Below, piece after piece: positions 1 through 41,124 of a stretch of DNA of 41,124 bases. The notes below the pieces were generated by a model that made no database searches, was not told the DNA's origin, and saw only the letters and a list, made by a program, of their open reading frames with translations. Origin of the DNA: a virus. A program made the translations under genes and the position numbers. The stretch lies in the IMG/VR virus record IMGVR_UViG_3300044960_000180, positions 1 to 41,124 of that record. One strand, written 5' to 3'. How positions within the stretch are numbered: position 1 is the stretch's first letter; the number at the start of each line of letters is the position of its first letter.

Positions 1-154
1 ATCATATCGGATTTCGTGCAACACGGGTTTAAAATGCCTTTGAAACAAGGGGGATTTTTTCACCATGTTCTTGCACTCATCAAACACCACCCGAGCCTGC
101 TTCATGGAGTTTGCGAGCATGTATACCCGCGCCCCGTTCTCCCCATCCTTGGAC
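1..154. repeat. Terminal redundancy, left copy (matches 40971-41124)
   Basis: These 154 bases recur at the right end of the window. The only difference seen is T at 28 against C at 40998, a silent AAA/AAG lysine change in the terminase gene. This is what an assembler leaves at the ends of a circular or circularly permuted phage genome, so the non-redundant genome is about 40,970 bp. Confidence 0.95.
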
Positions 155-549
155 GCGCCATAGAGGGAGAGCCCGGAAACCAATGTGGACTTTCCGTTCT
201 TACGCCCCACAAAAATAAGCCCCTCCTTGAAGCGTCGGAGCTTGGTATCTTTCTTGGTATCTTTATGGACCCAGCCATATAGTGAACCGATGATAAAGTG
301 CTGCCACGGCTGCAAGGCCAACCGCGTAAAATTCCCCTGTGACGGCCGACAGAACCGTTGGATGAAATCCACCACTCGGAATCCTCTTTCTTCATCGAAA
401 ACCCAGGGGAAAGCCTTCGTTCCCTGCCGTTTCAAGTCGTTGAGATGTCGATCACATGCCTGTCGCACCTTTTTGGAGGTGACGATCCGGCCGGCAATCA
501 CATCTTTGGCGTATTGTGTCGTCTGTAGGTCAGAACTCTTCGAACTCAT
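1..549 (-). CDS. terL: Terminase large subunit, N-terminal part (gene wraps around contig ends)
   Basis: ATPase and nuclease motor that packages DNA into the prohead. The frame opens with an ATG at 549 and stays open to base 1, then continues in the same frame at 40970. The joined protein is 566 aa. This part carries the Walker A motif GRKNGKST near residues 114-121, typical of the Terminase_1 (HK97-like) family. Its start overlaps the end of the small subunit gene by 20 bp, which is usual for terS-terL pairs. The gene is broken only by where the circular contig was opened. Confidence 0.93.
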   Translation of the reverse strand, partial: MSSKSSDLQTTQYAKDVIAGRIVTSKKVRQACDRHLNDLKRQGTKAFPWVFDEERGFRVVDFIQRFCRPSQGNFTRLALQPWQHFIIGSLYGWVHKDTKKDTKLRRFKEGLIFVGRKNGKSTLVSGLSLYGASKDGENGARVYMLANSMKQARVVFDECKNMVKKSPLFQRHFKPVLHEIRYD

Positions 550-883
550 CCACGGCCACCACCTCCGATACTTTTTTGTCGGAAGCAGGAGTTAATTTCA
601 GTTCCGCCAGTAGTTTCCGCTGCTGTTCCACGACTTTCAACACTTTATCCACCGATTTGTTATCCCGATACATTTCCTGTGAACCGTTCTTGAAAAGCTC
701 AACCACACCGCGTTTTTTTAAGTCGTCTAGGAGCTCATGTTTCATCTGTTCGAGAAGCGCCATGCTATCGACCAACAAAATAGTTCGTTCGTTGAGGTTG
801 CTTTCTTGCTGTAATTCGTTTATGATGATGTTGAAAAGATCCTTTGCGGCTTTTCGCCGGATGATCGGTTTTGGCTTAACCAA
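530..883 (-). CDS. terS: Terminase small subunit, P27 family-like
   Basis: Small DNA-recognition subunit of the packaging terminase, 117 aa. It is mostly helical and charged, and an early stretch NIIINELQQESNLNERT is typical of P27-type subunits, which then continue with a long helix ending in an acidic tail. A TTG start at 883 follows a good GGAGGTG ribosome site. It lies between the HNH endonuclease gene and terL, the standard order of HK97-like phages. The family call rests on size, position and general pattern. Confidence 0.8.
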   Translation of the reverse strand: MVKPKPIIRRKAAKDLFNIIINELQQESNLNERTILLVDSMALLEQMKHELLDDLKKRGVVELFKNGSQEMYRDNKSVDKVLKVVEQQRKLLAELKLTPASDKKVSEVVAVDEFEEF

Positions 884-1051
884 TTTTTCACACCTCCTAC
901 ATATGGAAATTACAGATAATCCCTCTCGCCTCGGCGGGAGGGTTTTTGGTTTGTGTCAACCCCCCTCGTGTTGGCGGCGGGCTGCGGTGTAAAGGAAACG
1001 GCGCGCCGGTCCCTGGGAGAGTCAGTTCCCAGAATTTAGGGTAGGGGGGTG
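884..1051. other. Non-coding gap before terS; dyad-rich candidate cos region
   Basis: The stretch between HNH and terS holds several dyads: CCCTC-T-CGCC/GGCG-G-GAGGG at about 920-941 followed by GTTTTT on the plus strand, the palindrome GGCGCGCC at 1000-1007, and CTGGGA/TCCCAG at 1013-1032 with an 8-base loop. In cohesive-end phages with an HNH gene beside the terminase, the cut site usually lies here. That role is inferred; no known cos sequence was recognised. Confidence 0.35.
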
Positions 1052-1375
1052 TTATCTGATCCCTCCAATCCCATTTCCAACCATTTTAATCACCCGAGCC
1101 TTGCGCCTCCTTACCTTCCTCTCAGCTGCCTTCCCTCCTGCCTTCTCTGGATGCAGTTGGTTGTGACAGGCAGCGCATACACTCTCCAGGTTATCCGCCT
1201 CCAGCGCCTTGTCTGGGCTGTCTTCCAGGTGTTCGATGTGGTGGACGATGTTAGCCGGTGTCAGCACACCGCGGCGTAGACACCGTTGGCATAGGTAGTG
1301 GTCACGGACCAACGCCACTTCCCGGCACTTCAACCATGCACTTGATTTATAGAACGGTTTCGGTTTCTTGTTCAT
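1052..1375 (-). CDS. HNH endonuclease beside terminase
   Basis: Protein of 107 aa with an HNH zinc-finger nuclease fold. A first CxxC pair (CQRC) is followed by IVHHIEHL carrying the catalytic His pair, then AACHNQLH with the second zinc pair and last His. The ATG at 1375 is preferred over the longer frame because AAGGGG precedes it at normal distance. In HK97-like phages the HNH protein encoded next to terS is known to assist terminase in cos cleavage and packaging. The position directly upstream of terS supports that role here. Confidence 0.88.
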   Translation of the reverse strand: MNKKPKPFYKSSAWLKCREVALVRDHYLCQRCLRRGVLTPANIVHHIEHLEDSPDKALEADNLESVCAACHNQLHPEKAGGKAAERKVRRRKARVIKMVGNGIGGIR

Positions 1376-1389
1376 GCTTGGTAACCCCT

Positions 1390-1539
1390 TCACCCGAACA
1401 GACGGGAAACGATATAACCGACGACAATCATGCCGATTCCTAACACCACCCCAATAACTAAGAAAGCAACAAGCAACATTTGGTTGACATCTTTCCATAT
1501 CGACACCTTCCGAACGGTTCCGGGAGTCATCCGAGCCAC
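1390..1539 (-). CDS. Small single-span membrane protein
   Basis: A 49-aa protein with one long hydrophobic segment (MLLVAFLVIGVVLGIGMIVVGYIV, broken here only to show it: residues about 22-45), a basic N-terminal part and a short C-terminal tail. The GTG start at 1539 is chosen because AAAGGAGG precedes it at good spacing; an ATG three codons later is possible. It is the first gene after the terminator that closes the Rex-like unit and lies just before the HNH gene. No family recognised. A holin-like or superinfection-related membrane peptide is possible but unproven. Confidence 0.6.
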   Translation of the reverse strand: MARMTPGTVRKVSIWKDVNQMLLVAFLVIGVVLGIGMIVVGYIVSRLFG

Positions 1540-1561
1540 GGTCCCCGCCTCCTTTGGAAAG

Positions 1562-1592
1562 AAAAAACACCCCGGAGGGTGTTTTAGTTTTT
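1562..1592 (-). terminator. Terminator closing the Rex-like operon
   Basis: The hairpin AAAACACCC-CGGA-GGGTGTTTT is followed on the minus strand by a run of T. The stop codon of the 1584-2051 gene lies inside its stem. The other strand also has T-rich sequence after the stem, so it may work both ways. Confidence 0.75.
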
Positions 1593-2051
1593 GTATTGAT
1601 CTGCTCTCACCTTCTCGACTACCCTTCGGACATTCCACACTGATTTGACAAAGAAGATGATGCCGGCGACTAAGGCAAGTTGTTCAATCAGACTTATCAT
1701 CGGAATATGATTGGTTTTACTGCTAATGATATTTAGTACCGATAACAGAACAGCAATGATATGGGCTCCAATGCTTATATAGATTGCATTAAAGTAATTA
1801 TCCATATATCCCGCTTTGTTCAGCTTCGCAATCCGCTGCTTTTCAAGCATACCAACCATTATACCTAGACTTGTATATAAAAATCCAGCAAAGAGTGCGC
1901 TTATTTGCAACACATTGAGATGGGCTTTTTGATCCAAACTTTCATTCGAAATGAACTCAAACTTTATAGCTACAAACCAAGCGATAATGACTATGACTGC
2001 CCAAAGGATATTCCACTTGTTTCTTCTAAAGTGGTTCTTCTTTTTCTTCAT
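1584..2051 (-). CDS. RexB-like four-span membrane protein
   Basis: Protein of 155 aa with a basic N-terminus and four predicted membrane spans near residues 12-30, 45-65, 88-110 and 122-140. Between spans 2 and 3 is RIAKLNKAGYM, which I recall as matching RLAKIREYGYM in lambda RexB (144 aa, also four spans, same position). RexB forms an ion channel that RexA opens to abort infection by other phages. The gene overlaps the RexA-like gene by 4 bp (ATGA), indicating translational coupling. AT-rich compared with its neighbours. Any other small membrane partner of a two-gene defence pair remains possible. Confidence 0.6.
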   Translation of the reverse strand: MKKKKNHFRRNKWNILWAVIVIIAWFVAIKFEFISNESLDQKAHLNVLQISALFAGFLYTSLGIMVGMLEKQRIAKLNKAGYMDNYFNAIYISIGAHIIAVLLSVLNIISSKTNHIPMISLIEQLALVAGIIFFVKSVWNVRRVVEKVRADQYKN

Positions 2052-2986
2052 TCTCCATTACCATCTTTCTTTACATATCTCAGAATGTCCTTTTTGTCAT
2101 TTTCATATATATAAATCAATTTATTCTGTATCTCTTTTTCTACATCAGCTGCATTTCGATCAAAATCAAACCGTTCCTTTCTCGTAAAAGGGCTATCTTC
2201 AATTGGATAAGTTTGCATGTATTCCCCCTCATCTTTCGCTTTGATTTTGAACTTCCTCGCCCCTCTACTTACCAAATTCTTTATTAAACTCCCTAATTTA
2301 GTTTTATCGTTTATTGAATCTTTATTTCTTTCAGCGACAAGATTTACTTTAATTTCTACCGTATTTCTGTCACTAAGATACTCAAATTCATCCTCTGTAA
2401 GTCCTAACCTGTCGATATCAATAAGTTCCGATTGGGGAACATTAACAGTGTAGCTCATCGTTCCAACAATTTTCTTTTCAGCTAAAAAAGGAATGGCATC
2501 GTCAATGATCACACTGGAAATCTCAGCACATAGGTTTTTATCTTTATAGTTAACATCTATAATCTTACTTAGTTGTTGGATAAAAGGGGCTGATTTATCG
2601 CGGAGATATGAAAGAACATAGTTTTCACGATCAATCAAAACGTAAGTGTATAGTTCAAGATCCTGATCGTCTTTTCTTTCGATAGGTATTCCTTCCATTG
2701 TCTTTCTATCTCGGATGTGTGCCGAAAAATAGTTTCTTGCACGCCCTAACCTAGCAAAAATATACTTATCATCTTGATGGATAAGTTCAAATACATCCGA
2801 CGTTTCTTTTTCACCTAACCGGACACAGTTGTTTTTTGAATGCTGCTTCAATACTTGTTGTACCTTTTCGTCAAGCTCTTTATCAGATTTATACTCTTTT
2901 CTTACCGAATCTGCCGCCATAGCATGTTCTTCAATCACAGCCTTATACATTCGCATTCTGTGAAAATGTACCTGTCTGTACTCCAT
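2048..2986 (-). CDS. RexA-like abortive-infection sensor
   Basis: A soluble 312-aa protein with no membrane span. Its layout resembles lambda RexA (279 aa) as I remember it: a central beta-rich part, then a C-terminal KAKDEG stretch where RexA has RAKDEAG, and a final helix ending in KKDIL where RexA has KSDIL. In lambda, RexA senses phage replication or recombination intermediates and activates RexB. The pair is 4-bp coupled with the membrane gene, has its own promoter and terminator and sits between the early and late operons, the usual layout of a lysogeny-expressed moron. AT-rich relative to neighbours. A different family such as DUF6731 or KwaB cannot be excluded by eye. Confidence 0.55.
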   Translation of the reverse strand: MEYRQVHFHRMRMYKAVIEEHAMAADSVRKEYKSDKELDEKVQQVLKQHSKNNCVRLGEKETSDVFELIHQDDKYIFARLGRARNYFSAHIRDRKTMEGIPIERKDDQDLELYTYVLIDRENYVLSYLRDKSAPFIQQLSKIIDVNYKDKNLCAEISSVIIDDAIPFLAEKKIVGTMSYTVNVPQSELIDIDRLGLTEDEFEYLSDRNTVEIKVNLVAERNKDSINDKTKLGSLIKNLVSRGARKFKIKAKDEGEYMQTYPIEDSPFTRKERFDFDRNAADVEKEIQNKLIYIYENDKKDILRYVKKDGNGE

Positions 2987-3085
2987 GTTATCCCTCCTAC
3001 CTAATAATTCGGAAGGAGGATTCTTTTTCCTGTACGGTTTCGTTGTTCATAATTCTGTCACAATTTCGCCCGTTTTTCTAGATCA

Positions 3086-3114
3086 AGTATACCGAATAAA
3101 CGTTCGGTTGTATA
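3086..3114 (-). promoter_or_regulatory. Promoter of Rex-like operon with LexA-like dyad in spacer
   Basis: On the minus strand a -10 TATACT (3086-3091) lies 17 bp from a weak -35 TATACA (3109-3114). The spacer is filled by the dyad CCGAACGTTTATTCGG (3092-3107), close to the Gram-positive SOS box but with one half ATTCG instead of GTTCG. A repressor bound here would block the promoter. Confidence 0.5.
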
Positions 3115-3181
3115 TAATCAGAGGCGAAAAGAAGAGGAGGGAGAATACATATCGTTGAAGCACTTCGTCTGAGATAGTCAT

Positions 3182-3206
3182 AATAAAAAGACCGGTTGCC
3201 CGGTCC
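3182..3206 (-). terminator. Terminator at end of early operon
   Basis: Read on the minus strand, GACCGG-GCAA-CCGGTC forms a six-pair stem with a stable GNRA-type loop, followed by TTTTTATT. It lies after the RinA-like gene and before the Rex-like promoter, so it separates the two units. Confidence 0.8.
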
Positions 3207-3284
3207 TCGTCACGGAGAGAACAACTCTTCCCACTACCATCATAACCCCTTTTTGCTGGCCAAAAGTCGCATGAGAGTTGCATC

Positions 3285-3710
3285 CTATCTCCAACCAATC
3301 CGTTCAGCAATTACATAGACGATTTCATTGCGCCAACGGATAGCAGTTGCCCGATTGACGGGAATCTGATTCGCTATCCCTTCCCATGTCAATGTCTGCG
3401 GCTTGGTCCAGTATTTCAACCGGACAAGCTTCTGCTTGTCCGGTGGTAGCTGCTTGTATACCTCCCGGATCACCTCTGCAATTCGCTCCTGCTGCTCTAT
3501 CCGTCGATGTGTCACCATCAAAGTGGCAGTTGTTCCGGTCGGATCACTTGGGAGATTGCTCCGGCCGCCACCGGTAGGTTCATGATATGGTGTTGCATGG
3601 AGTATCTCGGCTTTCAACCGCTTTACCTCTTTCACCGTCTCCCAATAGTCGTAGAGCTCGGACTCTACATGTTTAAACGTGCCGGTTTTCAACTTTTCTA
3701 CCGCTCCCAT
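3285..3710 (-). CDS. RinA/ArpU-like late transcription activator
   Basis: A 141-aa protein with an N-terminal helical part and a C-terminal sigma-like helix-turn-helix (LTWEGIANQIPVNRATAIRWRNEIV). Upstream of it is KQLPPDKQKLVRLKYW, the signature-like segment of phage RinA/ArpU regulators. These switch on the late packaging and structural genes. The ATG at 3710 is chosen over 3758 because AGGAGTGAGG precedes it. It is the last gene of the early operon, just before the late genes, as in other Bacillota phages. Confidence 0.75.
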   Translation of the reverse strand: MGAVEKLKTGTFKHVESELYDYWETVKEVKRLKAEILHATPYHEPTGGGRSNLPSDPTGTTATLMVTHRRIEQQERIAEVIREVYKQLPPDKQKLVRLKYWTKPQTLTWEGIANQIPVNRATAIRWRNEIVYVIAERIGWR

Positions 3711-3727
3711 GCTCCTCACTCCTTTGC

Positions 3728-4099
3728 TTACTTCTTTTTTAAGTAATGCCTTTTCCACATTAAGCTTGCACAGCTTTTACAATACGAACACCTACCGTCG
3801 CTACTCTTCTTCTTCCTATGGAAATCATGTAGCGGTTTGATCTCTCGACATTGACTACACTGTTTAAGTCCCGCTCTTAGTCGCACTCCTTTTATTTCCT
3901 CTGTTTCATCGATGATTTTGCCTTGCTCCTTCAAGTAATACGTCATCATGTTCAAGTGAAATCGTCGGATTCCAAGCTCCTCGGCCATCTCTCCGCGGGT
4001 CTTTTTGTGATAGTTTCGGATGAGGTATTCCTCGATTTCCTTTGTCATCGCTGGCATTGAGGCGATTAGAGGGTCGAGGGTTTCAACCGTTTTTGTCAT
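3728..4099 (-). CDS. HTH and zinc-ribbon protein, HNH-like C-terminus
   Basis: Protein of 123 aa. Residues about 20-60 look like a helix-turn-helix (YLIRNYHKKTRGEMAEELGI). The C-terminus has CSQC then CSYCKSC with the spacing EIKPLHDFHRKKKSSDGR, as in zinc-binding HNH-type or recombination-endonuclease-like proteins of phages. The catalytic HNH residues are not clearly complete, so DNA binding is surer than cutting. It overlaps the preceding gene by 17 bp within the early operon. Confidence 0.6.
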   Translation of the reverse strand: MTKTVETLDPLIASMPAMTKEIEEYLIRNYHKKTRGEMAEELGIRRFHLNMMTYYLKEQGKIIDETEEIKGVRLRAGLKQCSQCREIKPLHDFHRKKKSSDGRCSYCKSCASLMWKRHYLKKK

Positions 4100-4307
4100 G
4101 TGCTCGTCTCCTTCTCCTTTCTTTGCACATTAGATCAGCCTTCGCTTTCTCGTAGTCCTTCCTTAGGCCACTGCCGTCACACCAGCAGCACCCTGAACCA
4201 TTACAGACAGGACACGGTTCTCGCTCTTTAATCAAGGCATCCCATGTCTCTGCGTATTCCGCCCACCGCCGGCTCAGTCTTTGCAATAATTCATCACGCT
4301 TTTTCAT
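4083..4307 (-). CDS. Small DnaJ-type zinc-finger protein
   Basis: A 74-aa charged protein with CPVCNGSGCCWCDGSG in the middle, two CxxCxGxG-type repeats like half of a DnaJ zinc finger. The rest is helical and basic. Such proteins occur in phage early regions; a chaperone or nucleic-acid role is inferred only. The ATG at 4307 follows AAAAGGAGGAAG, which lies inside the upstream 33-codon gene. Confidence 0.6.
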   Translation of the reverse strand: MKKRDELLQRLSRRWAEYAETWDALIKEREPCPVCNGSGCCWCDGSGLRKDYEKAKADLMCKERRRRRAHDKNG

Positions 4308-4405
4308 TTACTCTTCCTCCTTTTCTGATCTCTCAAAATCGTTATAATGGCGCCAATACACGCGATAAGTACCCAGAAATGAGCGATCATACTAATCCAA
4401 TCCAT
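4304..4405 (-). CDS. 33-aa membrane peptide
   Basis: Very short gene, ATG at 4405 after a G-rich ribosome site, stop overlapping the next start by 4 bp. One hydrophobic span (about residues 5-23) is followed by a basic tail RDQKRRKSK. Both overlaps and the ribosome site support translation. No family recognised. Confidence 0.5.
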   Translation of the reverse strand: MDWISMIAHFWVLIACIGAIITILRDQKRRKSK

Positions 4406-4408
4406 TTC

Positions 4409-4600
4409 TCATCCCCCCTTTTCGGTATAAAACCAAACTTCGTCTGCATTCGGCTCTATAATCACCATCGTTCGAATCATTCCGCCGCACTGCCCGCAAG
4501 GGTAACGTAGCCAATCACCATTCCCTGTATCGTGGTTGAACCTCATCCATACATCCAAATCCTCATGCCCGCAGTGGGGACAGATCGGGAAGTCGGTCAT
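4409..4600 (-). CDS. Zinc-ribbon protein, 63 aa
   Basis: Two cysteine knuckles, CPHCGHED and CGQCGGM, are separated by about 30 residues, a zinc-ribbon layout. The protein is otherwise acidic. It starts at 4600, immediately after the stop of the 43-codon zinc gene, and belongs to a run of four consecutive cysteine-rich small genes in the early operon. Function unknown. Confidence 0.6.
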   Translation of the reverse strand: MTDFPICPHCGHEDLDVWMRFNHDTGNGDWLRYPCGQCGGMIRTMVIIEPNADEVWFYTEKGG

Positions 4601-4732
4601 TTATTTCGCTCCCCTTTCCTCTTCCTTCAGAATTTCGTCCACCCATGTTAGCTGCCAGCAAGGATAGCACAACCCATCGATCAGTCGTTCCTTTTGATTT
4701 GGTACCCGATAGCCGCACTCTTTGCACTTCAT
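4601..4732 (-). CDS. Zinc-knuckle protein, 43 aa
   Basis: Short gene whose ATG at 4732 overlaps the stop of the upstream gene (ATGA). It begins MKCKECGYR and has CYPCW in the middle, giving two CxxC knuckles about 16 residues apart. Its acidic C-terminal end carries the ribosome site for the next gene. Function unknown. Confidence 0.55.
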   Translation of the reverse strand: MKCKECGYRVPNQKERLIDGLCYPCWQLTWVDEILKEEERGAK

Positions 4733-5043
4733 CGTTTTTTCATCCTCCAATCCACATAGCTTTGTCCACGTTCCAATGCCTGTTCGAACGTTTTAAACGT
4801 TCCGAGTTTCTTCTCTCCCCGAGGTTTGGGCCCCCCTGGGGACCAGCTGGCCCGCCAGAGAATCCAGGCAGTGTTGGTCTTGAAGAGGTAAATGGAACTG
4901 TACAAGGTCAGTCGTTTCTCATACGCCTCACCCGGGGACAAGACCAACCATCCCGCCTCATATGCCTGTTGATCCTGTTCCGAATCAAAGATGCTCTTGG
5001 AGGATTTCTCTTGCCTCTTCAACGCTGGTGACAACGGCGACAA
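4729..5043 (-). CDS. Hypothetical early protein, 104 aa
   Basis: No family recognised. The protein has a central segment rich in aromatic residues (AGWLVL...IYLFKTNTAWILWRASW) and a C-terminal helix FKTFEQALERGQSYVDWR that may be a helical hairpin cap. It overlaps the VRR-NUC gene by 59 bp, which could mean a shorter true start inside; no good internal start was evident. Confidence 0.5.
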   Translation of the reverse strand: MSPLSPALKRQEKSSKSIFDSEQDQQAYEAGWLVLSPGEAYEKRLTLYSSIYLFKTNTAWILWRASWSPGGPKPRGEKKLGTFKTFEQALERGQSYVDWRMKKR

Positions 5044-5278
5044 TGGCTCCTGCCTCCTTCCATTCCTGAAGAGTTTTCATTTGCAGTTTCGTGGCCTTGT
5101 TCCCAGGTCGCTTCACTTCAAGTTCAAATCGTCGACCGCGAACACAACCCGTGATGTCCGGTTTCCCGGCTTTCCCGTAGCGCCCGCCGTGGGTCTTCTC
5201 CGCCTTGACTCCGGGCTGTTTGTTCAACCACCGGAGAATGGACTGTACGATGGAAGATTCAAGCGGTACGACTTTCAT
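4985..5278 (-). CDS. VRR-NUC domain nuclease
   Basis: A 97-aa single-domain nuclease of the PD-(D/E)xK superfamily, VRR-NUC type. GKPDITG (Asp41) and FELEVKRPG (Glu54, Lys56) with a downstream KLQ give the catalytic set. Stand-alone VRR-NUC proteins are common next to phage helicases and are thought to act on branched DNA or during replication and recombination. The start at 5278 overlaps the preceding gene by 20 bp. Confidence 0.88.
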   Translation of the reverse strand: MKVVPLESSIVQSILRWLNKQPGVKAEKTHGGRYGKAGKPDITGCVRGRRFELEVKRPGNKATKLQMKTLQEWKEAGAIVAVVTSVEEAREILQEHL

Positions 5279-5663
5279 GGGGATTCTCCTCCTTTGTCAT
5301 TGCCTTCAAAAGCTGGACTATTACATCCAGGTGGGGCTTCAGGTATTTATCCCGCAGTTCTTCATAATCTTCTTTTCTCTCCCAGGCAACTCTACCGGTG
5401 GGATCAATATCTGGTCGGAGGACATACCACCCTTTCGCCTTCCGAATCCGGGTACCACCACCGCGAAGACCGTGAAGGTGTCCTGCCAGCTCTTCGCTGT
5501 GAAGAGTCGCCCGCAAGAGGAGATCTTCCCACAGCTGGTGATCCTCCTTCAGATCCGGACGGGGATCGGTGATGAGATAGATGTCCAAGTCATCCGGAAG
5601 GGGAAACCAGTCTCCTTCCACAACATCCGCTTGTTTTTGAGCCTGTTTGGACAGAAAGCCCAT
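5259..5663 (-). CDS. Hypothetical early protein, 134 aa
   Basis: The ATG at 5663 is chosen over 5687 because AGGAGGGC lies just upstream. The protein has an acidic N-terminal half and GGGTRIRKAKGWYVLRPDIDPTGRVAWERKEDYEELR, then a hydrophobic helix VIVQLLKAM. No family recognised. It is the first gene after the candidate origin and the first of the small-gene run that ends at the late activator. Confidence 0.55.
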   Translation of the reverse strand: MGFLSKQAQKQADVVEGDWFPLPDDLDIYLITDPRPDLKEDHQLWEDLLLRATLHSEELAGHLHGLRGGGTRIRKAKGWYVLRPDIDPTGRVAWERKEDYEELRDKYLKPHLDVIVQLLKAMTKEENPHESRTA

Positions 5664-5690
5664 TGAAAGCCCTCCTATCTTCCACACTTA

Positions 5691-6033
5691 TAGACCACTT
5701 TTTTATCACTCTTAGACCGCTGGTAGACCACTCATAGACCGCTGACATAATCGGCCTATCCTTGCTCCACAAGGGATACAGGGATTGTAGACCACTTAGA
5801 CCACTTTTTCTCGGATGATAGAGCAATATTTAATACATGTGTTACGTGTACCATTTGTTGGTATATACTTTTATTGGTATATCCTTTTATTGGGACGTAA
5901 GTGCAAGTGTGCTATACGATATATATATTTAATGGTCTAAGTGGTCTAAGTGGTCTAATGATATTAAAATCCTTAATATTGCAGGTTTTTTAACCTCTTT
6001 TTTATAGACCACTTGTAGACCACTAGACCACTT
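5691..6033. repeat. Candidate replication origin with TAGACCACTT iterons
   Basis: This 370-bp gap has no credible gene but at least twelve copies of TAGACCACTT or one-to-two-base variants. Six read forward at 5691, 5713, 5724, 5735, 5788 and 5797; three read in reverse at 5930, 5939 and 5948; three read forward at 6005, 6016 and 6024. Spacings are mostly 9 or 11 bp. Between the clusters is AT-rich DNA with a 16-bp tandem repeat TTGGTATATNCTTTTA (5858-5889). Iterons beside a DNA-unwinding stretch, directly after the replicative helicase gene, are the hallmark of an initiator-bound origin. Confidence 0.75.
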
Positions 6034-8373
6034 TTATTTCATTTTCAATTTCACAGCGACCACTCGTTTCTGTACGTTCTTATGGGGGTTTGTTTTCCTC
6101 ACACTGGTACGAGCTTTGTTGCCTTCCTGTTCAACTTCAACCCATCCTCTTTCTGCCCAATCTTTCCGTACTCTTGGGAGATTGAACCCGAGTTCATCTG
6201 CAGCTTTCTTTAAAACAGTGGGATAAATACAGAGAACTTGCGGCCCTGGGTCTACCCAGCCAAAGGATTTCCCTTGGGGCGGTTCTTCGCTGAAATGAGC
6301 CTCATGAACGGCAAACCAACTCATCAAAGCGTCATAGGCTCGCTTCCCGTCGTCAGCGTCGGACTTCTTCTCCAACTGATCCAGGATGGTCTGTCCTATT
6401 TCTAATGCGTCTCGATAAGCCTTCTCCTCTGATGAACCGAAGAACCAATGATTCATGTAGGAATCCCCCAAAAGGATTGCAGCGGTGATCGAAATATGGC
6501 TGTCGATGTTATCCGGGCACCGTTTTTTCAATTCATTCCGCATCGTCTTAAAATCATTCTTGAACGTGTCGGGGTCTTTTTTTAACTCTTCGATCACCCG
6601 TCGGATAAATTCCGGTCCCGACACCCCGTAAGCTTCCGCGGAGACCACATGCATCTGACTAGCCAGATCTTCATCATCAATCGGTTTCCCGTAGATTTCC
6701 AACACCCGAGACTTAACACCGCCGATTGTGCTATCCGAGCTGATCGGTTCCTCCCCGGTAGCTATCGCCAGACTGTTCCAGGTATGTTCTTCTTGAAGCC
6801 CTCCCTCCTTTGTCGCTCGCCCCCGGCTTTGACCACTTCCCAGCATGTAGACGATGCTTTCCACAAATCCCTGCCGGTCTCCAACCACTTGCCGCTCATC
6901 GATCCCGATCGGTAAATCGGAGTAGATCGCCGCCCGTCGTTCCAGAGCGTTACGCGTTGAGTTGAATGAAGTCATGGTCTCTTCCGGGTTGCCCCAAACA
7001 GAGAGAGCCACCTTCAACGCCGCCGTTTTTCCGCCCCGCGTCATTCCGAATGGATAGACCAGGCCGTTTCGGTGTCCGATCACCCGCAGAAGCGGGGAGG
7101 CGAAAGAGCTGGCCAGTAATAACCGGGCTATCGGAAATCGTAGAATCGGACGGACATTTTCCACCCACTCATCCAACTTCCCCTTCTCCTGATAGCCCTT
7201 TGTAATCGAGCCGAAAGCATCCAGCTCAACCCCCTCTTCCGCCCCTGGGAGGAACCGATCATACTGACCGTCCACCCAACCCATATGACTAACCGAACGG
7301 ATCTCCGGAATGGTCTCTTGGTTCTCTGCTTCAAAGGCTTCCAGGTATCCCACCACTTTAGCTGCATTGGAACTGGAGATCAGTGGCCCGTAGTCGGCCA
7401 GTTTGACGATGGAACTTTTATTCAAGAGCGTGGACCGGTCGGCAATCAAAGTACGCCACCGATTTCTTTGAAAAAAAGCCAACTCTAACTTCTCTTTGTT
7501 CGTATCCACATTGATCAATCGGCGGGTCAGGATCATCGGCATAGAGGCAACTTCGTTTACATTTCCATCCGCGTTGAATTTGAGAATCCTTTTTTCTTGA
7601 ACCCGATATCCCGGAGGTGCCTGCAACCCTTTGGTTGGGATTCCTTCAAAAAATGTGTCCAGTGTGGGAGCCTTTTCCCCTTTTTTCGCCGCCCGGAGAT
7701 GCGGCTCTTTTTGTTTCAGTGCGGTTTCAAAGTCACGCAAATTCAGCTTCCGTTTGAGGTTATCTTTCAGTTCCGTTTTTAGCCGGAGAAAATCTTCCGC
7801 AGACTTTTCCTTCAGCGTACGGAAGGCCTGGATGTTCTCTTTTTCAAAGAGGATCTTGGCATCCTGGGCTTCCATCGCCGCCTTTGCCGCCGTTTCCGCC
7901 TTTTCCAAGCTTTCTTCTTCCGGGTCCGGCGTCCCAATGTTAATCGGACTGGTGATCACCTCCCAGAGCTCACACCCTTTGCAATACTCCCCACCGGTCA
8001 GATCCCACACGCGTTGGCAGGTAACCGGTCCCGCATCTTCCAGTGCGTGAGTCAGTTTCTTGTCCGTCTCCGCCTCGGAATATCCGGGATAGGGTTCACT
8101 CCATTCATGAGCCAGCTCCTCCCCATCCTCACACCGGCCCAGAATCGACAGCATGGCGTGCCATTCCGGTTCCGGTAGTGTCTCCGCATCTTCTTTACAG
8201 TGCCGCATCCAGGCGCAGCCGGTTTGGATCGGATCGATCCGGGCAGGGGGGAAATCTCCCCCGCCCGAACGATCCCTTTCTCTTCGGGTTCGTTTGGGTA
8301 ACTCAATGAATTGTTTCGCGATCTCTTTCGGATCGTATCGTGGGACGGAGAATGCGTACGTCAACGGGATCAC
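6034..8373 (-). CDS. DUF927-type replicative helicase (primase C-terminal half)
   Basis: A 779-aa protein. Cysteines near residues 53, 59, 119, 131 and 134 (CAWMRHC ... CQRV ... CKGC) may bind an iron-sulfur cluster or zinc. A helical linker at about 155-235 follows, then a DUF927 ATPase with Walker A GMTRGGKTA near 443-451 and downstream SDLPIGIDE. The only start upstream is GTG at 8373 with AAAAAGG directly against it, a poor ribosome site. The preceding frame overlaps by 71 bp and, if joined by a +1 step at 8341-8344, gives a normal prim-pol to helicase transition (VRILRP-RYDPKEI). It probably belongs to one polypeptide with the next gene. Confidence 0.85.
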   Translation of the reverse strand: MIPLTYAFSVPRYDPKEIAKQFIELPKRTRRERDRSGGGDFPPARIDPIQTGCAWMRHCKEDAETLPEPEWHAMLSILGRCEDGEELAHEWSEPYPGYSEAETDKKLTHALEDAGPVTCQRVWDLTGGEYCKGCELWEVITSPINIGTPDPEEESLEKAETAAKAAMEAQDAKILFEKENIQAFRTLKEKSAEDFLRLKTELKDNLKRKLNLRDFETALKQKEPHLRAAKKGEKAPTLDTFFEGIPTKGLQAPPGYRVQEKRILKFNADGNVNEVASMPMILTRRLINVDTNKEKLELAFFQRNRWRTLIADRSTLLNKSSIVKLADYGPLISSSNAAKVVGYLEAFEAENQETIPEIRSVSHMGWVDGQYDRFLPGAEEGVELDAFGSITKGYQEKGKLDEWVENVRPILRFPIARLLLASSFASPLLRVIGHRNGLVYPFGMTRGGKTAALKVALSVWGNPEETMTSFNSTRNALERRAAIYSDLPIGIDERQVVGDRQGFVESIVYMLGSGQSRGRATKEGGLQEEHTWNSLAIATGEEPISSDSTIGGVKSRVLEIYGKPIDDEDLASQMHVVSAEAYGVSGPEFIRRVIEELKKDPDTFKNDFKTMRNELKKRCPDNIDSHISITAAILLGDSYMNHWFFGSSEEKAYRDALEIGQTILDQLEKKSDADDGKRAYDALMSWFAVHEAHFSEEPPQGKSFGWVDPGPQVLCIYPTVLKKAADELGFNLPRVRKDWAERGWVEVEQEGNKARTSVRKTNPHKNVQKRVVAVKLKMK

Positions 8374-8974
8374 CCTTTTTGCAGTTCAGAGTCCCCGGCA
8401 CGCGGAGAACGCGGGGCAAGTCAGCAGTATTGTCAATCTTCCATCCTTTTTGTGATGCCGCGTGTCGAAAGGTTCCTTGAAACCGGGATAGATAGTGTTG
8501 AACCTCCTCTCGCATGCGTTCATTTTCGATTTCGACCGGGGTTTGAAACTTCCAGTATCCATGTAGTCCAAATCCGGAATGCACTAGAATCGATGGTTCA
8601 TAGGGAAAGGCATCGATCAATTCCAGTGCGGCTTCTAGGGTAGGGGGGATCGCTTTTTCCTTGTGCGTATCGCCGTAGTCTACATCCAGCCACACACCCG
8701 GGATGGTCATTATCGTATCGGCCGATCCTCGTTTGTTGCTGTGGGTTTTCTTCTGACGGAGACCCACTCCGAAATAGACATCCATCCCTTGTTCTGCCAA
8801 CTGCACGGCGGCTTTCGCGGCTCCGGTTAACTCCTTGACGTGAAACCATCGTGTCTGTTTATCCTGCGCCGTCCAAATGGTTATCCACCCCCGAGTACAA
8901 TCGGCGTACCAGGTGTTAAAAAATGCACAGGCAGTGGACTCATTCGTTTTCGGGACCATCGCGGTTTGACTCAT
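8303..8974 (-). CDS. Prim-pol domain (archaeo-eukaryotic primase type), N-terminal half
   Basis: A 223-aa protein with AEP primase motifs: VWLDVDYGD carrying the two metal-binding aspartates (residues about 98-106), HSGFGLHGYWKF as the His-containing motif II, and DLPRVLRVPGTLN near the C-terminus. It would prime or copy DNA at the phage origin. After PVDVRIL the frame loses family-like sequence and stops at 8303, while the +1 frame continues with PRYDPKEIAKQF. Either a programmed +1 frameshift at CCC-A, a single-base error, or a real split explains this. Confidence 0.82.
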   Translation of the reverse strand: MSQTAMVPKTNESTACAFFNTWYADCTRGWITIWTAQDKQTRWFHVKELTGAAKAAVQLAEQGMDVYFGVGLRQKKTHSNKRGSADTIMTIPGVWLDVDYGDTHKEKAIPPTLEAALELIDAFPYEPSILVHSGFGLHGYWKFQTPVEIENERMREEVQHYLSRFQGTFRHAASQKGWKIDNTADLPRVLRVPGTLNCKKGDPVDVRILRPTIRSERDRETIH

Positions 8975-9046
8975 CCGATTGATCCTCCTTTCCTCTCCTC
9001 TCCCTGTTTAAAATGGAAGGCCGGGAGTACCCGGCCTCCTATTTAT

Positions 9047-9811
9047 TTAGGCAAAGGGGATATCGTCATCCGAGAGGGTCACTTTCCCCCCACTGGCCGG
9101 AGCGTCACCACCGTTTTGCTGGTGGATGAAGTCACGAATCTCCCGGACATACTCCACCGCGTTCACCTTCTCCGGCGGGGTCAGATCCCGATCCACGGAG
9201 AACTGTGCCTGGGAATAGGTAATGTTGTTTTTGGTGGTTGTCTTTTTCAGGGTGATCTTAGTGACGACTCCGTATGTCCGGCGTCCCTGCCCGACGATCC
9301 GCTTGGACAGGAAGTTGTCAAAGTTCCGCAGGCTGGTCGGCGGGAGTGTCAGGATGATCGGCAATCCAGTTCCTTCCCGGAGGAAGTAGATCACCCGCTG
9401 TGCTCGACAGGCTTTTCCCCTCCCGACAGCAGCACTCCCCCATTGGTTCATCGGGCAAGTCCGGCAGTCACCGCCGGGTTCTCCGATGCCAATCTTTCCA
9501 TCCGGACTGGTGCAGTCCGGTTGCCGGGACTCTCCGGTGTACTCCTGGTTCTCCCAGTACGTCCGGGTCAGATGATGATCGATGATCACACCGACCAGTT
9601 CGCGAACCGTATCCGGGTTATCCGGGTCATCCCCCGGAACTTCGAAGGTGAGGCCGCCGCCAGCGGGGATCTTCACCCGATCAAAGTCCAAATTGACACC
9701 TTCCATGTTTTCGCCCAGATCGTCCTCCGCCGGGTTGTTTTGAGCGAGCGGGAATTGAAACTGTTCGCTGTTGGCAGGCAATTGATTCAGTTCGTCCAGT
9801 TTTTTAGCCAT
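9047..9811 (-). CDS. Phage SSB-like DNA-binding protein
   Basis: A 254-aa protein ending SDDDIPFA, nearly the same acidic tip as bacterial SSB (DDDIPF), which recruits repair and replication partners. A central cysteine group (PDCTSPDGK ... CRTCPMN ... CRAQ) suggests a zinc site, and the C-terminal half looks like an OB-type fold with KNNITYSQAQF. It lies in the replication cluster between primase and SNF2 helicase genes. The SSB role is inferred from the tail, size and context. Confidence 0.7.
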   Translation of the reverse strand: MAKKLDELNQLPANSEQFQFPLAQNNPAEDDLGENMEGVNLDFDRVKIPAGGGLTFEVPGDDPDNPDTVRELVGVIIDHHLTRTYWENQEYTGESRQPDCTSPDGKIGIGEPGGDCRTCPMNQWGSAAVGRGKACRAQRVIYFLREGTGLPIILTLPPTSLRNFDNFLSKRIVGQGRRTYGVVTKITLKKTTTKNNITYSQAQFSVDRDLTPPEKVNAVEYVREIRDFIHQQNGGDAPASGGKVTLSDDDIPFA

Positions 9812-9838
9812 GGTTTGTTTCCTCCTGAAAGTAGGTAT

Positions 9839-10243
9839 TTACTGAGCTTTGCGGATGCCGATGGTTTGTTTCTCGTAGATGTTCAGACAGTCGCGAATTT
9901 CGGCAGGAAGCTGATCCTCCTCCAGTAGCTCTCGAGCCCAGGCGGACAGCGTCTGCGCATGGATATCCTCCCGCACCAATTCTTTATGAGGGGATTGCTT
10001 GAGCCAAGCGACCAGGCGCGGTTTCTTCCCGGCGGCAGCGGAGATGAAGGTTTTAGTGCTCAGGTAGAAAGTGCGTCCACCCCGCTGGAAACTGGAAAGC
10101 TCTTCTGTAATCATGTGTTGGGCCAGCTCGGCTTCCCGTTCGCTGATATTTCGGTTTATCTCCTTTAGTTCCGCCTCCAATGATTTTTTCTGCTCTTTTA
10201 GCACCCGAAGTTCATCCGCCAGTTCGAACACGGACGATGGCAT
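9839..10243 (-). CDS. Hypothetical coiled-coil early protein, 134 aa
   Basis: The first 50 residues form a clear coiled coil (LRVLKEQKKSLEAELKEI then ISEREAELAQHM). A RGGRTFYLSTKTFISAA beta section and a C-terminal helical part follow. It overlaps the end of the SNF2 helicase gene by 32 bp and precedes the SSB-like gene. No function recognised; similar small proteins sit beside phage replication genes. Confidence 0.6.
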   Translation of the reverse strand: MPSSVFELADELRVLKEQKKSLEAELKEINRNISEREAELAQHMITEELSSFQRGGRTFYLSTKTFISAAAGKKPRLVAWLKQSPHKELVREDIHAQTLSAWARELLEEDQLPAEIRDCLNIYEKQTIGIRKAQ

Positions 10244-11663
10244 TGGCGTCTCCTCCTTGAAAAAAATGTTTCCAGTTCCTTTTATCCACTACCAGATCAG
10301 CCAGATTCCGCTTGTCTCCCAGCGCCTTTATGACGTGTTCATCGACGGTTGCTTTGGTGATCAGATGGATGTAAGTGCAACGTTTCTTTTGAGAAATCCG
10401 ATGAATCCGCGATTTCGCCTGGCTGTAGTTCGCATAGCTGTAATCCAGGCTGTAGAAGATAGCGGTGTCCGCCGCGGTCAATGTCAGCCCCTCCCGCACT
10501 GTCTGGATCTGTCCCAGAAAGATCGGACAGGCCGGATCTTCTTGAAAGCGTTCCACTAACGCTCCGCGTTCCCGGGTGCTTCCGGTGATGGTGACTGAAC
10601 CGATTGCTTTTTTGGCCAGCATTTTCTGTATCGCCGTGATCTCCGGCAGGAACCGGGTGAACACCACCGCCTTCTTGCCTGCTGCCATAAGATCATCCAA
10701 CACCTCTTCCAACAGCTTGAGCTTCGCTTTGGAGACGGCGTGCACAGCGCCGTTTTCATCCTGCACATAGCCGCCGGCGATTTGGGAAAGTCGCAGAAGC
10801 CGCGTCAGCACATTGTGAGCGGTGACCGTCCCCTGTTCCAGCTCTGCCATACTCTCGTCCGCCACGTCGCGGTACACCTTACCTGCTTCTCTTTCCAGTT
10901 CGCAGAAGAGCATCTGATCGGTTGTCTCCGGTAAATCCAATGCTTCCGCCTTGGTAACTCGGCAGGCGATCCGATGGGCCTTTTCGGTGAGCTCGCCCAG
11001 GTTCTTGTAGGCGACGATCTCTTTTTCCTCGAACCCGCCCATCACCGCATACCGGTTCCGGAAGGCATAAAAGTTGGTGCCGAAAACTTCAGTGTCTAGA
11101 AACTTGTACTGACTGAAAAAATCGATCGGTGAATTACTGACCGGCGTGCCGGTCAGGATCATCCGGTATGGCACCGTCTTTCCCAACCGGTGGATCTCCC
11201 GGCTCTGTTTGGCCCGGGGGTTTTTGATCCGCTGGGATTCATCCAGAATAATCATGTCCGGCCCCCACCGGTCGATACTGCCATCCATCCGCCAGACGGC
11301 TTCATAGTTGATCACGGCCACCTGTAGCTGCTCATCATCCGGCTTCCAACTGGCCAAGATCTTTTTACGCTTCGCTGTCGGCCCCTCCAAAGAACGGACT
11401 TCATGGGGGAAATCGGCGTGTATCGCAAACTCTCGCGGCCACACTGGTACCACCGAGGTGGGGGCAATCACCAACAAGCGTCGGATCTCTCCCCGATGGA
11501 ACCGGGCCCCCGCAATGGCAATAGCTGTCAAACTCTTCCCACATCCCATTTCTAGGAGTAGGGCGACTGCTGGAAGCTCTATTCCCAGCTCGAACGCTTT
11601 TATTTGATGTTGATAGGGTCGGGTTCGAATAGGCATCGGTAAGGTTGCTTGAATGGGAATCAC
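10212..11663 (-). CDS. SNF2-family DNA helicase/translocase
   Basis: A 483-aa superfamily 2 ATPase with the usual two RecA-like domains. Visible motifs are Walker A LEMGCGKSLTA (about 37-47), motif Ia APTSVVPVWPREF, the Walker B variant IILDESQRIKN, motif III LTGTPVSNSPIDFFSQYKFLD and motif VI QAKSRIHRISQ. It is small for the family, with no added DNA-binding domain, as in other phage SNF2 proteins that move along double-stranded DNA during replication or recombination. The ATG at 11663 overlaps the end of the 62-aa gene. Confidence 0.92.
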   Translation of the reverse strand: MIPIQATLPMPIRTRPYQHQIKAFELGIELPAVALLLEMGCGKSLTAIAIAGARFHRGEIRRLLVIAPTSVVPVWPREFAIHADFPHEVRSLEGPTAKRKKILASWKPDDEQLQVAVINYEAVWRMDGSIDRWGPDMIILDESQRIKNPRAKQSREIHRLGKTVPYRMILTGTPVSNSPIDFFSQYKFLDTEVFGTNFYAFRNRYAVMGGFEEKEIVAYKNLGELTEKAHRIACRVTKAEALDLPETTDQMLFCELEREAGKVYRDVADESMAELEQGTVTAHNVLTRLLRLSQIAGGYVQDENGAVHAVSKAKLKLLEEVLDDLMAAGKKAVVFTRFLPEITAIQKMLAKKAIGSVTITGSTRERGALVERFQEDPACPIFLGQIQTVREGLTLTAADTAIFYSLDYSYANYSQAKSRIHRISQKKRCTYIHLITKATVDEHVIKALGDKRNLADLVVDKRNWKHFFQGGDANAIVRVRTGG

Positions 11664-11848
11664 CTCATTTGAATAGTTGTTTCATTCCCAAGGATTTCAG
11701 TGGCAGCGTCCTCCTCCTTAGCCATAGCGAGCAGTCCTTCCGCATCATGAACCAATCGCCGCGCGGTTTCGAAATGTCCCAGTTCCAAGGCTTGTTTTAA
11801 CAAGCGCAACTCATTTTCAAGGTCATTCAGCAGTTGGTTTTCCTTCAT
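11660..11848 (-). CDS. Small helical protein, 62 aa
   Basis: An all-helical acidic protein (LLNDLENELRLLKQALELGHFETARRL and a second helix), probably a helical hairpin. It overlaps both neighbours by 4 bp, so it is translationally coupled between the zinc protein and the SNF2 helicase. No family recognised. Confidence 0.6.
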   Translation of the reverse strand: MKENQLLNDLENELRLLKQALELGHFETARRLVHDAEGLLAMAKEEDAATEILGNETTIQMR

Positions 11849-12021
11849 AAATACCGCATCCCCAATTCCTCGTTCAGCTGTTTGTTGTCTTGGTGCTCCT
11901 CACCGACGGTCTCCCGGTAGCTAAATACCAGGCATTCCAAACAAACGTTTCCAAGCGTAGCATGTGGAATCCCGGTCTTGGTTTCAAAGCAGAGTGAACA
12001 CTTGCCTCCGTAGGTGAACAT
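11845..12021 (-). CDS. Zinc-knuckle protein, 58 aa
   Basis: The ATG at 12021 overlaps the upstream stop by one base (TGATG) and its own stop overlaps the next start by 4 bp, which supports translation. CSLC and CLEC, about 20 residues apart, form a zinc-ribbon-like layout. Function unknown. Confidence 0.6.
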   Translation of the reverse strand: MFTYGGKCSLCFETKTGIPHATLGNVCLECLVFSYRETVGEEHQDNKQLNEELGMRYL

Positions 12022-12320
12022 CACGTACTCACCTCTTTGTCAACAATTTTCATTTCTGTAATGCAGTCTTCAATCTGATCGTAGTTAAGGTGCAACTTGT
12101 CTTCTCCGGCGTAGAGAATGTATTTTTGAACGTAGCCGTCTGCATCTTTCACGACATGCTTGGAATCCAATACGTTTATTTCGCCTTCCATTAGCAGTTC
12201 TACCGCTGACCGGATCACATCACCATAGCTGGCCGAGCCGTGGTAGATGACAATCACATCGACCGATCCGCGGAAACCCTCATCCTCCAACGTCGCTCTT
12301 ACGGTGTACTCGGTTTTCAT
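12021..12320 (-). CDS. Hypothetical acidic early protein, 99 aa
   Basis: A compact acidic protein with alternating beta and helix segments (TVRATLEDEGFRGSVDVIVIY then DVIRSAVELLMEGEINVLD). No family recognised. Overlaps the upstream gene by 4 bp and the downstream zinc gene by one base. Small acidic proteins in this part of a phage genome include DNA mimics and anti-defence proteins, but nothing here proves that. Confidence 0.6.
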   Translation of the reverse strand: MKTEYTVRATLEDEGFRGSVDVIVIYHGSASYGDVIRSAVELLMEGEINVLDSKHVVKDADGYVQKYILYAGEDKLHLNYDQIEDCITEMKIVDKEVST

Positions 12321-12532
12321 GATTCACCCACTCCTTCTAAATGTTCTTTGGCATTCCTTACTGCGTCTCTGAGTGTCATCCCCACATAGGTGCGTTCAAA
12401 CCCGTCCTCGGTTTCGGTATACAGGTCCCAGCCATAATGACCCTGGACGATTTTGACTTGCTCCCCTTCCCGCTCGATGATGAGCGAGAAGGGTTCGGAA
12501 AACGATGTGCCCTGAATCTTGAATCCCGTCAT
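12317..12532 (-). CDS. Hypothetical early protein, 71 aa
   Basis: An acidic protein with an N-terminal beta-rich part (SLIIEREGEQVKIVQGHYGWDLYTE) and a C-terminal helix LRDAVRNAKEHLEGV. Coupled to the next gene by a 4-bp overlap. No family recognised. Confidence 0.55.
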   Translation of the reverse strand: MTGFKIQGTSFSEPFSLIIEREGEQVKIVQGHYGWDLYTETEDGFERTYVGMTLRDAVRNAKEHLEGVGES

Positions 12533-12573
12533 GTTCCAGCCTCCCTTATGCCGCTGGCTTTGGGGGTTTCGGC

Positions 12574-12813
12574 TTACGCTTCATGGCTGTTCACCCCCAA
12601 GTCTTCAAGCTTCGCGCAAATCTCATGCTGCCAATCGGTATCTTTTAGTTGATAGGCGATGAAGGACAAGGTTTTCAACATATTCACCTTCCAAACCCAA
12701 TTCATATTGGCGGTTAGGCTTTCGACCCAATCCCGTATCTCTTGATCGGTCAGAGCTCCTTGTTTTTTCTGCAACCACCATAGCTGAGCTAATCGAATAT
12801 GGAACGGCTGCAT
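12574..12813 (-). CDS. Small phage protein, 79 aa (DUF7667-like)
   Basis: The ATG at 12813 follows AAGGGAGGAG, which rules out the longer frame. The pattern RLAQLWWLQKKQGALTDQE ... NMNWVWKVNML ... DTDWQHEICAKLE resembles a family of short proteins common in Bacillota phages that I recall as DUF7667. Function unknown. Confidence 0.6.
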   Translation of the reverse strand: MQPFHIRLAQLWWLQKKQGALTDQEIRDWVESLTANMNWVWKVNMLKTLSFIAYQLKDTDWQHEICAKLEDLGVNSHEA

Positions 12814-12874
12814 GGTTCTCCTCCCTTGGTGGTGATTTGGAAATGTGCTATACTCGGAGTAACTTGGTGTTTTT

Positions 12875-13057
12875 TTATTTGCCCACCACTTTGAGGTTGG
12901 GCTTTTTCTCTGCCACGGGATCATGAATCCCGATCCGCAAAAGTGCAGCCAGGGTCGGCATCATCGGCCCATGAATGACGGTACCGTCCTCCAGGATCAC
13001 CCGAGCCATCGCCTGCCCTTCCACATAGCCCGTCACACGCTTGACTCCTTGGAACAT
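12875..13057 (-). CDS. Hypothetical protein, 60 aa
   Basis: The ATG at 13057 is chosen because AGGAGGTG precedes it at ideal spacing. The protein has beta-type segments (RVTGYVEGQAMARVILEDGTVIHG) and a helical end, ending with basic KKPNLKVVGK. No family recognised. Confidence 0.55.
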   Translation of the reverse strand: MFQGVKRVTGYVEGQAMARVILEDGTVIHGPMMPTLAALLRIGIHDPVAEKKPNLKVVGK

Positions 13058-13169
13058 TTGAATCACCTCCTGTGGCTGTCTCATCAGCTGAGGAGCGCCA
13101 CCTCCCCAGGACCGGGGTTGCCCCCGGTTTCGACTATGAGGTACAATGAAACCAACCACTCTTCTTTCT

Positions 13170-13697
13170 CTATCGGCTTCCGACACGGGGCCGGTTTTCT
13201 TTTTTCATATAACCCCGCTTCTCCGCCTTCCGATGGTACTCACGCCACATTCCGACCCAGCTGAATCCGTACTCCTTGCAGTAGACTGCAACCAAGTGAC
13301 ATAGGCACACAATGGCATCGATGGATTCAATGAGGACTGCCTTTACCTCGTCGCGACTATTCGGATCGGGCTCGTTGACGGAACTGGTTACCGCCAGCTG
13401 GTCCATGGCCTCTTGCAGTTCTTCCAGTGCTTTTTCTCGGACAGCACTTCTGTGGAGGTCTACATTGTTCAACTTGGGAATCCATGCATCCCCCAGAATG
13501 GCCTGCGCACTTTCAAGGGCATAAAACCCGCAATCCAACGTCTCCACTGCCTGCTTTGCCACATCCCGCGGCATCCGTCGCCTTCCCGCCTCTATTTCAG
13601 CGATCATGGATCGGCTTAGATGGAGCTCTTGAGCAAGATCCTGTTGGGTAAAGCCAGCTTCACCCCTCGATTCCTTTTGAACAGTCCCGATAGACAT
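13170..13697 (-). CDS. XRE-family DNA-binding protein with long C-terminal part
   Basis: A 175-aa protein. Residues 1-60 are a helix-turn-helix (GFTQQDLAQELHLSRSMIAEIEAGRR). The remainder is a helical domain with DAIVCLCHLVAVYCKEYGF, reminiscent of the small-nucleotide-hydrolase-like or regulatory tails found in phage early proteins. A transcription regulator within the early operon; its targets are unknown. Confidence 0.7.
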   Translation of the reverse strand: MSIGTVQKESRGEAGFTQQDLAQELHLSRSMIAEIEAGRRRMPRDVAKQAVETLDCGFYALESAQAILGDAWIPKLNNVDLHRSAVREKALEELQEAMDQLAVTSSVNEPDPNSRDEVKAVLIESIDAIVCLCHLVAVYCKEYGFSWVGMWREYHRKAEKRGYMKKENRPRVGSR

Positions 13698-13754
13698 TTC
13701 CCAATGTTCCCCCTTTTGTGTCTTTACTGTGGTTCAGTGTCACGAGTCGGTACG

Positions 13755-13946
13755 TTACGATTGATTTGCCCAAGTCCATTCCAAGCGATAGGGCTGCTTT
13801 TCCGGGTAAATCGTCTCAACGGTGCAATCGGGAAACGCTTTTTCAGCTGCTGTCCAAGCTGCTTTGTGATCCATAGGGGCTTCAAACTCGCCGATGATGA
13901 CGCGACCGTTTTGGTCAACCAGACGTGCGACGAAAGTGATGTTCAT
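13755..13946 (-). CDS. Hypothetical protein, 63 aa
   Basis: Small beta-rich protein beginning MNITFVARLVDQNGRVIIGEFEAP with a helix HKAAWTAAEKAF and aromatic C-terminus. It overlaps the preceding 44-codon gene by 4 bp and follows GGAGG in that gene. No family recognised. Confidence 0.55.
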   Translation of the reverse strand: MNITFVARLVDQNGRVIIGEFEAPMDHKAAWTAAEKAFPDCTVETIYPEKQPYRLEWTWANQS

Positions 13947-14077
13947 TGGTTGGATGCCTCCTTTTCGGTGCGGGATCTCAGGACTTTCCGCAAAGCTTCA
14001 ACTTGCGCTTTTAAATCGGGTTCGTAAATGGCAATAAAGGTAATCCCTTTTGGGCACTCAGGTTTGGGTTTGGTCAT
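13943..14077 (-). CDS. Small protein, 44 aa
   Basis: Short gene joined to both neighbours by 4-bp ATGA overlaps. It begins MTKPKPECPKGITFIAIYEP and ends in a basic helix. The overlaps are the main evidence that it is translated. Confidence 0.5.
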   Translation of the reverse strand: MTKPKPECPKGITFIAIYEPDLKAQVEALRKVLRSRTEKEASNQ

Positions 14078-14703
14078 GTCGATTGGCCTCCTCTAATCAG
14101 TTTCCAGTGCTTGGGGATTCGCTTTTTGGGTTTGTTGATGGAGATCACTTTACCTTTACCGTCAGTGAGAAAGGCTTTTCCCTGCTGGTCCGTGTGAACG
14201 CGATACAGAGGCACGCCGTGAGATTCGAACCACTCTTCCAGCAGATCACGCCCACCCATGCATTGGTTCATCCGGTTGACGGTCATCATGAAATTGACAC
14301 CCAGTTCGTGCATATCAGGATTTTGGTAATCCCAAACCAATTCCCAAACCTGTTCACCGACTTCTCGATCAAGTCCAAACTCTTTCAGACAGGTTCGAGT
14401 CGTAAAGTAATCTTTGGTGCTCCAACGATGCCCATCATAGATCTTGTCGATGGGAAATGTGGTTTCCCATTGCCTTGGCGTCAGTTGTGCTAACAGGGAT
14501 TTCACAGCTTCCATCTGTTTGAACCGCGCTTCTACTTCTTCACAGGTTTGGGCTTCCGGCAACAAGTTGAAATATCGGACAGCGTTAAATGCGGCTTTTT
14601 TCATGGATTCGCTACGGTAACCGTTTTGGGCCATATCTTCCAAGGCAGTGCTAAACATTCTCGCATAAATTGCCCGCATGTCAGGCTGTTTGGTGTTTGG
14701 CAT
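14074..14703 (-). CDS. Hypothetical early protein, 209 aa
   Basis: A mostly helical protein with many aromatic residues (QWETTFPIDKIYDGHRWSTKDYF, WELVWDYQNPDMHELGVNF) and a basic C-terminus KPKKRIPKHWKLIRG. It starts one base after the stop of the upstream DNA-binding protein gene, so the two are co-transcribed. No family recognised. Confidence 0.6.
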   Translation of the reverse strand: MPNTKQPDMRAIYARMFSTALEDMAQNGYRSESMKKAAFNAVRYFNLLPEAQTCEEVEARFKQMEAVKSLLAQLTPRQWETTFPIDKIYDGHRWSTKDYFTTRTCLKEFGLDREVGEQVWELVWDYQNPDMHELGVNFMMTVNRMNQCMGGRDLLEEWFESHGVPLYRVHTDQQGKAFLTDGKGKVISINKPKKRIPKHWKLIRGGQST

Positions 14704-15510
14704 TTAGCTCCCCCGCTTCAGTTGTTGGGTTGTTGGCGGCAGCGCAGGAAGGAAAGAGACGAGTTTGATTTGTTGACACTTTTGTTTGCAGATCTGGAAA
14801 ATTTCTTTATAATGCGTACCTTTCGCGGCTTCTTGAATAATGATTTGCGCGATGGCGTGTTCCATGAGTTCGATAGTTCGTAGATACGAGCGTGGGAGCT
14901 TATCGCGTTGTTTTGGTTTGATGCCCAGTGTGCGGTTGACCATTTGCGTGTACGTTCGGTACGGCCCCTCCGAATCTTTGAGGTAAGAGGATTCCGGGTT
15001 CTGCTTTTGTACCAGGGATAACAAAATTTCTTTGATGGCATCGGTTTCCTCTCGCCGGGTGGTCTTGCCAGCCAGCCGGGTTTGCATCCACCGTTGGAAC
15101 TCTTTGCGGTTCTCCTGTTCGGTGTCGAGAAGGTAGGTGCGGACGGTTTTGGCAATAGGACTATCCCGGAGAAGCATTCCGACCCGTAGTATGGCGCGGC
15201 GTGGGAAGATTGCTAATTGCCTTGCTTTGCTGGAAATGTTTGCCGACTCCTTAAAGGAGTTAACAAAGTAAGTCAACTCATTACTCCGTAGCACTCGAAA
15301 TCCATCGCTTTCCAACTCGTCCTTGTGATCGAACATCAAACTGTTGATCGCCTTAATTCCGACTTCGTAATAATCAGCAACCAGTTCCGTTGTTGCATGG
15401 ACATCATCCGGCAGAAGAACCAGCTTTTTCACCTTGTCGAGAATATCCAGCTGATTAATGTACTGTTCGCGTGCAGTGCGGCTTTCGACAAGAATTAGGT
15501 CTTTGCGCAT
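14704..15510 (-). CDS. Phage DNA-binding/antirepressor-like protein
   Basis: A 268-aa protein. Residues about 35-120 match a phage family I recall from many Bacillota prophages: VADYYEVGIKAINSLMFDH, then a GFRVL segment, then LAIFPRRAILRVGMLLRDS and KTVRTYLLD. Members are often named antirepressor or RhuM-like DNA-binding proteins. The ATG at 15510 is chosen over 15549 because GGGAGG precedes it. It is the second gene of the early operon, right after the Cro-like gene. Confidence 0.65.
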   Translation of the reverse strand: MRKDLILVESRTAREQYINQLDILDKVKKLVLLPDDVHATTELVADYYEVGIKAINSLMFDHKDELESDGFRVLRSNELTYFVNSFKESANISSKARQLAIFPRRAILRVGMLLRDSPIAKTVRTYLLDTEQENRKEFQRWMQTRLAGKTTRREETDAIKEILLSLVQKQNPESSYLKDSEGPYRTYTQMVNRTLGIKPKQRDKLPRSYLRTIELMEHAIAQIIIQEAAKGTHYKEIFQICKQKCQQIKLVSFLPALPPTTQQLKRGS

Positions 15511-15524
15511 GTGGATTGCCTCCC

Positions 15525-15749
15525 TCATCCGATTTTTCGCCCATTGCACTCTTCATGTACTGGATTGTCGAAGAAACATGTCCAGTCAAATCCCAGCACT
15601 CTCGCTATGCGTTTTGCGACTTTTACACTTGGTGTTCTATCTCCAGATTCAATTTGGGCATAATGACTTCTAGAAATCCCAATTTTCTTAGAGATGTTTT
15701 CTTGGGTTCCATGCGTTTTTCTAATTCTAATCAGCCATGTTCTTTTCAT
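15525..15749 (-). CDS. Cro-like XRE regulator, first switch
   Basis: A 74-aa helix-turn-helix protein (IRKTHGTQENISKKIGISRSHYAQIESGDR). The ATG at 15749 follows AAAGGAGGTGG. It is the first gene of the early operon and is divergent from the 194-aa repressor, the layout of a cro/cI switch. It would repress the repressor promoter during lytic growth. Confidence 0.78.
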   Translation of the reverse strand: MKRTWLIRIRKTHGTQENISKKIGISRSHYAQIESGDRTPSVKVAKRIARVLGFDWTCFFDNPVHEECNGRKIG

Positions 15750-15908
15750 TTTCTCACCACCTCCTTTTGTCACGTTATGTGTATTCCCAGTATAAGTCGC
15801 GATACGTGTATAAGTCAACACACATTTACGCTTTTTGTGTCAATTTGTTTGGTGTCGCGCTTTGTGACGTTATAATAGATGTAACAGTAAGGGAATGAGG
15901 GCTGACCT
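15750..15908. promoter_or_regulatory. Divergent promoter region of switch 1
   Basis: Minus-strand promoter: -35 TTGACT (15813-15818), 18-bp gap, -10 TATACT (15789-15794), for the early operon. Plus-strand promoter: TTGGTG (15849-15854), 16 bp, TATAAT (15871-15876), for the repressor. Direct repeats TATAAGTC lie at 15791 and 15810, and TTGTCACGTTA and TTGTGACGTTA at about 15766 and 15862 look like operator half-sites. Confidence 0.65.
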
Positions 15909-16493
15909 ATGCTCAGTAAAAGGCTTGCGAGTGAGAGAAAAAAAATCAATAAGACACAAGCAGAAATAGCCAAGAGTATTGGAGTTGCACGAACCACCTA
16001 CGCGATGTATGAGCAGGGTAAACGCGAACCTGATTATGCTACTCTAGAAAAAATAGCTAATTACTTTGACGTAACCACTGACTATCTTCTTGGCCGAACG
16101 GATAATCCAAAACCTACTGGAGATGAAGTAATTAAAATCGAAACATATAAACTACCTCCAGAAACTAAAATTGATGATTTGATTTGGGAATTTCAAAAAA
16201 TAGCCAAACTCTCTGATCAAATGGCTAAGCAAATACACAAGACTCTTTCAGGTCAAAACTACGATTTAACTGATTCTTTCCGCAAAAACTTTTCCAATGT
16301 AAACAAGATTCAATTAGAAACGATGCAGAGGAACTTAAGAATAATTAATGATGCTATATCAAATACCCTTAAATCTGGAGTATTTGATGAAATGCCAAAT
16401 CATTTTTTGAAAGACTTGGCAAGTAGCTTCAATAAAGCGACAGAAAAGGATGACGCTGAAGAAGCAGAAACAAACCAAGCAGAAAAGGAATAA
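15909..16493 (+). CDS. XRE-family phage repressor, switch 1
   Basis: A 194-aa regulator. The N-terminal helix-turn-helix (TQAEIAKSIGVARTTYAMYEQGKRE) ends with TTDYLLGRTDNPKP. The C-terminal two thirds is helical and acidic and probably mediates oligomerization; no peptidase motif is seen. It is divergent from the Cro-like gene and would hold the early operon off in the lysogen. The same TTDYLLGRTDNP tail occurs in the second repressor at 17027, so the two are related. Confidence 0.8.
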   Translation: MLSKRLASERKKINKTQAEIAKSIGVARTTYAMYEQGKREPDYATLEKIANYFDVTTDYLLGRTDNPKPTGDEVIKIETYKLPPETKIDDLIWEFQKIAKLSDQMAKQIHKTLSGQNYDLTDSFRKNFSNVNKIQLETMQRNLRIINDAISNTLKSGVFDEMPNHFLKDLASSFNKATEKDDAEEAETNQAEKE

Positions 16494-16517
16494 ACTGAGA
16501 ACGTGACCATAGATGAA

Positions 16518-16580
16518 TCACCATCCCACCTCAACAAACCGAATTTGATACTCGTTCCAAATCTCAATCTTGATGGTCAT
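16518..16580 (-). CDS. Possible 20-aa peptide
   Basis: An ATG at 16580 follows AGAGGAGGC at good spacing and gives MTIKIEIWNEY then a short end. It follows the second Cro-like gene. Only the ribosome site supports it. Confidence 0.3.
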   Translation of the reverse strand: MTIKIEIWNEYQIRFVEVGW

Positions 16581-16598
16581 TTGCTTAGCCTCCTCTTC

Positions 16599-16835
16599 TT
16601 AACCTGCTTTAATGCGCTTCTCATCGGGTTTCATCTCGGAATAAAGCTCTTGAATCGGGACTCCGAAAAGTGAAGCTAGAGCTGTTAATTGCACGCCCTT
16701 AATTTGGCATCTGCCTTTTTCCAAATAGTGATAACCTTGAGCTGACTTATAGCCGAGGTATTTAGCAACTTCTTCTTGGCTTAAACCATTCTGTTCACGA
16801 AGATTTCTTATTTTTTTCAGGTTAATTTGGTACAT
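16599..16835 (-). CDS. Cro-like XRE regulator, second switch
   Basis: A 78-aa helix-turn-helix protein (LREQNGLSQEEVAKYLGYKSAQGYHYLEKGR), ATG at 16835 after AGGAGGTG. Divergent from the 136-aa repressor across an array of five operators. Its transcript points into the repressor of switch 1 on the opposite strand, so read-through would be antisense to that gene. Confidence 0.75.
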   Translation of the reverse strand: MYQINLKKIRNLREQNGLSQEEVAKYLGYKSAQGYHYLEKGRCQIKGVQLTALASLFGVPIQELYSEMKPDEKRIKAG

Positions 16836-16854
16836 GTTTGCACACCTCCTAGTA

Positions 16855-17007
16855 GTACCTATCTGGCAAGATAAATTACCGTTTCGGTAACCTTGAGCCA
16901 ATGATAAATTACCTAATCGGCAAATGTCAAGCACTAATTTACCGATTTGGCATTTATCCTTTTGTACAGTAACGAAAAGGGTTAGAATGTATTTACCAAA
17001 ATGGTTA
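16855..17007. promoter_or_regulatory. Five-operator array and divergent promoters of switch 2
   Basis: Five 15-bp sites share a TTACC-N5-GGTAA dyad: GTACCTATCTGGCAA (16855), TTACCGTTTCGGTAA (16876, perfect), TTACCTAATCGGCAA (16909), TTACCGATTTGGCAT (16939) and TTACCAAAATGGTTA (16993). The minus promoter TTGACA (16925-16930), 17 bp, TTATCA (16902-16907) has the third site exactly in its spacer. The plus promoter TTGTAC (16962), 15 bp, TAGAAT (16983) lies between the last two. Start-to-start spacings are 21, 33, 30 and 54 bp. Confidence 0.8.
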
Positions 17008-17026
17008 TTAAGGAAGGGGGAAGTCT

Positions 17027-17437
17027 GTGAAAATGGCCGTAATAGGGCAGCGTATAAAAAAACTGAGGGAAAAGAGAAATTGGTTACAAAAAGATGTAGG
17101 TGAGAAAATCGGAGTTTCTAGTGCCACAATCAATCGATATGAAAAAGGGTTGAGGCAACCAGATCCTGACACAATCAATCGACTTTGCGATATATTTAAC
17201 ACCACTACCGATTATCTTCTTGGTCGTACCGATAATCCAAACCCGGCTAAAAACAAAAAGCCCCGCAAAGGGGGCACTATAATCACTCATAAAGGAATAG
17301 AAATAGAGCTCACAGAAGAGGAGGAAGAAGTAGTTGCCTCAATTGTTCAGGCATTACGAGAGAGAAAGGAGAGAGAAAAAGAAGAAGCAGCAACTATTAC
17401 TTTAGAGAAATCTATTATAGAGAGGAAGCGTGCTTAG
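17027..17437 (+). CDS. XRE-family phage repressor, switch 2
   Basis: A 136-aa regulator with a GTG start after AAGGAAGGGGG. The helix-turn-helix (WLQKDVGEKIGVSSATINRYEKGLR) ends in TTDYLLGRTDNPNP, as in the first repressor. The C-terminal third is acidic and then highly charged (RERKEREKEEAATI), possibly coiled coil. It is the likely ligand of the TTACC/GGTAA operators just upstream. Confidence 0.78.
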   Translation: MKMAVIGQRIKKLREKRNWLQKDVGEKIGVSSATINRYEKGLRQPDPDTINRLCDIFNTTTDYLLGRTDNPNPAKNKKPRKGGTIITHKGIEIELTEEEEEVVASIVQALRERKEREKEEAATITLEKSIIERKRA

Positions 17438-17741
17438 ACTTTCTTAAGATAGCCTTTATACAAACGTGTTTCAATTGTTCAAATTCGAGCTCAGTAAACT
17501 CCGATCTCAAATTTGTTATCCAGTCTTCTCTATGTACATCAGTTAACCCATAATGATCGGCTAGCCATTGAAGTTCATTCTTTATGCTTTTATGCTTGCT
17601 TCCCGTAAAGCTATGTAGTACAATCGGGGTGGAATAGTTACCTTTTTTGCTTATACCACCCTGTGCGAGAGGGTGGTTTTTTTCTTGTTGCTGACCAACT
17701 AGGCTACCGGCACCCTTGCCACCACGCTTTTTTTCTGGCAT
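17415..17741 (-). CDS. Hypothetical protein, 108 aa
   Basis: A strong AAGGAGG ribosome site supports the ATG at 17741. The N-terminal half is basic and glycine-rich, the C-terminal half helical (ELQWLADHYGLTDVHREDW, LEFEQLKHVCIKAIL). No family recognised. Its 3' end overlaps the repressor gene on the other strand by 23 bp, and a strong plus-strand terminator lies inside its coding sequence, so one of the two signals may not be used as it looks. Confidence 0.5.
   Translation of the reverse strand: MPEKKRGGKGAGSLVGQQQEKNHPLAQGGISKKGNYSTPIVLHSFTGSKHKSIKNELQWLADHYGLTDVHREDWITNLRSEFTELEFEQLKHVCIKAILRKSKHASSL
17656..17683 (+). terminator. Terminator for repressor transcript
   Basis: On the plus strand CCACCCT and AGGGTGG form a seven-pair stem with a seven-base loop, followed by seven T. 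It would end transcripts from the repressor at 17027-17437, although it lies inside the antisense 108-aa gene. Confidence 0.7.
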
Positions 17742-17809
17742 GTTATTTCCTCCTTAAATCTCATGTTGTAGATTAATTGTCATGTTTCTTTCAATTCTAC
17801 CATTTTTGG

Positions 17810-17920
17810 CACGAATTAACCACAAACAATTCGTGGTATTTCGAAATGAATTCATTTTCGAGGTCGATTTGATCGACCACGGGATATTTAGACAAGAACA
17901 AACGTTCTCTTTCATTATAT
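17810..17920 (+). promoter_or_regulatory. Palindrome cluster and LexA-like box upstream of integrase operon
   Basis: Three dyads follow one another: CACGAATT/AATTCGTG (17810-17835), a near-perfect dyad centred on GAATTC (17841-17861) and GGTCGA/TCGACC (17862-17878). AGAACAAACGTTCT (17895-17908) then matches the core GAAC-N4-GTTC of the Gram-positive SOS box. A possible promoter TAGACA (17889), 18 bp, CATTAT (17913) would have that box in its spacer. Confidence 0.5.
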
Positions 17921-17971
17921 CACAGGTGGGACAAATATGTCAGGGGAAAAACCAAAAGGAGGAACCGAAGG

Positions 17972-18211
17972 ATGAACGATGAAATCAAAGGCATGCTCCA
18001 GGCGATCATTGGCCGATTGGACGAGCAGGGAGCTGAGATGAAAGCGATGCGAGAGGAAATGAAGGCAATACGTAAAGAAATGGCCACCAAGGAAGACATC
18101 CGCCGTCTTGAGACCCAGATCGGGGACATATCGGAATCCACCAACTATCTGGTCAAGAAAAGCGCCTATCAGGAAGACCGTATTAAGTCGCTGGAAAGGA
18201 GAGTACCATAA
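17972..18211 (+). CDS. Small coiled-coil protein, 79 aa
   Basis: Strong AGGAGG ribosome site before the ATG. Nearly the whole protein is a heptad coiled coil rich in Glu, Lys and Met (EQGAEMKAMREEMKAIRKEM). It precedes the integrase by 79 bp in the same direction. No known recombination directionality factor was recognised, but a role in regulating integration is worth testing. Confidence 0.6.
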   Translation: MNDEIKGMLQAIIGRLDEQGAEMKAMREEMKAIRKEMATKEDIRRLETQIGDISESTNYLVKKSAYQEDRIKSLERRVP

Positions 18212-18290
18212 AAACTCAGTGCCGAGCTTGAAGGCTCCACAAGCACCCCCGCGAAGAGATTCAGACTATCGGAAAGGTCAGGGAAAATAT

Positions 18291-19973
18291 ATGAAAGTCG
18301 CCGTTTATGCCCGCGTCTCCTCTGAAGATCAGCAGGAACGGGGCACTATCGAGAATCAGCTAGAGTTTGCGCGTAAATACTGTGAACTCCATCAATCTGA
18401 AGTCGCGGCCTGGTATAAGGATGATGGTGTTACAGGAACCATCCCATTAGAAGATCGTCCAGATGGAGTCAAGGTTCTGGCGGATGCAAAGGCAAAGAAA
18501 TATGAACTTCTTCTCATCTATCGCTTGGATCGCTTAGGACGATCCGCTCGCACGATCCTAAACGCAGTTCATGAACTAGAAAGTGCGGGGGTAAAGATAC
18601 GCAGCATGAAGGAACCGTTCGATACCGGAGACCCGAGCGGCCGGTTTCTCCTGACGATTCTCGCCGGGGTTGCGGATCTAGAACGGGAAACCATTCTGGA
18701 GCGGATGTGGTACGGGGCAAACCGTGCTGCCCGATCAGGGAAATGGTTAGGCGGGATTGTTCCATATGGATACATGGTGAACGCAGAAGGATTCTTAGAA
18801 GTCAGTGAAGAGCCCCTTCCAGGCTTAGATATGAGTGAAGCGGATGTAGTTCGGTTGATCTACCGCCTCATCGCTGAACAGCGGTATTCCACCATTCGGG
18901 TGGCAGACTATCTGAACTCCCTGGGCGTGCCACCTTCTTATAAAAAAGATGGCCGAAAGGTAAAACGCGGGAAACGAAAAGAGAATACGGCAGGTGTTTG
19001 GAATCCCGGCCGGATAAGAAATATGATAGTGAATACCACTTATAAGGGTATCCACCAGTATGGAAAGCGAACCAAAAAACAACGGGAGATCATCACCCGG
19101 GAAGTTCCCGCAATCATAACGGAAGAACAGTGGGCTAAAGCACAGCAGATACTGAAAGATAATCGGATAGAGGCTGATCGCAACGCCCGTAGAAAATACC
19201 TACTTCGTGGTCTCATCAAGTGTGGGATCTGTGGGCTCACCTATATTGGTGCAGCACATCCCAGTTACGTCCGAAAAGACGGTGTCCGAAAGTTGAAAGC
19301 GTACTATGTTTGCAACGGAAAACATGCTTATCGCGGTCCTCTCTCAGGCAAATGCACGGCTAAAAATTTGCCACGAGATTGGGTCGAAGAAATGATTTGG
19401 AATCAATGTGTGGAATTTATACAGAATCCGGGCGATGCCATCAAAGAACTGGCTGCCTCCATAGAACAAACACAGTCCCTTCGCTCTAACTATGAGGAGG
19501 AACGAGAAGTAATCCAAAAAGGGATAAGGGAAAAAGAGCATGAGAAGCAAAGAATCTTGGATCTGTATCGCCGGGAAGTAATCAGCGACTTGGATGTAGA
19601 GGAACAGATAATGAAAATCCGGCATGAAACCGATCATCTCAAAGTACAGCTGAAATCGTTGAATGAACAAATAGAAGCAGAAAAGGGATTAGAACGAGAT
19701 TTTAACACGGCTGAAGAGCTACTTTCTAATCTCAAAGCGAAGCTTGATAATAACCCCACCTTTGAAGATAAGCGTGATATTGTAAAAACCCTTGTAAAAG
19801 AAATCATTGTCTACACCAAAAATAACGACCGTGGAAAACCGGAAGCAAAAGTATCGGCACGTTTTCGTTTTGATGCCGCAGATGTTACTCGCACGGATGT
19901 CCGTGAAAATAACAATTACGGCATTTTCATTGTGAGAGTAGCTAATTTACGTGGAAGAAGACCCTTCTTTTAA
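18291..19973 (+). CDS. int: Large serine recombinase (phage integrase)
   Basis: A 560-aa integrase. The catalytic domain opens with VAVYARVSSEDQ carrying the nucleophilic serine (residue 9 or 10) and continues with LLIYRLDRLGRS and GRFLLTILAGVADLERE. The recombinase domain follows, then a zinc ribbon (CGICGLTY ... C ... C) and a long coiled coil (about 380-500) that controls integration versus excision. The ATG at 18291 is the natural family start. It joins attP to attB without host factors; attP could not be fixed without the host sequence. Confidence 0.95.
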   Translation: MKVAVYARVSSEDQQERGTIENQLEFARKYCELHQSEVAAWYKDDGVTGTIPLEDRPDGVKVLADAKAKKYELLLIYRLDRLGRSARTILNAVHELESAGVKIRSMKEPFDTGDPSGRFLLTILAGVADLERETILERMWYGANRAARSGKWLGGIVPYGYMVNAEGFLEVSEEPLPGLDMSEADVVRLIYRLIAEQRYSTIRVADYLNSLGVPPSYKKDGRKVKRGKRKENTAGVWNPGRIRNMIVNTTYKGIHQYGKRTKKQREIITREVPAIITEEQWAKAQQILKDNRIEADRNARRKYLLRGLIKCGICGLTYIGAAHPSYVRKDGVRKLKAYYVCNGKHAYRGPLSGKCTAKNLPRDWVEEMIWNQCVEFIQNPGDAIKELAASIEQTQSLRSNYEEEREVIQKGIREKEHEKQRILDLYRREVISDLDVEEQIMKIRHETDHLKVQLKSLNEQIEAEKGLERDFNTAEELLSNLKAKLDNNPTFEDKRDIVKTLVKEIIVYTKNNDRGKPEAKVSARFRFDAADVTRTDVRENNNYGIFIVRVANLRGRRPFF

Positions 19974-19980
19974 AAGGACA

Positions 19981-20010
19981 GCCCGATTCCCTTGCACGTG
20001 GGAATCAGGC
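19981..20010 (+). terminator. Hairpin after integrase gene
   Basis: GCCCGATTCCC and GGGAATCAGGC pair over 11 positions with one mismatch and an 8-base loop, seven bases after the integrase stop. Only a short T-rich stretch follows, so it may be a weak terminator. Confidence 0.5.
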
Positions 20011-20075
20011 TTGATCCAATTCGGGTTTACCTTTCTTGCCACACCTGCCCAGCTACACGCCACGCTTCCCCTTAG

Positions 20076-20672
20076 TTAGTAACCTGTAAAACTGTAAGTC
20101 AAAGTTCCATTAGTTGACTTCAATCGCAACTCCATAGTCTCTAGTTGGACTTGATTTTCATATGAGGTAGGTGACTTTAAATACTCATCATGTATCGTTT
20201 TAATTTTAGGATCATCCGCAATATCAAGAGCGTTAATAATATTGATAAAAGTGTCAATTTCAATTGGGCCCACATAGGCAATAGAGCGTAAAGTATTGTC
20301 TTTTTTGTTCAATACGAGATTAAATATTGTTGGCGGATAATTTCCTGAGTCAAAGTCCTTATACAAGCTAATGAAATTTGCTTTTTGATCTTCTTCGATA
20401 ATTAATTTATCTGTAATTGGTAAAGGTTCTCTATCACTTATCATTGCTATTGCTTCGTAATCTGTAACAAATTCATCTACGTCTACAGGAAGTCTTTTGT
20501 AATCCAGGTTTTCAACTTCTTCTTTATTTTCACCCTTTACGTTTGCGGTTACCGTTTCTAATTCATCTTCAGGCACAGCAGGGTGGCTCAACATAGAGAA
20601 AACCGTTGCAATAATTAAAAATACTGCGAAGCCTACTCCACATCCAATCAGCCATTTTGTATTCACTCGCAT
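20076..20672 (-). CDS. Membrane-anchored secreted protein, 198 aa
   Basis: A short basic N-terminus and a membrane span at about residues 7-28 are followed by an acidic linker (VPEDELETVTANVKGENKEEVENLDY) and a soluble domain, so the bulk is probably outside the cell. No cysteine fits a lipoprotein signal well. AT-rich. Function unknown; lysogenic conversion or surface exclusion is possible. It lies alone after the integrase, facing it. Confidence 0.55.
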   Translation of the reverse strand: MRVNTKWLIGCGVGFAVFLIIATVFSMLSHPAVPEDELETVTANVKGENKEEVENLDYKRLPVDVDEFVTDYEAIAMISDREPLPITDKLIIEEDQKANFISLYKDFDSGNYPPTIFNLVLNKKDNTLRSIAYVGPIEIDTFINIINALDIADDPKIKTIHDEYLKSPTSYENQVQLETMELRLKSTNGTLTYSFTGY

Positions 20673-20851
20673 ACGCTCCTTCTAATGGTTTCATAACTAT
20701 AGTTCGCATAATTACAAGATTTTCTGACCACTTTATTTCTATGCACGAAAAACCAGCCGAACCGGGGCATATGTAAAACGACCGAGCAGAAAAACATCCG
20801 CCCAGTCGCCATCATCTCTTTGGTCTGACCCTAACTACATCTTACCAAAAA

Positions 20852-20878
20852 AAAGCCGGGGAGCGCATCCCTGGCTTT
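20852..20878 (-). terminator. Terminator downstream of 373-aa membrane protein gene
   Basis: AAAGCC-G-GGGA and TCCC-T-GGCTTT pair around GCGCA, with eight A on the plus strand giving a long T run on the minus strand. It ends the minus-strand operon of the HTH and 373-aa genes. Confidence 0.75.
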
Positions 20879-20897
20879 GACTATAGACAACAACAGT

Positions 20898-20923
20898 AAC
20901 CGGGTGGAGCCGTCCACCCGGTT
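20898..20923. terminator. Perfect 11-bp hairpin at end of 373-aa gene
   Basis: AACCGGGTGGA and TCCACCCGGTT pair perfectly around a GCCG loop, two bases beyond the stop codon. On the minus strand it is followed by an AC-rich stretch, not T; a stabilizing 3' structure or plus-strand terminator is likely. Confidence 0.55.
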
Positions 20924-20925
20924 GT

Positions 20926-22047
20926 TTATTTGTTTGATGCCTGTTGTTCGTTTTCCTCCCGCCACATCGTTATGGCTGTATACGCCCTACCTGGTTTGAT
21001 ACCTGCTTGTTTGGCAAACGCTCGGACAGTCGGAAGTTGTTTGTTTGATTCATATGTTTTGTTTAGGAGATCCAATAGTTGTTCATAAGTGGGTCCCCCG
21101 GTTGTTCGTTTGGCTGTACGCTTTGTTTGTTTGCTTGCTGTTCGTTTCCGTTCCGTTTGTTCGGTTGCGGGTTGCTTGCTGTTCGGCTTCCCCTCTTGTT
21201 GTTTGGTAGTTTGTTCGGCTGTTTGTTTGCTGTTTATGTAGACTATTTTGTTCGGCTGTTTGTTGTTCGTTTGTTCATTATCTGTTGTTTGCTTGGCTTG
21301 CTCTGTTTGTCCCATCTGATCCGTTTGTTCATTTGTTTGCTCGGTTTGATGTTCGACATTTGTTTTTTGTCCTGTGTTTGATGTTTGGTGTTCGGTGTTT
21401 GCGAAAAATTCTGGGAGACCGTTCACCACAACCTTTTGCCGTTTATCTTCTGCTTTCCTCGCTTTTTTGATCAGAGCAAGATCAGGTTTTTGTGCCTCCG
21501 CTCGCATCCATTGGATTGCCTGAATGGTCTTTAATTCCTTGATCTCGCGTTTGGCTTCCTTCTTCAATTCCCGCGCCCGTTTTTTATGTGGATGATGACT
21601 GTCCACCCATAGCCACACAAGAGTGGATTCCATCAACCACATCGCGCCAGTGATTGCTGCACCTACTATATACCCTATGGGATGCAATTGACCTAATCCC
21701 CACATGTTAACACCGGTGACAAATGCCAGGCTAGAAAAATAGCCGATGTGCAAGAATAACGGAACGTTCCTCTGTAACGCGCGCTGTCGTCCACGGATAA
21801 AGAGGAGGGAGGCAAACAGCACTTCAACCATCCCCGCCGTTAACGTTGCATTCAAACCTAAAACAAGAGCCAATGAAGCGGTATTTCCATAGGATAGTGC
21901 GATAACCACACACGCTATCCCCACCACAACCACAAGAATTGCCCAGTCTAAAACTGATCTTTTGTGGTACACTTTTTGCGGACGGTCATGCATCGGTGGG
22001 GGCGTGTGGTTGGTTGCCGGTGCCTCCATCGGTTGGGCCGTCTTCAT
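20926..22047 (-). CDS. Membrane protein with T/Q/N-rich linker and HTH-like C-terminus
   Basis: A 373-aa protein with three parts. Four membrane spans lie at about residues 32-50, 57-83, 97-117 and 122-147, a layout like DUF2637/SpdB proteins of plasmid and element transfer. A basic helix (150-200) is followed by about 110 residues of low complexity built from EQT, KQT and NKQ words. The last 60 residues (YEQLLDLLNKTYESNK, AFAKQAGIKPGRAYTAITMWREEN) look like a helix-turn-helix. A DNA-binding domain tethered to the membrane is the simplest reading. It starts two bases after the stop of the small HTH gene with AAAAGGAGGAG inside that gene. Confidence 0.6.
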   Translation of the reverse strand: MKTAQPMEAPATNHTPPPMHDRPQKVYHKRSVLDWAILVVVVGIACVVIALSYGNTASLALVLGLNATLTAGMVEVLFASLLFIRGRQRALQRNVPLFLHIGYFSSLAFVTGVNMWGLGQLHPIGYIVGAAITGAMWLMESTLVWLWVDSHHPHKKRARELKKEAKREIKELKTIQAIQWMRAEAQKPDLALIKKARKAEDKRQKVVVNGLPEFFANTEHQTSNTGQKTNVEHQTEQTNEQTDQMGQTEQAKQTTDNEQTNNKQPNKIVYINSKQTAEQTTKQQEGKPNSKQPATEQTERKRTASKQTKRTAKRTTGGPTYEQLLDLLNKTYESNKQLPTVRAFAKQAGIKPGRAYTAITMWREENEQQASNK

Positions 22048-22048
22048 T

Positions 22049-22252
22049 TTATTTCTCCTCCTTTTTCATATGTTCATCATACCCTGTAAGCCGGATCATC
22101 CCGGCCCTGGTGACAAGCCAAACCTTCTCGGACTTCCTCGCTTCGTCTTCGTGGAACTTTCCCCGGTTGCACCACTGCGTGACTGTGTTCGGTGACAATC
22201 CCCATTTTTTCGCTGCTTCCCGTGATGAAAAAACCTCGTGGAGAGGGTTCAT
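22049..22252 (-). CDS. Small MerR/Xis-type HTH protein, 67 aa
   Basis: Begins MNPLHEVFSSREAAKKWGLSPNTVTQW, a winged-helix excisionase/MerR-like fold, with CNRGKFHEDEARKSEKVWLVTRAGM forming the wing. It may regulate its operon, or act as the excision factor for the integrase, although most serine integrases use other partners. Co-transcribed with the membrane protein gene. Confidence 0.7.
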   Translation of the reverse strand: MNPLHEVFSSREAAKKWGLSPNTVTQWCNRGKFHEDEARKSEKVWLVTRAGMIRLTGYDEHMKKEEK

Positions 22253-22478
22253 GCGAACACCTCCTATGGCTGATCGGATGTATTGTTATCAATACTATCA
22301 TAGCATGGATTCGTAATGTTTGCAATACAAATATGCAAAAAAACTGGCTGGGGAAGTTTGTCTAGCTAAAGGTGGACAGAAAATCTGCCTTTAGTGCGAA
22401 TAATATCGATATGAGCTTAAAAGGCACAAACATCGTTCACGAATAACAGTATAATGGGCGAACAGGGAGGGGTAAATT
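22253..22478 (+). promoter_or_regulatory. Divergent intergenic region with plus-strand -10
   Basis: The gap between the HTH gene and the DUF pair contains TATAAT at 22450-22455, 24 bp before the ATG of the plus-strand gene and followed by GGGAGGGG as ribosome site. The -35 is weak. No other structure was noticed. Confidence 0.5.
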
Positions 22479-22934
22479 ATGAGAACTTTAACACAAGAAG
22501 AAGCAGACCAATTGATGGCACTTATTAAAGTGTTAGAAGCAACGCAACAAATTCAGTTTCCACAAAAAGGAGAAACAATGCAATTAGATGCACATAGTAC
22601 CGAAGGGCGAATAAAATTTATTATTGATGTCAATCGTGGTAAAATCAACATCAAAAAGTGTACGTACCAGACAAGATACAATCGATCAATACCGCTACTA
22701 CGAATTGATATCGAAGGCGGGATTCATACGAACCCACCACCACTTCGTGAAAAAGTACCTTGCCCGCATATACATATTTATCGTGAAGGGTTTGGTGATA
22801 AATGGGCCTACCCCCTGTCTTCGAAAATTAAAACTAACCCTTCTGATCTTGTTGCTGTGCTGAGCGATTTTTTAGAGTACAATCATGTTGAAAGACGGCC
22901 TCCTATTGTATACCAAGGAGATGGGTTGGTATGA
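22479..22934 (+). CDS. DUF6978-like protein, partner of DUF1828/1829 gene
   Basis: A 151-aa protein. N-terminal helix LTQEEADQLMALIKVLEA is followed by beta-rich LDAHSTEGRIKFIIDVNRGKINIKK, then HIHIYREGFGDKWAYPLSS and a C-terminal helix. I recall this pattern as DUF6978, usually found directly before a DUF1828/1829 gene. The stop overlaps the next start by 4 bp. AT-rich compared with the structural genes. Function not established; a toxin-antitoxin or defence pair is possible. Confidence 0.55.
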   Translation: MRTLTQEEADQLMALIKVLEATQQIQFPQKGETMQLDAHSTEGRIKFIIDVNRGKINIKKCTYQTRYNRSIPLLRIDIEGGIHTNPPPLREKVPCPHIHIYREGFGDKWAYPLSSKIKTNPSDLVAVLSDFLEYNHVERRPPIVYQGDGLV

Positions 22935-23701
22935 GCCAATCAACAAATGATTTGTTAAATTCTTATATCAAATGGCTTAAAGATAATATCTTTATACGTG
23001 AACTGCACGATGATGTTATCGAAATCACAACTCCATTCTTGGATCATCATAATGATCATTTGCAAATTTACGCAATCAAAAGTGGGGATAAAATCAGAAT
23101 CACAGATGACGGATATGTTATTACCGATTTAATGATGTCAGGGGTAGATATAAAGTCATCACGCAAGCGTCGCGAGCTTATGCAGGTAATCTTGAACGGA
23201 TATGGGGTCAAACTTTCTAACAATGAACTATATCTTGAAACGACCAAGAAAAATTTTCCGCAACATAAACACATGTTACTTCAAGCAATGCTTGCTATTA
23301 ATGATATGTTCATGACAGCACGCGAAACTGTAGCAGGGATTTTTTATGAAGATGTGGAACAATTCCTCATTCTAAACGAGATCCGATACACAGATAACAT
23401 AAGTTTCATTGGTAAAAGTGGTTTTTCCCATAAATTCGATTTTGTCATACCCCATTCCAAGGCTGCTCCTGAACGTATTATACAAACTATAAACAATCCA
23501 ACTAGAGACAAAGCTGAAAACTTATTATTTTCTTGGAGCGATACCAGGGAAACACGAAAAACCAACTCTACTCTTTACGCTTTTCTAAACGATAATGAGA
23601 AAAGTGTTAACGAAGAAGTAATAAATGCCTTAACTCATTACGAAGTAACACCAGTATTGTGGTCACAAAGGAAAAAATACGCTAGAGAATTGGCAGCTTA
23701 G
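22931..23701 (+). CDS. DUF1828/DUF1829 protein
   Basis: A 256-aa protein. The N-terminal DUF1828 part contains DVIEITTPFLDHHNDHLQIYAI and DKIRITDDGYVITDLMMSGVD, which together are typical of the family. The C-terminal DUF1829 part has SHKFDFVIPHSKAAPERIIQTIN and an RIIQTI...LFSW core resembling restriction-like folds. Prophages and islands often carry it with a small partner upstream, as here. No experimentally proven role is known to me. Confidence 0.75.
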   Translation: MSQSTNDLLNSYIKWLKDNIFIRELHDDVIEITTPFLDHHNDHLQIYAIKSGDKIRITDDGYVITDLMMSGVDIKSSRKRRELMQVILNGYGVKLSNNELYLETTKKNFPQHKHMLLQAMLAINDMFMTARETVAGIFYEDVEQFLILNEIRYTDNISFIGKSGFSHKFDFVIPHSKAAPERIIQTINNPTRDKAENLLFSWSDTRETRKTNSTLYAFLNDNEKSVNEEVINALTHYEVTPVLWSQRKKYARELAA

Positions 23702-23708
23702 AAAGAAT

Positions 23709-23742
23709 GAAAAAAGCCGAGGGTGCGCACCCTCGGCTTTTA
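23709..23742. terminator. Shared bidirectional terminator
   Basis: AAAAAAGCCGAGGGTGCG-CACCCTCGGCTTTT forms a long stem with T runs on both strands. It ends the plus-strand DUF operon and, from the other side, the minus-strand CRISPR transcript. Confidence 0.85.
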
Positions 23743-23752
23743 CTATTGTCCG

Positions 23753-24114
23753 GTCTCAATTCCTTATAGGTAGCTTCTAAACATGAATTGAAGATGTTGG
23801 AATATATCCGAGAACGCGTTTCAATTCCTCATAGGTAGCTTCTAAACGATTTAGGGAACGGCCTGAAAGGGAAAGGCCACGTCGTGTTTCAATTCCTCAT
23901 AGGTAGCTTCTAAACTGAAAAAGTGGATGCAAGGTCACAGCGAGTGGATGACGTTTCAATTCCTCATAGGTAGCTTCTAAACATGGATTCCGAGACGTTG
24001 GGAGACGACAGACTCCCAAGTTTCAAATCCTCATAGGTACGTTCTAAACTTAACACCGAGAAACCGGAAGAATCCATTATCTTTGTTTCAAATCCTCATA
24101 GGTACGTTCTAAAC
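23753..24114 (-). CRISPR. Phage-borne CRISPR array, six repeats and five spacers, no cas genes
   Basis: Six 30-bp repeats start at 23753, 23818, 23886, 23953, 24020 and 24085. Spacers are 35, 38, 37, 37 and 35 bp. Repeats 2-4 are identical on the plus strand (GTTTCAATTCCTCATAGG...GCTTCTAAAC). Repeats 5-6 are a second variant (T8 to A, GC at 21-22 to CG). Repeat 1 has two changes, as expected of the distal degenerate end. Read on the minus strand the repeat ends ATTGAAAC, the crRNA handle of many type I-B and III systems. Transcription would start near 24149 and stop at 23709-23742. No cas gene is in the genome, so processing would need host Cas proteins. Confidence 0.95.
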
Positions 24115-24236
24115 CCCATTTAAAGCCCGCCACAAAGCCATTTCTCTTCTCAACCACTATACCAAATATTCGCCCACAAAGTAAAGCCCCATCCGCCTAT
24201 TCCCCGCTACATAGCCAAATCCACACAAAAACGATT
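24115..24236 (-). promoter_or_regulatory. CRISPR leader with putative promoter
   Basis: On the minus strand a TATAGT -10 lies at 24156-24161, about 42 bp before the first repeat, with only weak -35 matches 17-19 bp further upstream. No gene is present in the stretch. The leader assignment follows from repeat orientation and the degenerate repeat at the other end. Confidence 0.5.
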
Positions 24237-24280
24237 GTCGTCGATCCCCAGGGGTTTTTGCGCTACTGGGGATCGACGAC
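24237..24280 (-). terminator. Late-operon terminator, 15-bp stem
   Basis: GTCGTCGATCCCCAG and its exact complement flank a 14-base loop. On the minus strand the stem is followed by AATCGTTTTT. It comes 27 bp after the endolysin stop and separates the late operon from the CRISPR array. Confidence 0.75.
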
Positions 24281-24307
24281 ATGTTTCGTGTATCTATATA
24301 TTTGATT

Positions 24308-24934
24308 CTACCGCTTAATATTCACCGTATCCCCCACTTTCACAGCCTCTTCAAGCCACTTGATCGCACTTTCCTTCTTTGAGAAAGCGTGCAATTGCTT
24401 CCCATTCAACTGGACACGGATGAAATTGTCCGTCGATGGGGCAGGTGCGGGGTCACTTGCTGCCAACACCTTTTTATAATCAAATGCAGGACATGTCGTC
24501 GATGCACCCGGCATCTCCCGATGTCCTCGAATGTACTTTATAGAAGGAACCTCTTTGCGCACAAACGGAACAAGCGCCCTCAGCGCTCGTTCTTGCTCAG
24601 TGGTTGGCTTCTCCTTCGTGAAATCGCCCGTCAAGCAGATCCCCAGCGAATACGGGTTGGCTATGCCTACATGTGCCCCCTGCTCATCGTTGCTCAGACA
24701 GCGCCTTGTGGTGCCGTCTGCTTCGATTACCCAGGTATAGGCGATGTGTCGCCACCCCCTGGACTGAACATGAAAGCGTGCATAGCCTTCTGCATTTGCA
24801 CCGGCTAAACTCCGCCGGACACCGCTATGATGGATCACCAAATGTGTGATCCCCGATACCGGACGAAGAATGGGACCCCGTTTGGAGGCCCGTGGTAGGC
24901 TTTTGCGTACGTCTTTGTACTTATAAAGGCTCAT
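24308..24934 (-). CDS. Endolysin: N-acetylmuramoyl-L-alanine amidase (PGRP type)
   Basis: A 208-aa lysis enzyme. The amidase_2/PGRP domain spans residues 20-150: HLVIHHSGV with the zinc His, WRHIAYTWVIEADG, GAHVGIANPYSLGICLTGDF and RGHREMPGASTTCPAF with the second His and Cys ligands. After a Pro-rich linker (DPAPAPSTD) a 50-residue C-terminal domain resembles SPOR-like wall binding (FIRVQLNGKQLHAFSKKESAIKWLEE). It overlaps the holin gene by 4 bp. Confidence 0.92.
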   Translation of the reverse strand: MSLYKYKDVRKSLPRASKRGPILRPVSGITHLVIHHSGVRRSLAGANAEGYARFHVQSRGWRHIAYTWVIEADGTTRRCLSNDEQGAHVGIANPYSLGICLTGDFTKEKPTTEQERALRALVPFVRKEVPSIKYIRGHREMPGASTTCPAFDYKKVLAASDPAPAPSTDNFIRVQLNGKQLHAFSKKESAIKWLEEAVKVGDTVNIKR

Positions 24935-25326
24935 TGATGATCACCCTTTCCCCGCAGAACCTCTACGGCTTGTTGAATTTTCGGCGGAATCGGCACCCCG
25001 ATTCGACCAGAGTTTTCAATGATGCTCACCGCTTCGTTGGCCAAATAAAAGGCCACCGTTCCATCCCGGAACAGGTGGCCATCTCCCAGTTGTTGATCAA
25101 ATATGTGAGCAACCGCGACAATCCCGAAAATCATTACCTTTCGAGCGATCCCCCACAACCCCACCTCACTGTTCAACTTCCCTTCCTTCGCCGCTGCAAC
25201 AAAACCCGTTACATAATCAATCACGACAAATACAAACAACGTCTGCAATGCCAATGACCACCCTCCCCATAAAAAAGAGGCGGTTGCGCCGCCCACGCCA
25301 ATAGCCAACTTAATCAAGGTCTCCAT
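24931..25326 (-). CDS. Holin, phi29/TcdE-type family
   Basis: A 131-aa membrane protein with spans at about residues 8-28, 30-48 and 65-85, and the family segment FVVIDYVTGFVAAAKEGKLNSEVGLWGIARK. Holins form pores that release the endolysin. The strong ribosome site GGGAGGAG and the coupled endolysin gene support it. Confidence 0.9.
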   Translation of the reverse strand: METLIKLAIGVGGATASFLWGGWSLALQTLFVFVVIDYVTGFVAAAKEGKLNSEVGLWGIARKVMIFGIVAVAHIFDQQLGDGHLFRDGTVAFYLANEAVSIIENSGRIGVPIPPKIQQAVEVLRGKGDHQ

Positions 25327-25353
25327 TTAGTACTCCTCCCTTCTCTGATACGT

Positions 25354-25641
25354 TCAACCAGAACTCTTCCTCTCCCAATCTTGAAGCAATTCACTTGCAG
25401 CTCGACGCGCGGCCCCATCCTGTGTGGGAAATTCCAATCCCGTATCTTCATATACTTTGCAAAGAATTTTGTATCGTGTTTCTACTATGGTTGTAGGCCC
25501 TTCCTCCGTCTCCATGACCGTTTCCACTTCGACAGGAACGATCACACAGCTATCTTTTAAAATGTCGTTCTCTTGCCCTTCATCCAAGACCACATACACC
25601 TTTGGCGGGAAATCGTACCGGATCAGCTTAGGCATGTCCAT
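25354..25641 (-). CDS. Hypothetical tail-region protein, 95 aa
   Basis: The ATG at 25641 is preferred because GAGAGGAGG precedes it. The protein is acidic and beta-rich (YDFPPKVYVVLDEGQENDILKDSCVIVPVEVE, TIVETRYKILCKVYED). It lies between the baseplate protein and the holin genes. No family recognised. Confidence 0.55.
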   Translation of the reverse strand: MDMPKLIRYDFPPKVYVVLDEGQENDILKDSCVIVPVEVETVMETEEGPTTIVETRYKILCKVYEDTGLEFPTQDGAARRAASELLQDWERKSSG

Positions 25642-25655
25642 CTTTATCCTCCTCT

Positions 25656-26951
25656 CTATTGTCCAATCGTCCGTTTGGTCAAATCGGAATATCGGTGTTT
25701 CAACCACTTGAATTGATCGAACAACCGCAATCCCTTCGTGATATAACCCGTCCCTGCCATCACTTCCATGTTCTCCTCGGTTCCGCTCACATTGAACGTC
25801 ACCCCCCGTACCAATTGCTGTGTCTCTGCTCCCCGGATGCGGATCGTCACTCGGTCTCCAAGCTCAAAATCCCTCCCATATTGAATTTGAGGAGTCTCCC
25901 GGAAATCAAAAGAGAACGCCGTCTGCTCAGCGTTCTCAGCAAGAAGTGCATCGATCTCCTGCAAAAGTTTCCCTCGCTCCTCCGTCCAGGTGGAGGAACC
26001 ATCCGCACTATTCACCCCTGTGTATTCAGCAAACATTTCAATTTGTCCATAAGCCGCAACCGATGCTTCATCCTGACCGTGGGCAAATCTTCTGCTTCTT
26101 CCCTCCCCGCTGCCGCCCATCAATATCCGGTTGGCTTGCGGTGGAATGCGCTCATAGGTATAGTTGCCCATCGTCCCTAAGTCGGGGGAAAAAATAACGT
26201 TGGGCCGGAACTGAGAAGCTAGTGATTCGAAGCGAACGCGGTAGATCGGAAGCCCATCAACCGTAGTTGTACCGGTATCGTATTGGTAAGCTGTCATGCG
26301 AATTGGTGATCCCCGGTAGTCGCTGAAATCTGCCACACTTTTACATAGCTCAAATAGATTCTCGCCACGTGCAATCAAGTACTCCCCGGCAGACGGATTC
26401 AGCAACGCGCCCACTTGGTTGTTCCGTGTCTCCAGAAAGGGAAGGGGTGGGCGCTGAGTAGGTGCACTCTCCCCGATATTAAAACGTACGGCTGTATAGA
26501 TATGGTAACTTGCCGGTAAGCTCCCGGTCGACCCTTTGTTCGGGATGTAATCCGAGTGCCCCCCGCTGGACGTACCATCAATTGTCATATACGGCGATGA
26601 CCAAGTGCGCGGGTGCGGCATGGCAAGATGCTTCGCGATCCAATAGAGATCGCAGGTTCCCGACACCTGCAAAATAGCGCCATCATCCGTCACGATCTCC
26701 CGGATGGTCCCGGTTGGCCCCGATAATAGAAAAAAGCCGTTTCGCTCCACATAAATGCCGCCTCTCCCTCCGTCATTGGGATTGGCGGCATTTTCGCGGA
26801 AATAACTAGCCGCAGCCGACTCTGCATCGATTTCGAGAACCCAGGTACTCACCTCGTTCATTCGCATCACGATCTGGAGCGAAATGAACTTGTCCACTTC
26901 TCCCAAAAACCGAAAGTCCCGGTTCCGGACCCGGATTCGATATTGTGCCAT
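25656..26951 (-). CDS. Baseplate/tail-tip hub protein, ReqiPepy6 Gp37-like
   Basis: A 431-aa protein beginning AQYRIRVRNRDFRFLGEVDKF with SLQIVMRMNEVSTWVLEID, the start of Gp37-like siphovirus tail proteins, and ending with a beta-rich part (GRDFELGDRVTIRIRGAETQQLVRG). Its place after the Dit-like gene fits the tail-associated hub at the tail tip. The ATG at 26951 follows GGGGGGTG; a GTG two codons upstream is the alternative. Confidence 0.78.
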   Translation of the reverse strand: MAQYRIRVRNRDFRFLGEVDKFISLQIVMRMNEVSTWVLEIDAESAAASYFRENAANPNDGGRGGIYVERNGFFLLSGPTGTIREIVTDDGAILQVSGTCDLYWIAKHLAMPHPRTWSSPYMTIDGTSSGGHSDYIPNKGSTGSLPASYHIYTAVRFNIGESAPTQRPPLPFLETRNNQVGALLNPSAGEYLIARGENLFELCKSVADFSDYRGSPIRMTAYQYDTGTTTVDGLPIYRVRFESLASQFRPNVIFSPDLGTMGNYTYERIPPQANRILMGGSGEGRSRRFAHGQDEASVAAYGQIEMFAEYTGVNSADGSSTWTEERGKLLQEIDALLAENAEQTAFSFDFRETPQIQYGRDFELGDRVTIRIRGAETQQLVRGVTFNVSGTEENMEVMAGTGYITKGLRLFDQFKWLKHRYSDLTKRTIGQ

Positions 26952-26953
26952 AA

Positions 26954-29905
26954 TCACACCCCCCAGTATGGCGGACTGTACTCGGCAATCAGCCGGGTAT
27001 TGGCATCGGTTCCGGTTCCGGTCAACCGGAGCCCATACTCACCACGTGGTATAGAGAACAGCTGAGAGGTAGGCGTTAACCATTGGTATAAGCTCGTGCC
27101 GTTGTCCAGGATAACCGCTTTCTTTCCAGGTCGGGTGTCCACCACGATGTAGCTCCCCGCTGGGAGTGTGACATTGACCCGGAAAGATGCGAGGACTGTG
27201 GGATCCATGTTTGACGGGGTTAAATCCACCTTCGGATTCGTGATTGGCCCATATATCCGAATAAACGGCCACGCTTGTGCATCCCCCGGGTTATTCACCA
27301 TGAACCATCTGCGATCCGGCTCAAACAGCCCATCTACCACGCGCGGCGCGCCGTACCAAAAAGGCTCAAACGCCCGGAAGGAAAGTAACACCTTCCGCCA
27401 CCATACCCCGATATTGTCCCCGTACGATTCCCGCCAATCACCGGATGGAGCAAACCGACACAGCAAACTTCTTACCTGCCCTTCCGGATAGACCAGCTGG
27501 AGCGCAAGAGGCCGGTTGGATATTTTCGTGGTCAGTTCCCGGATTTTTTGCCGCAGGTCCTCCCGGCTCTGTCCATTGATTCGGACGATCAGATCCACCA
27601 TCCGGGGATCGATGCGGGTGTTTTGGTATGTTGATCCCGGCTCCCCATACACCTCATATTCATTAAACGAAAGACCCGTCATCTCCGCCCCGCCCCGCTC
27701 ATCCACCCACCGGTACCCCTCCCGGTTGTCCAAGTAAATCAAAGGTTCCGCCGGTACCGTCAACACATCTCCCGCCGCTTCCTCCCACGTCACTTGCAGG
27801 TTGTCGATGGCCATCACGTTCTGCGAAGTCGTTTTAGTCGATCCTGAAGAACGCAAGTAGTATTCAAACGTCAGGGTATAGGTCCGTCCAGGAGTTAGTT
27901 CAATCGTTTCCTGCCACCATTTCCCCCAAGGACAAGCAAAATCATTTGCGGTACTACCCGAGTCGCCCGTTGAATAAGGAACCGAGCTGTTTAGAGACGG
28001 GCTGGCAAAATTCATCTCTTTCCAGCATGTAGAGCGATTGATCCAGATACGATATTCTCCATAAAGCCTTGGATATCGTTCGCCGCTTAAAGCGGAAACT
28101 GCTCTCTTGGTTCCTACATAACTTCGAAACCGGACCCGAGGGTTTTTTACGCCCAGAGGGACCCGGAACGTAAAATCGGCAGCTGAACTCTGTCCGTTTT
28201 CTAGCCCAAGAAGCGCTCGGAAGCCATAATTCCCGGCGTAAGCTTTTTGAGTGCTTCTCAGCCAGCCTTTAGTAGGTGTTGGGGTAGATGGCGAATCAAT
28301 CCGGGATGGGTTTGTTACTGTGAAAAACGGAGCGACTTTAGACGACTCAAAAGTCTCAATCAGGCTAAAGCTTTTAGACTCCGTTCGAATTTCTGTTTCC
28401 GGAGCCGTACTAATGACCATGTACGGTTTTCTCGGAATGTTATAGCTGACGATAATGTCATCAATATAGATGGCATCATCACGCGCATAGCCGCTGGCAT
28501 CTTTCTCATATTCAATCAGCATCTCAATCCGGTTACCGGGGGCAAGTACCACCGACACATCATCAAATGAAAAACCAGAGACTGCTTCCCAAACCACTTG
28601 TCCGTTGATATACACCCTGCCGATATCGCCTGTTTGTGCTCTGTGTCGGGCTTTGAATGAGAGGACGGGGTCAATAGCCGTTACCGGTACGTTGAAGACG
28701 ATTAAGGCTCCCGCTTTCGCCCCATCCGGAATCGTAGGCGGCCTCCCTATCTCATCCACTCCACCTGAATCCGCCGTGTCTTTCACCGTATAAGAGTAGT
28801 ATCCAGAAGACCGTATACGGAAGGAACGTTCAAATCCGTACGTGTATCCCGGTGCAGTGTTGGCGATTTGGAAAAATGGATCATATTCTTCGGATTCAAA
28901 GTCCAAGTATTTCACCACTTGCGCATCCGGAAGCATGATCCGGGGGGGATCAAGGATTTCCGCCCACTCCACCGACACATTGTCGATGGTGACGAATTGG
29001 CCGTTGGATGTTCCGTCACTAGGCCGTCGATGCTGAAGTGTCATCACCACCGTTCCGCGTGGTGACGGTGTAAGACCCACGATAGACGGTATCGCTCCGC
29101 CGTTGATGGTTCGAAACAGCGTTCCATTTACAAAAATCAATAGTTGTTCCCCGGATGAAATTCGAGAGGTATCCACTCGTAGTTGGATGGACGAATCATC
29201 GTCCGCTTCTTTGGGGACTTCGAACTTCAATTGACCGCCGGACCACGACGTCGCGCCAGCGGCTAAAGACTCGGAACGAAATACCCGGTTCCCATCCACT
29301 TCCGCTATCGACCATCCGCTGCTGTAAGTCGGCGCGACGTTCACAACCGTGAAAAAATCATTCGGTTCATAGTCCGTCATCGTCGATCCGGACTGTAGTT
29401 GTACATTCCGAAACCACACCGCCCCCATTTTCCCCGCTTCTTGCACCCGAAAAATGATCCGGACATCTGCGGAAGTGGCGTTGGCTGGCGCCGTGCCAGT
29501 AACAGATGTCCGGGTGTATACGTCGGGTTGCACCGATTGAACTGGCTGGAACACATCCCCGATAGCAATTCCGGAGGAATCGTACCATTTGATTTGAAGG
29601 CGCGGCCCCGTTCCGGTGGAACCGCTACTTAACGCCCCTTCTCCCCGCATCTCGGCAGAGACGGTGTATGTTCGACCTGCAACGACTGGAATGCGATCAG
29701 TGGTTCGGCACCCAGGGAACGCTTGGCCCGTCGACTCGAGGATATTGATGGCTTGGCTACCCTCGACATCGACAAAATGCTCGGATGTGGCATTTGCGCT
29801 GGTGATTGCCGTCCAACCATCTGCCACCCCATTCCCATCCGCATCCCGGTTCAAGGAGGGAAAGGGGATCAGGTTCTCAAAGCCGATTCGCCTCGTGATG
29901 GTCAT
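26954..29905 (-). CDS. Distal tail (Dit-like) protein with long carbohydrate-binding-like N-terminus
   Basis: A 983-aa protein. The last 280 residues are Dit-like (REGYRWVDERGGAEMTGLSF, DPRMVDLIVRINGQSREDL, RAFEPFWYGAPRV). In front lie three or four beta-sandwich modules of 150-180 residues. The first (ENLIPFPSLNRDADGNGVADGW, then VVAGRTYTVSAEMRG) looks like carbohydrate-binding CBM4_9 domains. Most Dit proteins are 250-300 residues, so this one has a large added host-binding part. It follows the tape measure gene directly. Confidence 0.75.
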   Translation of the reverse strand: MTITRRIGFENLIPFPSLNRDADGNGVADGWTAITSANATSEHFVDVEGSQAINILESTGQAFPGCRTTDRIPVVAGRTYTVSAEMRGEGALSSGSTGTGPRLQIKWYDSSGIAIGDVFQPVQSVQPDVYTRTSVTGTAPANATSADVRIIFRVQEAGKMGAVWFRNVQLQSGSTMTDYEPNDFFTVVNVAPTYSSGWSIAEVDGNRVFRSESLAAGATSWSGGQLKFEVPKEADDDSSIQLRVDTSRISSGEQLLIFVNGTLFRTINGGAIPSIVGLTPSPRGTVVMTLQHRRPSDGTSNGQFVTIDNVSVEWAEILDPPRIMLPDAQVVKYLDFESEEYDPFFQIANTAPGYTYGFERSFRIRSSGYYSYTVKDTADSGGVDEIGRPPTIPDGAKAGALIVFNVPVTAIDPVLSFKARHRAQTGDIGRVYINGQVVWEAVSGFSFDDVSVVLAPGNRIEMLIEYEKDASGYARDDAIYIDDIIVSYNIPRKPYMVISTAPETEIRTESKSFSLIETFESSKVAPFFTVTNPSRIDSPSTPTPTKGWLRSTQKAYAGNYGFRALLGLENGQSSAADFTFRVPLGVKNPRVRFRSYVGTKRAVSALSGERYPRLYGEYRIWINRSTCWKEMNFASPSLNSSVPYSTGDSGSTANDFACPWGKWWQETIELTPGRTYTLTFEYYLRSSGSTKTTSQNVMAIDNLQVTWEEAAGDVLTVPAEPLIYLDNREGYRWVDERGGAEMTGLSFNEYEVYGEPGSTYQNTRIDPRMVDLIVRINGQSREDLRQKIRELTTKISNRPLALQLVYPEGQVRSLLCRFAPSGDWRESYGDNIGVWWRKVLLSFRAFEPFWYGAPRVVDGLFEPDRRWFMVNNPGDAQAWPFIRIYGPITNPKVDLTPSNMDPTVLASFRVNVTLPAGSYIVVDTRPGKKAVILDNGTSLYQWLTPTSQLFSIPRGEYGLRLTGTGTDANTRLIAEYSPPYWGV

Positions 29906-29909
29906 CTGT

Positions 29910-32900
29910 TCACCTCCCCTCCAACGCTTCCATGTTTTTCAATTGCCGAATGATTTCTTGGGCCGCCCAGCGGGGATTGTCGCCGCCCTTCACATAGATG
30001 TTGTAATACTTATTTGTCGTTGTCGTACGCGTAATGTTGGTGGGGTTGGTTAATCTTGTTTTCGCCCGATCATAGACATCCGGGAAAAGATCCCCCGTGG
30101 ATAGCTCACCGATCGTTTGCACCATCTTCCGCATTTCGCGCGGGATGTGTGTAAGCCAATCGTTCAGGTAGTCACCATCTTCAAGCACGACTCGGAAATA
30201 CTTCCCGAGTGCACCCCCACTTCTAGAGAAGGTTTTTGCCAGTCTACCGGCTGTTCCGACTCCTGCGATGGCCGCTTGTGCCATGCGTTGAGCTTGTTTT
30301 TGGACATTGCGTTGTTCCCGCTGCATCCCAAGTGCAAGCCCTTCTCCAATCCCTCTTCCAAGTGGGATCATGACTCGAGCTGGAGAGTTGATTCCTAAAG
30401 CACTCTGGATGGTGGTCTTAACTTTATCGGCAATGCTTCTTGCTCTTGCATATAAATCAACCACTTTTTGATTCATGCCACGAATTAAACCCTGGATTAT
30501 ACTTACACCGATTCGTGCTAAATTAATATTCCTTAGGTAGCTCTGAGCACGTTCCCACTTTGAGCGAATAACTCCCCGGATCTCTTCCATTCGTCCACTC
30601 ACAGCACTCCGCATTTGACTCAGCTTCTGGCTGACACGACCACGCATGTTTTCCCACGCATTTGCCGTATTACTTCTGATCTCTTCCCACTTGGATCGAA
30701 TCGAACTTCCGATTTCGATCCCTTTCTGTACACTTGTATTTTGAATCTGACTCCATTTGGAAGTAATAGTGTTGACCATGGTAGTCCAGGCCGCATTCAA
30801 AACAAGTTCAAAGGTTTGCCAGTATGAACTCCACCACGCTTTGCCCTCATTCCACTTCCGTGTAATATTTCCCCAAAATTCCTCTGTTTGTGCAGTGGTA
30901 TCGCTTATATAGAGATCCCATTCTCGGGATAAATCCTCACCTAATCCTGCCCAAAAATTGTTCCACCATTCTTTTCTTTCTAGGAATTTCCTATCTTGTT
31001 CAGCCCAAAACGCTTCCCATTTGGAAAGCACTTCACCAGTTTCCCAATCCACCGTATTGATATGTTCTTGCGCTTGTGCTTGAGCCTCGGCAACGATGGC
31101 TTCATGACGCTCCTTCGCTTTATTCACGGTTTTATCATAGGTCAGATTTGCTTGTGCTATTATGTGATCCGCTTCTTCTTCGGATATAATCCCCAGTTCA
31201 TCTCGCAGAAAAATGGCTTCGGCAATACGATCATCTCGAGTCTTTTTCGCCTCCTTCATGGTTCCTTCGTATGCCTTTTTACTGTTTTTTACGATCTCAG
31301 CTGCTTCTCTAGCACTAATTTCGCTACTGTTCGAACGGATTCGTTCCCATATCACTTTTTGCTCTTTTTCTGACGCTGTAAGGTTTTCAACCGCTTGCCC
31401 GCGCCATTTCAACATGATATTTCTTATTTCCGCATATTCCTCAGAAGTAATTTGCCGCTTTTCAGCTGACGCAGTATCTACAATCTCTCTAATTCGTTCC
31501 TCGCCTTTTTGTACTTCTTTCCGCTGCTTATCATAATGCTCCGTTATTTTTCCAAGAATCTCGTTCTCCCGCTCGTTTGGGAAAATAACATCGGCTTCCA
31601 TCCAAGACCCTAATGTCTGAGCAATCTCCGACTGTCTGTTGTTGAGGCCTTCAATAATGGTATTGGCCATCTCATCAAAATTCCCAGCAATCGTACTTGC
31701 CGTGTCTTTGGTTACCCGATCTCCCGACCAGTAGAGTGTTTTCAAAGCGGACATCGCCCCTTCCTCCAGCTCAAAGTAAGCACCCAACGCCTCCTTCGTA
31801 CTGTCGGAAACGGCATCCCCAAACCGATCCACTTCGGGGATCGCATCAGAGAAAACATCTTGTACCTTCTTTATGCCCTCAATCAGGCCAAAAACCGGAG
31901 ACACGAAGCTTAAAGCTTTCATCAAGCCCTCATGTTTCTTCTTGAGGTCATCCCACTTGACAAAGAGAGCTGCAAAAGCCCCCAAAGCAATCGAGATCCC
32001 GGCAATGGCAACCGTCGCTGGCCCGCCAATCAAGGCAATTAATGCGGCTAGAGCCCCACCTACAACGGCAATGCCACCTGCTACCGCACCAAACGCCACA
32101 ACGGCATCTTTCGTGCTAACATCCAGTTTCTCAAAGCCTTTAGCCAGTTTCGCAATACCGTCTATCATCGGGTCAAGCGCATTTAGCATCCGGAGCAATA
32201 CTGGCATGAGTGCATCCGCCATCGTGATCTTGATATCCCGGATGCGGTTCCGGAAAATCTGCATCTGGCTGGCTGCCGTCTTATAACGCTCTTCAGCTTC
32301 CTTCGTCAAGGCGGTGTTATCCTGCCAGGCTTTGGTTCCCAACTCAATAGAGCGCCGGAACAAATCGCCCGCTCCTGCAGCACGCAATAAAGAATCACGG
32401 ACCCGGATCTCATTCAGGCTTAGCTCCTTCAGCGTAGGAACAACATTTTTTCCGCTCTTTTGCATCTTTCCAAGCCCTTCGATAAAAACAAGAACCGCCT
32501 CTGCCGCATCTTTCTTAAATGCTTTCCGGAAATCCGCGGCTGACATCCCGGCAACTTTGGCAAAGGCATCTAACTTTTTACCACCAGCGTCTACTGCGGT
32601 CCCCATCTCCAGGAACACCCGACTAATCGCCGTACCACCAGCTTCCACCTTAACCCCCACCGAGGACAGCGCCCCCGCAAAGGACAAAATCTGTGCTTCG
32701 GTCATTCCCACCTGGTGACCGGCTCCCGCGATCCGCAGGCCCATTTCGACGATTTCCGCTTCCGTGGTAGCTAGGTTGTTGCCCAATGCAACCACTGTGG
32801 AACCCAACCGATCAAAATCCTTCTGGCTCATCTGGGTGATATTCGCCAGCCGTGCCAAGGCTTTGGCTGCGTCATCACTGCCCAGGTTGGTCGCCACACC

Positions 32901-33947
32901 CATATCCACCATGGTTCGCGTGAAACCCAGAATGCTGTCCTTTTGAATCCCTAACTGTCCTGCCGCCTCTGCCACCCGTGCGATCTCCTCATGGGCCTGC
33001 GGCATCTCTTTAGCCATATTGCGGATGCCTTGCCGGAGCTCCGCAAACTCCGCTTCGGTTGCGTCCACCGTTTTTCGCACGCCAGCAAACGCCTGTTCAA
33101 ACGCCATCGAATCCCGAAAGGCCGACCCTACGGCCAAGCCGAACGCGGCTCCGAAAATCCCAATTCCTACACTCGCATCCATCGCCATCCCGCGAATGTT
33201 GGAGAAATTCTTGCCCAAACGGGCCATGATCGAACTTTGTTGCCGCATCTGCGTATTGACGCGGGCCAAATCTCCTTGCATCCGGGCCATCGCCGCTCGG
33301 GCTTCATTCAGCCGGATGGCTGCCTGCTTTGTTGCCGCAGCGTGTAGCCCCATCCGTTTGGCCGCTTCCTTGTATTCCAAGGAGAGAAGGGAGACCCGCT
33401 TTCGCTGGAGCTCGATGTTTTGGGCCAACCCTTGCTGCTGCACCCGCAACCGATCCGTAGCGGTTCCAAACGCTCTGGCTCTAGCCTCTGCCACCTGGAA
33501 TTGGGATTGCACCAACCGGGTTCGGGTCTCCAGCTGTTGCATTGCAGCACCGGTCCGTTGGCTTAGTTGGGAAGTTTGCCGCATTTGAGCATTGACTCGA
33601 CGTTGGGTTCCTTCCATCGAAGCAAGCGTCGCCCGTGCCCGGTTGAGCTGAACCCCCAACCGCTGGGTTGCGGCAGCGTCCGTGCCCAGTCTCCTAGCGT
33701 ATTCTTGGTGGGCTCTTGCGAGTAGACCCACCTTTTGGCGCTGAAGGTCAATCTGACGGGCCAAGGACCGGGATTGCACCCGCAACCGGTCCTCTTCTTT
33801 CCCAAACGCCCGAGCCTTGGCTGCGCTTGCATCAAATTGGGATTTTACCAATTGCAGTTGGCGATTGATCGTGGATACGCCCTGTTGGAATTTTTGAGTA
33901 CTCAGCGATACGTCGCCCCGGATAGAGCCCAAAATCTGTGTCGCCAT
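29910..33947 (-). CDS. Tail tape measure protein
   Basis: A 1345-aa protein that sets tail length and helps DNA entry. The N-terminus has two coiled-coil copies of about 110 residues (each with a RAxAxG...LRVQ...LARQIDLQRQ-type start). A PhageMin_Tail/TP901 domain follows with MAKEMPQAHEEIARVAEAAG, then a hydrophobic section at about 630-670 (AVVAFGAVAGGIAVVGGALAAL) and long helical sequence with many Trp. TP901-like C-terminal INSPARVMIPLGRGIGEGL is typical. Strong GAGGAGGTG ribosome site. Confidence 0.95.
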   Translation of the reverse strand: MATQILGSIRGDVSLSTQKFQQGVSTINRQLQLVKSQFDASAAKARAFGKEEDRLRVQSRSLARQIDLQRQKVGLLARAHQEYARRLGTDAAATQRLGVQLNRARATLASMEGTQRRVNAQMRQTSQLSQRTGAAMQQLETRTRLVQSQFQVAEARARAFGTATDRLRVQQQGLAQNIELQRKRVSLLSLEYKEAAKRMGLHAAATKQAAIRLNEARAAMARMQGDLARVNTQMRQQSSIMARLGKNFSNIRGMAMDASVGIGIFGAAFGLAVGSAFRDSMAFEQAFAGVRKTVDATEAEFAELRQGIRNMAKEMPQAHEEIARVAEAAGQLGIQKDSILGFTRTMVDMGVATNLGSDDAAKALARLANITQMSQKDFDRLGSTVVALGNNLATTEAEIVEMGLRIAGAGHQVGMTEAQILSFAGALSSVGVKVEAGGTAISRVFLEMGTAVDAGGKKLDAFAKVAGMSAADFRKAFKKDAAEAVLVFIEGLGKMQKSGKNVVPTLKELSLNEIRVRDSLLRAAGAGDLFRRSIELGTKAWQDNTALTKEAEERYKTAASQMQIFRNRIRDIKITMADALMPVLLRMLNALDPMIDGIAKLAKGFEKLDVSTKDAVVAFGAVAGGIAVVGGALAALIALIGGPATVAIAGISIALGAFAALFVKWDDLKKKHEGLMKALSFVSPVFGLIEGIKKVQDVFSDAIPEVDRFGDAVSDSTKEALGAYFELEEGAMSALKTLYWSGDRVTKDTASTIAGNFDEMANTIIEGLNNRQSEIAQTLGSWMEADVIFPNERENEILGKITEHYDKQRKEVQKGEERIREIVDTASAEKRQITSEEYAEIRNIMLKWRGQAVENLTASEKEQKVIWERIRSNSSEISAREAAEIVKNSKKAYEGTMKEAKKTRDDRIAEAIFLRDELGIISEEEADHIIAQANLTYDKTVNKAKERHEAIVAEAQAQAQEHINTVDWETGEVLSKWEAFWAEQDRKFLERKEWWNNFWAGLGEDLSREWDLYISDTTAQTEEFWGNITRKWNEGKAWWSSYWQTFELVLNAAWTTMVNTITSKWSQIQNTSVQKGIEIGSSIRSKWEEIRSNTANAWENMRGRVSQKLSQMRSAVSGRMEEIRGVIRSKWERAQSYLRNINLARIGVSIIQGLIRGMNQKVVDLYARARSIADKVKTTIQSALGINSPARVMIPLGRGIGEGLALGMQREQRNVQKQAQRMAQAAIAGVGTAGRLAKTFSRSGGALGKYFRVVLEDGDYLNDWLTHIPREMRKMVQTIGELSTGDLFPDVYDRAKTRLTNPTNITRTTTTNKYYNIYVKGGDNPRWAAQEIIRQLKNMEALEGR

Positions 33948-33963
33948 CCCTTCACCTCCTCGC

Positions 33964-34508
33964 CTAAAAGATCCCCAGCTGATCGATATAGACCGTCTTT
34001 TTGGCTTTCTGTTGCTTCATTTCATGTGCTCGGAGCCGCATATAAAAGGGCATATCCATCGCGTCAATCTCGTGCAACTTCAACCCCTGTGCCATCAGCC
34101 CGACATATAGGTCGTTTATGAAGCGGCCGGGGTCGAACTCTCCTTTTTTTCACCTGAAACCTCCCCCGCGGATAGGATCGGGTCCATGGTCTGTGACACG
34201 ATTTGGTGCACTATCCCCCACGACTGGTCGACGATTTGCCGGGCATCGGTTCCATCCTCGTACTCCTCGGCTGAAAACTTATTTCCGAACACTTCCGAAA
34301 CAAAGTGATAGAGCTCGTCCAACAGTTTGTTTTGATCGGCACGGCTGATTTGTTCATTTTTCTTCACTGCCTTTTCGGCCTTAAGCAGATAGGTAGTTTG
34401 CTTTTCCGACATATCAACGGCTTTCCGAAACATCCGCCCGGAAATGAAGTCTTGCGTAAATTCCTTTTTCTCACCGTTAATGTGAAGCACGATTTTTAAC
34501 ATCTTCAT
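33964..34508 (-). CDS. Tail assembly chaperone long form made by -1 frameshift
   Basis: Ribosomes that slip back one base at A-AAA-AAG (34149-34143) leave the short chaperone frame and continue in the -1 frame to TAG at 33964. This adds about 60 residues (after GEFDPGRFINDLYVGLM, ending KKTVYIDQLGIF). The gpG/gpGT pattern just before the tape measure gene is conserved in siphophages. The -1 frame has no start of its own. Confidence 0.85.
34116..34508 (-). CDS. Tail assembly chaperone, short form
   Basis: A 130-aa protein with the usual start LKIVLHINGEKKEFTQDFISGRMFR and helical middle. It helps tail tube proteins assemble on the tape measure. It ends at TAA 34116 when no frameshift occurs. 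Between the major tail protein and tape measure genes, as expected. Confidence 0.88.
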   Translation of the reverse strand: MKMLKIVLHINGEKKEFTQDFISGRMFRKAVDMSEKQTTYLLKAEKAVKKNEQISRADQNKLLDELYHFVSEVFGNKFSAEEYEDGTDARQIVDQSWGIVHQIVSQTMDPILSAGEVSGEKKESSTPAAS

Positions 34509-34550
34509 CCCTCCTCAAAGTAAAAGAGGGCCACTGTTGGCCCTCAATTT

Positions 34551-35132
34551 TTACACCTGCGGCACCTGACCCGGTTCCACCACCGCATCAAACCATTCGT
34601 CCGCCAGCAAGAAGGTTTCATCGGATGAATCCCCGGCGATCTGCCACAAATCATCCGAATCCCGCTTAATGAACGTGGCGGTGATGGTGGGATGTTGGAA
34701 CTCCACGCTTTCCCCTTTGGTTTGAAACGGTTGCTCCAGTGTCTGAAAACGCCCTTTGTACAGCCAGATGTAGAGGTACGAGCCGTCCGCCTTCATGGAC
34801 TGAAATCCAAGCGCAAAATACGGCGGCACCGCATCGGCACTTTTGATCAGCATGCCGTTTTCATACCGGTACCCCATCAGTAACGCCTGGTGAGCAATAT
34901 TTAGTTGTGTCGTTTCGATTTGCACCTCAATGCTGGAAAAGGAAGAGGCGGTTTCCGTCGGGCCGTCATCTCCATAGTCGGTTGCCGACTCCCCGCCGGA
35001 TGGGATCGAGGCGTTGACGGCGGGTGCCAACTTGACCGGGGCCTCGTAAGTGGTTCCTGTGCTGGTATCCGTCAAAAGTTTAGCCACGTGAAGGTTTTTC
35101 AATCCAATCTGTGCGCTGTTGCTCATAGCCAT
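34551..35132 (-). CDS. Major tail protein
   Basis: A 193-aa tail tube protein. IGLKNLHVAKLLTDTSTG, ETASSFSSIEVQIETTQL, PPYFALGFQSMKADGSYLYIWLYKGRF and FQHPTITATFIKRD follow the layout of phi13-type major tail proteins, and the early part YEAPVKLAPAVNASI is typical. AGGAGG ribosome site. Confidence 0.9.
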   Translation of the reverse strand: MAMSNSAQIGLKNLHVAKLLTDTSTGTTYEAPVKLAPAVNASIPSGGESATDYGDDGPTETASSFSSIEVQIETTQLNIAHQALLMGYRYENGMLIKSADAVPPYFALGFQSMKADGSYLYIWLYKGRFQTLEQPFQTKGESVEFQHPTITATFIKRDSDDLWQIAGDSSDETFLLADEWFDAVVEPGQVPQV

Positions 35133-35136
35133 TTGC

Positions 35137-35508
35137 TTATTCCTCCTCGATTAAAAATTTCCCGCGATACCGCATCGCGGTGTGAAACACATGCACATCG
35201 TCCTCGTACATGTCGATGACCGACAAACGAAAAAAGCCCAACGCTTTCAGGCTTTTATCCACCTGTTGCGCAATCGGGCTTAAATCAGATGCGTTCTTCG
35301 TCCAGATGTCGATCTGAAAGAAGATCCAGCTGGCCGTCTCCCGGTCTTCGGCATAGTCGGAATCAACATGGTTGTACTGAAAATAGGAAATAGAGGGGTA
35401 CTGGTTGGGATCTCGTTTGAGTTGATGGATGTAAGGCCCGCCCAACAGGGAAATAAGCTCCGGATTATCCCGCAGAGCCCGGACCAGATCCGGCTTCCGG
35501 TTGATCAC
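35137..35508 (-). CDS. Tail terminator/completion protein
   Basis: A 123-aa protein of the size and position of DUF3168-type tail completion proteins (SISYFQYNHVDSDYAEDRETASWIFFQIDIW, DKSLKALGF). It would cap the tail at the head-joining end. Overlaps the gp10-like gene by 4 bp and precedes the major tail protein gene. Confidence 0.75.
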   Translation of the reverse strand: MINRKPDLVRALRDNPELISLLGGPYIHQLKRDPNQYPSISYFQYNHVDSDYAEDRETASWIFFQIDIWTKNASDLSPIAQQVDKSLKALGFFRLSVIDMYEDDVHVFHTAMRYRGKFLIEEE

Positions 35509-35888
35509 AGCCGCAACCCCCTCCGAAGCACCGCCGTGATTCTCCCCACCACCGCCTCCGCAGCCTCGTAAACGGATGGTTCCACAAACGGTCTGGCTGC
35601 CATTTTGGTGGTGCCAAACTCCAGAAAATGCGCATAGAAAGCGTCCTTCCCGGGGCCAACTTCGATCACTTTCTCCCCCTTCTTGTACTTCACCCGGCTC
35701 ATTTGAATGTTGCGGATGAGATGCAGCCGGCGCTTTTGCGACGGTCCGGGAGCATTTTTCTCCATCGTACGCTTCAGCACTTCCGCCCCGGCTCTTAGTG
35801 CTTCATTTTCGATCTTCGTCGCCTGGCTCCCGATCTGATGGAGCCGCCGGAGCATCTCGTCGATGCCGGTTACACGAATGTTAGCCAC
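35505..35888 (-). CDS. HK97 gp10-like head-tail joining protein
   Basis: A 127-aa protein with VTGIDEMLRRLHQIGSQ, LRAGAEVLKRTMEKNAPG, VGPGKDAFYAHFLEFGTTKMAARPF and a C-terminal helix, the pattern of HK97 gp10 family proteins. It works at the neck. Overlaps both neighbours. Confidence 0.88.
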   Translation of the reverse strand: MANIRVTGIDEMLRRLHQIGSQATKIENEALRAGAEVLKRTMEKNAPGPSQKRRLHLIRNIQMSRVKYKKGEKVIEVGPGKDAFYAHFLEFGTTKMAARPFVEPSVYEAAEAVVGRITAVLRRGLRL

Positions 35889-36213
35889 CGGGAACCACCT
35901 TCCTTGCCATCACGTGCATTTCGCGGCGCTTCCCATCCGGGTCCTCTGCCACAATGATGTTATGTGGCTGCCCGGCATAGACCACTTGCATTTCAGGTGT
36001 GATATCGGATCGGTAACGAATGCGAAAGCGAACGTAACTTTCCGCCTGCACGGCTGCAGCCGCGAAAAACTCTCGCCAGCGGGTGGAAACCGGTTCCACG
36101 GCGGCCCAGACAGTCAGCACCGGTTGCCAATTGTCATCCCGGTTCCCTTCCTCATCCACAATCGGATTATTTACCTGGAACGTGATCCGGCGGTTGTATT
36201 CAGCCGGGTTCAT
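35881..36213 (-). CDS. Head closure protein (SPP1 gp16-like)
   Basis: A 110-aa protein of the head-tail adaptor family: YNRRITFQVNNPIVDEEGNRDDNW at the start, AVEPVSTRWREFFAAAAVQAES in the middle and VRFRIRYRSDITPEMQVVY. It closes the portal channel after packaging. Coupled to neighbours by short overlaps. Confidence 0.85.
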   Translation of the reverse strand: MNPAEYNRRITFQVNNPIVDEEGNRDDNWQPVLTVWAAVEPVSTRWREFFAAAAVQAESYVRFRIRYRSDITPEMQVVYAGQPHNIIVAEDPDGKRREMHVMARKVVPGG

Positions 36214-36419
36214 TTCTTCCTTCCCCGTTTACCGCCGGTTTTCGATTTCTCTTCTGTCGGTTCCTCTGTCTTCTCCGGCTCGATTTCATCCCCGATAAAG
36301 CCGCGCTGGCGGATCGCTTCCGCCCGCTTCCGGTTGGAGGTTTCATAGACTTGACCCGCTCGGTAGACCTTTTTGGTCTCTTTATCCATGAAATCGGAGA
36401 TTACTGGATATCGACCCAT
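36210..36419 (-). CDS. Small basic/acidic head-region protein, 69 aa
   Basis: The ATG at 36419 fits the GAGGTG ribosome site best (an ATG at 36425 is the alternative). VISDFMDKETKKVYRAGQVYETSNRKRAEAI resembles short proteins between gp6-like and head-closure genes, and the tail is lysine-rich. Function unknown; possibly head decoration or assembly. Confidence 0.6.
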   Translation of the reverse strand: MGRYPVISDFMDKETKKVYRAGQVYETSNRKRAEAIRQRGFIGDEIEPEKTEEPTEEKSKTGGKRGRKK

Positions 36420-36429
36420 TCTCATCACC

Positions 36430-36687
36430 TCAATTCTTCAGCTGAAGAATGATGCTCTCCAGCGAATAGCTAAATTTCTCCATTTTGACACTAGGGTCTC
36501 GGTTTTCGTAGTGCAACCCGACGTAAAGCATGACAGCCAGCTTGTACAACCGACTATCGGATTCCTCCACACCGGCATTGTCCAGATACTCCTTCGCTCC
36601 ATCAATGAGAAGAGTGAGGAGCGGATCGTCCTCACCCCCATCGATGCGCAAGAAGTTTTTCAGCTCATCCAGTGTCAGGTCTAACAT
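36430..36687 (-). CDS. Head-tail connector, gp6-like
   Basis: An 85-aa helical protein (LTLDELKNFLRIDGGEDDPLLTLLIDGAKEYLDNAGV, LYKLAVMLYVGLHYENRD) of the gp6-like/DNA-packaging connector family, which forms a ring below the portal. Directly follows the capsid gene. Confidence 0.88.
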   Translation of the reverse strand: MLDLTLDELKNFLRIDGGEDDPLLTLLIDGAKEYLDNAGVEESDSRLYKLAVMLYVGLHYENRDPSVKMEKFSYSLESIILQLKN

Positions 36688-36700
36688 TGAAACCGCCTCC

Positions 36701-37852
36701 TTAAACGGCGGGTACCACCTTCGCCCGACGGAAAGCGGATTTCAGAAGAATATGCTGGTCGAGCCACCCTGTCAGAACAAACAGATACTCCCCTTTATCC
36801 ACGTCTTTGTCCGAATCATAAACCAGACCTCCATCGTAGTTCAGATGAGCAAATTTGAAGTCACCCACAATCGGTTGTGTAGCACTGTCACTGAAGACCA
36901 CCGGTTTACCGATGACACTTTCCGGGGGCGCGCTGAACAAAGTCGCACTGTTATTCGCAAGCGTCTTCAAGATGGCCACGTAATCGGAGTATTTCATAAC
37001 TACCTGTGCCATCTCGCGGTAATCTTCGTGCAGATCAGCAATCGCGTTGGTGATCGCTTCGTACAAGTCTTCCCCCTCCACCTCGGTGATGGCATTCTGC
37101 GAAGAATAGAAGCTCATATGCTCTTCGCCGACTGCAGATGTACCTGCAAATGCTACTTTCTTTTCTTTGGCTGCCAGACCAGAACGAAGGGCATTTTCCA
37201 CATACGCAACCAGATTTGTATCCGATCCATAGAGCACCGTGTCGGAGATGCGGGCTTTCACCTTGAACTTAAAGCGCCCAAAGGAAACCTTGTCCCCAGT
37301 AAGTGCCAGTTCCTTCGCTGTCATTTCGTCAGTAATAAAGGCATCGTCATCCAAGGTATAGGCGATTTTTGGCAGCTCCAGACCTTTGATGTTACTCATC
37401 CCGATGACTCCGCGAAGCGGATTACGGGTGAAAGGTTCATGAATCAGCGTGTTGGACATATTAGTCGGCAGTAGCTTATCCCCACCGGAAGTATTCGGAG
37501 ATGGAATAGCCTGCAATGCGTTTTTCGCCTCATCAGAGATGGGTCGACCCAAAATAGTGGACCGGATTAGATCCGCCTTAGCCGCAATCAATTTTTCCTC
37601 TTTGTTTTGGGTCGCACTGATCGGATTCTTTTCTTTCATTTGGTTTTTCTGTTCAGTCTCCAACTTGTCATGCTGTTCTTTGAGCAGATTAAACCGCTCC
37701 TGCAAATCACTCTTCTTGTTTTTCAGTTCATTGATATCCTCGATCGGTACCGCAGGATTAGCCAGCTTGTCGACCAACTGACCCTCGATGTTTTGCAATT
37801 GGCTTCCCACCGTCGCCATTTTTTCCTTAATTTCATATAGCGTGAACGCCAT
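36701..37852 (-). CDS. Major capsid protein, HK97 family
   Basis: A 383-aa capsid protein. Residues about 1-100 are a charged coiled-coil delta domain that acts as scaffold and is removed by the protease encoded just upstream. The HK97 fold follows, from PTNMSNTLIHEPFTRNPLRGVI through KGLELPKIAYTLDDDAFIT to VMKYSDYVAIL and FSAPPESVIGKPVVFSD. The ATG at 37852 is set by the GGGAGG ribosome site. Confidence 0.93.
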   Translation of the reverse strand: MAFTLYEIKEKMATVGSQLQNIEGQLVDKLANPAVPIEDINELKNKKSDLQERFNLLKEQHDKLETEQKNQMKEKNPISATQNKEEKLIAAKADLIRSTILGRPISDEAKNALQAIPSPNTSGGDKLLPTNMSNTLIHEPFTRNPLRGVIGMSNIKGLELPKIAYTLDDDAFITDEMTAKELALTGDKVSFGRFKFKVKARISDTVLYGSDTNLVAYVENALRSGLAAKEKKVAFAGTSAVGEEHMSFYSSQNAITEVEGEDLYEAITNAIADLHEDYREMAQVVMKYSDYVAILKTLANNSATLFSAPPESVIGKPVVFSDSATQPIVGDFKFAHLNYDGGLVYDSDKDVDKGEYLFVLTGWLDQHILLKSAFRRAKVVPAV

Positions 37853-37853
37853 A

Positions 37854-38585
37854 TTACATACCTCCCAAAATGTTGGTGATTTTCTCAATGTTTGATTTGG
37901 AAGCGGCAATTAATCGCTTCCTTTCTTCCTGGCTTAAAGCCGGCTTTTTCTGGCTCTGAAATGCCTGTAGCAGTTCATTCGGAGTGTTTTTATACCTCGC
38001 GAACAGTTCCGTATTGATCCCGGCTGCAATCTCCCTCTCCGCTTCCAACACTTCATCACAGAAGCCATAATCATAGCACTCCTGCGCCGTCATCCACGTT
38101 TCACCATCCATGAGCTCCGACAACTTTTCTTCACTCAGATTCTTGGCCTTTTCCAAATAGGCCGCCACCAAAGACCCTCTGATTTTGTCCAGGTCATCCG
38201 CCATTTTTCGCAAGTCAGAAGCGTTTCCGAAAACCAGTGTCCATGGATTATGAACCATCATCATCGCGTTTGGGGGCATGTACACCACATCCCCCGCCAT
38301 GGCGATCACACTGGCAATGCTGGCGGCGATCCCGTCCACATATACATTCACCTGGGCCTTTTGCCGCTTCAAAATAGAATAGATCGCCTGACCCTGAAAG
38401 ACGCTCCCGCCTGGTGAATTGACATAGACATTAAGCGTTTGAATGTCGCCCAAGTCTTCTAGGTCCTCTTTAAAACTCTGCGCCGTAGTGTCGGAGTCAT
38501 CCCATTTGTAAGAGACAATGTCACCGTAAATATACAACTCCCCGGTTTTGTTCGCAGCATTCTTAAACTCCCAGAACTTTTTCAT
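37854..38585 (-). CDS. Head maturation protease, ClpP-like
   Basis: A 243-aa serine protease (ClpP/S14 type). VNSPGGSVFQGQAIYSIL, DGIAASIASVIAMAGD with the catalytic Ser and MVHNPWTLVFG with the catalytic His are present. It removes the capsid delta domain. The ATG at 38585 follows GGAGGGAGGGG, ruling out the upstream start. Confidence 0.92.
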   Translation of the reverse strand: MKKFWEFKNAANKTGELYIYGDIVSYKWDDSDTTAQSFKEDLEDLGDIQTLNVYVNSPGGSVFQGQAIYSILKRQKAQVNVYVDGIAASIASVIAMAGDVVYMPPNAMMMVHNPWTLVFGNASDLRKMADDLDKIRGSLVAAYLEKAKNLSEEKLSELMDGETWMTAQECYDYGFCDEVLEAEREIAAGINTELFARYKNTPNELLQAFQSQKKPALSQEERKRLIAASKSNIEKITNILGGM

Positions 38586-39804
38586 CGATCTTCTCCCCTC
38601 CCTCCTCCCGTTTATCAATCGGCGATAGATCGCGGCTCATGTACAGGACATCACCTCCCGGAAGTGGTGGATGCTCTTCAAAGGCCCGGATTTCGTTCGG
38701 TGTGAACCACCCGGATCTTACCCCCTTGAAGTAGAAATCCCCCCGTGTCTTGATGTCTCCACGCAAAAGAGCGTTCACGTTGAACTTGAATCCAAGTCCC
38801 TGCAAACGCTCTCGTCGGGTTAACAATTTTCGATTAAACTCCTGCTCGTACTGCCGAACAATCGGGGTAAGGGTCCACACAACAAATTCCAACGAAAGCT
38901 GCTCCATGCTGGAATAACTGGAGCCTTCGGTCTCACCCAGCATATGAACGGGCATATTGAAAACGCTGGCCACCCGGGATCGTGTGATTTTTTCAACCTC
39001 GAACACCTTCGAATCGATAATGCTTCGGTCAATCGGAGTAACCTCCATCCCCGCTTCCTGGATGATCACTCCACCGTTCTCCTGATAGAACTGTTTGAAG
39101 TTATCCAGGATTTCTTTTCGCTTCTCCGCACTTAGATTCGTATTCATCTTCAGGATAAATGAGGCTCGGATGGCACTATTCATCTGATCCAGGCTAAACG
39201 TCCGGACCTTTCCATCGTAATCCACTGTGTTGCGAAGAACGTCGAGCGGACTAATCCCCTTGTAACCGCCAGAATAAGAAGCGATACCTTGCCCAGCTGC
39301 CGCAATATGCTTGACGTGGAGCATATCCATGTTGTGTACATAGTAACGGCCCTTGTCTCCATCGATTTCATACCACAGTTCCCGAGTCGTTTCCTCTACA
39401 ACAGGTTCCACCCGGGATGGGTCCAAAACCAATAGTGCCTCTATCTGAAATGATCCATCATACATTTTGAGCGCGTACCCGTTCCCATAAGTATTACGGG
39501 CTGTCTCCATGGTTCGTACGAAGTCAAAGCCTGTCATATTTGGATTGGGTGCATTCGACAACAAATCCCCTGACGGCCGATTCACAGGCGTGAAGTCTTT
39601 GTACAATTTGAGGGGTAGGCTGGCCATGGCGTTGGAAAGGCGGGAGACCGCAGAGAAAATAGTCTCGTTTGTGGCCAACGTATTGCTCGTTCTGCTGGCA
39701 AAAATATTATGTGACGAGAACCATTTGCTAAAGTCATAGCCCGATCCCGTATACTTTGCCCTCAGCACATCCCAGGCTAGTTTCATCCGCTGAATAAACT
39801 TCAA
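38563..39804 (-). CDS. Portal protein, HK97 family
   Basis: A 413-aa portal through which DNA enters the head. Typical segments are ETIFSAVSRLSNAMASLPLKLY, NMTGFDFVRTMETARNTYGNGYA, HVKHIAAAGQGIASYSGGYKGISPLDV and VFNMPVHMLGE. TTG start at 39804 after GGGGGTGA, 14 bp beyond the terminase stop. Confidence 0.93.
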   Translation of the reverse strand: MKFIQRMKLAWDVLRAKYTGSGYDFSKWFSSHNIFASRTSNTLATNETIFSAVSRLSNAMASLPLKLYKDFTPVNRPSGDLLSNAPNPNMTGFDFVRTMETARNTYGNGYALKMYDGSFQIEALLVLDPSRVEPVVEETTRELWYEIDGDKGRYYVHNMDMLHVKHIAAAGQGIASYSGGYKGISPLDVLRNTVDYDGKVRTFSLDQMNSAIRASFILKMNTNLSAEKRKEILDNFKQFYQENGGVIIQEAGMEVTPIDRSIIDSKVFEVEKITRSRVASVFNMPVHMLGETEGSSYSSMEQLSLEFVVWTLTPIVRQYEQEFNRKLLTRRERLQGLGFKFNVNALLRGDIKTRGDFYFKGVRSGWFTPNEIRAFEEHPPLPGGDVLYMSRDLSPIDKREEGGEKIDEKVLGV

Positions 39805-39818
39805 CTCTTCACCCCCTC

Positions 39819-41124
39819 TCAGCGCCCCATAATATCTTTAATCGAGATTACTTCAAGATTGGTTCCCCCAGGAGCCGTCATCAGCTTCATAACCTCTGTG
39901 TGGGCGTTTAACCAGGCTGCGAAACCATCTATTTTCCGGTACCGGCTTTGCTTCGTCGGCATCCAGTTCCCATTGCGATCCTCGACCAATTTCACATTGT
40001 TCAAATACCACCGAAACATCTTGTTCCGGTTGAATACCACTTTTCCGTCCAACAGGAGCTCCTTGATATCCTTAAGAGCCGGGCTGAGAGTGAGGGCTCC
40101 CTGCCGCACCACCTGTGTCTGAAACCCGTGGGCCTGCAGATCGGCCACCAACCGGAAAGCGTTGGCCGGATCGTAGGTGATCAGATCAATGAGATAGCGC
40201 TTGGACTGTTCTACAAACCAATCATACACAGCCTTGTAATCCACATAGTCCCCTCGGCAGATGGTTAGCAGTCCCTCCCTCTCCCATTCGCGATAGGGTA
40301 GCTTTTCATTGTCCAGCTCCACCTTTCGCCGCGGAATAAAGGAGTGAGACAACACAAAAACCCGCCCGTCATCCAATGGAAACTCCAGGCAGGCGGACGT
40401 AAAGTCTTCGGTCTGCGATAAGTCGAAACCGCCGATGCAGTTTTGGCCCTCCAGCTCGGACAAATCGATCATGTCCTTATTCCGCTTGATAATCTCGTGA
40501 TCGATAAATGAGAGTTCATCCGTTTGTACAAAGACATTCAGCCGCTTCGCGATGAAGTCAGCCCGCTCCGCCGGGATATGCTTCCGGGTATTCCACTCCT
40601 CGATCAGGGTATCCAAATCCAACGTTACACCAAGATTCGGGTTGGCTTTGACCCAGTTGGTCGGGTCATCGACATCATCCTCCTCATCAATCTCGGCCAT
40701 GAAGTAAAAGGATCGCTCATCTTGGATCACTCCCTCCAGCACGTCGGCCGCCTTCTCGTAGTAGTCCATGAGCGGACCGTCCAGCTGATACCCTGCCGTG
40801 GTGATATAGAGAATCAGCGGTTGCTGCCTGGCCCCGGTGCTGTTTTTGATCACGTTGATCAGTTTGTAATCCTTGTACTCGTGTATTTCGTCGAAAATCC
40901 CCAAGTGACAATTCAATCCATCCAACTTTTCGCTGTCAGAGGCTTGGGGCTCGATTTTGGAAAATGTCTTATCATATCGGATTTCGTGCAACACGGGCTT
41001 AAAATGCCTTTGAAACAAGGGGGATTTTTTCACCATGTTCTTGCACTCATCAAACACCACCCGAGCCTGCTTCATGGAGTTTGCGAGCATGTATACCCGC
41101 GCCCCGTTCTCCCCATCCTTGGAC
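39819..41124 (-). CDS. terL: Terminase large subunit, C-terminal part (5' end wraps to 549)
   Basis: Frame continues from the first part. The ATPase Walker B appears as LGIFDEIHEY and the coupling motif as ITTAGYQLDG, followed by the nuclease domain with GGFDLSQTEDFTS (first catalytic Asp), LITYDPANAF and YRKIDGFAAW (last acidic). The 154-bp end repeat duplicates part of this gene. The window's right end is not a true gene end. Confidence 0.93.
   Translation of the reverse strand, partial: SKDGENGARVYMLANSMKQARVVFDECKNMVKKSPLFQRHFKPVLHEIRYDKTFSKIEPQASDSEKLDGLNCHLGIFDEIHEYKDYKLINVIKNSTGARQQPLILYITTAGYQLDGPLMDYYEKAADVLEGVIQDERSFYFMAEIDEEDDVDDPTNWVKANPNLGVTLDLDTLIEEWNTRKHIPAERADFIAKRLNVFVQTDELSFIDHEIIKRNKDMIDLSELEGQNCIGGFDLSQTEDFTSACLEFPLDDGRVFVLSHSFIPRRKVELDNEKLPYREWEREGLLTICRGDYVDYKAVYDWFVEQSKRYLIDLITYDPANAFRLVADLQAHGFQTQVVRQGALTLSPALKDIKELLLDGKVVFNRNKMFRWYLNNVKLVEDRNGNWMPTKQSRYRKIDGFAAWLNAHTEVMKLMTAPGGTNLEVISIKDIMGR
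40971..41124. repeat. Terminal redundancy, right copy (matches 1-154)
   Basis: Second copy of the left end, with C instead of T at 40998. It should be removed when the genome is drawn as a circle. Confidence 0.95.

Follow-up and report, generated by a model that had tools for sequence, protein, structure and literature searches.

What is a CRISPR array doing in a phage genome that encodes no Cas proteins, and whose proteins could make use of it? The question is raised by IMG/VR record IMGVR_UViG_3300044960_000180, a stretch of 41,124 nucleotides that is called the window here and was analysed over its full length. A sequence-only reading had described six 30-bp repeats with five spacers of 35–38 bp in a complete temperate phage, had suggested that the array depends on host Cas proteins and had proposed that it arms the lysogen against rival phages. 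We consider it probable that what the phage carries is a cas-less array with a complete leader of the host type, guiding host type I-B and III-B Cas proteins against competing elements. The features that bear on this are collected in Table 1.

Table 1. Features of the window, with positions counted from its first nucleotide
Feature	Position	Strand	Remarks
Terminal overlap	1–154		153/154 identical to 40971–41124; closes the circle
Large serine recombinase (integrase)	18108–19973	+	
Protein of unknown function	20076–20672	-	Match (29% identity) downstream of tail genes, prophage G277
DUF6978 protein	22479–22934	+	PADLOC PDC-M24A, 188 bits; partner of PDC-M24B
DUF1828/DUF1829 protein	22931–23701	+	PADLOC PDC-M24B, 370 bits
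Terminator-like hairpin with T-rich tail	23712–23741	-	Distal end of the array, DUF1829 side; weak by shuffle control
CRISPR array	23753–24114	-	6 repeats of 30 bp, 5 spacers of 35–38 bp
Leader	24115–24236	-	122 nt from first repeat to palindrome; aligns with array leaders of Thermoactinomycetaceae and Paenibacillus
Promoter-like TTTACT-18-TATAGT, TG before second hexamer	24156–24185	-	Reads into the array; 9/12, weak by shuffle control
CRISPR-leader palindrome	24236–24281	-	16-nt arms, conserved loop; same element at matched host arrays
Endolysin (amidase)	24308–24934	-	Phage gene, leader side
Holin	24931–25326	-	Relatives in the G070 and G166 prophages
Terminase large subunit	39819–41124	-	Continues across the join; 1–549 encodes the other part

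The repeats and spacers are present as first described. The repeats start at 23753, 23818, 23886, 23953, 24020 and 24085 with a period of 65–68 bp, and the spacers between them are unique and of similar size (35, 38, 37, 37 and 35 bp). The repeat at 24085 is proximal to the leader, and the one at 23753 is distal and decayed. The other five are not all identical and form two uniform classes, with GTTTAGAACGTACCTATGAGGATTTGAAAC in the two leader-side copies and GTTTAGAAGCTACCTATGAGGAATTGAAAC in the three interior copies. A reversed-pattern control for the repeat gives 0 matches, so six near-identical 30-mers spaced as in CRISPR are far beyond chance. That the two copies nearest the leader share one variant would be compatible with one or more duplications of the first repeat as spacers were added, or with an exchange with another array. 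The repeat was found in no other IMG/VR contig.

The genome closes on itself, as had been claimed. The window ends overlap with one mismatch and both sides of the circular join encode parts of terL; on these two grounds the window is a closed circular phage of 40,970 bp. The array lies inside a virus genome with terminase, portal, tape measure, tail, holin and endolysin genes, and the large serine recombinase gene marks this siphophage as a temperate one. The array has the lysis genes on one side and the integrase gene on the other. The earlier placement between an endolysin terminator and a DUF1829 gene is right for the two flanking genes. The terminator is not where it was put: the hairpin beside the endolysin gene reads better as a leader palindrome, and the terminator-like hairpin from our scan sits on the DUF1829 side, where on the minus strand it would terminate the array transcript. 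The statement that no cas gene is present agrees with our screen, in which none of 30 window ORFs matched a cas model of PADLOC. The DUF6978 and DUF1828/1829 genes overlap each other and flank the distal end of the array; both members of PDC-M24, which PADLOC lists as a candidate anti-phage pair, are present. No relative of the DUF1829 protein was returned by an IMG/VR search, and no near-identical phage was found in the phage collection. In the early region, a type II hammerhead ribozyme is matched on the minus strand at 13070–13135 with 48.8 bits, against a gathering score of 37.

Upstream of the first repeat, the leader runs to a palindrome that is also found in possible host genomes. In Kroppenstedtia guangzhouensis (G004) and in genomes G010 and G008 this element has the form GTCGTCGAYCCCC-loop-GGGGRTCGACGAC. 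It occurs 12 times in the three genomes (G004 C1:167176, 344493 and 354329; eight sites in G010; G008 C1:166287), and all 12 copies precede an array or a lone repeat by 120–125 nt, compared with 122 nt in the phage. At the same tolerance no copy was found in these genomes outside such positions. The arms differ among copies yet remain complementary, a covariation which suggests that the palindrome is maintained by selection. Our literature search found no published description of the element. The promoter-like sequence lies within the leader; site numbers in both the promoter and the terminator scan are close to chance expectation for the region (shuffle control), so the argument for either is one of position and not of score. 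In G008 a single repeat with the leader palindrome (L094 ~7133–7162; G008 C1:166132) lies between chromosomal genes. No Cas6 match was found in G008, and the lone repeat may be a relic or a solitary repeat unit.

The compatible Cas proteins are encoded in what appears to be the host order. The nearest structural relatives found are prophages of the order that holds Kroppenstedtia, which we take to be Thermoactinomycetales; the genome samples comprised 10 genomes at family level and 42 at order level. The closest terminase is in G012 (78%), and the closest portal proteins are in prophages of G241, G070 and G166 (72–77%). When species genomes were scanned for exact copies of the repeat, hits came from K. 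guangzhouensis, several Paenibacillus, Defluviitalea and one Clostridiaceae MAG. The repeat of K. guangzhouensis, GTTTAGAACGTACCTATGAGGAATTGAAAC, lies within a locus of cmr2-6, cas6, cas8b, cas7, cas5, cas3, cas4 and cas1, that is, a combined III-B/I-B locus with a single Cas6. The phage repeats differ from it by 1–2 mismatches, and by 4 in the decayed copy. The phage thus shares its repeat with arrays beside cas genes, and the same repeat family and leader architecture next to I-B and III-B genes and a cas6 in one clade support the proposed dependence on host Cas proteins. In the regions compared, the other prophage relatives carry no array apart from one weak signal, and the array is therefore regarded as optional cargo. 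The weak signal, at L052:4255–4403 of a related viral contig, consists of three repeat copies with CRISPR-like spacing.

From this anatomy we infer a course of transcription, processing, interference and acquisition. In a lysogen or an infected cell, the leader promoter would give a precursor RNA ending at the hairpin of 23712–23741, and host Cas6 would cut it. The resulting crRNAs would join host type I-B Cascade/Cas3 and probably also III-B Cmr complexes, and once loaded they would direct these against rival mobile elements as additional guides. With a leader of host type, the phage array could also receive new spacers from host Cas1-Cas2-Cas4, and would then be an updatable memory travelling with the phage. 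The basis is one virus contig.

The competing elements that the window array might target would be named by its spacers. The five spacers gave no significant match to 50,697 phage records, 72,556 plasmids or the 42 genomes of the order, and spacers 1, 3, 4 and 5 (not 2), searched as back-translated patterns, gave none in IMG/VR. Against the window itself and the compared loci, nothing longer than 14 nt was found outside the array. For the window array, the proposed arming of the lysogen against rival phages is thus not borne out by these searches, and the targeting of rivals by it stays conjectural. Most CRISPR spacers have no known target, so that the null search speaks neither for nor against function. 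Several candidate matches were rejected. Spacer 4 matches G014 over 19 nt, and a spacer from the second phage described below (contig C14) has a match in G312; neither match extends over the spacer. The first Kroppenstedtia spacer shares with window 22049–22075 a run resembling a ribosome-binding site. With 258 queries made, the match of a Paenibacillus ehimensis spacer to window 565–593 (25/29 positions) is no more than marginal.

A second phage of the group also carries an array. Contig C14 (39.8 kb) of G012, a genome placed by the grouping used in one family with K. guangzhouensis, is a related phage with a cas-less array of 11 repeats, of a repeat family other than that of the window. This other repeat family also occurs elsewhere in G012, on contig C11 with 38 repeats and on contig C7, where it adjoins cas4, cas1 and a Cas6 match. 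The leaders on C14 and C11 share 258 of 260 positions, counted from the alignment, and have a palindrome of different sequence. On C11 a comM-like gene is followed by a copy of the C14 sigma-factor gene that an in-frame stop interrupts, and then by leader, array and trailer. Beyond these lie relatives of early genes of the window and, last, a gene that at its start matches the pilin-like end of C14. C14 has the same gene order if it is taken as circular. The C14 array is therefore probably internal to the phage; the contig ends have no overlap, and gene order is what points to circularity. C11 itself looks like a prophage remnant still holding its array. One C11 spacer matches a gene in a prophage-like region of K. 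guangzhouensis at 32/37 positions (E 4.6e-7 for a single query, with 258 queries in total), and this gene looks like one for a putative head-tail completion protein. The match lends indirect support to the idea of arming against rival phages. The C14 spacers gave only weak matches to phage records (E ~5), and a match of C14 spacer 10 to a C14 tail gene was rejected as out of frame.

The window array might instead be a captured relic, a host array that was acquired by recombination, gives no benefit, and is decaying and unused. Its decayed distal repeat and its spacers without targets fit such a history and count against a guide-supplying array, and the absence of the array from the compared regions of prophage relatives fits it too. 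A relic is harder to reconcile with a leader, a palindrome and a distal hairpin that are all present, and with two uniform classes among the other five repeats. The array also adjoins a candidate defence pair, and a second phage of the group has a leader-equipped array of another repeat family, both of which favor the supply of guides. We regard the relic as unlikely. Much the same anatomy bears on a decoy or RNA anti-CRISPR, in which the transcript would titrate host Cas6 or Cascade and shield the phage from host CRISPR, as Racrs do. Phage-encoded CRISPR repeats resembling those of the host do act in this way as solitary repeat units (PMC10651486). However, Racrs are single repeats without spacers, and the window has six repeats, five spacers of normal kind and a leader of the host type, built as a working array would be; this role is very unlikely.

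The remaining alternative is a chimera, in which a host array was joined to the phage during metagenome assembly. There is a single virus contig, and a near-identical IMG/VR relative spans the terminase/portal part only. Nevertheless the contig closes on itself, and phage genes flank the cargo slot on both sides, endolysin and holin on one and the integrase with the prophage-matched protein on the other. We give such an artifact the slimmest chance of the three.

An array that supplies guides from a phage without cas genes is of a known kind. In Clostridioides difficile, prophage arrays give the most expressed crRNAs in two strains and were proposed to block competing phages (PMC6079278). Like the window array they are cas-less, belong to temperate Firmicutes phages and accompany a chromosomal I-B system; they differ in order and repeat family and in having RNA evidence, whereas the window array is known from sequence and its spacers from searches that found no targets. 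The mini-arrays of the Saccharolobus portogloboviruses SPV1 and SPV2 target each other (PMC6858448). These are likewise virus-borne and cas-less, with a leader like that of the host, but they belong to archaeal chronic viruses and have 1–2 spacers with reciprocal targets, in contrast to five spacers without targets found in a temperate siphophage. Closest in setting are the mini-arrays of bacterial phages and proviruses from Faure et al. 2019, with host-like repeats and no cas genes. They are described as having 1–2 spacers and leaders that are absent or unlike those of the host, so that mini-arrays of bacterial phages could gain spacers only by recombination (PMC7099407, PMC6858448). Compared with these accounts, the window leader retains the palindrome of the host leaders, spaced as in the host.

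What is unusual is thus a preserved host-type leader in a bacterial phage, together with the G012 case, where the leader of the relative is 99% identical to one in the host genome. Provided that such arrays are active, phages would move CRISPR memory between cells and update it. A wider suggestion is that Thermoactinomycetales phages carry CRISPR memories updatable through host Cas1-Cas2, that decayed prophages leave their arrays behind as chromosomal arrays, and that C11 is such a hand-over. We put this forward tentatively, as possible but rather doubtful. C11 is an actual locus on which the change of a prophage array into a chromosomal one can be tested.

Contig C14 shows several further features. 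Spacers 4 and 8 of its array (L043) overlap on opposite strands, and so one gene, or two close variants, was probably sampled twice; a target of the two was not found. The contig carries a colicin-DNase/WHH toxin domain (L044:19123–19755) and a SUKH immunity gene (L044:18679–19113). A 516-aa protein on C11 (L145:1926–3476) has a start matching the pilin-like piece at the end of C14 (L043:1–240), and the C14 toxin gene is therefore probably split by the contig break. There is also an actin-like (ALP_N) gene (L043:15108–16052); together with a HerA-like match that is weak and falls under the Pfam cut-off (L043:12251–14821), it hints at a plasmid-like maintenance of C14.
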